64,000 nt of DNA. Source: Pseudooceanicola nanhaiensis (GTDB lineage: Bacteria; Pseudomonadota; Alphaproteobacteria; Rhodobacterales; Rhodobacteraceae). The notes beneath the pieces are model-generated. The model was not told where the DNA came from, made no database searches, and was given only the letters and a program-made list of their open reading frames with translations. Positions 1 to 64,000 of the stretch are shown here, in pieces. The DNA lies in contig NZ_JAIUZP010000010.1 of NCBI RefSeq assembly GCF_020171315.1, forward strand, positions 62,001-126,000, in the 5' to 3' direction. Both the position numbers and the translations under genes were made by a program. How positions within the stretch are numbered: position 1 is the first letter of the stretch; each line of letters starts with the position of its first letter.

Positions 1-189
1 GGGTCGTATCGCTCATGGCTGTCTACTCGATAAAGTCACGGAATGGGGATCGGGAGATCGGTACTCCGGCGGGAGGTTAGGACCGTCTGCCTGCGAGGGC
101 AACCACCGTCAGAAGCCCGCCGTTCGGGCGGCCCGGCTTGAAAGCCCTTCGCTTTTCCAATCATATACCGCCAAAGGATCGAGGGCGCG

Positions 190-633
190 ATGAACAAACC
201 AGACATGGAATTCGTGAAGACGCATTTCGCGAAGGAGCTGCCCTATGTCGCGGCCCTGAACATGCGCTTCGACGAACTGACCGAGGGGGTGGCCGTGATG
301 ACCATGCCCTATGATGCCCGCCTCGTGGGCGATCCCGAAAGCGGGGTGATCCACGGCGGGGCGGTTTCCGCGCTTATGGACACCACCTGCGGCGCGGCAG
401 TCTTCTCCCACCCCGAGGCCTCCATGGGCACGGCGACGATCGACCTGCGGATCGACTACATGCGCGCGGCCAAGCCGGGCCGCGAGATCACCGCGCGGGC
501 GGAATGCTACCATGTCACCCGCTCGGTCGCCTTCGTGCGCGCCACTGCGACGGACGGCGAGGGCGACACGCCCGTGGCCACCGCCACCGGGGCCTTCACG
601 GTGGATCGCGCCGCATCGGAGGGCAAGGCATGA
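190..633 (+). CDS. PaaI-family hotdog thioesterase
   Basis: A 147-residue single-domain protein of the hotdog fold. The HGG segment at residues 55-57, followed by a helix with an acidic residue (Asp64), matches the active-site helix of PaaI/YdiI-type acyl-CoA thioesterases, which hydrolyse acyl- or aroyl-CoA to free CoA. Length is typical for the family. The stop overlaps the ATG of the next hotdog gene, so the two are translationally coupled. The substrate cannot be read from sequence. Confidence 0.85.
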   Translation: MNKPDMEFVKTHFAKELPYVAALNMRFDELTEGVAVMTMPYDARLVGDPESGVIHGGAVSALMDTTCGAAVFSHPEASMGTATIDLRIDYMRAAKPGREITARAECYHVTRSVAFVRATATDGEGDTPVATATGAFTVDRAASEGKA

Positions 634-1142
634 GCCGTCGTCCCCCCGAACCGGTGCAGGTCGTCAAGCAGCGGCGTGATGCGGCGCTGGCCGCGCTCGT
701 GGGCTCCGTGCCCTTCATCTCCTTCCTTGGTGTCACCTTCGACCGCCGCGGGGATGAACTGACCGCGATCCTGCCCTATCGCCGCGACCTGATCGGCAAC
801 CCGATGCTGCCCGCGCTCCATGGCGGGGCCACGGCGGGCTTCCTCGAGATCACCGCCCTGATCGGCCTCAGCTGGGGGATGCTGTGGGAGCAGGTGGAAA
901 CCGGGGCGGTCGATGTTGCCGCGCTGGGCGAGGGCTGGTGCCCGAAACTGCCCAAGACCATCGATTTCGCCACCGACTTCCTGCGCTCTGGCCTGCCGCG
1001 CGATGCCTATGCCCGGGCCGAGATCACCCGCTCGGGGCGGCGCTATGCCTCGGTCCGGGTCGAGGCCTGGCAGGATAACCGGCAGCGGCCCCATGCACAG
1101 GCAATCGGCCATTTCGTGATGCCGCAGGGCCCCATGGCATAA
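630..1142 (+). CDS. Second PaaI-like hotdog thioesterase
   Basis: A 170-residue hotdog protein. The start is the ATG at 630, which overlaps the stop of the previous gene as ATGA; a longer upstream reading would run inside that gene. The LHGG helix (HGG at residues 64-66, Glu73) is the expected catalytic helix. It shares fold but little sequence with its neighbour, so the pair may form a heteromer or act on different acyl-CoAs. The MATE gene follows after 13 bp, suggesting one transcript. Confidence 0.8.
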   Translation: MSRRPPEPVQVVKQRRDAALAALVGSVPFISFLGVTFDRRGDELTAILPYRRDLIGNPMLPALHGGATAGFLEITALIGLSWGMLWEQVETGAVDVAALGEGWCPKLPKTIDFATDFLRSGLPRDAYARAEITRSGRRYASVRVEAWQDNRQRPHAQAIGHFVMPQGPMA

Positions 1143-1155
1143 CGCAGGACAGACC

Positions 1156-2502
1156 GTGACCGACACCACCGGGCCCGAGGCCCTCACTCACCGCCGGGTG
1201 CTGCGGATCGCGGTCCCGATCGTGCTGTCCAACGTCACCGTGCCGATCCTCGGCGCGGTGGACACCGGCGTCGTCGGCCAGATCGCCGAGGCGCAGCCGA
1301 TCGCGGCCGTGGGCCTCGGCGCGGTCATCCTCTCGGCGATCTACTGGATCTTCGGCTTCCTGCGCATGGGCACCACCGGTATGACCGCCCGCGCCGCGGG
1401 GCAGGGCGACCGGGGCGAGGTCGCGGCGCTGCTGACCCGCGCGCTGATGTTCGGGCTGGGGGCGGGCGCGGTGATCGTCGCGCTGCAATGGCCGATCTTC
1501 GCAGGCGCCCTCGGGCTGGCCCCGGCCAGTGCCGAGGTCGAGGAGATGTCGCGCGCCTACATGGGCATCCGCATCTGGTCGGCCCCGGCGGCCATCGGGC
1601 TTTACGGTCTCACCGGCTGGCTCATCGCGCAGGAGCGCACCATGGCGGTGCTGGCGGTGCAGCTCCTGATGAACACGGTGAACATCGCGCTCGACCTCTG
1701 GTTCGTGCTGGGCCTCGGCTGGGGCGTCGAGGGCGTGGCCGCCGCCACCTTCATTGCCGAGTGGAGCGGTCTGGCGCTGGCGCTCTACCTCTGCCGGGCG
1801 GCGTTCCGCGATCCGGCGTGGCGCGACTGGGGCCGGGTCTTCGACCGGGTGGCGCTGATCCGGATGGGTGTGGTGAACGCCGACATCCTCGTGCGCTCGC
1901 TGCTGCTGAAGGCCACCTTCCTCTCCTTCATGTTCCTCGCCGCCGATTTCGGCGACGTGCAACTGGCGGCGAACCAGGTGCTGTTGCAGTTCCTCGAAAT
2001 CACCGCCTTCGCTCTCGACGGCTTCGCCTTCGCGGCCGAGGCCTTCGTCGGGCAGGCCATGGGGCGTGGAGACCGCGCGGGCCTGCGGCGCGGGGCGCTG
2101 CTGACCAGCGGTTGGAGCATCGCGATCTGCGTGCTTCTGGCGCTCTTCTTCGCGCTCGCCGGCGGCTGGCTGATCGACGTGATCACCAAGGCGCCCGAAG
2201 TGCAACAGGCCGCGCGGACCTACCTGCCGTGGATGGTCGCCGTGCCGGTGCTGGGCGTCGGGGCGTGGATGCTGGACGGGATTTTCATCGGGGCGACCCG
2301 CTCGCGCGACATGCGCAACATGATGGCGGTGAGCTTCGTGGTCTACGTGGTGGCGGCGGTGGCGCTGGTGCCGCCCTTCGGCAACCACGGCCTCTGGGCG
2401 GCCTTCCTGATCTCCTTCGTGGCGCGCGGCGTCACCCTGCTGATCCGCTACCCGGCGCTGGAGGCCGAGGCGGATCAGGTGGCGGCGGCCAAGGCGGCGT
2501 GA
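1156..2502 (+). CDS. MATE family efflux transporter (DinF-like)
   Basis: A 448-residue integral membrane protein with about 12 predicted helices and the two-fold MATE architecture. The N-terminal region around residues 15-45 is rich in Pro/Val/Leu and carries the VDTGVVGQ segment typical of DinF-type MATE proteins. These export organic cations or other toxic compounds in exchange for Na+ or H+. Translation starts at GTG 1156, only 13 bp after the thioesterase stop. The substrate is unknown. Confidence 0.88.
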   Translation: MTDTTGPEALTHRRVLRIAVPIVLSNVTVPILGAVDTGVVGQIAEAQPIAAVGLGAVILSAIYWIFGFLRMGTTGMTARAAGQGDRGEVAALLTRALMFGLGAGAVIVALQWPIFAGALGLAPASAEVEEMSRAYMGIRIWSAPAAIGLYGLTGWLIAQERTMAVLAVQLLMNTVNIALDLWFVLGLGWGVEGVAAATFIAEWSGLALALYLCRAAFRDPAWRDWGRVFDRVALIRMGVVNADILVRSLLLKATFLSFMFLAADFGDVQLAANQVLLQFLEITAFALDGFAFAAEAFVGQAMGRGDRAGLRRGALLTSGWSIAICVLLALFFALAGGWLIDVITKAPEVQQAARTYLPWMVAVPVLGVGAWMLDGIFIGATRSRDMRNMMAVSFVVYVVAAVALVPPFGNHGLWAAFLISFVARGVTLLIRYPALEAEADQVAAAKAA

Positions 2503-2803
2503 CGCGGGGCGGATAGAGTGAGGTGGCGCTGCTAACCCCGCTTCGTCTCTCGCTTACGTAAAGTTCGCAAAGCTCGGGATATCGCGCGATCCCACTTTGC
2601 GCTCTTTCTCGCTACCTTCACCGTTCCGCGTCTGCCCGTGCTTTGCACGGGCGCGCCCGAACCGCCCCCACGGGGCGGGCGCACTGCGCCCACCCCTCGG
2701 TTCGGGCGAGGTCGGGCCGGCTAAATCGAGGAGGGGATCGCGGAGAACCCCACCGCTTGCCCTTGCCCCCGCAACCGGGCCAGATACGGCCAAGGGGGAT
2801 CCC
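2503..2803. other. 301-bp gap between MATE and LysR genes
   Basis: No convincing gene. The frame of the LysR gene stays open upstream, but that extension is a Pro/Arg-rich GC artefact with no domain. The gap holds a perfect 10-bp palindrome at 2581-2590 flanked by GGG/CCC, and a short dyad with CCTCG/CGAGG arms (2695-2699 and 2707-2711). Either could be part of a terminator or operator. Confidence 0.4.
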
Positions 2804-3685
2804 ATGATCGAAAAGCTGGAAATGCTCATCGCACTCGCCCGGGAGGAGCACTTCGGCCGCGCGGCCGAAAGCCTCGGCATCACCCAGCCCAGCCTTTCCA
2901 CCGGGATCAAGCAGCTTGAGGCGCAGCTCGGCGTGCAGCTGGTCTGGCGCGGGTCGCGCTATCTGGGCCTGACGCCGGAAGGGCAGCGCGCGCTCGACTG
3001 GGCGCGGCGCATCGTCGGCGACGCCCGCACCTTCCGCGAGGAGATGCGCGCCGTTCACGCGGGCCTCTCCGGGGCGCTGCGCCTTGCGGTGATCCCCACC
3101 GCGCTCACCACCGCCGCCCATCTGACCCACGGGTTCTCCGCCGATCACCCCGGGGTCTCGCTCTCGGTCTATTCCCGCAGTTCCGACCAGATCCTCACGA
3201 TGATCGAGAACCTCGAGGCCGATGCGGGCATCACCTATCTCGACAACGAACCGCTGGGGCGGATGACGGCGATCCCGCTCTACCGCGAGAGCTATCACCT
3301 CGTGGTGCGGCGCGGCACGGCGCTGGCGGGGCGGGCGGCGCTCGACTGGGCCGACCTTGCCGATCAGCGGCTCTGCCTGCTGACGCCCGACATGCAGAAC
3401 CGGCGGATCATCAACCTGATGCTGCACGAGGCCGGTGTCGATCCCGGCGCGGGGGTCGAGAGCAATTCGACCGTCGTCCTGATGACCCATGTGGAGGAGG
3501 GCGGATGGGCCACGGTGCTGCCCGCGCAGATGGCCCGCTTCCTCGCCGCCGGGCGCGACGTGGTCTCGATCCCGATCCGGCAGAGCAACGTGCCCTCCGT
3601 CGGCCTCATCGCGCCGTGGCGCGAGCCCCATACCCCGGTTCTGGAGGCGCTGCTCTCGGCCGCGCGCAAACAGGCGGAGGTCTGA
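2804..3685 (+). CDS. LysR-family transcriptional regulator linked to the fds operon
   Basis: A 293-residue LysR-type regulator. The winged helix-turn-helix covers about residues 1-60 (AAESLGITQPSLSTGIKQLE), followed by a two-lobed effector-binding domain. The start is ATG 2804, preceded by the purine-rich AAGGGGGA; it places the HTH at the normal position. The gene lies directly upstream of and co-oriented with fdsG, as FdsR does in other bacteria, so it probably controls formate dehydrogenase. The nearby inverted repeats at 3686-3735 are candidate operators. Direct evidence for formate sensing is absent. Confidence 0.85.
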   Translation: MIEKLEMLIALAREEHFGRAAESLGITQPSLSTGIKQLEAQLGVQLVWRGSRYLGLTPEGQRALDWARRIVGDARTFREEMRAVHAGLSGALRLAVIPTALTTAAHLTHGFSADHPGVSLSVYSRSSDQILTMIENLEADAGITYLDNEPLGRMTAIPLYRESYHLVVRRGTALAGRAALDWADLADQRLCLLTPDMQNRRIINLMLHEAGVDPGAGVESNSTVVLMTHVEEGGWATVLPAQMARFLAAGRDVVSIPIRQSNVPSVGLIAPWREPHTPVLEALLSAARKQAEV

Positions 3686-3735
3686 CATTCGATAGGTGAT
3701 GTCTATCGAATGACGGAAAGCCGATATTGATATCG
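3686..3735. promoter_or_regulatory. Inverted repeats between LysR gene and fdsG (candidate operator)
   Basis: Immediately after the LysR stop lie 10-bp arms CATTCGATAG (3686-3695) and CTATCGAATG (3703-3712) separated by 7 bp. A second dyad, CGATAT (3722-3727) and ATATCG (3730-3735), follows. The region is AT-rich against a GC-rich background and lies 45-95 bp before the fdsG ATG. There is no T-tract, so an operator fits better than a terminator. Confidence 0.5.
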
Positions 3736-3779
3736 TATGCCACGGTGTGCCAGACCCCGATCACTACGGGAGGACGCCA

Positions 3780-4265
3780 ATGACATCGACACCAGCCCCC
3801 TCCGTCGCCCCGGCCGAGGCCGAGATCGACGCGCTCATTGCTGCGCAGCTGCATCTGGAGGGGCCGCTTCTGCCGATCTTCCACGCCTTGCAGGAGGCCT
3901 ATGGCCACGTCCCGCAGGCGGCGCTGTCGCGCATTGCGGAGGCGCTGAACCTGACCCGCGCGGAAGTGCACGGCGTCATGTCCTTCTACCACGATTTCCG
4001 CAGCGCACCGGCGGGCCGCCACGTGCTGAAGATCTGCCGGGCGGAAGCCTGCCAGTCCATGGGCGGCGCGGCGCTGGCGGATCGGCTGCTGGCCAAGCTG
4101 GGCCTTGGCTGGCACGGCACCACGCCCGACGGCAAGGTCACGGTGGAGCCGGTCTATTGCCTCGGCCTTTGCGCCTGTGCGCCCGCCGCCATGGTGGACG
4201 GCAAGGTGCGCGGACGGCTGGATGAGGCCGCCTGCGACGCGCTGATCGCGGAGGTGCGGGCATGA
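3780..4265 (+). CDS. fdsG: NAD-dependent formate dehydrogenase gamma subunit
   Basis: A 161-residue NuoE-like subunit carrying a [2Fe-2S] cluster. Visible ligand motifs are C-R-A-E-A-C near residue 90 and Y-C-L-G-L-C-A-C near residue 130, giving the four-Cys pattern of the family. It passes electrons within the soluble FdsABG complex that oxidises formate to CO2 and reduces NAD+. The start at ATG 3780 is preceded by GGGAGG; an earlier in-frame start lacks such a site. It overlaps fdsB by 4 bp. Confidence 0.93.
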   Translation: MTSTPAPSVAPAEAEIDALIAAQLHLEGPLLPIFHALQEAYGHVPQAALSRIAEALNLTRAEVHGVMSFYHDFRSAPAGRHVLKICRAEACQSMGGAALADRLLAKLGLGWHGTTPDGKVTVEPVYCLGLCACAPAAMVDGKVRGRLDEAACDALIAEVRA

Positions 4266-5788
4266 AGATCTATATCCCCGGTGACAGCGCAGCCAAGGCC
4301 GTCGGCGCCGATGCGGTGGCCGCGGCAGTCGCGCGCGAGGCGGCGGCGCGGGGTCTCGACGTCGAGGTGATCCGCAATGGCACCCGCGGCATGATCTGGC
4401 TGGAGCCGCTGCTGGAGGTCGAGGGCCCCGCGGGCCGCACCGGCTTTGGCCCCGTCACGGCGGCGGATGTGCCCGCGCTCTTCGACGCGGGCTTTGGCGC
4501 GCATCCCAAGGCGCTTGGCACGGTGGAGGAGCATCCCTTCTTCGCCCGCCAGACCCGCCTGACCTTCGCCCGCTGCGGGCTGACCGATCCGCTGTCGATG
4601 GCGGACTACGAGGCTCATGGCGGCCTGAAAGGTCTGCGCCGCGCGCTGGAGATGACCGGCGAGGCGATCGTCGACGAGGTCAAGGAAAGCGGGTTGCGCG
4701 GCCGCGGCGGCGCGGGTTTCCCGACGGGCATCAAGTGGGACACCGTGCGGCTGGCCCATGCGGATCAGAAATACATCGTCTGCAATGCCGACGAGGGCGA
4801 CAGCGGCACCTTCGCCGACCGGATGATCCTCGAGGGCGATCCCTTCTGCCTCTTCGAGGGCATGGTGATCGCGGGCCTCGGCGTGGGGGCGACCAAGGGC
4901 TACATCTACCTGCGCTCGGAATATCCCGATGCGGTCGAGATGACGCGCCGCGCGCTCGACGTGGCCTACCGGACGGGTCTCTTGGGCGATGTGCTGGGCT
5001 CCGGCCGCCGCTTCGATCTGGAATTGCGGGTGGGCGCGGGCGCCTATGTCTGCGGCGAGGAGACCTCTCTCCTGAACTCGCTGGAGGGCAAGCGCGGCGT
5101 GGTTCGGGCCAAGCCGCCGCTGCCCGCGCTGGAAGGCTTCATGGGCCGGCCCACGGTGGTCAACAACCTGATCTCGCTGGCAACTGTGCCGGTGATCTTT
5201 GCCAAGGGCGGGGCCTTCTACCGCGACTTCGGACTGGGCCGGTCGCGGGGCACGATCCCGGTGCAGATCGCGGGCAACGTGAAATACGGCGGGCTGTTCG
5301 AGACCGCCTTCGGCATGTCGCTGGGCGAGCTGGTCGAGGATGTGGCGGGCGGCACCGCCTCGGGCCGTCCGGTGAAGGCGGTGCAGGTGGGCGGCCCGCT
5401 GGGGGCCTACATGCCGGTGTCGAAGTTCGCCACGCCCTTCGGATACGAGGAATTCGACGGGCAGGGCGGGCTGATCGGCCACGCGGGCCTCGTGGTCTTC
5501 GACGACACGGCGGACATGCTGGGCATGGCGCGGTTCGCGATGGAATTCTGCGCCGTGGAAAGCTGCGGCAAGTGTACGCCCTGCCGGATCGGCGCGGTGC
5601 GCGGGGTCGAGACACTGGACCGGATCGCGGGTGGCGACGCGGCGGCGATCGACCTGCTGGAGGACCTTTGTGAGACGATGAAGGACGGCTCTCTCTGTGC
5701 GCTTGGCGGGCTGACGCCGATGCCGGTGATGTCTGCGCTGATGGGGTTTCCCGACGATTTCGCGCGCACGAAAAAGGCGGCGGAGTGA
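4262..5788 (+). CDS. fdsB: NAD-dependent formate dehydrogenase beta subunit
   Basis: A 508-residue NuoF-type diaphorase subunit. A thioredoxin-like N-terminal part is followed by the FMN/NADH-binding glycine-rich segment GLRGRGGAGFPTG (about residues 145-157). Near the C-terminus ESCGKCTPCRIG supplies three of the [4Fe-4S] ligands. It receives electrons from FdsA/FdsG and reduces NAD+. ATG 4262 overlaps the end of fdsG, consistent with translational coupling. Length and motifs are typical of the family. Confidence 0.95.
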   Translation: MKIYIPGDSAAKAVGADAVAAAVAREAAARGLDVEVIRNGTRGMIWLEPLLEVEGPAGRTGFGPVTAADVPALFDAGFGAHPKALGTVEEHPFFARQTRLTFARCGLTDPLSMADYEAHGGLKGLRRALEMTGEAIVDEVKESGLRGRGGAGFPTGIKWDTVRLAHADQKYIVCNADEGDSGTFADRMILEGDPFCLFEGMVIAGLGVGATKGYIYLRSEYPDAVEMTRRALDVAYRTGLLGDVLGSGRRFDLELRVGAGAYVCGEETSLLNSLEGKRGVVRAKPPLPALEGFMGRPTVVNNLISLATVPVIFAKGGAFYRDFGLGRSRGTIPVQIAGNVKYGGLFETAFGMSLGELVEDVAGGTASGRPVKAVQVGGPLGAYMPVSKFATPFGYEEFDGQGGLIGHAGLVVFDDTADMLGMARFAMEFCAVESCGKCTPCRIGAVRGVETLDRIAGGDAAAIDLLEDLCETMKDGSLCALGGLTPMPVMSALMGFPDDFARTKKAAE

Positions 5789-5840
5789 GATGGGCGGCGC
5801 ATCGATGCAGGCGTCGTTCGGTGGGGCAAACCGGCGCGCA

Positions 5841-5895
5841 GCGGGGGCCAGCCCCCGCACCCCCGGGAGTATTTTCGGAAAGATGAAAGGCGAGG
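5841..5895 (+). repeat. Interspersed repeat with GC hairpin, copy 1
   Basis: A near-perfect palindrome, GCGGGGGC (5841-5848) and GCCCCCGC (5851-5858), is followed by a CCCCCGGGAGTATTTT core and GATGAAAGGCG. A diverged copy lies on the minus strand at about 35718-35790. Here it sits inside the fds operon between fdsB and fdsA, and its downstream end supplies GAGGAGG, the fdsA ribosome-binding site. It resembles intergenic repeats I associate with Rhodobacteraceae genomes; this was not checked. Confidence 0.55.
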
Positions 5896-5905
5896 AGGTG
5901 CGGCC

Positions 5906-8806
5906 ATGAAGGATTTCATTATCCCCCCCAAGGACTGGGACATGGGCACCCCGCTCTCCCGCTCCACCAGGACCGTCACGCTGAGCATCGACGGCTTTGA
6001 CGTTACGGTGCCCGAGGGCACCTCCGTCATGCGGGCGGCGATGGAGGCGGGGATCAAGATCCCGAAACTCTGCGCCACTGACAGCCTCGAGGCCTTCGGC
6101 TCCTGCCGTTTGTGCGTTGTGGAGATCGAAGGCCGGCGGGGCACGCCGGCGTCCTGCACCACGCCGGTGGCGCAGCACATGAAGGTGCACACCCAGACGC
6201 CCAAGGTGAAGAAGCTGCGCAAGGGGGTGATGGAGCTCTATATCTCCGACCACCCGCTGGATTGCCTCACCTGTTCGGCCAATGGCGACTGCGAGTTGCA
6301 GGACATGGCGGGCATGGTCGGCCTGCGCGACGTGCGTTACCAGGCGCCGGATGCGGCGCCGCTGGCGAACCACTTCACGCCCCGCGACACCAGCGGCGCG
6401 GTGAACCCGGACTGGACGCCCAAGGACGACAGCAACCCCTATTTCACCTACGACCCTGCGAAATGCATCGTCTGCAACCGCTGCGTCCGGGCCTGCGAAG
6501 AGGTGCAGGGCACCTTTGCCCTGACCATCGAGGGCCGGGGCTTTGACAGCCGGGTCAAGGCGGGCGCGCCGGGGGATGACTTCCTCGCCTCCGACTGCGT
6601 CAGCTGCGGCGCCTGCGTGCAGGCCTGCCCGACCGCGACGCTGCAGGAGTCTTCCGTCATCGAGATGGGCACGCCCGACCGCTCCGTCATCACCACCTGC
6701 GCCTATTGCGGCGTCGGCTGTTCCTTCAAGGCAGAGCTGAACGGGGACGAGCTGGTGCGCATGGTGCCCTACAAGCACGGCAAGGCGAACCGGGGCCATT
6801 CCTGCGTGAAGGGCCGCTTTGCCTACGGCTATGCCAAGCACAAGGACCGCATCCTCAACCCGATGATCCGCGACACGATCGAGGAGCCGTGGCGCGAGGT
6901 GTCGTGGGAGGAGGCGCTGAGCTTTGCCGCCACGAAGATGCGCGGGCTTCAGGAGACCTACGGCAAGAAATCCGTGGGCGTCATCACCTCCAGCCGCTGC
7001 ACGAACGAGGAAACCTACCTCGTGCAGAAGCTGACCCGCGCGGTCTTTGGCAACAACAACACCGACACCTGCGCGCGCGTCTGCCATTCGCCCACCGGCT
7101 ATGGCCTGGGCCAGACCTTCGGCACCTCGGCAGGCACGCAGGATTTCGACAGTGTCGAGGACACCGACGTCGTCATCGTCATCGGCGCCAACCCAACCGA
7201 CGGCCACCCGGTCTTTGCCTCGCGGCTGAAAAAGCGGCTGCGGCAGGGGGCCAAGCTGATCGTCGTCGACCCGCGCCGGATCGACCTCGTGAAGACCGCC
7301 CATGTGGAGGCGGCGCACCACCTCGCCCTGCGGCCCGGCACCAACGTGGCCGTGGTCACGGCGCTGGCCCATGTGATCGTGACCGAGGGGCTCTTCGATC
7401 AGAGCTTCATCCAGGAGCGCTGCGACTGGGACGAGTTCCAGGAGTATGCCGAGTTCGTCTCGAACCCGCGCCATGCGCCGGAGGCGGTGGAACTGCTGAC
7501 CGGCGTGCCCGCGGCAGAGCTGCGCGCCGCGGCCCGGACCTTTGCGACCGGGGGCAATGGGGCGATCTACTACGGCCTTGGCGTGACGGAACACAGCCAA
7601 GGCTCCACCACCGTCATCGGCATCGCCAACCTCGCCATGCTGACCGGCAACATCGGCCGTAAGGGCGTGGGCGTGAACCCGCTGCGCGGCCAGAACAACG
7701 TGCAGGGCTCCTGCGACATGGGCTCCTTCCCGCATGAACTGCCGGGCTACCGCCATGTGAAACACCCCGAGGTCCGCGCGGTCTTCGAAGAGGTCTGGGG
7801 CGTCGAGATCGACGCGGAGCCGGGCCTGCGCATTCCCAACATGCTGGATGCCGCCGTCGATGGCACCTTCAAGGGCCTCTACTGTCAGGGCGAGGACATC
7901 CTGCAATCGGACCCGGACACCAAGCATGTGGCCAAGGGGCTTGCCGCGATGGAGTGTGTCATCGTCCATGACCTCTTCCTGAACGAGACGGCGAATTACG
8001 CCCATGTCTTCCTGCCCGGCTCCACCTTCCTCGAGAAGGAGGGCACCTTCACCAATGCCGAGCGCCGCATCAACCGGGTGCGCAAGGTGATGGCGCCGCT
8101 CAACGGCTATGCCGACTGGGAGGTGACGCAGATGCTGGCCAATGCCATGGGCGCGGGCTGGCACTACACCCACCCGGCGCAGATCATGGAGGAAATCGCC
8201 GCCACGACCCCCAGCTTTGCCGGTGTCACCTATGACCTGCTGGAGGAGAAGGGCTCGGTCCAGTGGCCCTGCAACGAGGACCACCCCGAGGGCACGCCGC
8301 TGATGCATGTCGATGGCTTCGTGCGCGGCAAGGGGCGGTTCATCGTCACCGAATACGTCGCCACGGACGAGAAGACCGGCCCGCGCTTCCCGCTGCTGCT
8401 GACCACGGGGCGCATCCTCAGCCAGTACAACGTCGGCGCCCAGACCCGGCGCACGGAAAACACCGTCTGGCACGATCAGGACGAGCTGGAAATCCACCCC
8501 CACGACGCCGAAGTGCGCGGCGTGAAAGAGGGCGACTGGGTCAAGCTGGCCTCGCGCTCGGGCGAGACGGCGCTGAAGGCCACGCTGACCGACCGGGTCA
8601 GCCCGGGCGTGGTCTATACCACCTTCCACCACCCGACGACGCAGGCCAACGTGATCACCACGGACTACTCCGACTGGGCCACCAACTGCCCGGAATACAA
8701 GGTGACGGCGGTGCAGGTCTCGCCCTCGAACGGGCCTACGGACTGGCAGGAGGACTACGAGGCGCAGGCCCGCCGCGCCCGTCGCATCCTGCCGGCGGCA
8801 GAGTGA
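5906..8806 (+). CDS. fdsA: NAD-dependent formate dehydrogenase alpha (molybdenum) subunit
   Basis: A 966-residue catalytic subunit. An N-terminal [2Fe-2S] ferredoxin domain (about residues 10-90) leads into NuoG-like and [4Fe-4S] ferredoxin Cys motifs (CIVCNRCVRAC, CVSCGACVQAC). The bis-MGD domain starts at CAYCGVGC, its own [4Fe-4S] site. The SSRCTNEE segment, near residue 360, carries the active-site Cys expected to ligate Mo; no in-frame TGA suggests selenocysteine. It oxidises formate to CO2. The GAGGAGG site 6-13 bp upstream supports the ATG start. Confidence 0.95.
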   Translation: MKDFIIPPKDWDMGTPLSRSTRTVTLSIDGFDVTVPEGTSVMRAAMEAGIKIPKLCATDSLEAFGSCRLCVVEIEGRRGTPASCTTPVAQHMKVHTQTPKVKKLRKGVMELYISDHPLDCLTCSANGDCELQDMAGMVGLRDVRYQAPDAAPLANHFTPRDTSGAVNPDWTPKDDSNPYFTYDPAKCIVCNRCVRACEEVQGTFALTIEGRGFDSRVKAGAPGDDFLASDCVSCGACVQACPTATLQESSVIEMGTPDRSVITTCAYCGVGCSFKAELNGDELVRMVPYKHGKANRGHSCVKGRFAYGYAKHKDRILNPMIRDTIEEPWREVSWEEALSFAATKMRGLQETYGKKSVGVITSSRCTNEETYLVQKLTRAVFGNNNTDTCARVCHSPTGYGLGQTFGTSAGTQDFDSVEDTDVVIVIGANPTDGHPVFASRLKKRLRQGAKLIVVDPRRIDLVKTAHVEAAHHLALRPGTNVAVVTALAHVIVTEGLFDQSFIQERCDWDEFQEYAEFVSNPRHAPEAVELLTGVPAAELRAAARTFATGGNGAIYYGLGVTEHSQGSTTVIGIANLAMLTGNIGRKGVGVNPLRGQNNVQGSCDMGSFPHELPGYRHVKHPEVRAVFEEVWGVEIDAEPGLRIPNMLDAAVDGTFKGLYCQGEDILQSDPDTKHVAKGLAAMECVIVHDLFLNETANYAHVFLPGSTFLEKEGTFTNAERRINRVRKVMAPLNGYADWEVTQMLANAMGAGWHYTHPAQIMEEIAATTPSFAGVTYDLLEEKGSVQWPCNEDHPEGTPLMHVDGFVRGKGRFIVTEYVATDEKTGPRFPLLLTTGRILSQYNVGAQTRRTENTVWHDQDELEIHPHDAEVRGVKEGDWVKLASRSGETALKATLTDRVSPGVVYTTFHHPTTQANVITTDYSDWATNCPEYKVTAVQVSPSNGPTDWQEDYEAQARRARRILPAAE

Positions 8807-8807
8807 T

Positions 8808-9680
8808 ATGGGTCCGGTTCACATGGGCCCCCGTGGTACAGGGCCGCGCGTCCACGAAAGCCGGCCGGGCCTCGCCCGGCGCGACGGGCAGGTCCGCGCC
8901 GTGACCCGGCTGTTGCCCGACGAGGTGCCGGTGGCGCTGAGCTACCAGGGCACGACGCAGGCGGTGATGATGGCCAGCCCCGCCGACCTGGAGGATTTCG
9001 CCGTGGGCTTCACCCTCTCCGAGGGGATCGTCGCGGAGATCGGCCAGATCGAGAGCCTCGACATCCTGCACCACGATCAGGGGATCGAGGCGCAGATTTG
9101 GCTGGCGGGCGACCGGGCGGAGGCGCTCTCGGCCCGGCGTCGGGCCATGGTGGGGCCGGTGGGCTGCGGCCTCTGCGGGATCGACTCGCTGGAGGAGGCC
9201 TGCCGCGCGCTGCCCGTGGTGCCCGACGCGGCCCTGCGCTTCACCGAGGCCGAGATCGGCCAGGCGACCGAGGCGCTGCGCGATCACCAGCCGCTGCACG
9301 ATCTGTCCCGGGGCCTCCATGCTGCCGGGCTGATGCTGCCGGGGCAGGGGATCGTTCTGGCGCGCGAGGACGTGGGCCGGCACAACGCGCTCGACAAGCT
9401 GATCGGCGCAATGGCGCGGCGCGGCATCGACGGGCGGGGCGGCGCCGTGGTGCTGACCTCGCGGGTCTCGATGGAGATGGTGCAGAAGACCGCAATGGCC
9501 GGCATCCCCATGATCATCGCCGTCTCTGCCCCCACCGCCTATGCCGCACGGCTGGCGGAGGAGGCGGGCATCACGCTGGCGGCCTTTGCCCGGGACGGGG
9601 CCTATGACCTTTACGCCAACGCCGGGCGCTTGGGCGCTGCCCGCCCCGGCCCGGAGGGGGAGCACACCGATGTCGCCTGA
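8808..9680 (+). CDS. fdhD: Formate dehydrogenase sulfurtransferase FdhD (FdsC)
   Basis: A 290-residue FdhD family protein. FdhD transfers sulfur from a cysteine desulfurase to the bis-MGD cofactor before its insertion into formate dehydrogenase. The loop GCGLCG (near residue 122) holds the conserved CxxC pair. It starts one base after the fdsA stop and overlaps fdsD, so it belongs to the fds operon, where it corresponds to FdsC. An internal in-frame start is possible because the first 30 residues are not well conserved-looking. Confidence 0.92.
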   Translation: MGPVHMGPRGTGPRVHESRPGLARRDGQVRAVTRLLPDEVPVALSYQGTTQAVMMASPADLEDFAVGFTLSEGIVAEIGQIESLDILHHDQGIEAQIWLAGDRAEALSARRRAMVGPVGCGLCGIDSLEEACRALPVVPDAALRFTEAEIGQATEALRDHQPLHDLSRGLHAAGLMLPGQGIVLAREDVGRHNALDKLIGAMARRGIDGRGGAVVLTSRVSMEMVQKTAMAGIPMIIAVSAPTAYAARLAEEAGITLAAFARDGAYDLYANAGRLGAARPGPEGEHTDVA

Positions 9681-9888
9681 CAAGCTGATCTACATGGCGA
9701 ACCAGATCGCCACCTTCTTCGAGACCCAGCCGGGCAGCGATCAGGCCGAACATGTGGCCGATCACCTGAACGACTTCTGGGAGCCCCGGATGCGGGTGCA
9801 GTTGCTGGCGATGGTCGCCAGTGGCGAGGCCGAGGGCCTGCGCCCGCTGGCCCGCGCCGCCATGGCGCATGTCCGCGCGCCCGCCTGA
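9670..9888 (+). CDS. fdsD: Formate dehydrogenase delta subunit / assembly protein
   Basis: A 72-residue protein beginning MSPDKLIYMANQIATFF. This is characteristic of FdsD, a small protein encoded last in fdsGBACD operons and needed for a stable or active formate dehydrogenase complex. The ATG lies 11 bp inside the end of fdhD, indicating coupling. A longer frame open upstream would be an out-of-frame reading of fdhD and is not used. Confidence 0.88.
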   Translation: MSPDKLIYMANQIATFFETQPGSDQAEHVADHLNDFWEPRMRVQLLAMVASGEAEGLRPLARAAMAHVRAPA

Positions 9889-9901
9889 GCACGCCTGCCA
9901 T

Positions 9902-9940
9902 CGCGCCGCGCGCCGGGCCCGGGTCTGCCCGCGCGGCGCG
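9902..9940 (+). terminator. GC-rich stem-loop after the fds operon
   Basis: Eleven-base arms at 9902-9912 and 9930-9940 enclose a loop containing CCGGGCCCGG. It lies 14 bp after the fdsD stop. No T-run follows, so it is a plausible but not canonical terminator. Confidence 0.4.
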
Positions 9941-10101
9941 CCTTCGCAGGCCCCGCTGCCCGTCCCGAGGGCAGGATGCCGCGCATCTGCCGCGCCGGGC
10001 GTCCGCCCGGGGCCCCCTGTCATCCCGGGCCGGTTTTCAAGACGTTGACACCCTCCGCCTGCCACGCCAGCTAGACCGCGACTGGCGCAACGGACGGACC
10101 C

Positions 10102-10896
10102 ATGACAGCTCTCAAGACCTTCATTGAATCGCGGACCTTCGAATGGGCGATCACCGCCCTCATCGTGATCAACGCCATCACCCTCGGGCTGGAGACCTCG
10201 CCCCGTGTCATGGCGGTGGCGGGTGACTTCCTGTTGGCGCTGGACAAGCTGGTGCTGGCGGTCTTCGTCATCGAGCTGCTGGCCCGGTTCGCCGTCTACC
10301 GTACCAAGTTCTTCCACGATCCGTGGCGCATCTTCGATCTCTTCGTGGTGGGCGTGGCGCTGGTGCCCACGACCGGCAGCCTCTCCGTCCTGCGGGCGCT
10401 GCGGATGCTGCGGGTGTTGCGGCTGATCTCGGTCGTGCCCTCGCTGCGCCGCGTGGTGGGCGGGCTGATCTCGGCCCTGCCGGGCATGGGCTCCATCGTG
10501 GTGCTGCTGGGGCTGGTGTTCTACGTCTTCGCCGTCATGGCGACCAACCTCTATGGCGCCAGCTTCCCCGAGTGGTTCGGCGATATCTCCTCCTCGGCCT
10601 ATACGCTCTTTCAGGTCATGACGCTGGAAAGCTGGTCCATGGGCATCGTGCGTCCGGTGATGGAGGCGCATCCGATGTCTTGGACCTTCTTCATCCCCTT
10701 CATCATCGCCACCTCCTTCACGGTGCTGAACCTCTTCATCGGTATCATCGTCTCCGCCATGCAGGAGGAACACGAGGCCGCCGCCGAGGACGAGCGCACC
10801 ACCGCCGCCGACAACCAGCGCCTGCTGCTGAAGGAGGTTCGCGCCCTGCGGGCCGAGGTGGCCCGCCTGTCAGAGCGCACCGGCGCCACGGACTGA
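10102..10896 (+). CDS. Voltage-gated sodium channel (bacterial Nav family)
   Basis: A 264-residue six-helix ion channel subunit. The S4 voltage sensor has Arg98, Arg101, Arg104 and Arg107 at three-residue spacing. The pore loop reads TLESWSM (residues 174-180), the selectivity-filter signature of NaChBac/NavAb-type channels. S5 and S6 flank it, and a charged C-terminal helix (about residues 225-264) resembles the tetramerising coiled coil of this family. It should assemble as a homotetramer conducting Na+. A TTGACA lies 52 bp upstream (10045-10050) without a clear -10. Confidence 0.92.
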   Translation: MTALKTFIESRTFEWAITALIVINAITLGLETSPRVMAVAGDFLLALDKLVLAVFVIELLARFAVYRTKFFHDPWRIFDLFVVGVALVPTTGSLSVLRALRMLRVLRLISVVPSLRRVVGGLISALPGMGSIVVLLGLVFYVFAVMATNLYGASFPEWFGDISSSAYTLFQVMTLESWSMGIVRPVMEAHPMSWTFFIPFIIATSFTVLNLFIGIIVSAMQEEHEAAAEDERTTAADNQRLLLKEVRALRAEVARLSERTGATD

Positions 10897-10900
10897 GGGA

Positions 10901-12025
10901 TCAGTCCCTCTCTGCGGCGAAGAGGCGGACCAGTTCCGCCTGCCGGTTGGTGCCGGTCTTCTCGAAGATGCGGCTCAGGTGGGTCCGCGCGGTCGACACG
11001 CTGATCCCGAGCCGCGCCGCGGCGGCATCGCGCCCGTCGCCGCGCAGGATCTCGAGGCAGAGGGTCGATTCCGCCGGTGTCAGCCGGAACTCTTCCTGCA
11101 TCCGCCGTTTCAGCGCCTCCTGCCGCGCCCCGTGGTCGGTGACGACCAGCAGCGCCGCGACCGGCCGCAACAGGGCGGCGGTCTGGGTCGGGTCGGGGCA
11201 GGGCAGGGCCTCCACCACCACCTGTCCGCGCCCGTCCGGGTCAAAGGAGATCTCGCCGCCCCGGGGCCGCGCGGCGGGGCCCAGTGCGGCGCAGCCCGCG
11301 ATCAGCTGATCCAGCTGCCCGGTGAGCGCCGTCGTGGGCAGCACCAGCCGCCCCGCGTGCAGGCGCATCCCGCGCGGCAGATGGGCCTCGTCCAGCGGCT
11401 GCCCGAGGTCGGTGATCGGGCGTGCCCGGATGTCCACGGCCAGCGTCACCGCGTCGGGCCGCCCGGCCCCTACGCCAAGCAGCAGCGTCTGCATCGATAG
11501 GCGCCGCATCCTCTGCTCGATCTCCACCGCGCGGACCAGATGCGGCAGCACCACGGCAAACCGCGCCGCGGCCTCATCGTCGATCTCGTCCGTCCGCTGG
11601 CCCGCCTGCAGCACGATCGAGGCAAAGCCCGCCCCCTGTCGCAGCAGGTTCGAGGCCAGCCGTTCCGCCCCCAGACCGGAGGTCGCCCAGAATTCGTTGT
11701 GGAAGGTCGAGGACAGGAAGGCCTCGCGCCCGGTGTCCTTCAGCGAGGTGATCTTGCCCACCGGCGCGCCCGAGGTCGCGGGCACGGTGGGATCGCGCAT
11801 CCACCAGCCGTCCTGTTCATAGGCCCGCACCACCTCGGGATCGGCGCGCGGCGTCAGCACCGAGGAAAAGGCGGTTTCCGGATCGACGACCACCATGGCC
11901 GCATTCTCGACGCCGCAGAGATCCGAAAGACGCACCAGCACGTCCTGCCAATCCCATTGCCCGGCGGCAGCGGCGTAAATTTCATCTATCACGCCCAGAA
12001 GATCGGCGTGTTCCAATGTCCGCAT
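10901..12025 (-). CDS. LuxR-family transcriptional regulator
   Basis: A 374-residue regulator. The C-terminal 60 residues form a LuxR-type helix-turn-helix with LTPAESTLCLEILRGDG and STARTHLSRIFEKTGT. The N-terminal about 300 residues lack an obvious response-regulator receiver and are not an evident autoinducer domain, so the signal is unknown. The start is taken at ATG 12025, preceded by a GGGGG stretch; the frame stays open about 48 codons further but without domain support. An inverted repeat 56 bp upstream (12081-12099) could be its own operator. Confidence 0.8.
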   Translation of the reverse strand: MRTLEHADLLGVIDEIYAAAAGQWDWQDVLVRLSDLCGVENAAMVVVDPETAFSSVLTPRADPEVVRAYEQDGWWMRDPTVPATSGAPVGKITSLKDTGREAFLSSTFHNEFWATSGLGAERLASNLLRQGAGFASIVLQAGQRTDEIDDEAAARFAVVLPHLVRAVEIEQRMRRLSMQTLLLGVGAGRPDAVTLAVDIRARPITDLGQPLDEAHLPRGMRLHAGRLVLPTTALTGQLDQLIAGCAALGPAARPRGGEISFDPDGRGQVVVEALPCPDPTQTAALLRPVAALLVVTDHGARQEALKRRMQEEFRLTPAESTLCLEILRGDGRDAAAARLGISVSTARTHLSRIFEKTGTNRQAELVRLFAAERD

Positions 12026-12080
12026 TCGGAACCCCCGTGCGGGACGGCGACTTAAATGACCCAACAAACCACTTGAATGA

Positions 12081-12099
12081 AAACAGGTTGCGCCTGTTT
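12081..12099. promoter_or_regulatory. Inverted repeat upstream of LuxR-type gene
   Basis: AAACAGG (12081-12087) and CCTGTTT (12093-12099) form a 7-bp dyad with a 5-bp spacer, 56 bp before the regulator start. It is a candidate autoregulatory site. It differs from the classical lux box, whose arms read ACCTG/CAGGT. Confidence 0.35.
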
Positions 12100-12414
12100 G
12101 ATGTGCAATACCGGAAATCCTAGGGGGCAAATCGGCCTGCCCAAAGAGAATTTTCCATCGCTTGGTCAAAAAAATGCGGCGTATCGGACGTTCGTATGAC
12201 GCAAGGGCAATTTGCGGCTCATACGGTGTGGCTGCGGCTAAGCTGCGTGACCCAACTATTTGATCAAGACCTTTTCCTTTGAAGGGGAGCAGAGGCGACT
12301 ATTTACCCCAAAAATCCTTTCATGATGTGTCCGTGACTCATGTGGGATCCCTTGGTTTGCCTCTGCCCCCTTCCTGAAGTCTCCGCGCTTCCCCGGGGGG
12401 CTGACCCCTCCATC

Positions 12415-12441
12415 CTGTCCACTTTCACACTGTCCACTTTC
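12415..12441 (+). repeat. 12-bp direct repeat, period 15
   Basis: CTGTCCACTTTC occurs at 12415-12426 and again at 12430-12441. It lies 65-90 bp upstream of the IalB-like start codon, so tandem activator or repressor sites are possible. Nothing identifies the protein. Confidence 0.4.
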
Positions 12442-12505
12442 GCTCTGGCCACGGGGCGCGGGACGGTGTTTCCTTTGCTGTGACACGACACGCGAAAGGG
12501 ACGCG

Positions 12506-13126
12506 ATGACAGGCGTAGGACGGGCCCTGGCCACGGTACTGCTGGCGCTGATCCCGCTGCAGGGCCTGTGCCAGACGGCGCCGCCGCGCCCGGCGTCACC
12601 CAAGGCCCCCGCCGCACCGCCCATCGCCTCCCGCCCGCCGGAGCCCTCTGTGCCCCTCGCGCCCCCGGTTCCCGATGCGCCGACGGATCGCCCGCGCGGC
12701 CGTGACATCGGCGTCTGGACGGTGACCTGCGACCTCTTCGACAGCGATCAGCGCGACTGTGCCCTGACCCAGCGGTTCCAGCACACCCGGGCAGAGCTGT
12801 TTCTGGCCGAGATCGACCTGCAACCGGTCACGCCGGGGCAGGTGCTGCTGCGGGCCCGGGTGCCGGTGGGGGCGCGGCTGGCGGAGCCCTTCGTGCTGAT
12901 CTCGCGAAGTGGCGGGGCGCTGCCGCTCACATGGGTCGCCTGCGGCCCGCTGATCTGCGAGGCGCAGCGCGTGCTGCCGCAGGCCCTGCTGGCGCAGATG
13001 GAGGCCGCCGGGGATCTGAGCGCACGCTTCCGGCGCGACTGGGACGGCGCGGTGCATCTCTTCCCCGTGCCGCTGGCCGGGGCGGGCGAGGGGATCGCCC
13101 TCCTGCGGCGGGCGCGCTGGCGCTGA
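12506..13126 (+). CDS. Exported IalB-like (invasion-associated locus B) protein
   Basis: A 206-residue secreted protein. Residues 1-23 form a signal peptide (hydrophobic core LATVLLALIPLQGL). A Pro/Ala-rich linker to about residue 65 follows, then a domain starting GVWTVTCDLFD. Four Cys in that domain, including the pair in WVACGPLICEA, are arranged as in IalB-family proteins, which are periplasmic or surface proteins of uncertain role. The stop lies 3 bp from the convergent hmuV stop. The family call is from pattern only. Confidence 0.6.
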   Translation: MTGVGRALATVLLALIPLQGLCQTAPPRPASPKAPAAPPIASRPPEPSVPLAPPVPDAPTDRPRGRDIGVWTVTCDLFDSDQRDCALTQRFQHTRAELFLAEIDLQPVTPGQVLLRARVPVGARLAEPFVLISRSGGALPLTWVACGPLICEAQRVLPQALLAQMEAAGDLSARFRRDWDGAVHLFPVPLAGAGEGIALLRRARWR

Positions 13127-13129
13127 GGC

Positions 13130-13921
13130 CTATTCCGCCGCCGCCGCGTGGCGGGCGGCATGGGGCAGCAGGTAGGTCGCTTCGGCGGGGGGCGTGTTGA
13201 CCCGGATGCGGCAGGCATAGGCGTTGGAAAGCAGCGCGTCGGTCAGCACCGCCTCGGGCCGGTCCTGCGCCAGCACCCGCCCCTGCGCCAGCAGCGCCAC
13301 GCTGTCCGAGAACATCGCCGTCAGGTTCAGGTCATGCATCACCGCCACCACCCCGCCGCCCGCATCGGCGAAGTCGCGGGCGATCTGCATCACCTGCAAC
13401 TGGTGCCCGATGTCGAGGGAGGAGACCGGCTCGTCGAGGAAGAGCCAGCGGGCCGCGCCATGGGCCGTCGGCTCCCAGACCTGCACGAGGACGCGGGCCA
13501 GCTGCACCCGCTGCTGCTCGCCGCCCGACAGTTCCTGATACATCCGCCCGGCAAAGCCACCGAGGCCGACGCGGGCCAGCGCCCGCTGGCTCAGGTCCGG
13601 CCCGCCCGCGTCGAGGCCGCCCTGCTGGCCAAGGCGCACCACCTCGCCCACGGTGAACGGGAAGGAGAGCGGCGTCGCCTGCGGCAGCACGCCCCGCAGC
13701 GCCGCCAGCCGCCAGGGCTTGGTCTGCGCGATCTCGTGGCCGTTCAGCGTGACCGATCCGTCGTAGACCAGCTCTCCCGTCAGGGCCCGCAGCAGCGTTG
13801 TCTTGCCCGACCCGTTGGGCCCGACGATGGAGGTCAGCGCGCCGGGGCGGGCGGTGAAGGCGGCCTCCGACAGGATCGTGCGGCGGCCAAGGTGCAGGGT
13901 CAGGTCACGGGCGATCAGCAT
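13130..13921 (-). CDS. hmuV: Heme ABC transporter ATP-binding protein
   Basis: A 263-residue ABC ATPase. Walker A is GPNGSGKTT (residues 34-42), the signature is LSGGE (131-135) and Walker B is FLDEP (161-165). The start at ATG 13921 is 2 bp after the permease stop. With the permease and binding protein upstream it completes a heme importer that powers transfer of heme into the cytoplasm. Its identity as HmuV rests on the hmuSTUV gene order. Confidence 0.92.
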   Translation of the reverse strand: MLIARDLTLHLGRRTILSEAAFTARPGALTSIVGPNGSGKTTLLRALTGELVYDGSVTLNGHEIAQTKPWRLAALRGVLPQATPLSFPFTVGEVVRLGQQGGLDAGGPDLSQRALARVGLGGFAGRMYQELSGGEQQRVQLARVLVQVWEPTAHGAARWLFLDEPVSSLDIGHQLQVMQIARDFADAGGGVVAVMHDLNLTAMFSDSVALLAQGRVLAQDRPEAVLTDALLSNAYACRIRVNTPPAEATYLLPHAARHAAAAE

Positions 13922-13923
13922 GG

Positions 13924-14994
13924 TCAGAGCTCCAGCAGGGTGCGGCGGCGCAGCAGGATCCACAGGAAGAACGGCCCGCCGAGGGTCGCGGTGACGATCC
14001 CGATGGGCAGTTCGGCGGGGGCGATGATCACCCGGCTGATCACATCCGCCGCCAGCAGCAGAGCCGCGCCCAGCAGGGCGGAGTTGATCAGAAGAGGCCG
14101 GTGATCGGGGCCCGAGACGAGGCGCAGCAGATGCGGCACCACGATGCCGACGAAACCGATGCCGCCGCTGACCGCCACGGCCGCCCCCACGGCGCCCGCG
14201 ACGGTGAGGATGGCCATGCTCTTGAGCCTTTGCACGTCCTGTCCCAGATGCGCCGCCGCCGCCTCGCCAAGGGCGAGGGCGTTGAGGCCACGGGCCAGTG
14301 CCGGGGCGGCGGCGAGGGCCAGCAGCATCAGCGGGGCTGCGGTCAGCACCTTGGCCCATGTCGCCCCGGCGATGGAGCCCATGCCCCAGAAGGTCAGGTC
14401 GCGCAGCTGCGTGTCATCGGCCATGTAGACCAGCACCCCGGACAGCGCGCCTGCAAGCGCGCCAAGGGCGATGCCCGCCAGCAGCATCGTGGCGACCGAG
14501 GTGCGCCCGGAGCGCGTGGCAATGGCATAGAGCAGCAGGGTCGAGGCCCAGCCGCCAAGGAAGGCCGCCACCGGCACGGCGTAATGGCCCAGCGTCGCCG
14601 CCAGCCCGGCGGGCAGGAGGCCCCCCAGCACGATGGCCGTGATCGCCCCCAGACCGGCGCCCGCGCTGACACCCACGAGGCCGGGATCGGCCAGCGGGTT
14701 GCGGAAGAGCCCCTGCATCACCGCCCCCGAGACCGCCAGCGAGGCGCCCACCAGCATCCCCATCGCCAGCCGGGGCAGGCGGATGTCGAAGAGCACGACC
14801 CGGTCGCGCAGCGAAAGCTCCCGCCCCGCCAGCAGGTCGCCCCCGATCTGGCGCAGCGAGATGCCCGAGGCCCCCACCGTCAGGCTGGCGGCGCTGACCG
14901 CCAGCAGCAGGAGCACCAGCAGCAGGGTGACGCGCCGGGCGAGGGCCCGGCGGTCGCCGGTGGGGGCGGCGGCGGGTTCGCTGAGCGCCACCAT
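13924..14994 (-). CDS. hmuU: Heme ABC transporter permease
   Basis: A 356-residue FecCD-family permease with about ten predicted transmembrane helices. The N-terminal part (DIRLPRLAMGMLVGASLAVS) matches the conserved opening of BtuC/FecCD permeases. The ATG overlaps the stop of hmuT and hmuV follows after 2 bp. It forms the inner-membrane channel for heme delivered by HmuT. Confidence 0.92.
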   Translation of the reverse strand: MVALSEPAAAPTGDRRALARRVTLLLVLLLLAVSAASLTVGASGISLRQIGGDLLAGRELSLRDRVVLFDIRLPRLAMGMLVGASLAVSGAVMQGLFRNPLADPGLVGVSAGAGLGAITAIVLGGLLPAGLAATLGHYAVPVAAFLGGWASTLLLYAIATRSGRTSVATMLLAGIALGALAGALSGVLVYMADDTQLRDLTFWGMGSIAGATWAKVLTAAPLMLLALAAAPALARGLNALALGEAAAAHLGQDVQRLKSMAILTVAGAVGAAVAVSGGIGFVGIVVPHLLRLVSGPDHRPLLINSALLGAALLLAADVISRVIIAPAELPIGIVTATLGGPFFLWILLRRRTLLEL

Positions 14995-15857
14995 CAGCTG
15001 TCGTGCCCCGCGCTCTGGAGTGCGGCGCTCAGCTCGGTCACGGCCTCGCCCACGCGGGGGCCGAAGCCGAGGAGCAGCATGCCCTCCATCCGCACCACCG
15101 CGCCGGACTGCCCGGCAGGCGTGATGGCAAGCGCCGGATGGCTGAGCGCCTGATCAGCGGTGCCGTGGCCCGCGTCGGCGGCCCCGCCGCGCGACATCAT
15201 CAGGATGACATCGGGGGCGGCGGCGGCGATCGCCTCGTCCGTCACGGGCTTGTAGCCCGAGAAGGCGGTCAGCGCATTCTCGGCCCCGGCAAGGGTGATG
15301 ATCCCCTCGGCCGAGGTGTCGCGCCCGGCGGCAAGGATACGCCCGCCCTGCATCGAGAGGATGAAGAGCACCTTCTTGGCGGGTGTGCCATGGGCGGCCT
15401 CGGCGGCGGCGGCCAGTTGGGCATCGACGCTGTCTGCCAGCGCCTGCGCGGCCTCGGGCACCTCCAGCGCCGTGCCCACGGCGAGGATCTTGGCGCGCAC
15501 GGCCTCGGCGGAATGGCCGCCGGGCACCTCGATCATGGGGATCGCGGCGGCGCGCAGCATCTCCACCGCCTCGGGCGGGCCGGCGCCTTCCTCGGTCAGG
15601 ATCAGGTCCGGGTCCACCGACATCAGCCCCTCGGGCGAGAGGGCGCGGATATAGCCCACGTCGGGCAGCGCCTCCGCCTCGGGCGGGAAGTTCGACGTCG
15701 TATCCCGCGCCACCAGCCGGTCCTGCTGGCCGAGGGCATAGACGATCTCGGTCACGGAGCCGCCGATGGAGGCGATGCGGCTGGCAGGCTCGGCCCAGAG
15801 GGCCGGGGCCACGAGGGCGAGGCAGGCGGCAAGCGCCGTGGAGCGCAGCAGGCGCAT
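14994..15857 (-). CDS. hmuT: Periplasmic heme-binding protein
   Basis: A 287-residue class III substrate-binding protein. A signal peptide ends near ALWA (about residue 22), followed by SIGGSVTEIVYALG and DVGYIRALSPEGLMSVDPDL, the typical opening of HmuT-like hemin-binding proteins. ATG 15857 is 2 bp after the hmuS stop; a longer frame upstream overlaps hmuS and lacks a signal peptide. It carries heme from the outer-membrane receptor to HmuUV. Confidence 0.9.
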   Translation of the reverse strand: MRLLRSTALAACLALVAPALWAEPASRIASIGGSVTEIVYALGQQDRLVARDTTSNFPPEAEALPDVGYIRALSPEGLMSVDPDLILTEEGAGPPEAVEMLRAAAIPMIEVPGGHSAEAVRAKILAVGTALEVPEAAQALADSVDAQLAAAAEAAHGTPAKKVLFILSMQGGRILAAGRDTSAEGIITLAGAENALTAFSGYKPVTDEAIAAAAPDVILMMSRGGAADAGHGTADQALSHPALAITPAGQSGAVVRMEGMLLLGFGPRVGEAVTELSAALQSAGHDS

Positions 15858-15859
15858 GG

Positions 15860-16924
15860 TCACGCCTCCGCCGGTTCGGAGGTGAGATCGGCCAGCAGGG
15901 CCTCCCTCGCCGGGTAGTGATCGGCGTCGGGCTTGCGCAGGCCGAACATCTGGAAGATCACCGTGCCCTCGGCGTCGAAGGCCTCGACCGAGATCGCCAT
16001 GCCGCGGCGGGTGGGTTTCTCCACCAGCCAGACCTCGGCCACGTGATCGGCGCGCAGGTGCAGGTTGAAGCTGGGGTCGAGCACGTTCAGCCACGGGCCC
16101 ATCGGCTTGATCGTGTGCAGCGGGCCGGAGTGGATCTGGATGCAGCCCTTGTTGCCCACGAAGATCATCACCGGCACCTGTGTCTGCGCCACCCGCTCGA
16201 AGAGCGTGGGCACGATCCGGGGCGAGAGCGGGCGCGCCAGCGGGGCCCCTGCCACGCGGTAGGCGCCAAGGCGGTTCATCTTCAGCTTGGACACCAGCCC
16301 GAGGAACTGGTGCGAATCCGTCATGTTGTTCCAGAACTCGCGCAGCTTCTCGGCCTTGTCCGGGTCGGACTTCGGCGCTTCGGGGGCGCGGCGCGCCTCG
16401 ACCGTCATCTCTTCCGACTGCGCGGGCAGGGCAAGGTCCGCGGCGATCCGCGCAAAGGCCGCCACGTCCGATCCCTCGCGGCAGTAGATCTTGTGCACCG
16501 CGTCGCCCGCCGCATCGAAGATCATCAGCGCAGGGCGCCCGCCGCCGAGGCCCGCCTCAGGCGTGACGGCAAAGGCATGGACCCAGAACTTGGGGAAGAT
16601 GCGCAGGTCGATCTCGCCGTTCAGCACCATCGAGGCATGTTGCCCGCCCCGGTAGTGATCGTAATGGCCGATCTTCTCGTGCACGCAGCTTTCGGTGCGG
16701 GTCAGGGCCATGACCTCGCCCAGTTCGGCCACGCGGGGCACCAGCTGGTCGGGATCGGCGCTGATCCGGGTCACGCCATGGCCGGTAAAGGCTGCGACCA
16801 GCTGGCCCTCGGTGATCTTCAGCTGGTGGGCGAGGTCGCGGATGCGCAGCTTGTCATGCTCCTTGCGGGCGGCGCGGATCGCCTCGGGCGAGAGGACGGC
16901 GGAGGGGGGCGAGAGATCCTGCAT
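15860..16924 (-). CDS. hmuS: Hemin-degrading factor / heme trafficking protein HmuS
   Basis: A 354-residue cytoplasmic HmuS/ChuX-type protein of two related halves, each with a HemS-like repeat. The segment ending in NNMTDSHQF near the middle marks the second repeat. It is thought to bind incoming heme and pass it on or release its iron. The start is ATG 16924 with GAAGGAG 8 bp upstream; the frame extends further but into the divergent promoter. It is first in the hmuSTUV operon. Confidence 0.9.
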   Translation of the reverse strand: MQDLSPPSAVLSPEAIRAARKEHDKLRIRDLAHQLKITEGQLVAAFTGHGVTRISADPDQLVPRVAELGEVMALTRTESCVHEKIGHYDHYRGGQHASMVLNGEIDLRIFPKFWVHAFAVTPEAGLGGGRPALMIFDAAGDAVHKIYCREGSDVAAFARIAADLALPAQSEEMTVEARRAPEAPKSDPDKAEKLREFWNNMTDSHQFLGLVSKLKMNRLGAYRVAGAPLARPLSPRIVPTLFERVAQTQVPVMIFVGNKGCIQIHSGPLHTIKPMGPWLNVLDPSFNLHLRADHVAEVWLVEKPTRRGMAISVEAFDAEGTVIFQMFGLRKPDADHYPAREALLADLTSEPAEA

Positions 16925-17174
16925 GAGGGGCTCCTTCAGGGACAGCGTGTGAGGGGAATGCACCTGGCTGTCGCCGGAAGGGCGGACATGGCTGGATTGC
17001 AACAGTCATGAATCGGCGGCGAGAAAAGCGCCGCGAGATTTCTTGACAGATTTAATCGGGTTAGGTAGGCGACGCAAGACCGCGCTGCCCTCGGCGCGGA
17101 TGAATTCCTGAAAATTGAACGTGCCAGCCCTTTCGCCAGCCATGTTTCGCGCATGTCCAGAAAGGGACCCCCCG
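16925..17174. promoter_or_regulatory. Divergent promoter region of hmuSTUV and the TonB receptor
   Basis: This 250-bp gap drives both heme operons. A TTGACA hexamer at 17043-17048 points toward the receptor gene but lacks a clear -10. It is followed by GATTTAATC (17049-17057), a small dyad resembling the AT-rich sites of iron regulators. No exact Fur, Irr or RirA box was recognised, although iron control is likely for such genes. Confidence 0.4.
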
Positions 17175-19151
17175 ATGACCGCTTCCTCCCGAATGCGGGC
17201 CCTGTTGCTATGCTCCACGGCAACGGCCCTCGTGCTTGGCGCCATGCCTGCCTCTGCGCAGGACGGCGACGCCCCCATTGTCCTCGATGAAATCAGCGTC
17301 GCGCAGAGCAAGCGGGGCGTGCGCACCGACACCGCCACCGCGATCACCGTGGTGGAGCAGGAGGAGATGGAGGACCGGCAGGCCTCGACCATCTCGGAGC
17401 TGGTCGACTCGGTTCCCGGTGTCACTCTGCTGAACAGCGGCACGCCGGTGGGGGCGGGCATCAACATCCGCGGCTTTGGCGCAAACGGCACCTATGGCAC
17501 CGACCAGAAGGTGCTGATCATGATCGACGGCGCCACCGTGGGCAGCGAAGAGCTCTACCGCGTCGGGACCCAGCTCTACACCGATCCCGAGCTATACAAG
17601 CAGGTCGAGGTGATCCGCGGCATCGCGGGCACCTTCGAATACGGCTCCGGCGTGATCGGCGGGATGCTTCAGCTTGACACCAAGGACGCCTCGGATTTCA
17701 CCGGCGGCGAGGTGGGGTTCAAGGCGCGCCAGACCCTGCAATACGGCTCCAACGGGGACGAGATGGTCTCCTCCTCCATCCTCGCGTGGCAGCCGACGAA
17801 GAATGTCGAGTTCCTGGGCAACTACACCTGGCGCCAGATGGATGTGCAGGAGGACGGCGCGGGCAATGACATCGGCACCGAGGGCTACGAACTGCCCTCG
17901 TGGATGGTGAAGGGCAAGGTGACCTTCGGCGACGGCGACAACCAGACGCTGACGCTGTCCTACACCGACACCCAGACCGATGAGAAGGACGTGCCTTATG
18001 ACAGCTTTGGCATCACCAGCGGCTATTTCGGCAACGTCGACCGGCAGACCCATTCCAAGACCGCGGCGCTGAAGTACACTTACGACAGCCTCGACACCGA
18101 CCTGATCAACCTGACGGCCATCCTGTCCTACGCCGATCAGGAGATCGAGAGCGAAGGCGTCAGCGGTCAGACCGGGGCGCTCGCCAATATCGTGAACGCC
18201 GACAACCAGTATGAGACCACCAAGCTGACCGTGAAGAACGAGGCGCTCTTCAACACCGGCCTGCTGAGCCACAGCCTGCGCACCGGGATCGAACTGATCC
18301 ACAAGAAGCGGCTCGAGGCCTCCTCGGCACCCGGCGGCACCGACAAGCGCTTTGCCGTCTTCGCTGTGGATGACATCGACTTCGGCAACGGCCTGCGGCT
18401 GACGCCCGCGCTGCGCTACGAGACGCAGGAGGTCGGCGGCGATCTCTATGACACCTACACCAACGATGCCCTCATGGGCGGTCTGACGGCGCGCTATGCC
18501 TTCGGCAACGGCTGGGCGGTCTTCGGCTCCGCGGCCTATACGGAAAGCCTGCCGATCCTCGATGACCTCGGCACCGTGGCCTACATGACCCAGCCCGAGA
18601 AGGCGCGCAGCTACGAGCTGGGCTTCTCCTATGACCGTGACGGGCTGTTCACCGGCGGCGATGCGCTGCGGCTGAAGGTGAATGCCTACCACACCGAGAT
18701 CTGGGACATCACCTCCTACTCGGGCGTGACCGATGCCACCATGCAGGGGGTCGAGCTGGAGGCCGGCTACAGCCTCGCCTCGGGCTACTACATGGATGTG
18801 AATGCCAACCTCGTGCATGGCGAGGACGCGACCCCGGGTGCCAGCGACGACTATTGGGACGGCACGCCGGCAGATGAACTGCGGGTCAGCTTCGGCAAAC
18901 GCTGGGGTGAAATGCTCGACGTGAGCTGGGAGGTCGTGGCCGACGCGGAGATGGATCGTTCCTCCTCGCCGTCGGATGGATTTGTCGTCCACAATTTCCG
19001 CACTACCTATCGCCCGCAGGAGGGCGTCCTGCGCGGAACCGAGATGCGCTTCGGCGTCGAGAATGTCTTCGACACCGAGTACACGCCGCATCTCTCCACC
19101 CGGCCGGCCGCCGGGCGGACCTTCAAGGTGACGCTGGCCAAGACATTCTGA
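17175..19151 (+). CDS. TonB-dependent heme/hemoglobin receptor
   Basis: A 658-residue outer-membrane receptor. The signal peptide ends at ASAQ (about residue 29). The plug follows, with the TonB box-like DEISVAQ and the plug motif INIRGFGANG, then a 22-strand barrel ending in the aromatic LAKTF. It would import heme or a heme-protein ligand using TonB energy. ATG 17175 was chosen because it gives a normal signal peptide. I did not find the FRAP and NPNL motifs of many heme receptors, so the heme call rests on divergence from hmuSTUV. Confidence 0.85.
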   Translation: MTASSRMRALLLCSTATALVLGAMPASAQDGDAPIVLDEISVAQSKRGVRTDTATAITVVEQEEMEDRQASTISELVDSVPGVTLLNSGTPVGAGINIRGFGANGTYGTDQKVLIMIDGATVGSEELYRVGTQLYTDPELYKQVEVIRGIAGTFEYGSGVIGGMLQLDTKDASDFTGGEVGFKARQTLQYGSNGDEMVSSSILAWQPTKNVEFLGNYTWRQMDVQEDGAGNDIGTEGYELPSWMVKGKVTFGDGDNQTLTLSYTDTQTDEKDVPYDSFGITSGYFGNVDRQTHSKTAALKYTYDSLDTDLINLTAILSYADQEIESEGVSGQTGALANIVNADNQYETTKLTVKNEALFNTGLLSHSLRTGIELIHKKRLEASSAPGGTDKRFAVFAVDDIDFGNGLRLTPALRYETQEVGGDLYDTYTNDALMGGLTARYAFGNGWAVFGSAAYTESLPILDDLGTVAYMTQPEKARSYELGFSYDRDGLFTGGDALRLKVNAYHTEIWDITSYSGVTDATMQGVELEAGYSLASGYYMDVNANLVHGEDATPGASDDYWDGTPADELRVSFGKRWGEMLDVSWEVVADAEMDRSSSPSDGFVVHNFRTTYRPQEGVLRGTEMRFGVENVFDTEYTPHLSTRPAAGRTFKVTLAKTF

Positions 19152-19207
19152 TGCCTCATTTCTATGGGGTACTGAGATTCTGAGCCGTTTCCCTCGGCAC
19201 TCAGAGG

Positions 19208-19244
19208 CGGGTCGGGTCCCATGTGGCCCGGCCCGTTTCTGTTT
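19208..19244 (+). terminator. Rho-independent terminator after the TonB receptor
   Basis: Arms CGGGTCGGG (19208-19216) and CCCGGCCCG (19227-19235) form a 9-bp stem with one G-U pair, followed by TTTCTGTTT. It lies 56 bp after the receptor stop, between convergent genes. Confidence 0.65.
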
Positions 19245-19274
19245 CAGCTCCCCCGTTCGGGGTGCCGCCTGCGG

Positions 19275-20735
19275 TCAGAACTCCCGCGTCAGCCCGATGG
19301 AGGCGGCGAAGTTCTCGTAGCCATAGAACCCGACGGAGGAGGTCTGCCGTTCGGCCTCCAGCTCCAGCACAGGGGCAAAGCCCCGGACGTTCAGCCGGCG
19401 ATGCAGCAGCCGCAGGGTGGCGGTCACGCGGTCGTCCTCCCGGGTCTTGCCGAAGAGCGGGGCAGGGGCATCGTATTCCGCCCGGCGCAGGCCCAGATCG
19501 AAAGAGACCATCATCCCGCCCTTGAAGGCATAGCTGGCCCCCAGCGACAGCTCCCCCGCGGTGAGCGAGTAGCTGGCCACCTCTGCGGCGGTGCGTTCCC
19601 CCCGCAGGCCCACCCGCAGCAGCAGTTGCGGCGTCACCGCGTGGCTATAGCCGAGGAAGAGCAGCGTGCGCGGCCCGTCGAGCGCGGCGAAGGTGTCGTG
19701 GTCATGCCATTCCACCGTGGCCGCGGCCTCGATCCGTCCGCGCTGGCTCAGCATCCTTGCATAGCCGAGCGTCACGCCCGGCGCGTTGGAGAAGCCGCGC
19801 CCGTCGATCCAACGGCGCGTGAAACTGAGGCTCGCCTTGCTGCGCCCGGTCTCCAGCGCCCCGTGCAGCAGCCCGACCTCGGCCCGGGCCTGCACGTCGT
19901 TGGGGGCATCGCCGTCATAGAGCGTGGCGTCGAGCGACAGTGCCAGCCGGGCGCGGGTGTTCGCCGCGATGCGGGGGGCATAGGCCAGCCCAGCCTCGAT
20001 CCCCAGCCCGGTGGCCGAACGCGCCCGGGCGCTGTCGCGTAGGGTGAACTCGCGCCCGTCGATCACGACGGTGCGGTCGCTTGTGGCCTTGAAGGGGTTG
20101 CTCTCGGGCTCGAGGCTGAAGGCGAGATGTCCGCTCCAGACCCGGCCCTGATCGAGACCGGAGAGGCTGCGCTGGACCCGGTCGCGCTGATCCGCGTTCA
20201 GCGTGCCGCCCCCGGCCTGTCGCAGGTGAAAGGCCGCGCGTTCGTCCTGTCCGAGGCTCTGGAGCACCTCGCCAAGCGCAAGGCGGAAGGCGCCCACGTC
20301 GGGCCGGGCGGCCACGAGCGGCTCGAGGTAGCGCAGCGCCTTCTCCGGGCGTCCGGTGTCGCGCATCAGGACCGCGAGGGCCCAGAGCCGCTGATGCTCC
20401 TCGGCGCGGTTGGCGGGGCGCCAAGCCAGCAAGAGGGCCTCTGCCTCTGCGGTGCGTCCTTGGGCGATCAGCGTCCGGGCGCGGCCATAGGGGGCGGCCG
20501 TGCCGGTTGCGACGCCGGTCGCCGCGGGGGCGGCGGTTCCCTCCACGCCGGGGATCATCGGCGCTGCGCTCTGCGCGCTTACGGAGGAAACCGCCGGGAA
20601 GAAGCAGAGAAGCGCGATCAGCCACCGGGCTGCCGCGCTGTGCCTCTTCCTGTCCCGCACCGGACGTGACGGGGATGAGCGACAGGGGGACTGCCGAACC
20701 GTCCGGGGGGAATGAAATGAAAATGATTTGGTCAT
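19275..20735 (-). CDS. Surface lipoprotein assembly modifier (Slam-like, DUF560)
   Basis: About 486 residues. After a hydrophobic signal region ending SVSAQ, TPR-like helices occupy about residues 70-190 (repeated ALxYLEPLVAARPDxGAFRLALGE-type pattern). A predicted outer-membrane barrel follows to the terminal Phe of GLTREF. This two-part design is that of Slam proteins, which move lipoproteins or hemophores to the cell surface. It is downstream of and co-oriented with a lipoprotein gene (105-bp gap) and beside a TonB receptor, the usual Slam context. The start is uncertain; ATG 20735 is used. Confidence 0.75.
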   Translation of the reverse strand: MTKSFSFHSPRTVRQSPCRSSPSRPVRDRKRHSAAARWLIALLCFFPAVSSVSAQSAAPMIPGVEGTAAPAATGVATGTAAPYGRARTLIAQGRTAEAEALLLAWRPANRAEEHQRLWALAVLMRDTGRPEKALRYLEPLVAARPDVGAFRLALGEVLQSLGQDERAAFHLRQAGGGTLNADQRDRVQRSLSGLDQGRVWSGHLAFSLEPESNPFKATSDRTVVIDGREFTLRDSARARSATGLGIEAGLAYAPRIAANTRARLALSLDATLYDGDAPNDVQARAEVGLLHGALETGRSKASLSFTRRWIDGRGFSNAPGVTLGYARMLSQRGRIEAAATVEWHDHDTFAALDGPRTLLFLGYSHAVTPQLLLRVGLRGERTAAEVASYSLTAGELSLGASYAFKGGMMVSFDLGLRRAEYDAPAPLFGKTREDDRVTATLRLLHRRLNVRGFAPVLELEAERQTSSVGFYGYENFAASIGLTREF

Positions 20736-20801
20736 TGAAATGGGCTGACCCGGCGGGACGGCGCGGGGCGTAGCCTGCACCATCCCGCCGGGGGATCTAA
20801 C

Positions 20802-20833
20802 GGCCGCGCGGCCGGGATACTGGCCGCGCGGCC
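20802..20833. repeat. Duplicated self-palindrome between lipoprotein and Slam genes
   Basis: GGCCGCGCGGCC occurs at 20802-20813 and 20822-20833, 20 bp apart. Each copy is a perfect palindrome, and the two can also pair with each other. It starts 8 bp after the lipoprotein stop. No T-run is present, so an attenuator or mRNA-stabilising hairpin is more likely than full termination. Confidence 0.55.
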
Positions 20834-20840
20834 GGGCATG

Positions 20841-21515
20841 TCAGCGTTCGACGTAGAAGGTGCCTGCACCCTGCACGTCGCCGAAGCCGGCCTTGGTGTC
20901 GAACCAGACGGCCTGCGCCGCCCCGTGGAGCGCCTGGCCCTCGGTACCGACGAAGGTTCCGCCCAGTGCCAGCAGCACGTCATCGGCGTTGCCATCGAGT
21001 TCGATGTTCCCGACGAGGTTGACGCTGGCGGCGCCCGCCGCGACATCGACGGTGCCACCGGTTGGCAGCGGGATCGTCTGGGTGGTGCGGGCCACGGTGC
21101 TGGTGAAGCCCGCGGCCTCTGCATCGGCCACGGTCATCGTGCCGTTGGCAGCGAAGTCAGTGCCGTCGAAGGTGCCGCGGATGTTCTCCGCCGTGCCGGA
21201 CCAGGGGTTGGTCGTCTGGCCGTCGGTCCAGTCCAGATCGAGGGCGAGATCCGCGAAGGCCTCGCCGCGGGTGTTGCCGGAGGCCGTATCGACGAGGTCG
21301 ACCTGCGCGGCGCCGGTGAAGCTGGCGTCGAGGCGGGTCGGCATGTCGCTGGTCGGAACCATCCCGGAAATGCGGGTATATTCAGCGTCGAAATCGGCCG
21401 CGGTGATCGGCCCCGTCGTCCCGCCGCCACCGCTGGAGCTGCCGTCAAGGCAGCCCGCCACGGAAAGTGCGCCGAGAGAAAGAGCGCCGAGGCGGAAAAA
21501 ACCCTTAAAAGTCAT
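20841..21515 (-). CDS. Surface lipoprotein candidate (Slam substrate, TbpB-like barrel)
   Basis: A 224-residue lipoprotein. Lipobox LSVAGC gives the lipidated Cys22, followed by a Ser/Gly-rich tether (SSSGGGG). The rest is glycine- and Thr-rich beta sequence with ANGTMTV and a closing GAGTFYVER, like the small barrels of TbpB/HpuA-type surface lipoproteins. It precedes the Slam-like gene, so it is probably displayed on the cell surface by it. Start ATG 21515 has AAGGAG upstream. The ligand is unknown; heme or a heme protein is the contextual guess. Confidence 0.72.
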   Translation of the reverse strand: MTFKGFFRLGALSLGALSVAGCLDGSSSGGGGTTGPITAADFDAEYTRISGMVPTSDMPTRLDASFTGAAQVDLVDTASGNTRGEAFADLALDLDWTDGQTTNPWSGTAENIRGTFDGTDFAANGTMTVADAEAAGFTSTVARTTQTIPLPTGGTVDVAAGAASVNLVGNIELDGNADDVLLALGGTFVGTEGQALHGAAQAVWFDTKAGFGDVQGAGTFYVER

Positions 21516-21671
21516 ATTATCAATCTCCTTCAAACCGGGGTGTCCCCGGGGTGGCATGATATGAGATCAACAGTCGCCTCCGGTCGCCCCCCTGAACGGG
21601 GGGGCGCTAAAACATTGCCTTGGAGAACAATCGGCTGCAATCTGCCAGCATTCGTTCACCATCACGGTAAA

Positions 21672-21693
21672 CAATTGATTAATTGATCAATTG
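21672..21693. promoter_or_regulatory. AT-rich dyad upstream of the histidine kinase
   Basis: CAATTGAT (21672-21679) and ATCAATTG (21686-21693) are 8-bp arms with a 6-bp spacer; AATTGATCAATT within it is a perfect palindrome. It lies between the divergent lipoprotein and histidine-kinase genes, 44 bp before the kinase start, in an otherwise GC-rich region. A repressor or response-regulator site is plausible. Confidence 0.45.
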
Positions 21694-21736
21694 AGAAGAC
21701 GGGGCGCGGGGGCGCCTCCAAAGGGGAGAGGGAGAC

Positions 21737-24010
21737 GTGCTCAAGTCGCCCGTTCAGACGCTGACGGCGATGTTCGCACTCGCCGGCGCAATTGTAGCGA
21801 CCATTGTCATCCTGGCGCTGCGCCAGCCCTATCTGGGCGTGGACCTGGCCGTACCGCCTGAAACGACCGAGCCGCTGGCCGCCGCGCCGGAGGATCCGGG
21901 TGTGATCCTGGCGGCCGTGGCGCCGGGCGGACCGGCGGACCGCGCGGGCCTGCTGCCCGGGGACAGGCTGATGTCCATCGCGCCCATAAGCGGGGCGGAG
22001 GGCGCTGCGCTCTCCCTGCGGCCCCGTGACCTGCTGGAGGAGCCGGACGGGCTGCCGACCACGCGGGACATGGCGCTCTTCTTCGACGAACAGGGCGCGC
22101 GGCACAGCGTGCTGGCGGGGGGCGAGATGCGCGTGGACGTGCTGCGCGCCGGGCAGATGCAGGAGGTGCTGGTGCAGCCTGCCACGCACCGGCCCCTGGG
22201 CGATCTGCCTTGGGTGTTCTGGACCCAGCTCTTCGTCGGGTTCGCCGCGATCACCCTCGGGGGCTGGGCGCTGGCCATCCGCGGGGCAGAGCCCGGTGTC
22301 CTGTGGCTTGCGCTGGCGGGCGTGGCGCTGTCCTTCTCGGCCAGTGCGGCCGCGCTCTACTCCACGCGGGAGCTTGCGCTGGGCGGCACGCTCTTCGCGC
22401 GGGCCTCGGCCACGAACACGCTGGGGTCGGTGGGCTTCGGCATCGCCATGATCTGCCTCTTCCTCGTCTTCCCGCGCCGCTACCTGCCGCGCTGGGCGAT
22501 CGTGATGGTGGCCGGGGGCTTCGGGCTCTGGATGGTTTTGGCGGTGGCGCGTCTGCTTGAGACGACGGCGATGACCATCCACATCCCGGTGCTGGTGGAG
22601 ATGATCTGCATCCTGCTGGCGGCGGCGGGGCAGGTCTGGACGACCCGGGGCGATCCCCATGCCCGCGCCGCGCTGCGCTGGTTCGGCCTGTCGGTCACGC
22701 TGGGGGCCGGGGGCTTCGTGGGGATGGTGGCCCTGCCGCAGGCGCTGGGGTTCGCGCCGCGGATCTCGCAAGGGCATGCCTTCGCCTTCTTCCTCGTGAT
22801 CTACCTCGGGCTCGCGCTCGGCGTGGCGCGGTACCGGCTCTTCGAACTGGAACGCTGGGCCTATGACATCCTGTTCTACGCCGGGGGTGTCGCCCTTCTG
22901 CTGGTGTTGGATGCCGCGTTGATCTGGGCGGTGGCGCTGGACCAGCTTCCGGCCTTCTCGCTGTCGCTGATGGTGGTGGCCTTCCTCTACCTGCCCATGC
23001 GCGAGGCGCTGGGGCGGCGGCTGTCGCGCACGCCGCGGCTGGGGACCGAGGAGCTTTTCGACCGCATCGGCGCCGTAATCCTCAGCCCCAGCGGCGAGGG
23101 GCAGACGGAGCGGATGCGCCTGCTGCTGACCGACCTGTTCCAGCCGCTGCACATTGCCGAGGCCAAGGGCCGGGTCGAGGAGGCCCGCCTGCTGGAAGGC
23201 GGCGCGGCGCTGGAGGTGCCGGGCGTCGATCAGGCCCCGGCGCTGGTGCTGCACTGGGCCCGGCGCGGCAAGCGGCTGTTCTCGCACCGTGACGTGGAAC
23301 GCGTGCGCCAGATCCTCCAGATGATGACACAGGCCGTGGAACGGCTGCGGGCCTATGATGCGGGCGCCGAGGAAGAGCGGCGGCGCATCAACCGCGACAT
23401 GCACGACAACATCGGGGTCCAGTTGCTGGGCGCGCTGCACAGCGCCGAACCGGCCCGCAAGGACGCGCTGATCCGCCAGACCCTGACCGACCTGCGCGAC
23501 ATCGTGTCGAGCCCGGCAGGGGAGGCGGCGCTGCTCGAAGACCTTCTGGGCGACATGCGCGGGGAGCTGTCCGACCACCTCGCCTCGGCCGGGATCGCCC
23601 TGACCTGGGAGGCCTCGCCGGTGGCGGAGCATGAGGTCGCCCCCCATGTGGCGAACTCTATCCGGGCAATCCTGCGCGAGGCGGCGGGCAACGTGCTGCG
23701 CCACTCGGGCGCGCAGGCGGTGACGGTGCGCATCGGGGCCTCGTTCTGCGATCAGGAGGGCGCGGCGCGCCTCGACCGCGTGATCCTCGAGGTGACGGAC
23801 GACGGGCAGGGCCCGGGCGATCTCACCGGCGCCAGCCCGCAGGCGCGCTCCGGTAACGGGCTGCGCAACCTGCGCATCCGGACCGAAGCCCGCGGCGGGC
23901 AGTTCGCCTTTGGCCCCGGGCCCGGCGGGCGCGGGGCGCGGCTGCGCGCGGTGCTGCTGAACGAAACCGCGGTGCCGCAGCGCGAAGGCCTGCGCGATGC
24001 AGGGGAGTGA
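21737..24010 (+). CDS. Membrane histidine kinase with N-terminal PDZ-like domain
   Basis: A 757-residue sensor kinase. An N-terminal membrane anchor (10-28) precedes a PDZ-like region (about 33-150, with VAPGGPADRAGLLPGD). A block of seven or eight membrane helices (160-420) follows, then a linker and a HisKA_3-type dimerisation segment. The phospho-acceptor is His556 in INRDMHDNIG, and the HATPase domain carries DDGQGPGD and GNGLRNL. This is the NarX/DegS class, matching the NarL-type regulator encoded next. It starts at GTG 21737 with GGAGAGGGAG upstream. The PDZ-plus-membrane sensor architecture is unusual. Confidence 0.85.
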   Translation: MLKSPVQTLTAMFALAGAIVATIVILALRQPYLGVDLAVPPETTEPLAAAPEDPGVILAAVAPGGPADRAGLLPGDRLMSIAPISGAEGAALSLRPRDLLEEPDGLPTTRDMALFFDEQGARHSVLAGGEMRVDVLRAGQMQEVLVQPATHRPLGDLPWVFWTQLFVGFAAITLGGWALAIRGAEPGVLWLALAGVALSFSASAAALYSTRELALGGTLFARASATNTLGSVGFGIAMICLFLVFPRRYLPRWAIVMVAGGFGLWMVLAVARLLETTAMTIHIPVLVEMICILLAAAGQVWTTRGDPHARAALRWFGLSVTLGAGGFVGMVALPQALGFAPRISQGHAFAFFLVIYLGLALGVARYRLFELERWAYDILFYAGGVALLLVLDAALIWAVALDQLPAFSLSLMVVAFLYLPMREALGRRLSRTPRLGTEELFDRIGAVILSPSGEGQTERMRLLLTDLFQPLHIAEAKGRVEEARLLEGGAALEVPGVDQAPALVLHWARRGKRLFSHRDVERVRQILQMMTQAVERLRAYDAGAEEERRRINRDMHDNIGVQLLGALHSAEPARKDALIRQTLTDLRDIVSSPAGEAALLEDLLGDMRGELSDHLASAGIALTWEASPVAEHEVAPHVANSIRAILREAAGNVLRHSGAQAVTVRIGASFCDQEGAARLDRVILEVTDDGQGPGDLTGASPQARSGNGLRNLRIRTEARGGQFAFGPGPGGRGARLRAVLLNETAVPQREGLRDAGE

Positions 24011-24014
24011 CGGC

Positions 24015-24659
24015 ATGCAGCGGATCCTGATCGTCGAGGACATCGCGGAGACGCGGGACTGGCTGGTGGCCCTCGTTGCGGAGGCCTTCGAGGGTGCACA
24101 GATCGACACCGCCGCGCTGCTGGGGCAGGCGCGCGGGATGATGGGGCGGGGCTATGACCTCGCGCTGATCGACCTGGGGCTGCCCGACGGATCGGGGCTC
24201 GACTTCCTGCGCCAGATGCGGGCGGCGTCACCGGCGACGATCTGTGTCGTGACCACGGTGATCGGGGACGACGCCATCGTGGTCTCGGCCCTTTCGGCGG
24301 GGGCCGAGGGCTACCTGCTGAAGGAGAACCCCGCCGGGGTGCTGACGCGCCAGCTGATGCAGATCGGCGACGGTGTGCCTGCGCTCTCGCCCTCCATCGC
24401 GCGCCGGATCATGCAGCATTTCCGCTATACCGGTCCCAGTGCGGGCGAGGAGCAGCAGATGACCGAGCGCGAGCGCGAGGTCCTGTCGCTGATCGGGCGC
24501 GGGCTGCGCAATGCCGAGGTGGCGCGGGAACTGGGCATCGCCGAGTCCACCGTCGCGGGCTACATCAAGGCGGTCTACCGCAAGCTGGGTATCTCCTCGC
24601 GGGCCGAGGCGGCCTGGCACGCCGCCCGTCTGGGCCTGCACCACGGCGGCGAAGGCTGA
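24015..24659 (+). CDS. NarL/LuxR-type response regulator
   Basis: A 214-residue response regulator. The receiver domain has the acidic pair ED at residues 8-9, phospho-acceptor Asp53 (ALIDLGLPDGSG) and a conserved Lys in LLKEN. The C-terminal LuxR helix-turn-helix (about 150-205) begins MTEREREVLSLIGRG. ATG 24015 is preceded by AGGGGAG; another in-frame ATG at 23997 lies inside the kinase gene. It is the cognate partner of the preceding kinase. Target genes are unknown. Confidence 0.9.
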   Translation: MQRILIVEDIAETRDWLVALVAEAFEGAQIDTAALLGQARGMMGRGYDLALIDLGLPDGSGLDFLRQMRAASPATICVVTTVIGDDAIVVSALSAGAEGYLLKENPAGVLTRQLMQIGDGVPALSPSIARRIMQHFRYTGPSAGEEQQMTEREREVLSLIGRGLRNAEVARELGIAESTVAGYIKAVYRKLGISSRAEAAWHAARLGLHHGGEG

Positions 24660-24735
24660 GACCTGCCGCATGTGCCGCGCAGGCGCCCATGGGCCGGGCG
24701 GAGACGGGGCTGTGCCTCCTGCCGGGCAGGGCCAT

Positions 24736-24766
24736 GAACCGTAACGGTTCTGACAATCACGTCAGA
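24736..24766. promoter_or_regulatory. Two adjacent inverted repeats upstream of rpiA
   Basis: GAACCGT (24736-24742) and ACGGTTC (24744-24750) make a near-perfect 15-bp palindrome. It is followed at once by TCTGAC (24749-24754) and GTCAGA (24761-24766). They lie between the response-regulator stop and rpiA, so they could be an operator of the rpiA-gor operon or a weak terminator of the kinase operon. Confidence 0.45.
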
Positions 24767-24848
24767 GAGGTTTTGGCGCCATTCCGCACTCGCATCCCGG
24801 CGGTCGCTTGCCTATAACCGTTGCCAAGCGCTTTTCTGGAGTCGAGCC

Positions 24849-25637
24849 ATGCCCGGTGAACTGTCCCCGATCGACAAGGCCAAATTCGTCGCGGCCCGCA
24901 AATCCGTGGACTACGTCGAAGACGGGATGCGCGTCGGCCTCGGGACGGGGTCGACGGCCGCGTGGATGGTGCGGTGCCTTGCTGAGCTGGTCCGGGAGAA
25001 CGGGCTGCGCATCAAGGGGGTGCCGACCTCGACCCGCACCGCCGAACTGGCCCGTGAGCTTGGCATCGACGTGATCTCTCTGGACGAGGCCAAGTGGCTG
25101 GACCTGACGATCGACGGCGCGGATGAATTCGACGGCGACCTGAACCTGATCAAGGGCGGCGGCGGCGCGCTCCTGCAGGAGAAGATCGTGGCCACCGCCA
25201 GCGACCAGATGATCGTCATCGCCGATGTCGCCAAGGAGGTGGACACGCTGGGGGCCTTCCCGCTGCCGCTGGAAGTCATCCCCTTCGGCTGGCAGACCAC
25301 GCAGGCCCTCGTCGAGGAGATGCTGATCTCGCTCGACGTGATGGGCCGCGAGACCAGCCTGCGCATGAACGGCGACCGCCCCTTCATCACGGATGAGGGC
25401 AACTACATCATTGACCTCCACCTGAACCGGATCGGAAACGCCCGCCAGCTGGCGATGGCGGTGAACCAGATGCCGGGGGTGGTTGAAAACGGGCTTTTCA
25501 TCGATATCTGCGACGTGGTGATCGTCGGGCACGGCAACGGCAAGGTTGAAGTGCGCGACATCAACGAGGGCACGGTCGAGGAGAGCCGGCTCGATTTCCT
25601 GGAGGAGGAAAACCTGTTCTCGGATCTGGGCGAGTAA
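24849..25637 (+). CDS. rpiA: Ribose-5-phosphate isomerase A
   Basis: A 262-residue enzyme interconverting ribose 5-phosphate and ribulose 5-phosphate in the pentose phosphate pathway. Signature segments are GTGST (32-36, phosphate binding), DGADE (89-93) and KGGGGALLQEK (102-112, with the catalytic Glu). The ATG has TGGAG upstream. It is followed 9 bp later by gor, pairing NADPH-linked sugar metabolism with glutathione reduction, a common alphaproteobacterial arrangement. Confidence 0.96.
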   Translation: MPGELSPIDKAKFVAARKSVDYVEDGMRVGLGTGSTAAWMVRCLAELVRENGLRIKGVPTSTRTAELARELGIDVISLDEAKWLDLTIDGADEFDGDLNLIKGGGGALLQEKIVATASDQMIVIADVAKEVDTLGAFPLPLEVIPFGWQTTQALVEEMLISLDVMGRETSLRMNGDRPFITDEGNYIIDLHLNRIGNARQLAMAVNQMPGVVENGLFIDICDVVIVGHGNGKVEVRDINEGTVEESRLDFLEEENLFSDLGE

Positions 25638-25646
25638 GGAGTATCC

Positions 25647-27005
25647 ATGACTTTCGACTATGACCTCTTCGTCATCGGCGGCGGCTCCGGCGGTGTGCGC
25701 GCCGCGCGCGTGGCGGCCGGTGAGGCAGGCGCCAAGGTGGCGCTGGCAGAGATGGACCGCTATGGCGGCACCTGCGTGATCCGCGGCTGCGTACCCAAGA
25801 AGCTGATGGTCTTTGCCAGCGAATATTCCGCCATCGCGGAAGAGGCGTCCTCCTACGGCTGGTCCGTGGGCGAGATGTCCTTTGACTGGGACACGTTCAA
25901 GACGCGGCTCAACAAGGAGCTGGACCGGCTGGAAGGCGTCTATCGCAAGCTGCTGGCCGGCTCTGGCGTGACGACCTTCGATGCCCGCGCCAAGGTGAAG
26001 GACGCCCATACGGTCGTGCTGTCCACCGGCGAGGAAATCACCGCCAAGCACATCCTTGTCGCCACCGGCGGCCGCCCCGTGCGCCCCGAGATCCCCAATG
26101 CCGAACTTGGCATGGTCTCGGACGACGTGTTCCACATGGACGCCCTGCCGAAGTCGATCCTGATCGTCGGCGGCGGCTATATCGCCAGCGAGTTCGCGGG
26201 CATCTTCAACGGGCTCGGCGTCGAGGTGACGCAGTTCTACCGCGGGGCACAGATCCTGCGCGGTTTCGACGACGAGGCCCGCGGGCTGATCGCCGAAGAG
26301 ATGCAGATGAACGGCATCGACCTGTCGCTGGGCACCAACATCGAGATGATGGAGCCCGTCGAGGGCGGCATCCTCGTGAAGGCCACCACCGGCGAGGAGA
26401 AGGTCTTCGAGAAGGTGCTCTTCGCCACCGGCCGCGACCCGAACACATGGGACATGGGGCTGGAAGAGGCGGGCGTGACCCTCGGCCGTCGCGGCGAGAT
26501 CGTGGTGGACGCCTATTCGCAGACCACCGTGCCCTCGATCTATGCCATCGGTGACGTGACCGACCGGGTCAACTTGACCCCGGTCGCGATCCGCGAGGGC
26601 ATGGCCTTCGTCGAGACCGTCTTCAAGGGCAACCCGGTCAGCCCGGATCACGACCTGATCCCGACCGCGGTCTTCACCCAGCCGGAATTCGGCACCGTGG
26701 GCCTGTCGGAAGAGGCGGCCCGCGACCTGGAGCCGATCGAGGTCTACACCACCTCGTTCCGGCCGATGCAGACCTCCTTTGCGGATCGGCCCAACCGGGT
26801 GCTGATGAAGCTGATCGTCAGCCAGGCGAGCCGCAAGGTGCTGGGCTGTCATATTGTCGCGCCGGCGGCGGGCGAAATGATCCAGCTGGCGGGCATCGCC
26901 GTTAAGATGGGTGCAACGAAGGAAGACTTCGACCGCACCGTGGCTGTGCATCCCACGATGTCGGAAGAGATCGTGACCATGCGCAACCCGACGCGCAAAT
27001 CTTGA
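25647..27005 (+). CDS. gor: Glutathione-disulfide reductase
   Basis: A 452-residue flavoprotein disulfide reductase. The FAD-binding GGGSGG (11-16) is followed by the redox-active GGTCVIRGCVPKK (Cys43, Cys48). An NAD(P)H-binding GGGYIASEFAG region and the C-terminal HPTMSEE, whose His is the general acid, complete the family pattern. It reduces GSSG to GSH. The site AAGGAG precedes the ATG. VIRGCVPKK is characteristic of glutathione reductases over dihydrolipoamide dehydrogenases. Confidence 0.94.
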   Translation: MTFDYDLFVIGGGSGGVRAARVAAGEAGAKVALAEMDRYGGTCVIRGCVPKKLMVFASEYSAIAEEASSYGWSVGEMSFDWDTFKTRLNKELDRLEGVYRKLLAGSGVTTFDARAKVKDAHTVVLSTGEEITAKHILVATGGRPVRPEIPNAELGMVSDDVFHMDALPKSILIVGGGYIASEFAGIFNGLGVEVTQFYRGAQILRGFDDEARGLIAEEMQMNGIDLSLGTNIEMMEPVEGGILVKATTGEEKVFEKVLFATGRDPNTWDMGLEEAGVTLGRRGEIVVDAYSQTTVPSIYAIGDVTDRVNLTPVAIREGMAFVETVFKGNPVSPDHDLIPTAVFTQPEFGTVGLSEEAARDLEPIEVYTTSFRPMQTSFADRPNRVLMKLIVSQASRKVLGCHIVAPAAGEMIQLAGIAVKMGATKEDFDRTVAVHPTMSEEIVTMRNPTRKS

Positions 27006-27011
27006 ATTCAG

Positions 27012-27036
27012 GCCCCCAACTGCACAGGTTGGGGGC
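27012..27036 (+). terminator. Stem-loop between gor and hflK
   Basis: Perfect 9-bp arms GCCCCCAAC (27012-27020) and GTTGGGGGC (27028-27036) with a 7-base loop start 6 bp after the gor stop. No T-run follows, so partial termination or an mRNA end-protection role is possible. Confidence 0.5.
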
Positions 27037-27063
27037 AGACATATCTATCAGGGAAGGAAGTTC

Positions 27064-28233
27064 ATGGCTGGCAATTCTGGCGGCCCCTGGGGGGGAGGCT
27101 CTTCGGGCGGCGGCGGCGGCGGACGCCCACCTGGCCCGCAGGGTGGTGGAAACGGCGGCGGACGGCGCCCGGACGGTGACGGGCCACAGATTCCGGACAT
27201 CGACGAACTGGTCCGCAAGGGCCAGGATCAGCTGCGCGTGCTCATGGGCGGTCGCGGCAACAACGGTGGCCGCAACGGCGGCAACGGCACCGGGCCGCGC
27301 GGCTCGGGACCCATGTTCACGCGCTCGACCGTGGGGCTCGGCGTCCTGGGTGCGGTCGCGCTCTGGGCCTTTGCCAGCTTCTACACGGTGAAGCCCGAGG
27401 AGCAGTCGGTCGAACTCTTCCTGGGCAAGTATTCCTCCACCGGTCAGCCCGGTCTGAACTTCGCGCCATGGCCCTTCGTGACTTACGAGGTTGTGCCGGT
27501 GACCAGCGAACGGACCGAGGAGATCGGCGTCGGCGGGCAGGGGACCAATGCGGGCCTCGTGCTGACCGGCGACGAGAACATCGTCGACATCGACTTCCAG
27601 GTGGTCTGGAACATCTCGGACCCGGCGAAGTTCCTGTTCAACCTGCGTGATCCGCGGATGACCATCCGGGCCGTGTCGGAATCCGCCATGCGCGAGATCA
27701 TCGGCCAGTCGGACCTGTCCCCGATCCTCAACCGGGACCGTGGCCTGATCGCGGGCCGCCTGCAGGACCTGATCCAGAGCTCGCTCGACAGCTATGACAG
27801 CGGCATGAACGTGATCCGCGTCAACTTCGACAAGGCCGACCCGCCCGCGCAGGTCATCGACGCCTTCCGCGAAGTGCAGGCCGCCGAGCAGGAGCGCGAG
27901 CGCCTGACCAACCAGGCCGACGCCTATGCCAACCGCGTTCTCGCCGGGGCCCGCGGTGAAGCCGCGCAGGTGCTGGAAGAATCCGAAGGCTACCGCGCGC
28001 AGGTGGTCAACGAGGCCGAGGGTGACGCAAGCCGCTTCACCGCCGTGCTTCAGGAATACCAGCGTGCGCCCGACGTAACCCGCCGCCGTCTCTACCTCGA
28101 GACGCTGGAGCAGGTGTACGGCGACGTGGACAAGATCATCATCGACGAAGGCGCCACCGGCGGTTCGGGCGTGCTGCCCTACCTGCCGCTGAACGAGCTG
28201 CGCCGAACGACCACCGAAGGGGGGACCAAGTGA
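27064..28233 (+). CDS. hflK: FtsH protease regulator HflK
   Basis: A 389-residue membrane-anchored SPFH/prohibitin-domain protein. The first 80 residues are Gly/Asn/Arg/Pro-rich and cytoplasmic. A single transmembrane helix lies at about 83-105, followed by the SPFH domain and a long coiled coil rich in Ala/Glu/Arg. HflK and HflC form the cage around FtsH that restrains its membrane proteolysis. GGAAGGAAG precedes the ATG, and hflC overlaps its stop. Confidence 0.95.
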   Translation: MAGNSGGPWGGGSSGGGGGGRPPGPQGGGNGGGRRPDGDGPQIPDIDELVRKGQDQLRVLMGGRGNNGGRNGGNGTGPRGSGPMFTRSTVGLGVLGAVALWAFASFYTVKPEEQSVELFLGKYSSTGQPGLNFAPWPFVTYEVVPVTSERTEEIGVGGQGTNAGLVLTGDENIVDIDFQVVWNISDPAKFLFNLRDPRMTIRAVSESAMREIIGQSDLSPILNRDRGLIAGRLQDLIQSSLDSYDSGMNVIRVNFDKADPPAQVIDAFREVQAAEQERERLTNQADAYANRVLAGARGEAAQVLEESEGYRAQVVNEAEGDASRFTAVLQEYQRAPDVTRRRLYLETLEQVYGDVDKIIIDEGATGGSGVLPYLPLNELRRTTTEGGTK

Positions 28234-29261
28234 TGCGCAAGGCAAGTGTCATTCTCCCCGCCGTCGTCGTCGCCATCGTGATCTTCCTGTCCTCGGTCTT
28301 CATCGTGGACGAACGCGAAAAGGTGCTGGTGCTCCAGTTCGGTCGGATCGTGGACGCCAAGGAAGAGCCCGGTCTCGCCTTCAAGATCCCGCTGATCCAG
28401 GAAGTGGTGCGCTACGACGACCGTATCCTCAGCCGCGACATCGACCCGCTCGAAGTCACGCCGCTGAACGATCGCCGTCTCGTGGTGGACGCCTTCGCGC
28501 GCTACCGCATCGTGGACCTCTACCAGTTCCGGCAGGCCGTCGGCACCGGTGGCATTCCCGCCGCGGAATCGCGTCTCGACTCGATCCTGCGGGCGCAGAC
28601 CCGGGAAGTGCTGGGCTCGGTCACCTCGAACGAGATCCTCAGCCTGAACCGGGACGAGCTCATGGGCCGTGTCCGTCAGGGCGCCCTGGCCGAGGCCCGG
28701 GAACTGGGCATCGAGATCGTGGACGTGCGTCTGAAGCGCACCGATCTGCCGCGTGAGAACCTCGACGCGACCTTCGCCCGGATGCGGGCCGAACGGGAAC
28801 GCGAAGCGGCGGACCTCGTCGCCCGCGGCAACGAAGCGGCCCAGCGTATCCGCGCACAGGCCGACCGGACCCAGGTGGAGATCGTCTCGGACGCCAACCG
28901 CCAGGCCGAGATCGTCCGCGGTCAGGCCGACGGGGAGCGCAACCGGATCTACGCCGAAGCCTATGGCGCGGACCCGGAGTTTTTCCAGTTCTACCGCTCC
29001 ATGTCTGCTTACCGCGCTTCCCTGAAGGGCGAGAACTCGACGCTGGTGCTGTCGCCGGACAGCGAGTTCTTCACCTACTTCAAGGATGACGGTGCAGCAT
29101 CGGCTCCGGTGCCGATGGCGGCCCCGGCCGACGCGGCGCCCTCTGATGGTGCGCCCGCGATCGAAAGCGGTGCCCCGGTCACGCCCGATGCGCCCGCGAT
29201 CACGGCTCCGGAGGCCCCCGCGGCCCCGGCAGAGGCTGAAACCCAGCCGGCCGGGCAATGA
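28233..29261 (+). CDS. hflC: FtsH protease regulator HflC
   Basis: A 342-residue SPFH protein with an N-terminal transmembrane anchor (about 5-25) and the HflC core, including VVDAFARYRI and a heptad-rich coiled coil. It partners HflK. The last about 50 residues are an Ala/Pro-rich tail (APVPMAAPADAAP) absent from E. coli HflC, presumably disordered in the periplasm. ATG 28233 overlaps the hflK stop; a GTG one codon earlier is an alternative. Confidence 0.94.
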   Translation: MRKASVILPAVVVAIVIFLSSVFIVDEREKVLVLQFGRIVDAKEEPGLAFKIPLIQEVVRYDDRILSRDIDPLEVTPLNDRRLVVDAFARYRIVDLYQFRQAVGTGGIPAAESRLDSILRAQTREVLGSVTSNEILSLNRDELMGRVRQGALAEARELGIEIVDVRLKRTDLPRENLDATFARMRAEREREAADLVARGNEAAQRIRAQADRTQVEIVSDANRQAEIVRGQADGERNRIYAEAYGADPEFFQFYRSMSAYRASLKGENSTLVLSPDSEFFTYFKDDGAASAPVPMAAPADAAPSDGAPAIESGAPVTPDAPAITAPEAPAAPAEAETQPAGQ

Positions 29262-29455
29262 TCGCAAACCTGTTCCTGGCCTTCGGGCTGGTACTGATCG
29301 TGGAGGGGCTGGCCTATGCGCTGGCCCCTTCGCTTGTGGAGCGCCTGCTGGAGGCGCTGCGCCAGCTGGACGAGGGCCAGCGGCGGATGCTGGGGCTGGT
29401 GGCCGTGGCCATCGGTCTGGTCTTCGCCTGGGCCGCCAAGCACCTGGGCGCGTGA
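29258..29455 (+). CDS. DUF2065 small membrane protein
   Basis: A 65-residue protein with two hydrophobic helices (about 2-22 and 43-60) separated by a charged turn (LEALRQLDEGQRR). This is the layout of YjeT/DUF2065 proteins, which are often encoded after hflKC. The function is unknown. The ATG overlaps the hflC stop (ATGA), so it is the last gene of the operon. Confidence 0.85.
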   Translation: MIANLFLAFGLVLIVEGLAYALAPSLVERLLEALRQLDEGQRRMLGLVAVAIGLVFAWAAKHLGA

Positions 29456-29532
29456 CCGCGCCCGGGCCGCCCGTTTCCGGGTGCGCCCCCCCGCAGCCCA
29501 TCCTTTTGGTGCCTTCCCCTCCATCCGCGCAG

Positions 29533-29576
29533 AAAATTCTTCGAAGAATTTTCCCAAGAATTTTCGAAAATTCTTG
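29533..29576. repeat. Paired TTCGAA palindromes, copy 1
   Basis: Two perfect palindromes lie side by side: 20 bp at 29533-29552 (half-site AAAATTCTTC) and 22 bp at 29555-29576 (half-site CAAGAATTTTC). They sit 78 bp after the DUF2065 stop at an operon end. The second palindrome closely matches one at 48126-48149, so this is a dispersed element. Confidence 0.8.
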
Positions 29577-29714
29577 GCGTCGCACTCCGCGCCGTTGCGA
29601 CCCACCCGCTGGCGTGGCGGGGGGCACTTGTCGGCGATCGACCGCCTGTTGCGGCGGGAAAGCCGCACATGCGTTACAGTTCTCTCACGCCCTCTTGACA
29701 CAATGAGATAGGCT

Positions 29715-29742
29715 TTGAGTTGCGGGTCGCGCGCCCTAGATT
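29715..29742 (+). promoter_or_regulatory. Candidate degP promoter
   Basis: TTGAGT (29715-29720) and TAGATT (29737-29742) are separated by 16 bp, about 65 bp before the degP start. The CCCTAGAT context could also suit a heat-shock sigma factor, as expected for degP, but this is not demonstrable here. Confidence 0.35.
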
Positions 29743-29809
29743 ACAAATGACAGCAGGTCCTCCGGCGGCGCCGGGGGGGTACATTCCGGGAAAAAGGAGA
29801 AGTACGGGT

Positions 29810-33235
<3,426 letters not shown>

Positions 33236-33379
33236 GTGGCGCGCGCCGCGCAGTCCCATCTGAGGCGCTGCAAGACGTCGCAGCCCACATCATCCCAGTC
33301 CTGAAGATTGAACGGCGGACGGCAGGACGGCCCGGATCCTCCGGTCCACGGCCCCCCGTCCGCGTCAGGCGCCTTGGCG

Positions 33380-34099
33380 CTAGTGCAGGCTGTGGCCGCT
33401 TTTCGCGAGGCGCCGCTTCGGCTTGGCCTCTTCCTTGGGTTCCTCGGGCGCGGGGGCCGTCTCGGGCGCAGGCTCCGGCCCGCGCTTGATGCCGAGCGCG
33501 GCACTCGCGTCCTCGACGGTCAGCGTGCCTGCGAGATAGGCCAGAACCGGCGGCAGGGTACGCAGCGGCACGATGTGCGGATCCTTCGTGGGGCGGTGTT
33601 TCCACGTCACGACGGCGCCGAAGGCGATCATGGCGGCAACCATGGGGCCATAGGTGAAGAGCCCGTCGATCCCGCCCGGCCGCGACAGCAGCAGGCCCAC
33701 GGTCCCGAGGCCGACCAGCACGCAGAAGACCCCGGCCGCGGACATGATCCAGCGCGACCATCCGGTTTCGGACAGGGTGACGGGCATCTCCGGGTCACGT
33801 GCCAGTAGGTGGTCGACCACCGACTCCACAAGCGCGAGGTGAGTCGTCACATCCTCGTCGGTCTTTGCCGTGGCCTGTTCGCCGGTCACTTGTATCCGGT
33901 CGCGGTTGCGCCCCCGGATCACGTCCAGACGCCGGACCAGCCGTCCATGCTGCTTGTGTTGCACCAGTTGCAGGCGCGTCACGTCCGCCAGACGCACACG
34001 CATCCCCAGCGGCCCCATCAGCATCCCGCGCCGCAAACTGTAAGTCACCGGCCGCTTCAGCGGCGCGGGCTTAAAGGTGAACTCCTGCCCTTCGCTCAT
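33380..34099 (-). CDS. Hypothetical two-helix membrane protein
   Basis: A 239-residue protein I do not recognise. Residues 1-110 are soluble and basic (RLDVIRGRNRDRIQV). Two transmembrane helices lie at about 117-138 and 148-166. The C-terminus is a Pro/Glu/Lys-rich tail (PAPEEPKEEAKPKRR) like a disordered linker. The upstream 237 bp contain a small dyad TTCCG/CGGAA (34203-34215). No functional link to neighbours is evident. Confidence 0.65.
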   Translation of the reverse strand: MSEGQEFTFKPAPLKRPVTYSLRRGMLMGPLGMRVRLADVTRLQLVQHKQHGRLVRRLDVIRGRNRDRIQVTGEQATAKTDEDVTTHLALVESVVDHLLARDPEMPVTLSETGWSRWIMSAAGVFCVLVGLGTVGLLLSRPGGIDGLFTYGPMVAAMIAFGAVVTWKHRPTKDPHIVPLRTLPPVLAYLAGTLTVEDASAALGIKRGPEPAPETAPAPEEPKEEAKPKRRLAKSGHSLH

Positions 34100-34290
34100 T
34101 CTGCCTTCCCTTGTGGCACCGCGACATGCCGCCCGGGCGCGGGAGTGGCGCTGCAGGTCGACAGGCTCGCGCGGTCGCGAACCCCCGTTTAAGGTGTGTC
34201 ATTTCCGTTGCGGAATTTCTATCCCCCGCGATGGAAAAGATGCGGAACGGGCGAATTTCGACGCGAATGCGCATCGGCCGGGCACTCGCG

Positions 34291-34309
34291 CGACCGGCCC
34301 CGCCGGTCG
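34291..34309 (-). terminator. Stem-loop downstream of purD
   Basis: CGACCGGC (34291-34298) and GCCGGTCG (34302-34309) form an 8-bp stem with a 3-base loop, 28 bp beyond the purD stop. There is no T-tract, so confidence as a terminator is limited. Confidence 0.4.
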
Positions 34310-34336
34310 GCGGGGCAGAGGGTGGGGCGGGGGCCG

Positions 34337-35602
34337 TCAGCCCAGCATCCGCCAGCCGATGTCGCTGCGATAGAATCCCTCGGGCCAGTCGATCCGCTCG
34401 GCCATGGCATAGGCGCGGTCGCGCGCCTCCTGCAGGGTGGCGCCCCGGGCGGTCACGTTCAGGACACGCCCGCCGTTGGACAGCACCTTGCCGCCCTCTT
34501 CCCGGGTCCCGGCGTGGAAACACATCTCGAAGGCGGTCTCGGGCAGGGCGTCCAGCCCGCGAATCTCGGTGCCCTTCTCATAGGCGCCCGGATAGCCCTT
34601 GGCGGCCAGCACCACGGTCATCGCATGGTCATCGGCCCAGTTCACCCGCGCCTCGGCCAGTCGGCCTTCGGCGGCGGCATGCATCAGGTCCAGCGCCTGC
34701 GCGCCAAGGCGAAGCATCAGCACCTGGCATTCCGGATCGCCGAAGCGGACGTTGTATTCCACCAGCCGCGGCTGGCCGTCCTTGATCATCAACCCGACGT
34801 AGAGCACGCCCTGGTAGGGAGTGCCGCGCTTGGCCATCTCGCGCAGGGTCGGGCGCACGATCTGCTCCAGCGCCTTTTCCGCGATCTCGTCGGAAAGAAC
34901 GGGGGCAGGGGAATAGGCGCCCATGCCGCCGGTGTTCGGGCCCTCGTCGCCGTCGAAGGCGCGCTTGTGGTCCTGCGCCGTGCCGATGGGCAGGGCGGTC
35001 TCGCCGTCGCAGAGCACGAAGAAGGAGGCCTCTTCGCCCTCCATGAACTCCTCGATCACCACTTCCGCGCCCGCCGCGCCGAACTCGCCGCCGAACATGT
35101 CGTCGATGGCGTCCAGCGCCTCGGCCTCGGTCATGGCCACGATGACGCCCTTGCCCGCGGCGAGGCCATCGGCCTTGACCACGATCGGCGCACCCTCGGC
35201 GCGGATATAGGCCTTGGCGGGCTCGGCCTCGGTAAAGCGCGCATAGCCCGCGGTCGGGGCCTGGGCCGCGTCGCAGATTTCCTTGGTGAAGCCCTTGGAG
35301 GCCTCGAGCCGCGCCGCCGCCTGGCTGGGGCCGAAGACGAGGAAGCCGGCCTCGCGCAGCCGGTCCGCGACACCTGCCGCCAGCGGGGCCTCGGGGCCCA
35401 CGATGACGAAGTCGATGGCGTTCTCCTCGGCGAAGCTGATCACCGCGCCGCCATCCTCGATGTCGAGCGCCGCGCATTCGGCGATCAGGGCAATGCCGGC
35501 ATTGCCCGGCGCGACGATGAGCTTGTCGCATTTCGGGTTCTGAAGCGCGGCCCAGGCCAGCGCATGTTCGCGACCACCGCCGCCGAGGATGAGAATGTTC
35601 AT
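34337..35602 (-). CDS. purD: Phosphoribosylamine-glycine ligase
   Basis: A 421-residue ATP-grasp enzyme joining phosphoribosylamine and glycine in purine synthesis. The N-terminal GGGGREHALAWA is the PurD signature, and GPNTGGMGAYSPAP lies in the ATP-grasp core. Length is typical. It is transcribed singly and divergent from xseA across 310 bp. Confidence 0.96.
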   Translation of the reverse strand: MNILILGGGGREHALAWAALQNPKCDKLIVAPGNAGIALIAECAALDIEDGGAVISFAEENAIDFVIVGPEAPLAAGVADRLREAGFLVFGPSQAAARLEASKGFTKEICDAAQAPTAGYARFTEAEPAKAYIRAEGAPIVVKADGLAAGKGVIVAMTEAEALDAIDDMFGGEFGAAGAEVVIEEFMEGEEASFFVLCDGETALPIGTAQDHKRAFDGDEGPNTGGMGAYSPAPVLSDEIAEKALEQIVRPTLREMAKRGTPYQGVLYVGLMIKDGQPRLVEYNVRFGDPECQVLMLRLGAQALDLMHAAAEGRLAEARVNWADDHAMTVVLAAKGYPGAYEKGTEIRGLDALPETAFEMCFHAGTREEGGKVLSNGGRVLNVTARGATLQEARDRAYAMAERIDWPEGFYRSDIGWRMLG

Positions 35603-35912
35603 GAGCGCCGCTCCCCTTGGTTCCAGCCCGCCTTGGGTTTGCCGTCACATAGCGGCGCCCTGACCGCGGGGCAATCCCCGACGACCCGGCACAGCCGCCT
35701 GCACCGCCGGACGTCCCGCCTTCATCCACTGTTCTCAAATATCCTCGGGGGGCGGGCCGCAGGCCCGGAGGGGGGCAGACAGCCCCCCCCGGCAGTCCGT
35801 AACGCGGGGCGCTGCGCCGACGGGACAGGATGGGACCGGACGAAACGGCAAGGGCGGTTTCCTTCGCGGCGCGGGGAGGCTAGGTACTTGGGACGACAAG
35901 CGGAGCGGGCAG
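35603..35912. other. 310-bp divergent gap between purD and xseA
   Basis: No gene is visible. It contains the second copy of the interspersed hairpin repeat (35718-35790). The rest should carry the promoters of purD and xseA, but no clear -35/-10 pair was found. Confidence 0.5.
35718..35790 (-). repeat. Interspersed repeat with GC hairpin, copy 2
   Basis: Read on the minus strand: hairpin arms GGGGGGC/GCCCCCC (35770-35776 and 35782-35788), then a GC-rich stretch, then CCCCCGAGGATATTTGAG and GATGAAGGCGGG. The order matches copy 1 (5841-5895). The insert between hairpin and core is longer here and includes a further GGGCC/GGCCC dyad. Confidence 0.5.
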
Positions 35913-37508
35913 ATGGATCTCTTCGAAGGACCGGACAACACGCCGGAATTCTCGGTTTCTGAAATCTCGGGCGCGGTGAAACGCGTGATCGAGGGCGAAT
36001 TCTCCCACGTCCGCGTGCGCGGCGAGGTGGGCCGCGTCGTCATTGCCCGCACCGGCCACATGTATTTCGACCTGAAGGACGACCGCTCGGTCATCGCCTG
36101 TGTGTCGTGGAAGGGACAGGTGTCCAAGTTCCAGCACCGCCCCGAGGAGGGGATGGAGGTCATCGTCACCGGGCGGATGACCACCTTCGGGCCGCAGTCC
36201 AAGTACCAGCTCAACGTCGAAGCGGTGGAACCCGCAGGCGCCGGCGCCCTGATGGCGATGCTGGAGAAGCGGCGCAAGGCACTGGAGGCCGAGGGCCTCT
36301 TCGCGCCCGAGCGCAAGCGCCCGCTGCCCTGGCTGCCCGAGGTGATCGGCGTGGTGACCTCGCTTCAGGGTGCCGTGATCCGCGACATCCTGCACCGCCT
36401 GCGGGACCGATTCCCGCGCAAGGTGCTGATCTGGCCCGTGGCCGTGCAGGGGCAGGCCTGCGCCGCCGAGGTCGCCCGCGGGATCGAGGGCTTCAACCGC
36501 ATGACGCCGGGTGGGGCGCTGCCGCGGCCCGACGTGATCATCGTGGCGCGGGGCGGCGGCTCGATCGAGGACCTCTGGGGCTTCAACGAGGAAATCGTCG
36601 TGCGGGCTGCCGCGGCCTCGCAGATCCCACTGATCTCGGCCGTGGGCCACGAGACGGATACCACGCTCATCGACCATGCCGCCGACCGGCGCGCCCCGAC
36701 ACCCACCGCCGCGGCCGAGATCGCCGTGCCGGTGCGGGCCGAGCTGCTGGCCTGGCTGGCCGATCAGGAGGCGCGGCTGATCCGGGGCGGAACGCAGGCC
36801 CTCGTCCTGCGTGGGCAACGGCTGCGCGACCTGTCGCGCGGCTTGCCGCGGGTCGAGAGCCTGCTGGAAGGCCCGCGCCAGCGGCTCGACGTCTGGTCCG
36901 ACCGGCTGCCCAATGCGCTGCATCGGGGCGTGCAGCTGCGCCGCGTGGCGCTCTCCGAAGCCTCGGGCACCCTGCGCCCGGCCCTGCTGCGCCGCCTGAT
37001 CGAGGGCGAGCGGCGGCGGCTGGAGCAGGGCGGCAGCCGGATCACCCCCGCGCTGACCCGCGCCGTGGCCCAGAAGCGCGAGGCCTATGGCCGCCGCGCC
37101 GACCGCCTTCGCCCGCAGGCCTTGCAGGCCGAGATCGCCCGGCATGCGCGCGACCTCGATCGTCTCGGGCGGCGTCTCTCGGATGCGGGCGAGCGCCAGA
37201 TCAAGGGGCTGAGCGATCGGCTCGACGCGCTGGACAGGCTGCGGCTGACGCTGGGCTACGAGGCCACGCTGGAACGTGGCTATGCCGTGGTGCGCGATGG
37301 CGCGGGCGCGGTGCTGACCCGCAAGGCCGAGGCCGAGGCTGCGACCGGGCTGGAGATCCAGTTCGCCGACGGCACGATGAAGATCGGCGGCGGCACGGCC
37401 CCGCGCAGGGCCAAGGCCTCTCCGGCGGCGAGCAAGCCTGCGGACGACAATGGGCCAAACGACAAGGGAACCGATGGCGGGTCAGGCGGGCAGGGCAGCC
37501 TGTTCTGA
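35913..37508 (+). CDS. xseA: Exodeoxyribonuclease VII large subunit
   Basis: A 531-residue nuclease subunit. An N-terminal OB fold (about 1-110, SEISGAVKRVIEGEFSHVRV) is followed by the catalytic domain with ARGGGSIEDLWGFN and GHETDTTLIDH. A long coiled coil (about 280-440) leads to the C-terminal segment. With XseB it degrades single-stranded DNA into oligonucleotides. The last about 50 residues are a Lys/Asp/Gly-rich tail (DDNGPNDKGTDGGSGG), longer than usual. ATG 35913 is the first plausible start. Confidence 0.95.
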   Translation: MDLFEGPDNTPEFSVSEISGAVKRVIEGEFSHVRVRGEVGRVVIARTGHMYFDLKDDRSVIACVSWKGQVSKFQHRPEEGMEVIVTGRMTTFGPQSKYQLNVEAVEPAGAGALMAMLEKRRKALEAEGLFAPERKRPLPWLPEVIGVVTSLQGAVIRDILHRLRDRFPRKVLIWPVAVQGQACAAEVARGIEGFNRMTPGGALPRPDVIIVARGGGSIEDLWGFNEEIVVRAAAASQIPLISAVGHETDTTLIDHAADRRAPTPTAAAEIAVPVRAELLAWLADQEARLIRGGTQALVLRGQRLRDLSRGLPRVESLLEGPRQRLDVWSDRLPNALHRGVQLRRVALSEASGTLRPALLRRLIEGERRRLEQGGSRITPALTRAVAQKREAYGRRADRLRPQALQAEIARHARDLDRLGRRLSDAGERQIKGLSDRLDALDRLRLTLGYEATLERGYAVVRDGAGAVLTRKAEAEAATGLEIQFADGTMKIGGGTAPRRAKASPAASKPADDNGPNDKGTDGGSGGQGSLF

Positions 37509-37571
37509 GGGATCGGCCTTCGGGCGGCGCCACGCCCGCGATGACGGGGGCCGACCCGTCTAGGGTAGGCG

Positions 37572-38015
37572 TCAGACGCCCACTTCCGGGCCGAGGCAGG
37601 TCATCGGCTGGTCGCTGTTCTGAACCTCGTAGAGCACCGTCTGGGCGGGGTCGTTCTCGAACCGGGCGATAAGGCCGCTGGCGCCGAGGTAGAAGCTCCA
37701 GCACTGGGGATCGCCGTAATCCTCGTAGACGAAACAGATCATCTGGTTCTCTTCGTACCAGCGCCCGTCCTGGCATTTCCCGTCGAGGAAGGACCAGCGC
37801 ACCCGCTGGTTGTCGAGGTATTCCTCGACGCCATAGGCCTCGCCCTGCGCACCGTAGTAGAAGGTCTTGCCCCGCGAATAGGCGTCGAATTCCGCCGCTG
37901 TCATCGGCTGGGCGCCGTCCTGGGCGGCCCCGGCCACCGGGGCCAGCACCGAACTGGCCAGGATCGAGGACAGCAGCAGCGGCTGAAGGGTGCGGGAGAG
38001 GAGGCTCTGTGTCAT
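37572..38015 (-). CDS. Hypothetical exported protein
   Basis: A 147-residue protein with a signal peptide ending AGAAQ (about residue 31). The mature part has four Cys (CQDGRW, MICFVY, PQCWSFY, MTCLGP) suited to two disulfides, and is rich in Tyr/Trp. I do not recognise the family. It lies 155 bp downstream of the AlkB-like gene on the same strand, so cotranscription is possible but unproven. Confidence 0.6.
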   Translation of the reverse strand: MTQSLLSRTLQPLLLSSILASSVLAPVAGAAQDGAQPMTAAEFDAYSRGKTFYYGAQGEAYGVEEYLDNQRVRWSFLDGKCQDGRWYEENQMICFVYEDYGDPQCWSFYLGASGLIARFENDPAQTVLYEVQNSDQPMTCLGPEVGV

Positions 38016-38170
38016 GCGGGCACTCTGTCAGAGCCGCCCCGGCCGGGCCATTCAAATCCGCATGAGCGCGCGGCGACCGGCTGCCCCGGGCGTGGTGGAG
38101 GCCCCTCGCGCCCCCGGATCGGGCAGTCTTTTGCCTGCGCGCCGGTCCGCCCCGACAGGTAGGGCCGTGA

Positions 38171-39202
38171 TCAGGCCTCCCGAGCCATGGCGAGGCGATC
38201 CAGCTCCCGGTGCATCACCCGGAACCAGAGCGGCGGGATCATCGCGAGGGTTGCCATCACCGGCATCGAATAGGGCAACACGGGCATCGCCCCGCGCTCC
38301 AGCTGAAGGGCGGGATAATCGCGGCCCGGGTGGACATGGTGATCGGAATGGCGCGGGGCGTTCAGCATCATCGCGGCGCTGAGCGTCTGCGCGGCGTTCC
38401 AGCTGTGCTCCGGCCCCACGGGGCTGCGGCGTCCGGCCTCGGTCCAGCCGCGGGCCAGCCCATAGTGCTGGACGTAGTCGGACAGCAGGATCTGCCCCTG
38501 CGCGAGCACGGCAAGGGCCAGCAGAACCAGCAGCCCGCCCCAACCGGCCAGCGCCAGCGACAGCAATACCGTGGCGGCGGCCCCGCCGACATAGCCGACA
38601 TAGGGGCTCTTCCACCGGCTGCGGCCCGCGCGGGACAGGGCGGCCCGTTCCGCCGCGCGGCCCCGTCGGAAGGACCCGCCCCAGGCCCGCGGGATGTAGC
38701 GGTAAAAGCTCATGCCGCGCGGCGCGGTGTTCGGGTCGGCCTCGGTCGCCACCTGGGGATGATGCACCCGCAGGTGGGCCGAGGCGTGATGCCCGAAGAG
38801 CATCGTCGTATAGACCAGCGCCCCCAGCCGCCGCGCCCGGCGCTTCGGCTGGTGGATCAGCTCATGCGCATTGGGGTGGGAGACCTGCCCGAAGAAGACC
38901 GCCACACCGAACAGCGCGGGCAGCACCGCCGCGCCCTCCGCCCCGCCGGGCCCGCCGAGCAGCCGCACCGCCATCGCCAGCAAGACCAGATGCGCCAGCC
39001 CCAGCACGACTGACAGCCCCCGGCTGACCGGGAATTCCTGCGCGGGATCGCGGTTGTCCCAGTCTTGCGGCATCAGATGATCCACCGCGGCGGTGAAGAG
39101 CGTGAGGTAGAGCAGGGCCCCCCAGCCCCAGAGCCCGCCGAAGCTGATCGCCAGACCCAGCAGCAGAACCGGCAGAAGCGTGGCGAATGCAAAGAGTTTC
39201 AT
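38171..39202 (-). CDS. AlkB-like membrane di-iron alkane/fatty-acid hydroxylase
   Basis: A 343-residue membrane hydroxylase. The eight-His metal site appears as HELIH (113-117), HLRVHH (143-148) and RHSDHH (284-289), with QHYG (245-248) as the AlkB-type extra box. About six hydrophobic segments surround these. AlkB enzymes insert oxygen at terminal carbons of alkanes using a rubredoxin, which I do not see nearby. The start is ATG 39202; a longer frame upstream lacks a membrane segment. Substrate may be an alkane or another alkyl chain. Confidence 0.85.
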   Translation of the reverse strand: MKLFAFATLLPVLLLGLAISFGGLWGWGALLYLTLFTAAVDHLMPQDWDNRDPAQEFPVSRGLSVVLGLAHLVLLAMAVRLLGGPGGAEGAAVLPALFGVAVFFGQVSHPNAHELIHQPKRRARRLGALVYTTMLFGHHASAHLRVHHPQVATEADPNTAPRGMSFYRYIPRAWGGSFRRGRAAERAALSRAGRSRWKSPYVGYVGGAAATVLLSLALAGWGGLLVLLALAVLAQGQILLSDYVQHYGLARGWTEAGRRSPVGPEHSWNAAQTLSAAMMLNAPRHSDHHVHPGRDYPALQLERGAMPVLPYSMPVMATLAMIPPLWFRVMHRELDRLAMAREA

Positions 39203-39443
39203 GGTATTGTTGTCCTTTCGGAAACGATCCTGCCCGAGCAATGGGGCAAAACCGGGGACAGACTGGGGACATACTCCGGCCCCGGCCCGAAAATCCACCC
39301 GGTCGGGCGGCGCTCCGGACGGGCAGGGCAAGGTCAGCCGTGCCGGTAGAGCCTGTCTTCCCCTTGTGCGCAAGGGCGGGCACACTCTTCCATCCGGGGC
39401 GGTTCCGCATTAGGTGAAGGAAACCCCGGAACGGAGCGCAGAC

Positions 39444-40802
39444 ATGGCCTTCTTCTCGAAACTCAAGGACCGGCTCTTCAAATCCTCCTCAAAGCTTGAG
39501 GAAGGACTGGACGCGATCGTCTCCGAGGGCGGGACGAGCGAACCGGAAGAGCAGCCCACCCCGGCCCCGCAGGAGGTGCCCGCCGCGCCCGCGCCCGAAT
39601 TGCCGCCCGAGCTGCCGCCCGCGCGCGATCCCGAACCGGCTCCCGCGCCTGCGCCCGAGGTTCCGGCCCAGCCGGACCCGGCGCCTGCACCCGCGCCCGA
39701 ACCCCGGCCTGCGCCCGAACCGGGCCCGGCCCCCGAGGCGCCCGTGGAACTGCCGCCCGCGCCGGCCCCCGCGCCTGAGGCGGAGCCCCCGGTCGAGATG
39801 CCGCGCTACGACGACCCCATGCCGGAGCCGATGCCGGAAATCCCCTCCGACACGCAGCTTGCGGCCCGGGCCGCCCCGGCGGCCCCCGCAGCCGCCAAGC
39901 CCAAATCCGTCCTCGGCCGGTTCTTCGGCGGCGGCGGTGGCGGCGCACAGGCCGATGCACCGGTCCTGCGCCGGACGCTGGATGACGACATGCTGGAGCA
40001 GCTCGAAGAGCTGCTGATCGCCTCGGACATGGGCGTGGACACGGCGCTGCGCGTGACCGCCAACATGGCCGAGGGCCGCTATGGCCGCCGCCTCTCGACC
40101 CGCGAGATCAAGGCGCTCATGGCGCAGGAGATCGCCCGGGTGATGGAGCCCGTGGCCCGCCCGCTGCCGCTCTATGCCAAGAAACCGCAGGTGGTGCTGG
40201 TGGTGGGGGTCAACGGCTCTGGCAAGACCACGACCATCGGCAAGCTGGCCTCGCAGTTCCATGCCGCCGGCAAGAAGGTGATCATCGCCGCGGGCGACAC
40301 CTTCCGCGCGGCCGCCGTGGAACAGCTTCAGGTCTGGGGCGACCGGGCCGGTGTGCCGGTGATGAAGGCCGCGCAGGGCGCGGACCCGGCGGCGCTGGCC
40401 TATGACGCCATGGTCCGGGCCGAGCAGGAGGGCGCCGACCTCCTGATGATCGATACCGCGGGCCGCCTGCAGAACCGGGCCGACCTGATGGAGGAACTGG
40501 CCAAGATCGTTCGCGTGATCCGCAAGAAGGACCCCGACGCGCCGCACAACACGCTTCTGGTGCTGGATGCGACCACGGGCCAGAACGCACTGAGCCAGGT
40601 CGAAACCTTCCGCAAGATGTCCGACGTCTCGGGGCTCATCATGACCAAGCTTGACGGCACGGCCAAGGGCGGTGTCCTCGTGGCGCTGGCGGACAAGTTC
40701 GGCCTGCCGATCCACGCCATCGGCGTGGGCGAGCAGATCGACGACCTCGCCCCCTTCGACCCGGAGGATTTCGCCCGGGCCCTGACGGGGGCAGAGAGCT
40801 GA
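39444..40802 (+). CDS. ftsY: Signal recognition particle receptor
   Basis: A 452-residue SRP GTPase receptor. A short amphipathic N-terminus (AFFSKLKDRLFKSS) precedes an acidic Pro/Ala/Glu-rich A domain to about residue 160. The NG domain follows with GVNGSGKTT (near 255), DTAGRLQNR (near 336) and TKLDGTAKGG (near 400). It docks ribosome-SRP complexes at the membrane. ATG 39444 is chosen over a GTG 10 codons upstream because the amphipathic helix follows it directly. Confidence 0.95.
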   Translation: MAFFSKLKDRLFKSSSKLEEGLDAIVSEGGTSEPEEQPTPAPQEVPAAPAPELPPELPPARDPEPAPAPAPEVPAQPDPAPAPAPEPRPAPEPGPAPEAPVELPPAPAPAPEAEPPVEMPRYDDPMPEPMPEIPSDTQLAARAAPAAPAAAKPKSVLGRFFGGGGGGAQADAPVLRRTLDDDMLEQLEELLIASDMGVDTALRVTANMAEGRYGRRLSTREIKALMAQEIARVMEPVARPLPLYAKKPQVVLVVGVNGSGKTTTIGKLASQFHAAGKKVIIAAGDTFRAAAVEQLQVWGDRAGVPVMKAAQGADPAALAYDAMVRAEQEGADLLMIDTAGRLQNRADLMEELAKIVRVIRKKDPDAPHNTLLVLDATTGQNALSQVETFRKMSDVSGLIMTKLDGTAKGGVLVALADKFGLPIHAIGVGEQIDDLAPFDPEDFARALTGAES

Positions 40803-40816
40803 GCCGCGCCGCCGTC

Positions 40817-40862
40817 CCCGGACTTTTCGAAAAGTCGGGTCCGGAAAAGTCCAATTTTCCGG
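40817..40862. repeat. Paired palindromes, copy 2
   Basis: GACTTTTCGAAAAGTC (40821-40836) is a perfect palindrome with near-symmetric GC flanks. It is followed by arms CCGGAAAA (40841-40848) and TTTTCCGG (40855-40862). GGACTTTTC of the first can also pair with GAAAAGTCC of the second. It starts 15 bp after ftsY and lies before the DMT gene. Confidence 0.7.
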
Positions 40863-40902
40863 GCAGCCCTGCGCTGTCATCTCTGCTTCGGACGGCACAC
40901 CC

Positions 40903-41811
40903 ATGAGCGACTGGATCTACCAGCTCGAAGGCACCGAGGCCGGGCATCAGGCGGCGCTGCTTCTGGCGCTCTCCGCGGCGCTGCTGCATGCGATCTTCGG
41001 CTCGCTTCAGAAGGGCAAGGTCGATCCCTGGCTCTCGCGCGGCGCCATCGACACCGCGCTGGCCGTGATGAGCGCACCCATGGCGTTCTTCCTCGTGCCC
41101 TGGCCCGAGGGCAGCCAGTGGTTGCTGATGATCGGGGCCATGGTGATCCACTTCGCCTACAAGCTCGGTATGGCGCTGGCCTATTCCCGCGGCGCCTATA
41201 CGGTCGTCTACCCGGTGGTGCGCGGCATGGGGCCGTTCTTCACCGTGATCGGCGCCTATTTCATCTTTGGCGAGGTCTTCACGCTGGGCCAGTGGCTGGG
41301 CGTGCTGGTGCTGATGGGCGGTATCCTCGGCCTCGCGCTCTACAACCTGCGCCACATCGACGTGGACCGGGAGACGCTCGTGCCTGCGCTCTGGCTCGCG
41401 GTGATGACCGGGGGGCTGGTGGCGCTCTACACCACCTATGACGCCTATGCGATCCGCGCGATGGAGCCGTTTACCTTCCTCGCGTGGTTCTTCTTCCTGA
41501 CTGCGCTCGATTTTCCGCTGCTCATGGTCTGGCGGCTGACGCGGATGGAGCCGTCGAAGCGCCCGGCGCTCGGCCAGATGGCGCGGATCGGCATTCCCGG
41601 CGCGCTGGTGGCCTATGGCTCCTTCGGGACGGTGATGCTGGCCACGCGGCTCGACAAGGTGGGCGAAGCAGCGGTCCTGCGCGAGACCTCGACCGTTTTT
41701 GCCGCCGTCATCGGCTGGGTCATCCTGAAGGAAACCGTCGGCCCGCGACGGATCGCGCTGATGTCAATGATTGCGATTGGCGCCGTAATCGTCGAAATGG
41801 CAGGGAAATAG
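40903..41811 (+). CDS. DMT-superfamily (EamA) transporter
   Basis: A 302-residue membrane protein with about ten helices and two EamA halves, the second beginning near residue 155. The conserved GEVFTLGQWLGVLVLMGG and C-terminal ETVGPRRIALMSMIAIG segments fit EamA exporters of small metabolites. The substrate is unknown. The septation protein gene follows after 28 bp. Confidence 0.87.
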   Translation: MSDWIYQLEGTEAGHQAALLLALSAALLHAIFGSLQKGKVDPWLSRGAIDTALAVMSAPMAFFLVPWPEGSQWLLMIGAMVIHFAYKLGMALAYSRGAYTVVYPVVRGMGPFFTVIGAYFIFGEVFTLGQWLGVLVLMGGILGLALYNLRHIDVDRETLVPALWLAVMTGGLVALYTTYDAYAIRAMEPFTFLAWFFFLTALDFPLLMVWRLTRMEPSKRPALGQMARIGIPGALVAYGSFGTVMLATRLDKVGEAAVLRETSTVFAAVIGWVILKETVGPRRIALMSMIAIGAVIVEMAGK

Positions 41812-41839
41812 TTCAGGATATTTGCAGGAGCCGCCTTTC

Positions 41840-42505
41840 ATGGCTGACAAGCCCGCCCAGACCTCCGCCCCGAAGACGGACCGGAAGAAGATCCATCCGC
41901 TGCTGAAGACCGGCCTCGAACTGGGGCCGATCATCGTCTTCTTCGCGGCCTACATCTGGCTCAAGGACGAGACTTTCCAGATCGGCGGGCGGGACTACGA
42001 GGGCTTCATCCTCGTGACGGCGGGCTTCATTCCCCTGATGCTGATCTGCACCGGCATCCTGTGGAAGCTGACGGGTCATCTGTCGAAGATGCAGATCGTC
42101 ACGGCCGTGCTGATCACCGTCTTCGGCGGGCTGTCGGTCTGGCTGAACGACGACCGGTTCTTCAAGATGAAGCCGACGCTGATCTACCTGCTCTTCGGCG
42201 GCGCGCTCGGCGTCGGGCTGCTGCGTGGGGAAAGCTGGCTCGCGCTGGTGATGGAAGAGGTGCTGCCGCTGACCCATGAGGGCTGGATGATTCTGACCCG
42301 GCGGCTCTGTGCCTTCTTCCTCGGCCTCGCGGTGCTGAACGAGGTGATCTGGCGGACGATGAGCACGGAAAGCTGGGTCTATTTCAAGACCTTCGGCCTG
42401 ACCGCCGCGATCTTCCTCTTCTTCATCACCCAGAACAGCGTTTTCACCAAACACGCGCTGGAGGACGAGGGCGGCGATAACGACAAGGGCCCCGGGGCGG
42501 CCTGA
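41840..42505 (+). CDS. Inner-membrane septation protein A (YciB/IspZ family)
   Basis: A 221-residue membrane protein with about five to six helices. ELGPIIVFFAAY, KMKPTLIYLLFG and NEVIWR are characteristic of YciB/IspZ proteins, which affect cell division and envelope integrity. ATG 41840 has GCAGGAG upstream. It likely shares a transcript with the DMT transporter and lies near ftsY, a common alphaproteobacterial grouping. Confidence 0.9.
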   Translation: MADKPAQTSAPKTDRKKIHPLLKTGLELGPIIVFFAAYIWLKDETFQIGGRDYEGFILVTAGFIPLMLICTGILWKLTGHLSKMQIVTAVLITVFGGLSVWLNDDRFFKMKPTLIYLLFGGALGVGLLRGESWLALVMEEVLPLTHEGWMILTRRLCAFFLGLAVLNEVIWRTMSTESWVYFKTFGLTAAIFLFFITQNSVFTKHALEDEGGDNDKGPGAA

Positions 42506-42716
42506 GCGCGCTGCGTCCGGCCCGCGGCCCGTGCCCGGGCCATCTATTGCTGAGCTTTTCGTCGCCGCGGGGCTCGCGCGCCGTGGCAAGCCCCGCCAGT
42601 GCGGGCCGTCCTGTCTGTCGCCTGCCGTCGCGGAGCCGTCGCCTCTCTTGCCCGCCATCGCGGGGCTAGGGCCTTGCCCGGCCACGCGGGGCGGCCCTTG
42701 CGCCTCGACGGCTTGC

Positions 42717-44618
42717 CTAGGCGGCGAGCCCTGTCTCGGGATCGTCCCGCGCGGGCGGGCGCGCCATGTCCGCGGGCAGGGTCAGGCGGAAGAGGCAGCC
42801 ACGCCCGGGGGCGTCCTCGATGTCGAGGCAGCCGCCCCAACGGTCCGCGATCTTGGTGATGAAGGCCAGCCCCAGCCCGGTGCCGCCGCCTTCATCGCGG
42901 GTCTTGCCGGTGCGCAGCGGCAGGCGCAGGCGGTCCCTGTCCGCCTCGGGGATGCCGGGGCCGTCGTCCTCGACCTCCAGCACGGTGTGGTCCTCTGCCT
43001 GCGCGAGGCGAATGTGGATGCGACCGCTGGCCCGGTCATGGTGGCACAGGGCGTTGCCCACGAGGTTGCGCAGGATGATCTCGAACTCGGTCCGCACGAA
43101 GGTCACCTGCGCGGGCAGCGGTCCGGTGACGACGTCGAACCCGGGCGGGGGCGAAAGGCTGGCGACGATCTGCTCTATGACCGGCGCGGGGTCGAAGCGC
43201 GTGGCGCCGGCCGCCTCCCGTCCGATCAGCGCATAGGTCAGGAGGCCATCCACCAGCGCCTCGAGCCGCGCGGTCTGGGCCTTCATCTCGCTCAGGTGCT
43301 CTGACAGCGGGGGCGGGACCGGGCTCAGGTCCTCCTCGATCCAGCTGGGCAGAACGCAGAGCGCGCGCAGCGGCGTCTTCAGGTCATGGGCGGCGGCGCG
43401 GGCGAAATCCTCCAGCTCGCCGTTGGCGCGCTTCAGCTCGGCATTGGTGATCTGCAGCAGGTTCTTGGCGCGCGTCTCGCGCGAGAGGGTCAACTGCAGC
43501 TGCGCGGTCATCTGGTTCAGCGCGCGCGCCAGCCGTCCGACCTCGTCCCGGCCCTGAACCGCGATCGCCACGTTGCGCTCCCCGGCAGAGAGCCGCCCGG
43601 CCACCTCGGAGAGATCGACAAGCCGCCGGGTGGTGCCGTGGATCAGGACCCAGGCGCCCGCCGTGGCCAGCAGGGCGATGACGGCGGTGACAAGGCCGCT
43701 CTGAACCAGATCGGCGCTGGCGAGCGTGCGGCGGACCTGCGCGGGCAGCGTGGCAATCAGGAGCCAGTGGCGGGGGGACTGGCCCTGCGCGACGGTGACC
43801 CAGCCTGCCGCCGCATCGTAGTGGACCCCGCCCGCGTCGAGCGTGAGCACCCGGATGTCGTCCTCTGCGGGCAGCGCGGGCAGGGGGATGCCGAACTCCG
43901 ACATGAAATCATGGCCATTCCCCAGTTCCTGTCCATGAAGCCACGCGCCGTCGGGATGCAGCAGGTAGCCGCCGGTCTGATCCACCAGCCGAAGCGAGAC
44001 GTTCCCCAGCTGTGCCGGTGGCAGCAGGGCCCGGCCGTGCAGGTTCAGGACAATGCCGCCCCGGCGGCTGCCATCCGCGTCGAAGAGGGGCGCGGCCAGC
44101 CGGAGGGTCGAGACATGCGGCACCTCGATCATACCGCCCTCGCGGTTGAGGTTGAGTGGCGAGACATAGGTCTGCCCCGGGCCGAGCAGGAGCATCTGCG
44201 TGACATAGGTGCGGGCGGATTTGTCCTGAAGCTCGTCCCGGGTGCGGATGCGCACCCCCTCGGGACGGCGATCAATGCGGATCTTTTCGTGGCCCTGACG
44301 GTCGATGTAGCGCGCCTGCAGGAGGTCCGGATGGGCCGCGACGAGCGCGTGCAGCCGCAGGGTGAGCGGGTCGAGATCGCCGCCGACGAGGAACTCTGCC
44401 ACGGCGGGGCCGTGCAGGAGTTCCTGCAACTGGTTCAGATGCGCCGTGACACCGGCCTGCAACTGATCCGCATGGGTGGCGACGCGGCTGGCAAGCGAGG
44501 CCGTGATGCTCTCTTGCAGGCGCTGGTCCGTGCGGTAAGTGCCGAAGAGCAGCACGAGGATGGCGGTGGCCAGCACGCTGGCCACGGCGATGATCTGGAT
44601 GCGGGCGGTAAGGGACAC
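42717..44618 (-). CDS. Sensor histidine kinase with periplasmic sensor domain
   Basis: A 633-residue kinase. A membrane helix (about 8-28) is followed by a periplasmic Cache-like sensor (about 35-290) and a second helix near 300-325. HAMP, the HisKA domain with His411 (AAHDLKTPLRAL) and HATPase_c (DDGPGIPEAD, GGTGLGLAF) complete it. It starts with GTG 44618. A stand-alone receiver gene ends 15 bp upstream, an arrangement used by kinases that phosphorylate Rcp-like receivers. The signal is unknown. Confidence 0.85.
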   Translation of the reverse strand: MSLTARIQIIAVASVLATAILVLLFGTYRTDQRLQESITASLASRVATHADQLQAGVTAHLNQLQELLHGPAVAEFLVGGDLDPLTLRLHALVAAHPDLLQARYIDRQGHEKIRIDRRPEGVRIRTRDELQDKSARTYVTQMLLLGPGQTYVSPLNLNREGGMIEVPHVSTLRLAAPLFDADGSRRGGIVLNLHGRALLPPAQLGNVSLRLVDQTGGYLLHPDGAWLHGQELGNGHDFMSEFGIPLPALPAEDDIRVLTLDAGGVHYDAAAGWVTVAQGQSPRHWLLIATLPAQVRRTLASADLVQSGLVTAVIALLATAGAWVLIHGTTRRLVDLSEVAGRLSAGERNVAIAVQGRDEVGRLARALNQMTAQLQLTLSRETRAKNLLQITNAELKRANGELEDFARAAAHDLKTPLRALCVLPSWIEEDLSPVPPPLSEHLSEMKAQTARLEALVDGLLTYALIGREAAGATRFDPAPVIEQIVASLSPPPGFDVVTGPLPAQVTFVRTEFEIILRNLVGNALCHHDRASGRIHIRLAQAEDHTVLEVEDDGPGIPEADRDRLRLPLRTGKTRDEGGGTGLGLAFITKIADRWGGCLDIEDAPGRGCLFRLTLPADMARPPARDDPETGLAA

Positions 44619-44633
44619 GGCGATCCCGCGCGC

Positions 44634-45125
44634 TCAGGCCCCGGGCCCCAGGGCGCCGGGAAGGTCCCAGGCGGCGGGGAGGGGGAGGGCGCTGCCGCGC
44701 GGCAGATCGACCGAACCCGCATAGCAGCTCAACAGGCGGACCTTTGTCACGAAGGCCTCGTAGGAGGAGCTCTTGGTCAGATAGCCCGCGATGTTGAAGC
44801 CATAGGCCCGCTGCACGTCACCGGGATCGAGGGAGGTGGTCAGGACGAAGACCACGTGGTCGCGCAGGTCGGGATCGCTGCGCAGTTCTGCCAGGAATTC
44901 GAAACCGTCCATCAGCGGCATGTTCAGGTCCAGCACGATCAGCAGCGGCCGATCGACCCGCTCTTCGGGGGTGCGGCGGCGCAGCCTGTCGAGTGCGCCG
45001 CGCCCGTTGTTGGCCACATGGACCGGGGAGGCGAGACCGACCTTAGACACCGCACGTTTGAAAATCGTGATGTCCATGCGGTCGTCCTCGACCAGCAGGA
45101 AGTTGGGAGCTGTTCCACCGGTCAT
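44634..45125 (-). CDS. Single-domain response regulator (Rcp-like)
   Basis: A 163-residue receiver without output domain. EDD at 13-15 and phospho-acceptor Asp66 (LLIVLDLNMPLMDG) are clear, and LTKSSS holds the conserved Lys. The form resembles Rcp1-type receivers that act with phytochrome-like or HAMP kinases. A GGAAAGGTGG site precedes the ATG. It is first in an operon with the kinase. Confidence 0.88.
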   Translation of the reverse strand: MTGGTAPNFLLVEDDRMDITIFKRAVSKVGLASPVHVANNGRGALDRLRRRTPEERVDRPLLIVLDLNMPLMDGFEFLAELRSDPDLRDHVVFVLTTSLDPGDVQRAYGFNIAGYLTKSSSYEAFVTKVRLLSCYAGSVDLPRGSALPLPAAWDLPGALGPGA

Positions 45126-45583
45126 CGGTTTCCACCTTTCCTTCAGAGACGGTCGCGGGTCTGCGGAAGCTAACGCCGAGGGCTGAACGAAGCGTTACCG
45201 CCGCCCGGATCAGGCGGTGTCCGTCCCGGGTGAGAGACGGGGCGAGGGGACGGGCGGGGGGCGAAAGGCGGCAAGGGTAGGCCCGACGGCTTGCTTGCCG
45301 GGGCGGAGCGCGGCGGAGGGGCGACTGAATGGGCCCGACTGACCGCGCCGACTGAACAGGCCCCCTGACTGGGCACGTTGACTGGGCCCCCTGACGCGAC
45401 CACGGGCACGAGCGGGGCGATGCGGGCAGGAAGCGGGCAGGGCGGCCCGGGTGGCACCCAACCGATGCTGCATTGCAGCGCCGCGCTGTTGCGCCATGGT
45501 CCCAATGGCCTATAAGGCGGGGGATCCCCCGCGTGCGGGTGTTGCACGCGCCCAAGACCACCCTCAGCCGAAACCGGATTCCC
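45126..45583. other. 458-bp divergent gap before the SulP gene
   Basis: No credible gene. The GC-rich stretch contains a degenerate tandem repeat of GACTG units (45323-45397). Frames across it are Arg/Pro-rich and lack domains. It should hold promoters for the response-regulator operon (minus) and the SulP gene (plus). Confidence 0.5.
45323..45397 (+). repeat. Degenerate GACTG tandem repeat
   Basis: GACTG occurs at 45323, 45337, 45350, 45367 and 45380, with a GAC remnant at 45393; spacing is 13-17 bp and several units are followed by GGGCCC-like sequence. It may be a decayed minisatellite or a row of protein-binding sites. Confidence 0.45.
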
Positions 45584-47068
45584 ATGATCGATCTCGCCAC
45601 CTATCGTCAGCAATGGACGGGTTCCATCCGTCCCGACATCCTCTCGGGGCTTGTCGTGGCGCTGGCCCTCATCCCCGAGGCCATCGCCTTCTCCATCATC
45701 GCGGGGGTCGACCCCAAGGTCGGGCTCTATGCCTCCTTCTCCATCGCCGTGATCTCGGCCATCACGGGCGGACGGCCCGCGATGATCTCGGCCGCGACGG
45801 CGGCGACGGCGGTGATCATGGTCGGCCTCGTGCGCGATCACGGGCTGGAATACCTGCTGGCCGCGACGATCCTGACCGGCGTGCTGCAGGTCCTCGCAGG
45901 GATGCTGAAGCTGGGCTACGTCATGCGCTTCGTCTCCTCCTCGGTGATGACCGGCTTCGTCAACTCGCTGGCGATCCTGATCTTCATGGCGCAGCTGCCG
46001 GAGCTGATCGGGGTGCCGCCGCTGACCTACGTCATGGTCGCGGCCGGCCTTGCGATCATCTACCTCTTCCCGATGGTGACCCGGGCGGTGCCCTCGCCGC
46101 TGGTCTCCATCGTGGTGCTGACGGTGATCACGCTGACCTTCGGCTTCGACCTGCGCACCGTGGGCGACATGGGCGAGCTGCCCGATGCCTTCCCGGTCTT
46201 CCTGCTGCCGGACGTGCCCTTCAACCTCGACACGCTGCTGATCATCCTGCCCTATTCGGCGGCGATCGCGGCGGTGGGCCTGCTGGAAAGCCTGATGACC
46301 CAGCAACTGGTGGATGACCTGACCGACACCACCACCTCGCGCAACCAGGAGTGCATCGGGCAGGGCCTGTCGAACTTCTTCACCGGCTTCATCGGCGGCA
46401 TGGCGGGCTGCGCCATGATCGGCCAGTCGATGATCAACGTGAAGTCGGGCGGTCGCGGGCGGCTGTCGACCTTCGTGGCTGGCATCGTGCTGCTGTTCCT
46501 GATCGTGGTGCTGGGCGACATCGTGGCGCGCATCCCCATGGCGGCGCTGGTGGCGGTGATGATCATGGTCTCGATCGGCACCTTCTCGTGGTCGTCGATC
46601 AAGAACCTGCGCACCCATCCCAAGAGCTCCTCCATCGTCATGCTGGCGACCGTGGTGATCGTGGTCTGGACCCACAACCTCGCCATCGGGGTGCTGGTGG
46701 GCGTGCTGCTCTCGGGCATCTTCTTCGCGTGGAAGATCGCGCAGCTCTTCAAGGTCACCTCCGAGGTCACGGCGGACGGGCGGCACCGGACCTACCGGGT
46801 CGAGGGGCAGCTCTTCTTTGCCTCCTCCGAGGACTTCATGAAGGCCTTCGACTTCCGCGAGGCACCCGAGAAGGTCACCATCGACGTGAGCGAGGCCCAT
46901 ATCTGGGACATTTCCTCGGTTGCGGCGCTGGACATGGCCGTGCTGAAGTTCCGCAGGGAAGGGGCCGAGGTGGAGATCGTGGGGCTGAACAAGGCTTCCG
47001 CCACCATCGTCGACCGTCTGGCCGAGCACGACAAGCCCGGCGCCATGGACAAGATGCTGAGCCACTGA
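45584..47068 (+). CDS. SulP-family anion transporter with STAS domain
   Basis: A 494-residue transporter. The membrane part has about 10-14 helices, with [16 protein letters not shown] at the N-terminus and [13 protein letters not shown] in the centre, both typical of SulP proteins. A cytoplasmic STAS domain follows (about 390-485, [18 protein letters not shown]). Substrates of the family include sulfate and bicarbonate; which applies is unknown. ATG 45584 places the first helix normally. A universal stress protein follows 10 bp later. Confidence 0.88.
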
Positions 47069-47078
47069 GGGGGACAAG

Positions 47079-47933
47079 ATGACAACGATACTCGCACTGG
47101 TCGACGGCTCGGCCTATTCGGAAAGCGTCTGCCGCCACGCGGCCTGGATCGCCGCGCGCAGCGGGGCGGGGGTGAAGCTTTACCACGTGCTCGGCCGCCG
47201 CGAGGCGCCGGACCGCGGTGACCTCTCGGGGCAGATCAAGCTGGGCGCCCGCACCCGGCTGATGGAGGAACTGGCGACGCTCGACGAACAGCGCGCCAAG
47301 CTGACCCACGCGCAGGGCCGCGCGATCCTGGAGGATGCGCAGGCGCTGGTGCAGGAGGCCGCCGGGGGCGTGAGCGTCGAGACCCGCCTGCGGCAGGGCG
47401 ACATCGTCGAGACGGTGACCGCCAAGGAAGAGCAGGGCGACCTGATCGTCATCGGCAAGCGCGGCGAGGCCGCGGATTTCGCCAAGCTGCACCTCGGCTC
47501 CAACCTCGAACGGATCGTGCGGGCGGCGACCAAGCCGGTCTTCGTGGCGAACCGCGCCTTCAAGCCGATCCAGAAGGTGGTCATTGCCTATGACGGCGGG
47601 CCCTCGGCGATGAAGGCCGTGGACCTCGTGGCCCGCAGCCCGCTCTTTGCCGGGCTCGACTGCCTCGTGGTGACCGTGGGCGGCGAGACGCCGAAGATCA
47701 CGGAAGGTCTGCGCGATGCCAAGGCGACGCTCGCGGCAGGCGGCCATCAGGCGGAGACGCGGGTGGTCGAGGGCCAGCCCGAGACGGCCCTGGCCGAGGT
47801 TATCGAGGCAGAAGGCGCCGACCTGCTGGTCATGGGCGCCTGGGGCCACAGCCGCATGCGCAACCTGATCATCGGGTCGACCACGACCGAGATGATCCGC
47901 TCCTGCAAGGTGCCCGTGCTCCTGATGAAGTGA
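47079..47933 (+). CDS. Tandem-domain universal stress protein
   Basis: A 284-residue protein with two UspA domains. The second ends with GAWGHSRMRNLIIGS, the G-x2-G-x9-G(S/T) ATP-binding loop. The first has the similar GKRGEAADFAKLHLGS, with one extra residue in the loop. Tandem Usp proteins are linked with ion or anion transporters in many bacteria, and this one follows a SulP gene closely, so it may regulate transport. Confidence 0.87.
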   Translation: MTTILALVDGSAYSESVCRHAAWIAARSGAGVKLYHVLGRREAPDRGDLSGQIKLGARTRLMEELATLDEQRAKLTHAQGRAILEDAQALVQEAAGGVSVETRLRQGDIVETVTAKEEQGDLIVIGKRGEAADFAKLHLGSNLERIVRAATKPVFVANRAFKPIQKVVIAYDGGPSAMKAVDLVARSPLFAGLDCLVVTVGGETPKITEGLRDAKATLAAGGHQAETRVVEGQPETALAEVIEAEGADLLVMGAWGHSRMRNLIIGSTTTEMIRSCKVPVLLMK

Positions 47934-47997
47934 GGCGACGGCGGCCTCGTGTCCGGGGCACCCGGGCCCGAGGTCCTGACGCCGGGGCGCAGCCCCG

Positions 47998-48042
47998 CCG
48001 TTTTCTTCGAAGAAAACGGACCGGAAAATTCGAATTTTCCGG
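47998..48042. repeat. Paired TTCGAA palindromes, copy 3
   Basis: Two perfect 22-bp palindromes separated by one base: 47998-48019 (half-site CCGTTTTCTTC) and 48021-48042 (half-site CCGGAAAATTC). They start 65 bp after the stress-protein stop, between convergent genes, so could serve as a bidirectional terminator or processing site. Confidence 0.85.
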
Positions 48043-48069
48043 ACATGGCCGCGGGGCGCGTGACCGTCG

Positions 48070-48104
48070 GAAACGAAAGAGGGGGCCGCAGCGATGCGGC
48101 CCCC
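48070..48104 (-). terminator. Rho-independent terminator of the GST gene
   Basis: Ten-base arms at 48081-48090 and 48095-48104 enclose a 4-base loop (GCGA on the plus strand). On the minus strand the stem is followed by TCTTTCGTTT. It lies 50 bp beyond the GST stop. Confidence 0.8.
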
Positions 48105-48106
48105 AA

Positions 48107-48149
48107 ATTTCTGCGTAGAAATGTGCCAAGATTTTTCGAAAAATCTTGG
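48107..48149. repeat. Paired palindromes, copy 4 (partly degenerate)
   Basis: ATTTCT/AGAAAT arms (48107-48112 and 48117-48122) are followed by a perfect 24-bp palindrome at 48126-48149 (half-site CCAAGATTTTTC). The larger one matches the second palindrome at 29555-29576 almost base for base, including flanks. It abuts the end of the GST gene. Confidence 0.8.
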
Positions 48150-48152
48150 GCG

Positions 48153-48857
48153 TTACCCCTTCTGGCCGAAGAGGATTTTCTGCTCTTCCTTGGTCCGGAT
48201 GCCGCCGCGCTGGTCCTCGGCCACCGCGCGGCCCTTCTGGACCCCCTCGCGGGCGGCGACGAGGTCCAGCCAGCGTTGCAGGTTCGGCTTGTCCGAGATG
48301 TCCTGCTGCTGGCCTTCCCAGAGGCTCGCCCAGGGCCAGATCGCCATGTCCGCGATGGAGAAGAAATTCCCCGCCACGTAGTCGGCCTGACCCAGTTGCG
48401 TGTCCAGCACCCGCAGCAGGCGGCCGACCTCGTTACGGTAGCGGTCCTGCGCGTAGGGCAGTTCCTGCGGCGGGTCCATCAGGGGCGCGTACTTGAGGAA
48501 GTGATGCGCCTGCCCGGCCATCGGCCCCAGCCCGCCCATCTGCCACATCAGCCACTGGTCCACGGTGATGCGGTCACGCTCGGTCGGGCCGCCGAACTGG
48601 CCCGTCTTGCGGGCGAGGTACTGCAGGATCGCGCCGCTTTCGAAGATCGCGACCGGTTCGCCGTCGGGGCCCTCGGGGTCGACGATGGCGGGCATCCGGT
48701 TGTTCGGCGCGATCTTCAGGAATTCGGGGTCGAACTGGTCGCCCTTGCCGATGTTCACGAGGTGGAGCCTGTAGGGCAGGCCCATCTCCTCCAGCGCGAT
48801 GGTGATCTTCCAGCCGTTCGGCGTGGGCCAGTAGTAGAGGTCGATCGGTGCGGTCAT
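48153..48857 (-). CDS. Glutathione S-transferase (YfcG/Nu-class-like)
   Basis: A 234-residue GST. The thioredoxin-like N-terminal domain opens IDLYYWPTPNGWKITIALEE; TPNG is the signature of YfcG/YghU-type enzymes, which act as disulfide-bond reductases with glutathione. NNRMPAIVDP (cis-Pro) and FESGAILQYLA follow. A helical C-terminal domain ends near residue 210. ATG 48857 is chosen because it starts directly at the fold; two earlier in-frame Met codons extend into unconserved sequence. Confidence 0.88.
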   Translation of the reverse strand: MTAPIDLYYWPTPNGWKITIALEEMGLPYRLHLVNIGKGDQFDPEFLKIAPNNRMPAIVDPEGPDGEPVAIFESGAILQYLARKTGQFGGPTERDRITVDQWLMWQMGGLGPMAGQAHHFLKYAPLMDPPQELPYAQDRYRNEVGRLLRVLDTQLGQADYVAGNFFSIADMAIWPWASLWEGQQQDISDKPNLQRWLDLVAAREGVQKGRAVAEDQRGGIRTKEEQKILFGQKG

Positions 48858-49072
48858 GTGGTCTCTCCCCATGTCGGATCCTGTGGCGGCCAGCGGCCGG
48901 ACGTCTGGGGGCATGATGAGGCATTGCCGGGCAGGGGCAAGGGGGCGCGGCAGGGTGCAGGGCCCCGCGCGGGCACCGCAGCCCCCGCGAGGCGCGAGCC
49001 GGCGAGGGCGGAAACACCTGTGCTGCATGGCTGCGTCTTGACGCAGGGGGCCTGCGGGACTAGGGGAGGGGC

Positions 49073-49126
49073 GTGGCGATTTGATACCGGATTGCGGGCC
49101 ACGTTAAACATTCCGCTAAAAGGTCA
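49073..49126 (+). ncRNA. SAM-II riboswitch aptamer
   Basis: The P1 stem GTGGC (49073-49077) pairs with GCCAC (49098-49102). Inside is GATTTGATACCGGATTGCGG, and after P1 comes GTTAAACATTCC followed by GCTAAAAGG. These are the conserved blocks of the SAM-II (metA-type) riboswitch in the known order. ACC (49086-49088) can form the pseudoknot with GGT (49122-49124). It precedes metZ, a usual SAM-II target in alphaproteobacteria. Confidence 0.88.
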
Positions 49127-49175
49127 GGGAAAAGGGACCCCCTTTCGCTTGACCGCGTCTGGGGGTTTTTTATTT
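49122..49175 (+). terminator. Terminator/antiterminator platform of the SAM-II switch
   Basis: Terminator: ACCCCC (49137-49142) pairs with GGGGGT (49161-49166), with inner CGC/GCG pairs, followed by TTTTTTATTT. Alternative fold: GGTCA (49122-49126) with TGACC (49150-49154), and AAAGGG (49131-49136) with CCCTTT (49140-49145); this captures part of the terminator stem. GGT is shared with the aptamer pseudoknot, so SAM binding should favour termination. Confidence 0.75.
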
Positions 49176-49218
49176 GGGGCCGGGGCGGCGCGGGCCGTCC
49201 GATCCCGGGAGAAGTGCA

Positions 49219-50400
49219 ATGACCGATGCGTGGAAAAAACAGACCAAGGCTGTCCATTCGGGCAGCCGCCGCTCGCAGTATGGCGAGGTGAGCGAGGCGA
49301 TCTACCTGACCCAGGGCTTCGTCTACGACACCGCAGAGCAGGCCGAAGCCCGCTTCGTCGAACTGGGCGAGGACGAGTTCATCTATGCCCGTTACGGCAA
49401 CCCGACCACCCGCATGTTCGAGGAACGCATCGCCGCGCTGGAAGGCGCCGAGGATGCCTTTGCCACCGCCTCGGGCATGGCAGCGGTCAACGCGGCCCTC
49501 GTGGCGCCGCTCAAGGCAGGCGATCACGTGGTGGCGGCGCGGGCGCTCTTCGGCTCCTGCCTCTACATCCTCGACGAGATCCTGCCGCGCTTCGGCGTGG
49601 AAGTGACGCTGGTAGACGGGCTCGACCTGTCCGCATGGGAAGCGGCGCTGCGGCCCGACACCAAGCTGGTCTTCTTCGAATCCGTTTCGAACCCGACGCT
49701 GGAAGTGATCGACGTAGAGGCCGTTTCCAAACTCGCCCATGCGGTCGGCGCGCTGGTGGTGGTGGACAACGTCTTTGCCACCCCGGTCTATTCCCGCACG
49801 CTGGAACTGGGCGCCGATGTCGTCGTCTATTCCGCGACCAAGCACATTGACGGGCAGGGCCGGACGCTGGGCGGCGTGATCCTTGGCACCAAGGAGTTCG
49901 TCCGCAAGGTGGCAGAGCCCTACCTCAAGCACACCGGCGCCGCGATGAGCCCCTTCACCTCGTGGATCATGCTCAAGGGTCTCGAGACGATGGAACTGCG
50001 CGTGCGCGCGCAGGTTGCCTCGGCCGAGGCGCTCGCCTCCGCCCTCGTGGGGCACCCGAAGCTGGCGCGCGTGATCTACCCGGGCCACCCCTCCCACGCG
50101 CAGCACGCCCTCGTGCAGGCGACGACGGGCAAGGGCGGCACCGTGGTCTCCATCGACCTCGCCGGCGGGCAGGAGGCGGCCTTCCGCTTCCTCAATGCGC
50201 TGGAGATCGGGATCATCTCGAACAACCTCGGCGATGCGAAGACGCTGCTGACCCATCCGGCCACCACGACGCACCAGCGTCTGCCGGAAGAGCAGAAGGT
50301 CGAACTGGGCATCACCCCCGGTCTCGTCCGGATCTCGCTGGGGATCGAGGCGACCGAGGACCTCGTGGCAGACATGCTTCAGGCGCTCGATAAGGCCTAA
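49219..50400 (+). CDS. metZ: O-succinylhomoserine sulfhydrylase
   Basis: A 393-residue PLP enzyme of the Cys/Met metabolism family. The PLP-binding Lys208 lies in YSATKHIDGQGR, and RYGNPTTRMFEERIAALEGAE is the typical substrate-domain segment (shown in parts: RYGNPTTRMFEE). It makes homocysteine from O-succinylhomoserine and sulfide. Length and the SAM-II leader support metZ over cystathionine synthases. ATG 49219 has GGGAGAAG upstream. Confidence 0.92.
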   Translation: MTDAWKKQTKAVHSGSRRSQYGEVSEAIYLTQGFVYDTAEQAEARFVELGEDEFIYARYGNPTTRMFEERIAALEGAEDAFATASGMAAVNAALVAPLKAGDHVVAARALFGSCLYILDEILPRFGVEVTLVDGLDLSAWEAALRPDTKLVFFESVSNPTLEVIDVEAVSKLAHAVGALVVVDNVFATPVYSRTLELGADVVVYSATKHIDGQGRTLGGVILGTKEFVRKVAEPYLKHTGAAMSPFTSWIMLKGLETMELRVRAQVASAEALASALVGHPKLARVIYPGHPSHAQHALVQATTGKGGTVVSIDLAGGQEAAFRFLNALEIGIISNNLGDAKTLLTHPATTTHQRLPEEQKVELGITPGLVRISLGIEATEDLVADMLQALDKA

Positions 50401-50425
50401 GCGGGGCCTAGGTGGGGCGTCAGCC

Positions 50426-51622
50426 TCAGCCCGCAGCCTGCCTGCGGACCTCATCGAAGACAATTGCGAGGGCGGCCATCAGGTCGCCCTCTTCTATGAT
50501 GAGCGGCGGGGAGAGCGTCAGGATGCCCCCGGAGGTCTTGAAGGCCAGCCCGCGCGCCATGCAGGCGGCGCAGATCGCCTGCGCCCGGGCCGGATCGTCC
50601 AGTTCCACGCCAAAGAGCATCCCGCGCCCACGAATATCCACCACGCCCGGCACCCCGGCGAGGTCGGCGGTCAGCTGCGCCACGGCCTGCGCCCCCAGAC
50701 GGGCGGCGCGGGCGGGCAGGGCGTCTTCCTCCAGAACGTCGAGCGTGGCGAGGCCGGCTGCGGCCAGCACCGGGTTCTTCTCATGGGTGAAATGGCCGAG
50801 GTCATGCGCCGCCGCCACGTTCAGACGCGCATCCGCCAGAACGGCGGCCAGCGGCAGGATGCCCCCACCAAGCGCCTTGCCCAGCAGGGTGATATCCGCC
50901 ACCACGCCCTCATGCGCGCTGGCGAAGAGCCGCCCCGTCTTGCCGAGGCCGGTGGGGATTTCATCGAAGATCAGCAGCGTGCCGGTGCGGTCGCAGAGCA
51001 CGCGCACCGCCTGCCAGTAGCCCTCGGGCGCGATCCGGGGCGTGGCGCGCATCGGCTCGGCAAGGAAGGCCCCGGTCTCGCGCCGCTCCAGCACCGCCGC
51101 CACCGCCTCCAGCGGGGCAAATTGCGCGACGTGGCGCGCGCCTTCGCGCATCGGGCCCAGCCCCCGGAAGGTCGGATCGCCCCCGGCGGAGGCGGCGGCG
51201 AAGGTGGTGCCGTGGTAGGCGCCCTCGAACCCCAGCGTGCCCGGCCGCCCGGTGACGGCGCGGGCCAGCCGCAGGGCGATCTCCACCGCGTCGGAGCCGG
51301 AGGGGGCAAACAGCACCCGGGTCTGCGCCGTGGGGGCCAGTGCGGCCAGCCTTTCGGCCAGCGTCACGGCGGGATCGTTGGTGTAGCGCCGGGGCGAGAA
51401 GGGCAGGGCGTCCAGCTGCGCCGCGATCGCGGCCTTCACCCGCGGATGGCCAAAGCCGAGGTGATGCGCCGTGTTGCCGTGGAAATCCATCCAGCGCCGC
51501 CCGTCCGGCGCGGTGAGCCAGATCCCTTCGGCCTGCGCGATCGGCCATGCGACGGGGGAGGAGGAGGACTGGTGCAGGAAGACGGCGGCGTCGCGGGCGA
51601 TCAGGTCGGTCATGTCGGGCAT
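50426..51622 (-). CDS. Class III PLP-dependent aminotransferase family protein
   Basis: A 398-residue PLP enzyme of the ornithine/aspartate aminotransferase family. Asp220 (LLIFDEIPTGLGKTG) and Lys249 (LLGKALGGG) are the cofactor ligands. The N-terminal MDFHGNTAHHLGFGHPR segment recalls 2-aminoethylphosphonate-related members such as hydroxy-AEP ammonia-lyase (PbfA), but no phosphonate gene is near. The gene is convergent with metZ (25 bp). The specific substrate is not established. Confidence 0.75.
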   Translation of the reverse strand: MPDMTDLIARDAAVFLHQSSSSPVAWPIAQAEGIWLTAPDGRRWMDFHGNTAHHLGFGHPRVKAAIAAQLDALPFSPRRYTNDPAVTLAERLAALAPTAQTRVLFAPSGSDAVEIALRLARAVTGRPGTLGFEGAYHGTTFAAASAGGDPTFRGLGPMREGARHVAQFAPLEAVAAVLERRETGAFLAEPMRATPRIAPEGYWQAVRVLCDRTGTLLIFDEIPTGLGKTGRLFASAHEGVVADITLLGKALGGGILPLAAVLADARLNVAAAHDLGHFTHEKNPVLAAAGLATLDVLEEDALPARAARLGAQAVAQLTADLAGVPGVVDIRGRGMLFGVELDDPARAQAICAACMARGLAFKTSGGILTLSPPLIIEEGDLMAALAIVFDEVRRQAAG

Positions 51623-51887
51623 GGGGCCTCACGGCTGGGATCGGGGCGAGTATGACCGCTCTGCCGCGCATCGAAAAGTCGGGAACCCGAGGCGCGTGAA
51701 AGACTTGTGACCCCGGGGTGACCTGCGCTAGGGCCCTGCGGAACGTGGCCGCACCCCGATAACGACGCATTCGACGGGTGATCCGCCGCGCGGGGAACGG
51801 CGTATCCCGGATGAACAATGGCAAAAGTTGCCCCGGCACCCTATGTTATGGGCTGCAAGGAGCACCCCGGCACCGGGAGAGGACGCG

Positions 51888-52982
51888 ATGAACATTCACC
51901 CCAAGGACATGGACCAGACGCTGGATCGCGAAGGCGCGAAGTCGGCACTGGAAAGCCTGCGGAAATGGGCGGCGAAAGCATCGGACGCGGAGATACACGC
52001 GCTCGACCCCGCCGTGGCGCGCCTGCTGCCCGGTCAGGCGGACTATCCGCTGCTGTCGCGCGACTACCCCGAGGGGTTCAAAGCCGATGCCGCCTACCGC
52101 GACACGCTGCCCGATCTGCAGAACGGCCCGGCCAGCCTGATCCGGGGCGCGCGGACGCAGATCCAGCACGTGGGTATCTCGAACTTCCGCCTGCCGATCC
52201 GCTACCGCACCCGCGACGCGGGCGAGATCATGCTGGAAAGCTCGGTCACCGGGACGGTCAGCCTCGAGGCCGACAAGAAGGGCATCAACATGTCCCGCAT
52301 CATGCGGTCCTTCTATACCCATGCCGAGAAGACCTTCTCCTTCGAGGTGATCGAACACGCGCTGGACGACTACAAGACCGATCTCGACAGCCTCGACGCA
52401 CGGATCATGATGCGGTTTTCGTACCCTGTGCGGCGGGAATCCCTGCGGTCCGGGCTATCGGGCTATCAGTATTACGACATTGCCCTCGAACTGGTGGAAA
52501 AGGACGGGGTGCGGAAGAAATTCGTCCACCTCGACTATGTCTATTCCTCGACCTGCCCCTGTTCGCTGGAACTGTCGGAACATGCCCGCCAATCCCGCGG
52601 CCAATTGGCGACGCCTCATTCGCAGCGTTCCGTTGCGCGGATCTCGGTCGAGGCCAGCGGCGCACGCTGCCTCTGGTTCGAGGACCTGATCGACATGGCC
52701 CGTATCGCGGTTCCCACGGAAACGCAGGTCATGGTGAAACGCGAGGACGAACAGGCCTTTGCAGAGCTGAATGCCGCCAACCCGATCTTTGTCGAGGATG
52801 CGGCGCGGCTGTTCTGCGAACAGTTGCAACGGGACGAACGGATTGGCGATTTCCGCGTCGTGGCAAGCCATCAGGAAAGTCTTCACAGCCACGATGCCGT
52901 GTCGATCCTGACCGAAGGGCCCACATTCGCGACCGAAAGCGTCGATCCGCGCCTCTTCCCGAGCCTGTATCACGTCGGCTGA
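51888..52982 (+). CDS. folE2: GTP cyclohydrolase IB
   Basis: A 364-residue FolE2 enzyme converting GTP to dihydroneopterin triphosphate for folate synthesis. Visible signatures are QIQHVGISNFRLPI (91-104), KGINMSRIM (131-139), STCPCS (Cys223, Cys225) and PHSQRS (His244). These include the metal/active-site residues of the type IB family, which works with metals other than Zn. The start ATG 51888 has GGGAGAGG upstream. Nothing suggests cotranscription with the curli genes downstream. Confidence 0.94.
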   Translation: MNIHPKDMDQTLDREGAKSALESLRKWAAKASDAEIHALDPAVARLLPGQADYPLLSRDYPEGFKADAAYRDTLPDLQNGPASLIRGARTQIQHVGISNFRLPIRYRTRDAGEIMLESSVTGTVSLEADKKGINMSRIMRSFYTHAEKTFSFEVIEHALDDYKTDLDSLDARIMMRFSYPVRRESLRSGLSGYQYYDIALELVEKDGVRKKFVHLDYVYSSTCPCSLELSEHARQSRGQLATPHSQRSVARISVEASGARCLWFEDLIDMARIAVPTETQVMVKREDEQAFAELNAANPIFVEDAARLFCEQLQRDERIGDFRVVASHQESLHSHDAVSILTEGPTFATESVDPRLFPSLYHVG

Positions 52983-53230
52983 TTCCCGAGGAACGGGTTT
53001 TCCCGGAGCTGTCTGTAACGTATTGAAATTCAAATGGCGTTCTCCTTATGGGGGATGCCACTTCTATTTATGGTTGAATCTCGCGTTGGTGCGGTTTGGC
53101 AACAGTTCAATTTCGTTTTTTCTGAAATGGCCGTATAGCTCTGCTCATATTTTGACAGAATGGGGCGGAGTGGTGCTTTAAATGGGCTTAAAGAATATTC
53201 TCAAAAACATTCGACGGTAGGCAGGTTTTC
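52983..53230 (+). promoter_or_regulatory. AT-rich promoter region of the csgFG operon
   Basis: This 248-bp gap is unusually AT-rich for the window. It has a TTGAA-A-TTCAA palindrome at 53023-53033, TTGACA at 53152-53157 with TTTAAA at 53177-53182 (19-bp spacer), and an AGAATATTCT palindrome at 53192-53201. The regulator is unknown; no CsgD gene is seen. Confidence 0.4.
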
Positions 53231-53683
53231 GTGAAGAAACTCATTACAGTCATGTCTTTCGGCGCAGCTATCGCCATTTCAGCGCCCGTACATGCGCAGG
53301 ATTTGGTGTATCAGCCGGTGAATCCGAGTTTCGGCGGAAATGCCCTGAACTCGTCGCACCTCTTGTCGATTGCCGGGGCACAGCGCACGGCAACGGCCCG
53401 CGATGCCGCCACATCCTCCAGCAGCGGATCGACCGATACGACGGATTCCAGCGATGCGGATCTCTTTGTGCGTCAGCTTCAGGGGCGGCTGTTGTCGGCC
53501 CTCGCCGCGCAGGTGACCGATGCGATCTTCGGGACCGATCCGCAGGAAAACGGCACCGTCACCTTCGGGACCACCACAGTCACATTTGAACGCACACTCG
53601 ATACGATCTCGCTGCTCATCGTCGATAACTTCGATGGGACCGTGACCGAGATCGTGGTGCCCCAACTCGTGTCGAGCAACTGA
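53231..53683 (+). CDS. csgF: Curli assembly protein CsgF
   Basis: A 150-residue exported protein starting at GTG 53231. The signal peptide ends VHAQ (about residue 23). The mature N-terminus DLVYQPVNPSFGGNALNS is the CsgF hallmark that inserts into the CsgG pore. A Ser/Thr-rich linker and a C-terminal beta segment follow. CsgF couples secretion to nucleation of curli fibres at the surface. It overlaps csgG by one base. Confidence 0.93.
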   Translation: MKKLITVMSFGAAIAISAPVHAQDLVYQPVNPSFGGNALNSSHLLSIAGAQRTATARDAATSSSSGSTDTTDSSDADLFVRQLQGRLLSALAAQVTDAIFGTDPQENGTVTFGTTTVTFERTLDTISLLIVDNFDGTVTEIVVPQLVSSN

Positions 53684-54747
53684 TGATGCCGATGTCCATG
53701 ATCCGAAGCCTCGCCGCCCTCGCCGCCCTGACCACGCTGGGGGGCTGCGCCGAACTGGCCAGCAACGCCCTTGGCGAACCGCAGCCTGCGCTGACCAGCG
53801 AGGTGACGAAACAGAACCTCCAGCTGCGCACCCTTCCGGGCCCGTCGCAGCGTGTCGCCGTGGCGGTCTACGACCTGCCCGACATGACCGGCCAGTTCCG
53901 CGAGCGGGAGTCCGTCCAGTCGCTGTCGCGTGCGGTCAGCCAGGGCGGGGGCCCCATGCTGATCAAGGCCCTGCAGGATGCTGGCGAACGGCGCTGGTTC
54001 TCTGTCCTCGACCGGACCGCGCTGGATGACCTTCTGCGCGAACGCCAGATCGTGACCGAGATGCGCCGCCTCTACCGTGGCGAGACGCAGCCCGATCCCA
54101 CCGCTGTGCCCCCGCTGCGCCATGCGGGCATCATCATCCAGGGCGCGATCGTGGGCTATGACAGCAACATCCAGACCGGCGGCTTCGGTGCGCGCTACCT
54201 TGGGGTTGGCGGCAACCAGCAGTGGAAACTGGACATTGTCACGGTCAGCCTGCGGGCGGTGTCGAGCGACAGCGGCGAAGTGCTCGCCTCCGTCATGGTG
54301 GACAAGCCGATTGCCTCCACCTCGATCCAGGGCGGTGCCTTCACCTATATCGCGCTGGATGAGTTGCTGGAGATCGAAACCGGCTTCGCGGTCAATGAAT
54401 CCAAGCAGTTGGCCGTCCAGATGGCGATAGAGAAGGCGGTGATGAGCCTCGTCCTTGAGGGCGCGGACCTCGGCATCTGGCAATTTGCCAACAAGACGGC
54501 GGGCGACCAGATGCTGCGGACTTACCGCGAAGAGAAGTACCGCGGGACGACGATGCCCACCTACATGCGGTCCGCGCAGCCGCCGGACACCCAGAACCCG
54601 ACCCGCGTTGTGGCGACGCGCCCGGCTGCCCGGCCGACGGCGGGCCCGGTGCGCGAACGCATCCTCGCCCCCGCCGCGCCGACCCAGAAGGCCCCCCGTG
54701 AGGTTACCCTGCCGCCGCCCGCATCGGCGGATGAAGTGATTGGCTGA
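53683..54747 (+). CDS. csgG: Curli secretion pore lipoprotein CsgG
   Basis: A 354-residue outer-membrane secretion channel for curli subunits. The lipobox LTTLGGC gives lipidated Cys22. The periplasmic domain has VAVYDLPDMTGQF and DRTALDDLLRERQ; the membrane hairpin region includes GYDSNIQTGGFGARYLG. It is about 75 residues longer than E. coli CsgG, owing to a Pro/Arg/Ala-rich C-terminal tail (about 285-354). Two adjacent ATGs offer starts one codon apart. It is coupled to csgF. Confidence 0.94.
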   Translation: MMPMSMIRSLAALAALTTLGGCAELASNALGEPQPALTSEVTKQNLQLRTLPGPSQRVAVAVYDLPDMTGQFRERESVQSLSRAVSQGGGPMLIKALQDAGERRWFSVLDRTALDDLLRERQIVTEMRRLYRGETQPDPTAVPPLRHAGIIIQGAIVGYDSNIQTGGFGARYLGVGGNQQWKLDIVTVSLRAVSSDSGEVLASVMVDKPIASTSIQGGAFTYIALDELLEIETGFAVNESKQLAVQMAIEKAVMSLVLEGADLGIWQFANKTAGDQMLRTYREEKYRGTTMPTYMRSAQPPDTQNPTRVVATRPAARPTAGPVRERILAPAAPTQKAPREVTLPPPASADEVIG

Positions 54748-54786
54748 TCGGCCCAATCGCGTCGGCCGCGCCCGTACGAGATAGAG

Positions 54787-54818
54787 CCCCGTGGTTGCAT
54801 CGTCACCCACGGGGTTTT
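54787..54818 (+). terminator. Rho-independent terminator after csgG
   Basis: CCCCGTGG (54787-54794) and CCACGGGG (54807-54814) form an 8-bp stem followed by TTTT. It lies 40 bp past csgG, so csgF-csgG is a two-gene unit and the curlin genes beyond have their own promoter. Confidence 0.75.
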
Positions 54819-54994
54819 GCGTGGCGCGGTGCGGGAACGGACCGCGCTGCGGGCATCTCGCTTGGAACCCAGCCTGTGACTCGATCTCAACAAGTCTAAG
54901 GGAATGTCGCGCGCGGGACATATTCACGCCCTGATCTTCTGGCCTGTTTCTGGCAAGGTTGTTCGCAAAAAAGAGCAGAACAAAGGGCAAAACG

Positions 54995-55492
54995 ATGCAG
55001 GCAATGGCAACCCGTTTCGGGGCAGCCTCGGTGATCGCGTTCACCCTGGCGACGACGGCTGGCGGCGCATTCGCCGGGCCGGAGGCAGAAAACAATTTCG
55101 TCGGCCTCACTATCTCGGGGCTCGAGAATACCCTCGTGATCGAACAGACCTATACGGCTGGCACCGTCACGGCACCGAATTCGATCCAGGTTGATATCGT
55201 GGGCGACAACAACGGCGGCGGCGCGGCCTGGCCGAGCGGGGCGCTGATCGAAACCGGGCTGACCCCGGGCAGCCTGTTCCAGAGCGGCGCGGGGAATGAC
55301 ATCGCCATTTCCGTCACCGGTCACGGCAATCTCTTTGCCGTGCGTCAGGTCGGATACGCGAACAGTGTCGCGGGCCAAATCACCGGCACAGGCAATGCCG
55401 CCGCGATCACGCAGGGCGGCACGGGCAACCATGTCTCTTTCTCCCAGACGGGCCAAAACAATACGATAGTGGTTTCCCAATCGACCCATTGA
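54995..55492 (+). CDS. Small curlin-repeat protein (CsgA/CsgB-like)
   Basis: A 165-residue exported protein; the signal peptide ends GAFA (residue 27). The C-terminal half has curlin-type units with the G-x-x-N-x-A-x-x-x-Q pattern (GHGNLFAVRQVG, GTGNAAAITQGG, GQNNTIVVSQ). It is likely a minor subunit or nucleator of the fibre. The N-terminal about 90 residues are less repetitive. ATG 54995 follows an AAAGGG site; a TTG 12 codons earlier is unlikely. Confidence 0.8.
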   Translation: MQAMATRFGAASVIAFTLATTAGGAFAGPEAENNFVGLTISGLENTLVIEQTYTAGTVTAPNSIQVDIVGDNNGGGAAWPSGALIETGLTPGSLFQSGAGNDIAISVTGHGNLFAVRQVGYANSVAGQITGTGNAAAITQGGTGNHVSFSQTGQNNTIVVSQSTH

Positions 55493-55550
55493 TGGTATTC
55501 TAAACCAGTGATTTTTATCGCTGATTTTGCGTTGAGTATTGGGGTCTGCT

Positions 55551-56189
55551 GTGAAGACGATTGGATATGCAATTGCGGCGCTCGGGTTTTTCGCGCTGCC
55601 GCTGTCTGCCGGGGATGGCAACGTGCTGAATTTCCTTCAGCTCTCCACCGGGGCGGACGGCAATGCCCTCTTCATCGACCAATCCGAGGCGACCGGCTCG
55701 CTGATCGCCGGCGATCCGCTGAACATCACGCCTGCGACGCAGGCCGGCAACGGGAACACGGCCGAGGTCGAGATCCGCGGCAATGGCGGCACGCTGGTGC
55801 TGAACCAGAACAACGCCCTGACCGGGCTCTCCATCGGCAATCAGGCGGAGGCGGTGATCGCGGGCGTGTCGGGCTTCGGCTCGATCCTGCAACTCGGGGA
55901 CCTGAACAGCGCGACGCTGTCGGTGCAGTCGCCGGACGCCTTCAACCCGGCCTCCGGCGCGATTGCCCAGATCGGCACCGCGAACACGGGCACGCTTTCC
56001 GTGGACGGGGCAGGGGCCTCGGGCGAGCTGCGCCAGATCGGCAACGGCAACACCAACGCCCTCTCGGTCGAGGGCACCGGTACCACGGCGACCTACACCC
56101 AGATCGGCAACGGGCTGTCCAACCAGAACGGCGGTGTCAGCGTGGTGTCGAACGGCGGCAGCGTGTCCATCACGCAGACCTCGTTCTGA
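55551..56189 (+). CDS. Curlin-repeat protein (CsgA/CsgB-like)
   Basis: A 212-residue exported protein starting at GTG 55551, which gives a clean signal peptide ending LSA (residue 20). The rest is beta-strand repeats with GNGNTAEVEIRG, LGDLNSATLSVQ and IGNGNTNALSVEG, including the Gln/Asn ladder of curlins. csgH starts one base after its stop. It may be the nucleator or major subunit; homologues cannot be assigned A or B by eye. Confidence 0.78.
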   Translation: MKTIGYAIAALGFFALPLSAGDGNVLNFLQLSTGADGNALFIDQSEATGSLIAGDPLNITPATQAGNGNTAEVEIRGNGGTLVLNQNNALTGLSIGNQAEAVIAGVSGFGSILQLGDLNSATLSVQSPDAFNPASGAIAQIGTANTGTLSVDGAGASGELRQIGNGNTNALSVEGTGTTATYTQIGNGLSNQNGGVSVVSNGGSVSITQTSF

Positions 56190-56190
56190 C

Positions 56191-56568
56191 ATGCGTATCC
56201 CCGGAATGAAGGGCGCGGCCGCTGCCTTCTCGGCCCTGCTTCTGAGCGCAGGAGGCCTCATGGCTGGGTCCTCTCCCACCTCCAGTATCGAACTGACCCG
56301 GCTCGACGGCGCATTGCGGATCGAGGGTTTTGTGGATGGCGGCAGCGGCGAGGTGAAAGCCACCCTGACCATCGCCCACCACGGCAGCGGGGGCACGATG
56401 AACACGCGTCAGGGGCGGTCCGTCCAGCTGAGCGAGAACCAGCGGATTTCGGTCTCCTCGACCCAGATCAATTTCGGCCCCGCGTCCGACCTGGTGGTCG
56501 AGCTGATCGTCGAGGATGAAACCGGGGTCATCTCGCGCAGCGTGACCCACATCAGCCCGCAATCCTGA
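56191..56568 (+). CDS. csgH: CsgH-like curli inhibitor/chaperone
   Basis: A 125-residue exported protein with a signal peptide ending near LMAG (about residue 25). A compact immunoglobulin-like beta domain follows (SIELTRLDGALRIEGF, then SSTQINFGPASDLVVELIVE). CsgH is found in alphaproteobacterial curli operons and blocks premature amyloid formation in the periplasm. Location directly after a curlin gene supports the call. Confidence 0.8.
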   Translation: MRIPGMKGAAAAFSALLLSAGGLMAGSSPTSSIELTRLDGALRIEGFVDGGSGEVKATLTIAHHGSGGTMNTRQGRSVQLSENQRISVSSTQINFGPASDLVVELIVEDETGVISRSVTHISPQS

Positions 56569-56595
56569 TTCCAGACTTACCAAGAAGAGCCGAAT

Positions 56596-57357
56596 ATGCG
56601 TTCACTGCCCGCCCTTGCCCTCGCTGTTTCCGCGTCCCTGTCGTTGGCGGGGCCCTCTGTCGCGCAGTCGCGCGATCAACTCGTTCAGGCGTTCTCGGGC
56701 AACTGGTTCGTCTTCGATCCCAGCTTTGCCGCCGGGGGCAACTGCGGCCTGACACTGGGCGGCGCGGTGGTCTCGAACGACGGCCAGATGTCTGCCGCCA
56801 CGGAAAACTGCGCCGAGGCCATCGCCCGCACCAAGAGCTGGAGCATCGAGGGCGGTGTCCTGCGGCTCTTCGACGACGGCGGCAGCCAGTTGGCGGAACT
56901 CGGCGGCAACCAGCGCCGCGTGACCGGCCTGACCACGCCGGAGCAATCGGGCGTGATCATCGAACGGGCCTCGGGCGACGGCTTTGCGCAGGAGATCGCC
57001 CTCGCCGTGCAGGAACACCGCTGCTACTACTACGGCACCTCCGCCAACTGCGCCACGAAGGAAGACCTCGTCGCGCCGAGCTTCGCCGAGGAAGAGGGCG
57101 AGATGCTGGCCCAGATCGAGACGCTGGGCAATCTGGCGGTCCGGTCGCAGCCGCGCCGCGATGCCACGATGATCGGCACGGTTCCGGCCAATTCCTGCGT
57201 CCGGGTCAACCAATGCGTCACGGCGTCGGACGGGCTGTGGTGCCGTGCGGCCTTTGGCGAGCGGCAGGGCTGGCTGGCCAAGACCGCGCTGCGCAAGGAA
57301 ACTTGGCCGATCGTCACCTTCGCGAACGGCTGTTCCGACACGGCGGACAAGGGCTGA
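56596..57357 (+). CDS. Exported AprI/Inh inhibitor-like and SH3 protein
   Basis: A 253-residue secreted protein; the signal peptide ends SVAQ (about residue 24). Residues about 30-125 (FSGNWFVFDP ... NCGLTLGG ... CAEAIARTKSW) have the Trp/Cys layout of AprI/Inh metalloprotease-inhibitor domains. A bacterial SH3 domain (about 175-240, NLAVRSQPRRDATMIG and GWLAKTAL) follows. It ends the plus-strand curli block, 27 bp after csgH, so may protect fibres or subunits from proteases. That link is inferred. Confidence 0.65.
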   Translation: MRSLPALALAVSASLSLAGPSVAQSRDQLVQAFSGNWFVFDPSFAAGGNCGLTLGGAVVSNDGQMSAATENCAEAIARTKSWSIEGGVLRLFDDGGSQLAELGGNQRRVTGLTTPEQSGVIIERASGDGFAQEIALAVQEHRCYYYGTSANCATKEDLVAPSFAEEEGEMLAQIETLGNLAVRSQPRRDATMIGTVPANSCVRVNQCVTASDGLWCRAAFGERQGWLAKTALRKETWPIVTFANGCSDTADKG

Positions 57358-57414
57358 GGCAGGCGGGGGCTGAGGGGCCCAACTGCGCATCCCATCAGGG
57401 CTGAATGCGAAACG

Positions 57415-57436
57415 GGGCGCCACGGGCGCCCTTTTT
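57415..57436. terminator. Bidirectional terminator between convergent curli genes
   Basis: GGGCGCC (57415-57421) and GGCGCCC (57425-57431) with a 3-base loop are followed by TTTTT on the plus strand. It lies 57 bp after the AprI/SH3 stop and 35 bp beyond the minus-strand curlin stop. Confidence 0.75.
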
Positions 57437-57470
57437 CCGTCCCTCGCGCCGGTCCCGGACGGGTGCCGTG

Positions 57471-58874
57471 CTACTGCATGACCACCGCGACGTTGGCGCG
57501 GCCGGTCTGGGTGACCCCGGCGGCATTGCCATTGCCGAACTGCAGCAGAAGCGCCTCGTTCTCGGAGCCTATGACCTCCAGCGAGATCATGTTGTCGATC
57601 CCCTGCTGGAAGAAGGCCGAGAGGTTCGCATCCCCGAGGACCGTCACGTCCGCCGTATTGTCGAGGCCTATCTGGACATAGGTGCCGGGCGTGTAGCCCG
57701 CGCCCTGCGGCATCGAGAACCCGGTGGTCGTGTTGTTGCTGCTGCCGGTGATGTCGGCGGTGAACCGGTTGTCGCCCTGTTGGGTCAGATCCGCGAGGTT
57801 GTCGTCGCCCTCGACCCGGATCGAGGCATCGTTGTCGCCACCGGCGGAGAGGTCGAAGCCCTGGCGCATCACCACCTCGTTGCGGTGGCCATTGATCAGG
57901 ACATAGCCGTCGTTGGTGCCCATTTGGTCGATCAGCACCTGGTTGTCGTCGCTGATCCCCTCGAGGCTCAGCTCGGCCACGTTGGTGCCCAGCTGGCTGA
58001 GCCCGACCTCGTTGTTGTCACCCTCGATGGTGGCGAGGATGATGTCGTTTTCCGTGCCGTCCTGCTCGACCCCGATGGCGTTGCCGTCGCCGGTGAGCAC
58101 GATCGCCCCGGTGCGGTTGATCCGCCCGCGCTGCAACACGCCGAAGGCATTGGACGCGCCGTAGATCTGGAGGCTGACCTGATTGCCGTTGCTGCCTGTG
58201 TCCTCCGACCCGCGGCGCTGCACGATTTCCGAGGCAAGGGCCGCAGTGTAGCCGGCATAGCCGCTCAGGGCCGTGGTGCCGTTGTTCTCTCCGTCGATGA
58301 AGACGAAGACATCGTTCTCCTCACTACTCAGATCAGAGCCGCTGACCTGCCGCAGGAGGTCGATGCGGTTGCCGAAACCGGACATCGTGACCTCTGCGTT
58401 CTGGCCCGGCGTGCCCGCCTCTTTCACTTGTTCAACCTGCGACACGATGTTGCCGTCGCCATCCCGCTCGTCGATGGTCAGCCGGTTGCCCGCCCCGCTG
58501 GCCACGCCCAGAACCTGCTGCACGATCTCGCCGATCACGTTCTGATCTCCGGTCTGGCTCAACGTCGCGCTGTTGGCGTGGTCCGCGGTGCCGAAGAGGT
58601 TGTCCTGCACCAGTCCGGCCCCGCTGGCGGCGATGCTGTTGTCCTGCCCGGTCTGCTCGATCACCAGCTGGTTGAAATACCCGTCCTGATCCATCGGCAG
58701 GCCGACCGCGCCTGCGGTGTTGCGCTGACCGCTCTGGGTCACTTCCGCGGTGTTGTCGGCGCCGCTCTGTTCGGCCGAGGCGAAGTTTTCGAGGCTCTGC
58801 GCCTGCGCGGCGGTCCCGAGGGCGAGGGCAGCCAGAAGCGTCAGGGCACGGCCAGTGGCGTTGCGATGTCTCAT
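57471..58874 (-). CDS. Curlin-repeat protein, 467 residues
   Basis: An exported curlin-like protein; the signal peptide ends AQA (about residue 25). Nearly the whole mature chain is curlin-type strands (SGADNTAEVTQSG, NGNAAGVTQTGRAN) with regular Gln and Asn. It is three times the length of classical CsgA. GGAAGGAGGA lies 5-14 bp before the ATG, one of the strongest ribosome sites here, suggesting abundant product. It ends AVVMQ, like its neighbours' terminal Gln. Confidence 0.85.
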   Translation of the reverse strand: MRHRNATGRALTLLAALALGTAAQAQSLENFASAEQSGADNTAEVTQSGQRNTAGAVGLPMDQDGYFNQLVIEQTGQDNSIAASGAGLVQDNLFGTADHANSATLSQTGDQNVIGEIVQQVLGVASGAGNRLTIDERDGDGNIVSQVEQVKEAGTPGQNAEVTMSGFGNRIDLLRQVSGSDLSSEENDVFVFIDGENNGTTALSGYAGYTAALASEIVQRRGSEDTGSNGNQVSLQIYGASNAFGVLQRGRINRTGAIVLTGDGNAIGVEQDGTENDIILATIEGDNNEVGLSQLGTNVAELSLEGISDDNQVLIDQMGTNDGYVLINGHRNEVVMRQGFDLSAGGDNDASIRVEGDDNLADLTQQGDNRFTADITGSSNNTTTGFSMPQGAGYTPGTYVQIGLDNTADVTVLGDANLSAFFQQGIDNMISLEVIGSENEALLLQFGNGNAAGVTQTGRANVAVVMQ

Positions 58875-58907
58875 GTGTCCTCCTTCCGCGCCGGGGGGCG
58901 GCCCTGC

Positions 58908-60107
58908 CTATTGCAGGATCGTCGCCGTGTTGTTGGTGCCGATCTGGGCGAAGACGGCGTTGTTGCCATTCCCCAGCTGGGTGACCGTGGCGCTGTTGCC
59001 GCTGCCGGTCTGGACGCCGTCGACGGTGTTCTGATCGCCGGTGATCGTGACGAGCCCGGTGTTCGACGCGCCGGTCTGCATCAGCGTCGCGGCATTGAAT
59101 GCCCCCATGACCGAGGCGGTGATCATGTTGTCCGTGCCGGCCTGTCCGAAGAGGATGCTGTTGGCATCGCTGGCCGGGCCGATGTCCAGTGCGATCCCGT
59201 TCGAGATGCCGCTCTGCTGGGTGCCGACCTCGTTGCCATCGCCGAAGATCGTGACAGCCAGCTGGTTGCCGAGGCCGCTCTGCGTGGCGCCAAAGGCGTT
59301 GTCCGATCCGGTCAGGAGGATCGGGCTCAACACCGTGCCCATGCTATTGCCGAGGCCGTTCTGGCGGGTGCCGGTCGCGTTGCGGTCGCCGGTGATCGAC
59401 AGCAGGAGCGAATTACCCGCGCCCCCGCTGGCGTTGGCCCCTTGGGCATAGACGCCGCCCGTGGCGCCGACGACATCGGCCACGCCAGTGAGCGGGGAGG
59501 TGCCGTTGTCATCGCCCAACTGCACGATCTCGATTCGGTTGGCGGCAGAGCCCGCGCCGTCGGAGATCTGCGCCACAAGGGCGATGGCGTTGTTGGCGCC
59601 CTGCTGAAGGATGCTGGCCGCGTTGCCCTGAGCCCCGCCGCGCTGCTGAACGATGCGGGCGATGCTGTTGCCATCGGTGCCGCCCTGACCTGCGATGCCC
59701 TGTTCGATGAGCAGCTGGTTTCCGGCCGCGCCGGGGGCGGCGGTGCTGGCCTGCCGCAGGGCGCCGATGGTGTTGCCGCTGCTGTGCTGGAGCAGCCGCG
59801 CGGTGTTCGATGTGCTGGCCTCTTCCGCGCTCTGGATCAGGCCGGTGAGCGCGGCGCCGACACTGTTGTCGTCGCCGGACTGAATGAGGGTGAGCTGGTT
59901 CGACGGGCCGAGCTGGCGCAGGGCCATGGATGCCGTTCCTGCCACGTTGTCCGATCCGGCGGACTGATCGACGAGGGCCATGTTGCCGGTCCCGGAGACA
60001 AGCGCCGACCCCTGGTCGAGGAAGGCCGCGTTGTTGTCCGCCCAAGCTGCCGCAGGCAGAAGCGCGATCCCGGTCAGGACGGTCAGGAGACTAAGGGGAA
60101 GCCGCAT
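58908..60107 (-). CDS. Curlin-repeat protein, about 400 residues
   Basis: An exported curlin-like protein; the signal ends AWA and the mature chain begins DNN, as in the 993-residue protein upstream. Curlin strands such as GSGNSATVTQLG and IGTNNTATILQ cover the mature chain, ending exactly at the repeat's Gln. The start is ATG 60107 (399 residues); a GTG three codons earlier is possible. The 467-residue gene starts 33 bp further on, so the two are likely cotranscribed. Confidence 0.85.
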   Translation of the reverse strand: MRLPLSLLTVLTGIALLPAAAWADNNAAFLDQGSALVSGTGNMALVDQSAGSDNVAGTASMALRQLGPSNQLTLIQSGDDNSVGAALTGLIQSAEEASTSNTARLLQHSSGNTIGALRQASTAAPGAAGNQLLIEQGIAGQGGTDGNSIARIVQQRGGAQGNAASILQQGANNAIALVAQISDGAGSAANRIEIVQLGDDNGTSPLTGVADVVGATGGVYAQGANASGGAGNSLLLSITGDRNATGTRQNGLGNSMGTVLSPILLTGSDNAFGATQSGLGNQLAVTIFGDGNEVGTQQSGISNGIALDIGPASDANSILFGQAGTDNMITASVMGAFNAATLMQTGASNTGLVTITGDQNTVDGVQTGSGNSATVTQLGNGNNAVFAQIGTNNTATILQ

Positions 60108-60152
60108 CAAAATCACTATCTGTCGCTAAATCGGAAAGGGCCCCGAGGGGCA

Positions 60153-60215
60153 CTGCCCGGCATTGAAATGCTGCCGGGCAGCGGATCGCCCCGGCGCAAC
60201 TTTGCGCGCCGGGGC
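60153..60215 (-). terminator. Two tandem hairpins between curlin genes
   Basis: Ten-base arms at 60153-60162/60172-60181 and at 60188-60197/60206-60215 form two stem-loops just after the 993-residue gene. Neither has a T-tract on the minus strand, so partial termination or RNA stabilisation is plausible. Confidence 0.5.
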
Positions 60216-60231
60216 TTCTTGTCTTCAGGCG

Positions 60232-63213
60232 TTACTGCAGGATGCCTGCGTTGTTGCCGCTGCCGACCTGCGAGAAGGAGGCGGTGTTGTAGCTGCCGAC
60301 CTGAGTGACGACGGCCTGGTTGCCATCCCCGGTGATCGTGCCCGTGATCCCGTTCGAATTGCCGTCCTGCAGCGTGGCGAAGCTGTTCAGGTCGCCCATG
60401 ACCGTCAGGCTCAGCCCGTTGTTGAAGCCGACCTGCACGAGGGCGCCCTTGTCGAGGCCACCGGTGTTGGCGGCGAGGGCAGTGCCCGAGAAGGCCGGGG
60501 AGGAGGCGGGCAGGAGGAGGCCAGCGAGGCCGCCCGGATTGGTGTAGTTGTTCTGATCGCCGGTCACCGAGACGGTCAGCGTGTTCGAATCGCCGGTCTG
60601 GGTGGCTGCGAGCACGTTGTAATCGCCCTCCTGGACCGTGGTCAGCGCGTTGCCGTTGCCTGCGACGGTGCCTGTTGCGACGTTGAACCGCCCGTCCTGG
60701 CTCATGTCCGAGTCATTGACGGAGCCGGTAACCGTCAGCAGCATGTTGTTGCGCGAACCGGACTGGGTCAGGGCCGAGGTGTTTGCGGTGCCGAAGATAT
60801 CCGCCAGAGCGACGTTGCGCTCGCCGTCCTGATCGAGGTCGCTGATATTGCTGTTGCCGTCGATCAGCAGCGTGCCCTCGTTCTGCGTGCCCACCTGGTC
60901 CAGGATCGAGGTGTTGCCGTTGCCGGCCACATCGGTGAGCGCGTAGTTGCGCGAGCCCGACTGGGTCGTGGTGGACAGGTTGCCCGAACCGTTGACCGTC
61001 ACGAAGCCGTCGTTGCGGTTGCCGGTCTGGCTCACGCTCGAGGTGTTGCCGTTGCCCGCGATCAGGGCTTCGGCCTCGTTCAGCGATCCGTCCTGGGTGA
61101 TGTCGGTGGTGTTGCCGTGGCCATCGACATCCGCCAGAGCCTCGTTGAGGCCCGAAAGCAGGTCACCGGTCTGGTCGATCGTGGTCAGGTTGCCGTTGCC
61201 GTCGACCAGCGCTTCGGCGCTGTTGAACAGAGCGGACTGGGTGATCAGCGTCGTGTTGGCGTCGCCGGTGATCTCGGCGTCCGCATCGTTGCCGCCGCCG
61301 GTCTGGCCGACGTTGGTGAAGTTGCTGGAGCCGACCACGTAGGCCTTGGCGTCATGGCCCACGCCATCCTGCGTGACGATCGAGGTGTTCGCATCGCCCT
61401 CAACGTCGACCAGCGCGGTGCTGCCGCCGAGGAGCGGCAGGCCACCCAACTGGGAGATCGTAGTGCCGTTGCTGTTGCCGTCGATCAGGGCGTCTGCCTC
61501 GTGGCCGATGCCGGTCTGGGTCACGGTCGTGCCGTTGCCATCGCCATCCACGTCCACGAAGCCGTCGTTCGAGACGCCGGTCTGCGTGACGAAGGACCCG
61601 TTGGACGCGCCCAGAACGTCAATCATGGCGATGTTGTCGTCGCCGGTCTGGTTCGCGACGGAGGTGTTGTAGTTGCCACCCACGACCACGAAGCCGTCGT
61701 TTTCGTCGCCGGTCTGGGTCACGGTGGAGCCGTTGGCGTCGCCACTGACGGTGATCTCGCCTTCGTTCAGATCACCGGACTGTGTCATGGTGGAGCCGTT
61801 GAAGTTGCCGGTGACGGCGATGGCGCCATCGTTGGAATCCCCGGTCTGCGTCAGGAACGAGCCGTTGGAGTTGCCCTCCACACCGATCGCGCCGACGTTG
61901 TCGAAGCCGGTCTGCGTCGCGGTCGAGGTGTTGTAGTCGCCGACGACGTCGATGCTGGCGGTGTTGAAATCATCGGTCTGGGTGATGGACGAGCCGTTGG
62001 CGTCGCCGTCGACGTCGATGGTGGCGATGTTGTCGTCACCCGATTGCGTGGTGGTGCCGCTGTTGTTGTCGCCGACCAGAAGGATGTCGGCCGTGTTGTC
62101 GTCACCATTCACATTGACCGACGCGTAGTTCGAGACGCCTTGCTGGTCGATGTCGCTGTCGTTGGTGTCGCCGGTCACGGTGACGTAGCCCACGTTGGCG
62201 TCGCCGGTCTGCAGGGTCAGCGTCAGGTTGTCGTTGCCGCTGATGCTGGTGCTGGCGAAGTTGGTGTCGCCGGTCTGATTGAAACCGGTGATGTTGCGGT
62301 CGCCGGTGACGGGGCTCAGGGCCACGACGTTGTCATCACCGATCTGGCCGACGCCAACCTGGCTCTGATCGCCGGAGACGACGATGCCGGTGGCGAAGTT
62401 CGAGTTACCGGTTTGGGTGACGCCATATTGCGCGCGGTAGCCGCTCAGCGACAATTCGGTCTGGTTCCCGTTCCCGGTCTGCAGGATACGGCGCGCCGTT
62501 GCGCCCGAGGCGGCCGCGTCGGGCTCGAAGTTCGGCACACCCACGCCAACGCCCGACATCGAGATCGTCGCGCTGTTGTCGTTGCCGCTCTGACGCAGCA
62601 GTTGCAGCCGGTGCTGATAGCCGTCTTGCGTCACGACCGCGGTGTTGTCGCCGCCATCCTGGATGACACCGTTCAGGGTGCCGGTCCCCATGGCAACTTG
62701 GTTGTTGTTATAGGAGGCGGTGCCGGTGGCCGTGTTCGTTTGGGTCACCGTGGCCTCGTTGCCGCCCGAACCGGTCTGGCGGACATTCGCGATGTTCGCG
62801 TTCTCTCCGGTGGTCTGGGTGACGGTCGCGATATTGTCGTCGCCGCTTTGGGTCAGCACGTTGATGCTGTTCCCCGGGTCCGTGCCGGTGGCGGTGGTGC
62901 GGGTCTGCGAGACGATGGCTTCATTGTCGTCACCGGTCTGGGAGACTTCTGCCGCCGCCATGTTGCTGCCGGCGCTGTTGTAGCCACCTACCTGGGTGAT
63001 GGAGAGTTCGTTGTCGTTGCCGGTCTGGGTCACGCCCCCGACAAGTGCCCCGTCCACGCCGGCGTCGGAGTCGTTGGCCAGCGATTGGTCGATCAGTGCC
63101 GCGTTGCCCGTGCCGTCCTGCGTCAGCAGCGCGTCGTTGTTGTCGGCCATGGCGGCCGCGCCGGTCAGGACGAGCGCGCTGCTCGAGGCCATCAGAATGC
63201 TCTTGATCTTCAT
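60232..63213 (-). CDS. Giant curlin-repeat protein, 993 residues
   Basis: An exported protein with a signal ending AMA (residue 23). The mature chain is about 40 curlin-like units of 22 residues, each with two half-strands: a TQTGDxNxG half and a VxGNxNGS half. The regular core spans about 61050-62250. N-terminal units are less regular and C-terminal units return to classical SQVGSGNNAGILQ. This is far longer than CsgA (five repeats). It should form a very long beta-solenoid or amyloid segment exported through CsgG. Few Cys or aromatic residues are present. Confidence 0.88.
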   Translation of the reverse strand: MKIKSILMASSSALVLTGAAAMADNNDALLTQDGTGNAALIDQSLANDSDAGVDGALVGGVTQTGNDNELSITQVGGYNSAGSNMAAAEVSQTGDDNEAIVSQTRTTATGTDPGNSINVLTQSGDDNIATVTQTTGENANIANVRQTGSGGNEATVTQTNTATGTASYNNNQVAMGTGTLNGVIQDGGDNTAVVTQDGYQHRLQLLRQSGNDNSATISMSGVGVGVPNFEPDAAASGATARRILQTGNGNQTELSLSGYRAQYGVTQTGNSNFATGIVVSGDQSQVGVGQIGDDNVVALSPVTGDRNITGFNQTGDTNFASTSISGNDNLTLTLQTGDANVGYVTVTGDTNDSDIDQQGVSNYASVNVNGDDNTADILLVGDNNSGTTTQSGDDNIATIDVDGDANGSSITQTDDFNTASIDVVGDYNTSTATQTGFDNVGAIGVEGNSNGSFLTQTGDSNDGAIAVTGNFNGSTMTQSGDLNEGEITVSGDANGSTVTQTGDENDGFVVVGGNYNTSVANQTGDDNIAMIDVLGASNGSFVTQTGVSNDGFVDVDGDGNGTTVTQTGIGHEADALIDGNSNGTTISQLGGLPLLGGSTALVDVEGDANTSIVTQDGVGHDAKAYVVGSSNFTNVGQTGGGNDADAEITGDANTTLITQSALFNSAEALVDGNGNLTTIDQTGDLLSGLNEALADVDGHGNTTDITQDGSLNEAEALIAGNGNTSSVSQTGNRNDGFVTVNGSGNLSTTTQSGSRNYALTDVAGNGNTSILDQVGTQNEGTLLIDGNSNISDLDQDGERNVALADIFGTANTSALTQSGSRNNMLLTVTGSVNDSDMSQDGRFNVATGTVAGNGNALTTVQEGDYNVLAATQTGDSNTLTVSVTGDQNNYTNPGGLAGLLLPASSPAFSGTALAANTGGLDKGALVQVGFNNGLSLTVMGDLNSFATLQDGNSNGITGTITGDGNQAVVTQVGSYNTASFSQVGSGNNAGILQ

Positions 63214-63246
63214 TGGTATTTTCCCAAATTTTTGTGGAAACAGAGG

Positions 63247-63270
63247 CCCGGGTCAGCAATCAGACCCGGG
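63247..63270 (-). terminator. Stem-loop between curlin genes
   Basis: CCCGGGTC (63247-63254) and GACCCGGG (63263-63270) with an 8-base loop lie 15 bp beyond the stop of the rightmost curlin gene. On the minus strand a T-rich stretch (CCTCTGTTT) follows. It may attenuate expression into the giant gene. Confidence 0.55.
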
Positions 63271-63284
63271 ACAAGACTGGAAAC

Positions 63285-64000
63285 TTACTGGACGATGCCG
63301 GCGTTATTGCCGGTGCCGATCTGGCTGTAGGTGGTGCTGTTGCCATTGCCGAGTTGCAGCACGGCGACCTGGTTGTTGACGCCGTTCTGGCTGCCGGTGA
63401 TGCTGTTGTCAGAACCTTCCTGAAGCGTGCCGAAGGTATTGCCGCTGCCGATCTGGATCAGCTCGGCCACGTTCAGAACGCCAAACTGCCGGACCACGCC
63501 GCGCTCCCAGTTGGCGCTGAAGCTGGCTGCCACAAGGGCCTGTCCGGTCAGCGGATCGCCGTAAACCAGCCCGTCGCCGTTGTTGTTGCCGTCGATGCTG
63601 ACACTCGCATCGTTCGAAACGCCGTTCTGGTCGATCAGGAAGCTGTTGCCGGTGCTGTTGCCGCCGACGATTTCCACCTCGGCATAGTTGTCGTAGGACA
63701 GCTGGATGATGCCGACGGTATTGTCGTTGCCCTGGATCGCCGAGAGCTGGACCTCGTTTTCGTCGCCGTTCTGGTAGATGCCGACATTGGCGCGCTTGCT
63801 GTCGAGGTTGACGGCATTGACGGTGTTGTAATTGCCGAACTGCGAAATGCCGAACTGGTTCTCATCGGGCACCGGGATCGACGGGCGGCCATTGATGGTG
63901 AGCTCCATCTGGTTGCCGATGCCTTCCTGCACCAGGGTGGAACTGACTGCCCCGGTCACGGCGGCAAAGCCTGCCAGCGAACCGAGGCCGTTCTCGCTGC
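63285..64000 (-). CDS. Curlin-repeat protein, partial at window edge
   Basis: The C-terminal 238 residues of a fourth minus-strand curlin gene; the frame stays open to the right edge, so the 5' end is missing. Strands such as FGNYNTVNAVN, DENEVQLSAIQGNDN and IGSGNTFGTLQEG show the curlin pattern, and it ends GTGNNAGIVQ, nearly the same as the giant protein's terminus. A GTG at 63959 is a possible internal start but would remove any signal peptide. Confidence 0.8.
   Translation of the reverse strand, partial: SENGLGSLAGFAAVTGAVSSTLVQEGIGNQMELTINGRPSIPVPDENQFGISQFGNYNTVNAVNLDSKRANVGIYQNGDENEVQLSAIQGNDNTVGIIQLSYDNYAEVEIVGGNSTGNSFLIDQNGVSNDASVSIDGNNNGDGLVYGDPLTGQALVAASFSANWERGVVRQFGVLNVAELIQIGSGNTFGTLQEGSDNSITGSQNGVNNQVAVLQLGNGNSTTYSQIGTGNNAGIVQ

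Follow-up and report, generated by a model that had tools for sequence, protein, structure and literature searches.

A giant curlin with conserved ends and a repeat array of variable length in a curli gene cluster of Pseudooceanicola nanhaiensis

What does a bacterium do with a single curlin chain of nearly a thousand residues? The question is raised by a gene in the window analyzed here, a stretch of 64,000 nucleotides from Pseudooceanicola nanhaiensis. A sequence-only reading of this DNA had described the product as a curlin that could form a solenoid many times longer than a CsgA monomer, perhaps a fiber core, an adhesin, or a molecular ruler. CsgA of Escherichia coli has five repeats. We consider it probable, on the strength of the sequence comparisons described below, that this giant curlin, with docking ends and an expandable spacer, serves as a structural subunit of curli-type amyloid fibers outside the cell. 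The gene lies in a curli gene cluster with the following features.

53231..53683, plus strand, csgF (PF10614, E 3.1e-27)
53683..54747, plus strand, csgG, secretion channel (PF03783, E 4.9e-46)
54959..55492, plus strand, small curlin of 177 aa (PF07012, E 3e-07)
55539..56189, plus strand, small curlin-like protein of 216 aa (weak NCBIfam match, E 0.0052; shows the half-coil pattern)
56191..56568, plus strand, csgH, curlin chaperone (NF041112, 50 bits against a cut-off of 35)
57471..58874, minus strand, large curlin of 467 aa (curlin repeat model)
58908..60116, minus strand, large curlin of 402 aa (curlin repeat model)
60232..63213, minus strand, giant curlin gene (intact ORF of 993 codons; precursor of 993 aa, about 970 aa when mature)
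63145..63213, minus strand, putative signal peptide, residues 1-23 of the giant curlin (cleavage between AMA and DNN, placed by eye)
63285..64000, minus strand, upstream large curlin of 491 aa (start beyond the window)

The identity of the protein as a curlin was confirmed by the Pfam model Curlin_rpt (PF07012), which matches it in 14 stretches at E = 1.1e-69, with 230.5 bits against a cut-off of 20.7. Its 22-residue period, 66 bp in the DNA, proved equally clear. The identity of the chain to itself is 0.270 at a lag of 22, 0.253 at 44, and 0.207 at 11, against a highest value of 0.131 at any lag from 1 to 119 in shuffled versions (n=500), and two 66-bp arrays were found in the gene by TRF (61709-61875 and 61929-62076). 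The peak at lag 22 falls within the repeat length of 23 ± 5 residues given for curlins (PMC10192328). With a strict profile built from halves of the protein itself, 71 half-units of 11 residues are recovered, covering 781 of the 993 residues, where 200 shuffles yield 4.2 on average and at most 10; a looser rule recovers 76, the first of them inside the putative signal peptide. The giant curlin thus has about 36-38 coils of 22 residues, slightly fewer than the 40 or so originally estimated and many times the five of CsgA. The 993 residues, which had been taken for the mature chain, are those of the precursor.

The NCBIfam model NF007506, a CsgB equivalog, scores 215.4 bits on the giant curlin against a cut-off of 165; as this score accumulates over 11 matched stretches of a 151-position model along the repeats, it does not name the protein CsgB. 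On the opposite strand, a frame of 1055 codons (60163-63330, plus strand) was rejected as a coding gene because its openness is automatic: the frame stayed open across the whole giant curlin gene in 500 of 500 resamplings of synonymous codons according to the gene's own usage. Between positions 50000 and 64000, no RNA family reached its gathering threshold.

The chain divides into four zones.

62575..63144, minus strand, N-terminal zone, residues 24-213 (Q/Q coils, irregular and interrupted by insertions)
60550..62574, minus strand, array of Q and V/I halves, residues 214-888 (coil number varies among relatives)
60451..60549, minus strand, linker, residues 889-921 (partly low-confidence in the structural model; aligns with the linkers of the 730- and 656-aa relatives)
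60235..60450, minus strand, conserved C-terminal module, residues 922-993 (acid-free Q/Q coils over the final 28 residues)

The alternation of a Q half with a V half, previously ascribed to nearly the whole chain, holds between residues of about 240 and 965 but not at the ends. Within residues 24-213 all halves are of the Q kind, with insertions between them, and the last 1.5 coils are Q/Q. Among 51 selected halves (residues 241-860), position 6 of 11 is Q in 25 and V, I, or L in 26, nearly always alternating. At position 2, 21 of the 25 Q halves carry S or T, and 25 of the 26 V/I/L halves carry A or G. The alternation breaks twice, as V-L at 363/374 and as Q-Q at 856/867, the former being a half-coil phase slip in which a V half is followed by an L half (residues 363-384). 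Neither a V-L nor a V-V pair occurs in the 730- and 656-aa relatives; the 526-aa relative has a V-V pair.

A stacked beta-solenoid had been expected from the sequence, and the structural evidence on this point is mixed. The AlphaFold2 model, computed from an alignment of 16 sequences (the mature giant curlin and 15 other curlins), has a pLDDT of 77.2 and a pTM of 0.55, and it is predicted to be nearly all strand: 78 strands with a median spacing of 11 residues, 60 of the 77 spacings lying at 10-12 residues, and 10 helical residues. In the numbering of the model, low-confidence residues are found at 142-156, 366-368, 870-875, and 877-881, the second group just after the V-L slip. A 264-residue segment of the array, modeled without an alignment, reached a pLDDT of 65.1. 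Against the expectation stands the Foldseek comparison with the PDB, in which neither the full model nor this segment matched anything at E <= 0.001; the solved curlin 8c50_A ranked 23rd for the segment, with an E of 6.5. By phmmer, the giant curlin matches the sequence of 8c50_A at E 3e-21, and this sequence match is stronger support for the fold than the predicted model. Among the VIA structure matches, the best had a Z of 16.8 but an rmsd of 31 A, and the rows near Z 16 with an rmsd of about 4 A were DFA-IIIases and polysaccharide lyases, presumably right-handed beta-helix enzymes. Cryo-EM supports left-handed curlins, and thin alignments often yield right-handed curlin models, according to one structural study (PMC10192328). 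Since our alignment of 16 sequences is thin, no reading is drawn from the VIA matches. The model is supportive of a two-sheet beta-solenoid fold but not decisive.

Export through CsgG is the natural reading, since csgF, csgG, and csgH lie in the same cluster, where five further genes for curlins or curlin-like proteins are grouped with them in about 11.5 kb. The repeat model, these three genes, and the predicted strands jointly favor the proposal that the protein may be a curlin solenoid exportable by CsgG. The curlins of the cluster comprise two small ones on the plus strand and four large ones, of 491, 993, 402, and 467 aa, on the minus strand; the small curlin-like protein of 216 aa has no Pfam match, and a plus-strand protein of 253 aa shows weak Inh and SH3 matches. 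At E <= 0.001, CsgG (PF03783) has one match in the genome, the copy in the cluster, and CsgE was not found in the genome at the same threshold. For Alphaproteobacteria, a lack of csgE was reported by Dueholm et al. (PMC3521004). The nearest of the 24 loci returned by CsgG is that of Szabonella alba, at 76%. Its large curlins of 466, 412, 730, and 424 aa are the reciprocal best matches of those of 467, 402, 993, and 491 aa here and stand in the same gene order, with one more of 421 aa. The placement relative to csgG differs, however: the large curlins of Szabonella alba are found upstream of csgG and point away from it, those of the present cluster downstream of csgG and pointing towards it.

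The relatives show which parts of the chain are held constant. The strongest reciprocal best matches of the giant curlin have 730 aa (Szabonella alba, L032:3223-5415), 656 aa (G016, L058:4521-6491), and 526 aa (G1121), and seven further, weaker reciprocal matches have 566-821 aa. The conservation of the ends was compared in the chains of 993, 730, 656, and 526 aa. Over 331 aligned positions, the N part of the giant curlin is 53% identical to that of the 730-aa chain and 54% to that of the 656-aa chain; for the C part the values are 58% of 133 positions and 61% of 140. In 19 other large curlins, identity to the giant curlin is 31-43% in the N part and 33-52% in the C part. The lengths of the ends are also kept. 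The residues before the first anchor number 303, 306, 313, and 340 in the four chains (the 340 includes 24 from an earlier start codon, and counted from a common start the range is 303-316), and those after the last anchor number 71, 71, 71, and 73.

The array between the inner anchors, on the contrary, measures 581 residues in the giant curlin, 321 in the 730-aa chain, and 232 in the 656-aa chain, that is, 52, 29, and 21 half-coils plus 9, 2, and 1 loop residues. The 526-aa chain has no inner anchor and holds 113 residues between its outer anchors, with 7 arcs and about 8 half-coils. Once loop insertions are subtracted, the 730-aa chain has 23 half-coils fewer than the giant curlin and the 656-aa chain 31 fewer; a difference of 12 whole coils in the 730-aa chain was rejected on this count. 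As judged from the aligned sequences, these four chains combine conserved ends with a variable array length.

Repeat expansion without function, in a decaying gene, would agree with the patchy presence of curlin repeats (3 of 22 genomes of the genus at E <= 0.001, its own genome counted) and with neighboring units being slightly more alike than distant ones in both DNA (0.582 vs 0.523) and protein (0.424 vs 0.373). We regard decay as very improbable, given that all 993 codons are intact and that G and N are each kept in 49 of the 51 selected array halves, although the choice of halves itself favors these letters. Fourfold sites also speak against it, being equally alike in neighboring units (39/63, 0.619) and in the most distant ones (193/315, 0.613), with the bins between at 0.492-0.653. 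Because these sites are no more alike between neighbors, selection, not fresh copying, seems to have maintained the motif; recent duplication of 66-bp units was rejected as the source of the length on the same comparison, and a fresh repeat expansion of the array seems unlikely.

A maintained array could still serve something other than fiber building. A molecular ruler, setting fiber length or distance from the cell, was among the functions suggested by the sequence-only reading, and regular repeats would indeed give a fixed length per coil. Array length, though, is not conserved among the reciprocal-best relatives (52, 29, 21, and about 8 half-coils), and the neighboring 467-aa curlin keeps its length better than the giant curlin does: seven of its eight strongest reciprocal matches have 465-483 aa and one has 522 aa, with four weaker ones at 476-578 aa. 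A ruler is thus hard to credit. The protein might otherwise be a surface adhesin or tether, a very long solenoid held at the cell with a binding tip at its end, as its length of about 36-38 coils, the linker and C-terminal module conserved in relatives, and the position of the 656-aa relative, around which no csg gene was spotted by eye in 12 kb, would allow. We find this unlikely. Pfam detects no domain beyond the curlin repeat at E <= 0.01, and the ending in two Q halves, present in 17 of the 18 small and large curlins parsed (with the full pattern Q-[VIL]-Q-[VIL]-Q-Q in only 9 of 18), fits shared subunits better than a special tip.

As a fiber subunit, the reading that we favor, the giant curlin would be synthesized with a Sec signal, held unfolded in the periplasm with the help of CsgH, a chaperone that helps to hold curlin in this state there, and exported through the CsgG/CsgF pore. 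Outside the cell, it would fold into a single beta-solenoid of about 37 coils, some 18 nm long at the published 4.8 A per coil. The C-terminal 1.5 coils, which are Q/Q and acid-free, might then attach to the N-terminal zone, likewise Q/Q, of the following subunit and template it, with the acidic Q/V array between the ends acting as a covalent spacer whose coil number drifts in evolution. In published work, open-ended solenoids stack head to tail, and a chain that stops at a half coil introduces a screw axis (PMC10192328). Because two Q halves also terminate four of the cluster's other five curlins, fibers mixing several curlins of the cluster are likely.

The same design may extend beyond this family. 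We propose tentatively, and with rather less assurance than for the subunit role, that many large curlins could share one plan: Q/Q ends, of which the C-terminal one is acid-poor, and between them an acidic array of freely evolving length. One Q ladder would have turned to V/I in this lineage, and subunit length would tune the number of fiber joints. A comparison of 74 large curlin ORFs from 31 loci bears both on this plan and on the docking ends proposed for the giant curlin: 72 have a Q half as their last full half and 72 as their next-to-last, where the share of Q elsewhere is 26% at half -3 and 47% in the middle. Aspartate and glutamate make up 1.8% of the last 28 residues and 10.6% of the middle, the end being lower in 73 of the 74 ORFs, which are mutually related and so do not represent 73 independent events. 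The first 100 mature residues, at 9.5%, are not acid-poor. The last 28 residues contain no acidic residue in 44 of the 74. Within single chains, a median of 10.7% of windows are as acid-poor as the last 28 residues, whose acid content ranks in the lowest 5% for 25 of the 74 chains and in the lowest 10% for 36; by locus, the median rank is <=10% in 13 of 31. In E. coli CsgA, Asp/Gly gatekeepers are described in the inner repeats R2-R4 and none in R1 and R5 (PMC9900396).

A further check used 16 large curlins from the 19 loci of a phylum search, 13 of the 16 coming from outside the class of the window. All 16 are less acidic in the last 28 residues than in the middle (0.047 vs 0.147), and a Q half takes the last full position in 11 and the next-to-last in 14. 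On visual inspection, about 8 of the 16 consist of Q/Q coils from end to end and 4 combine Q/Q ends with a Q/hydrophobic array; consequently, the Q/V array appears to be one of at least two designs.

If this plan is true, the symmetry of the Q/Q ends would allow different paralogues, and chains whose half-coils are odd or even in number, to join one fiber, and the number of joints per fiber would be tuned by subunit length. Experiments altering the repeat number have been suggested in a 2025 review (PMC12822426). The natural series described here, whose ends are similar and whose arrays have 26, 14.5, and 10.5 coils, offers a test set for the effect of subunit length on fiber growth and strength, as well as for whether the ends alone control docking.

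It is important to place these features among the known curlins. The giant curlin resembles CsgA and CsgB (PF07012) in its 22-residue strand-arc-strand repeats with Q and N at core positions, in the presence of csgG and csgF in the cluster, and in its end repeats, those of CsgA being described as gatekeeper-free (PMC9900396). It differs from CsgA in having about 36-38 coils and in the replacement of Q by V/I in motif b throughout the array, and its cluster differs in having csgH beside the giant curlin and in csgE not being found in the genome at E <= 0.001. A solved structure that it matches by phmmer (E 3e-21) is the long R15.5 curlin of Pontibacter korlensis (PDB 8c50). That curlin is centrosymmetric (CS), a class whose motifs a and b have the same core residues, with Q in both (PMC10192328), whereas the array of the giant curlin falls outside this definition, which fits only its N-terminal zone and last coils. 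The Degenerate (D) class of Sleutel et al. 2023 is described as having a motif b without Q and insertions, with Sediminicola sp. YIK13 as its representative and insertions inside the motifs in Roseovarius indicus (PMC10192328). The absence of Q from motif b and the insertions are common to this class and the giant curlin; in the latter, however, the loss of Q is systematic, with 25 Q and 26 V/I/L halves nearly always alternating. The 730-aa Szabonella alba and 656-aa curlins share its N and C parts and its kind of Q/V array.

Giant curlins as such are already known. Published surveys give 4-62 repeats per chain (PMC10192328) or 3-52 (PMC12822426) and up to 30 copies per genome (PMC10192328, PMC12822426), and the giant curlin, with its coils numbering about 36-38 and as one of six curlins, lies within the published range. 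In the literature searched, we found no description of a series with conserved ends and a variable middle or of the plan with Q/Q ends and a Q/V middle, and we do not claim its absence from print.

Finally, occurrence in other genomes was counted separately for the array, the curlin repeat, and the N part. With the array (residues 245-870) as query, matches came from 41 of 295 family genomes at E <= 0.001 and from 23 of 398 phylum genomes at E <= 1e-8, both counts being of repeat matches rather than orthologues, and Curlin_rpt matched 10 of 385 genomes of the class at E <= 1e-5. With the N part (residues 24-355) as query, 8 of 394 family genomes gave a match at E <= 1e-10. The own genome is included in each count. 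The curlin ORFs collected, filtered at >0.025 arcs per residue and excluding those cut by a locus end, number 97 distinct sequences from 40 loci, of which the 74 large ones have >=250 aa; starts were set at the first ATG, GTG, or TTG, which makes some lengths upper bounds. The giant curlin is the longest of the 97, followed by ORFs of 821, 806, and 760 aa. The density filter removed an ORF of 928 aa (L094) with 19 arcs, 18 of them Q. An open frame of 1182 aa from the family search was rejected as a longer relative, as it is actually two same-frame ORFs of 424 and 730 aa. Six exact peptide patterns of the giant curlin matched no stretch of the viral contigs, a weak test that reaches close relatives only. 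Among plasmids, 12 records matched, all at <60% identity, and 8 of the 12 cover >=80% of the array query.

Among the four large curlins of the cluster, the 467-aa protein showed the highest identity to a relative (57%, in Szabonella alba), and the eight best of its reciprocal matches include seven of 465 to 483 aa. Because of this top identity and this narrow range of lengths, the sequence comparison points to the 467-aa curlin as a candidate for a fixed-size part, for example, a nucleator. The features considered here are as follows.

Window 56596-57357, plus strand: 253-aa protein adjoining csgH, with weak Inh and SH3 matches
Window 57471-58874, minus strand: 467-aa curlin
Window 60117-60234, minus strand: two strong hairpins after the giant curlin gene
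Window 60163-63330, plus strand: 1055-codon open frame antisense to the giant gene
Locus L058, 4521-6491: 656-aa reciprocal-best relative of the giant curlin

The two hairpins that follow the giant gene folded as RNA at -60.4 kcal/mol (z -4.9), and the corresponding gap in Szabonella also holds a hairpin, whose sequence differs (-31.5 kcal/mol, z -3.9). The message between subunits may be stopped or protected by these structures. The long antisense frame was rejected as a coding gene; since it stayed unbroken across the giant gene in all 500 trials of synonymous codon resampling, the frame is a side effect of codon usage.

The gene for the 656-aa relative is flanked by ribonucleotide-reductase-like and CoA-transferase-like genes, as read by eye, and lies on the same contig as the curli cluster of that genome. 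Regarding cluster neighbors, the Inh (protease-inhibitor) and SH3 matches of the 253-aa protein both fell below Pfam cut-offs. In locus L009 (15200-19001), urease genes, named by eye as accessory, gamma, beta and alpha subunits, directly follow the curli cluster.
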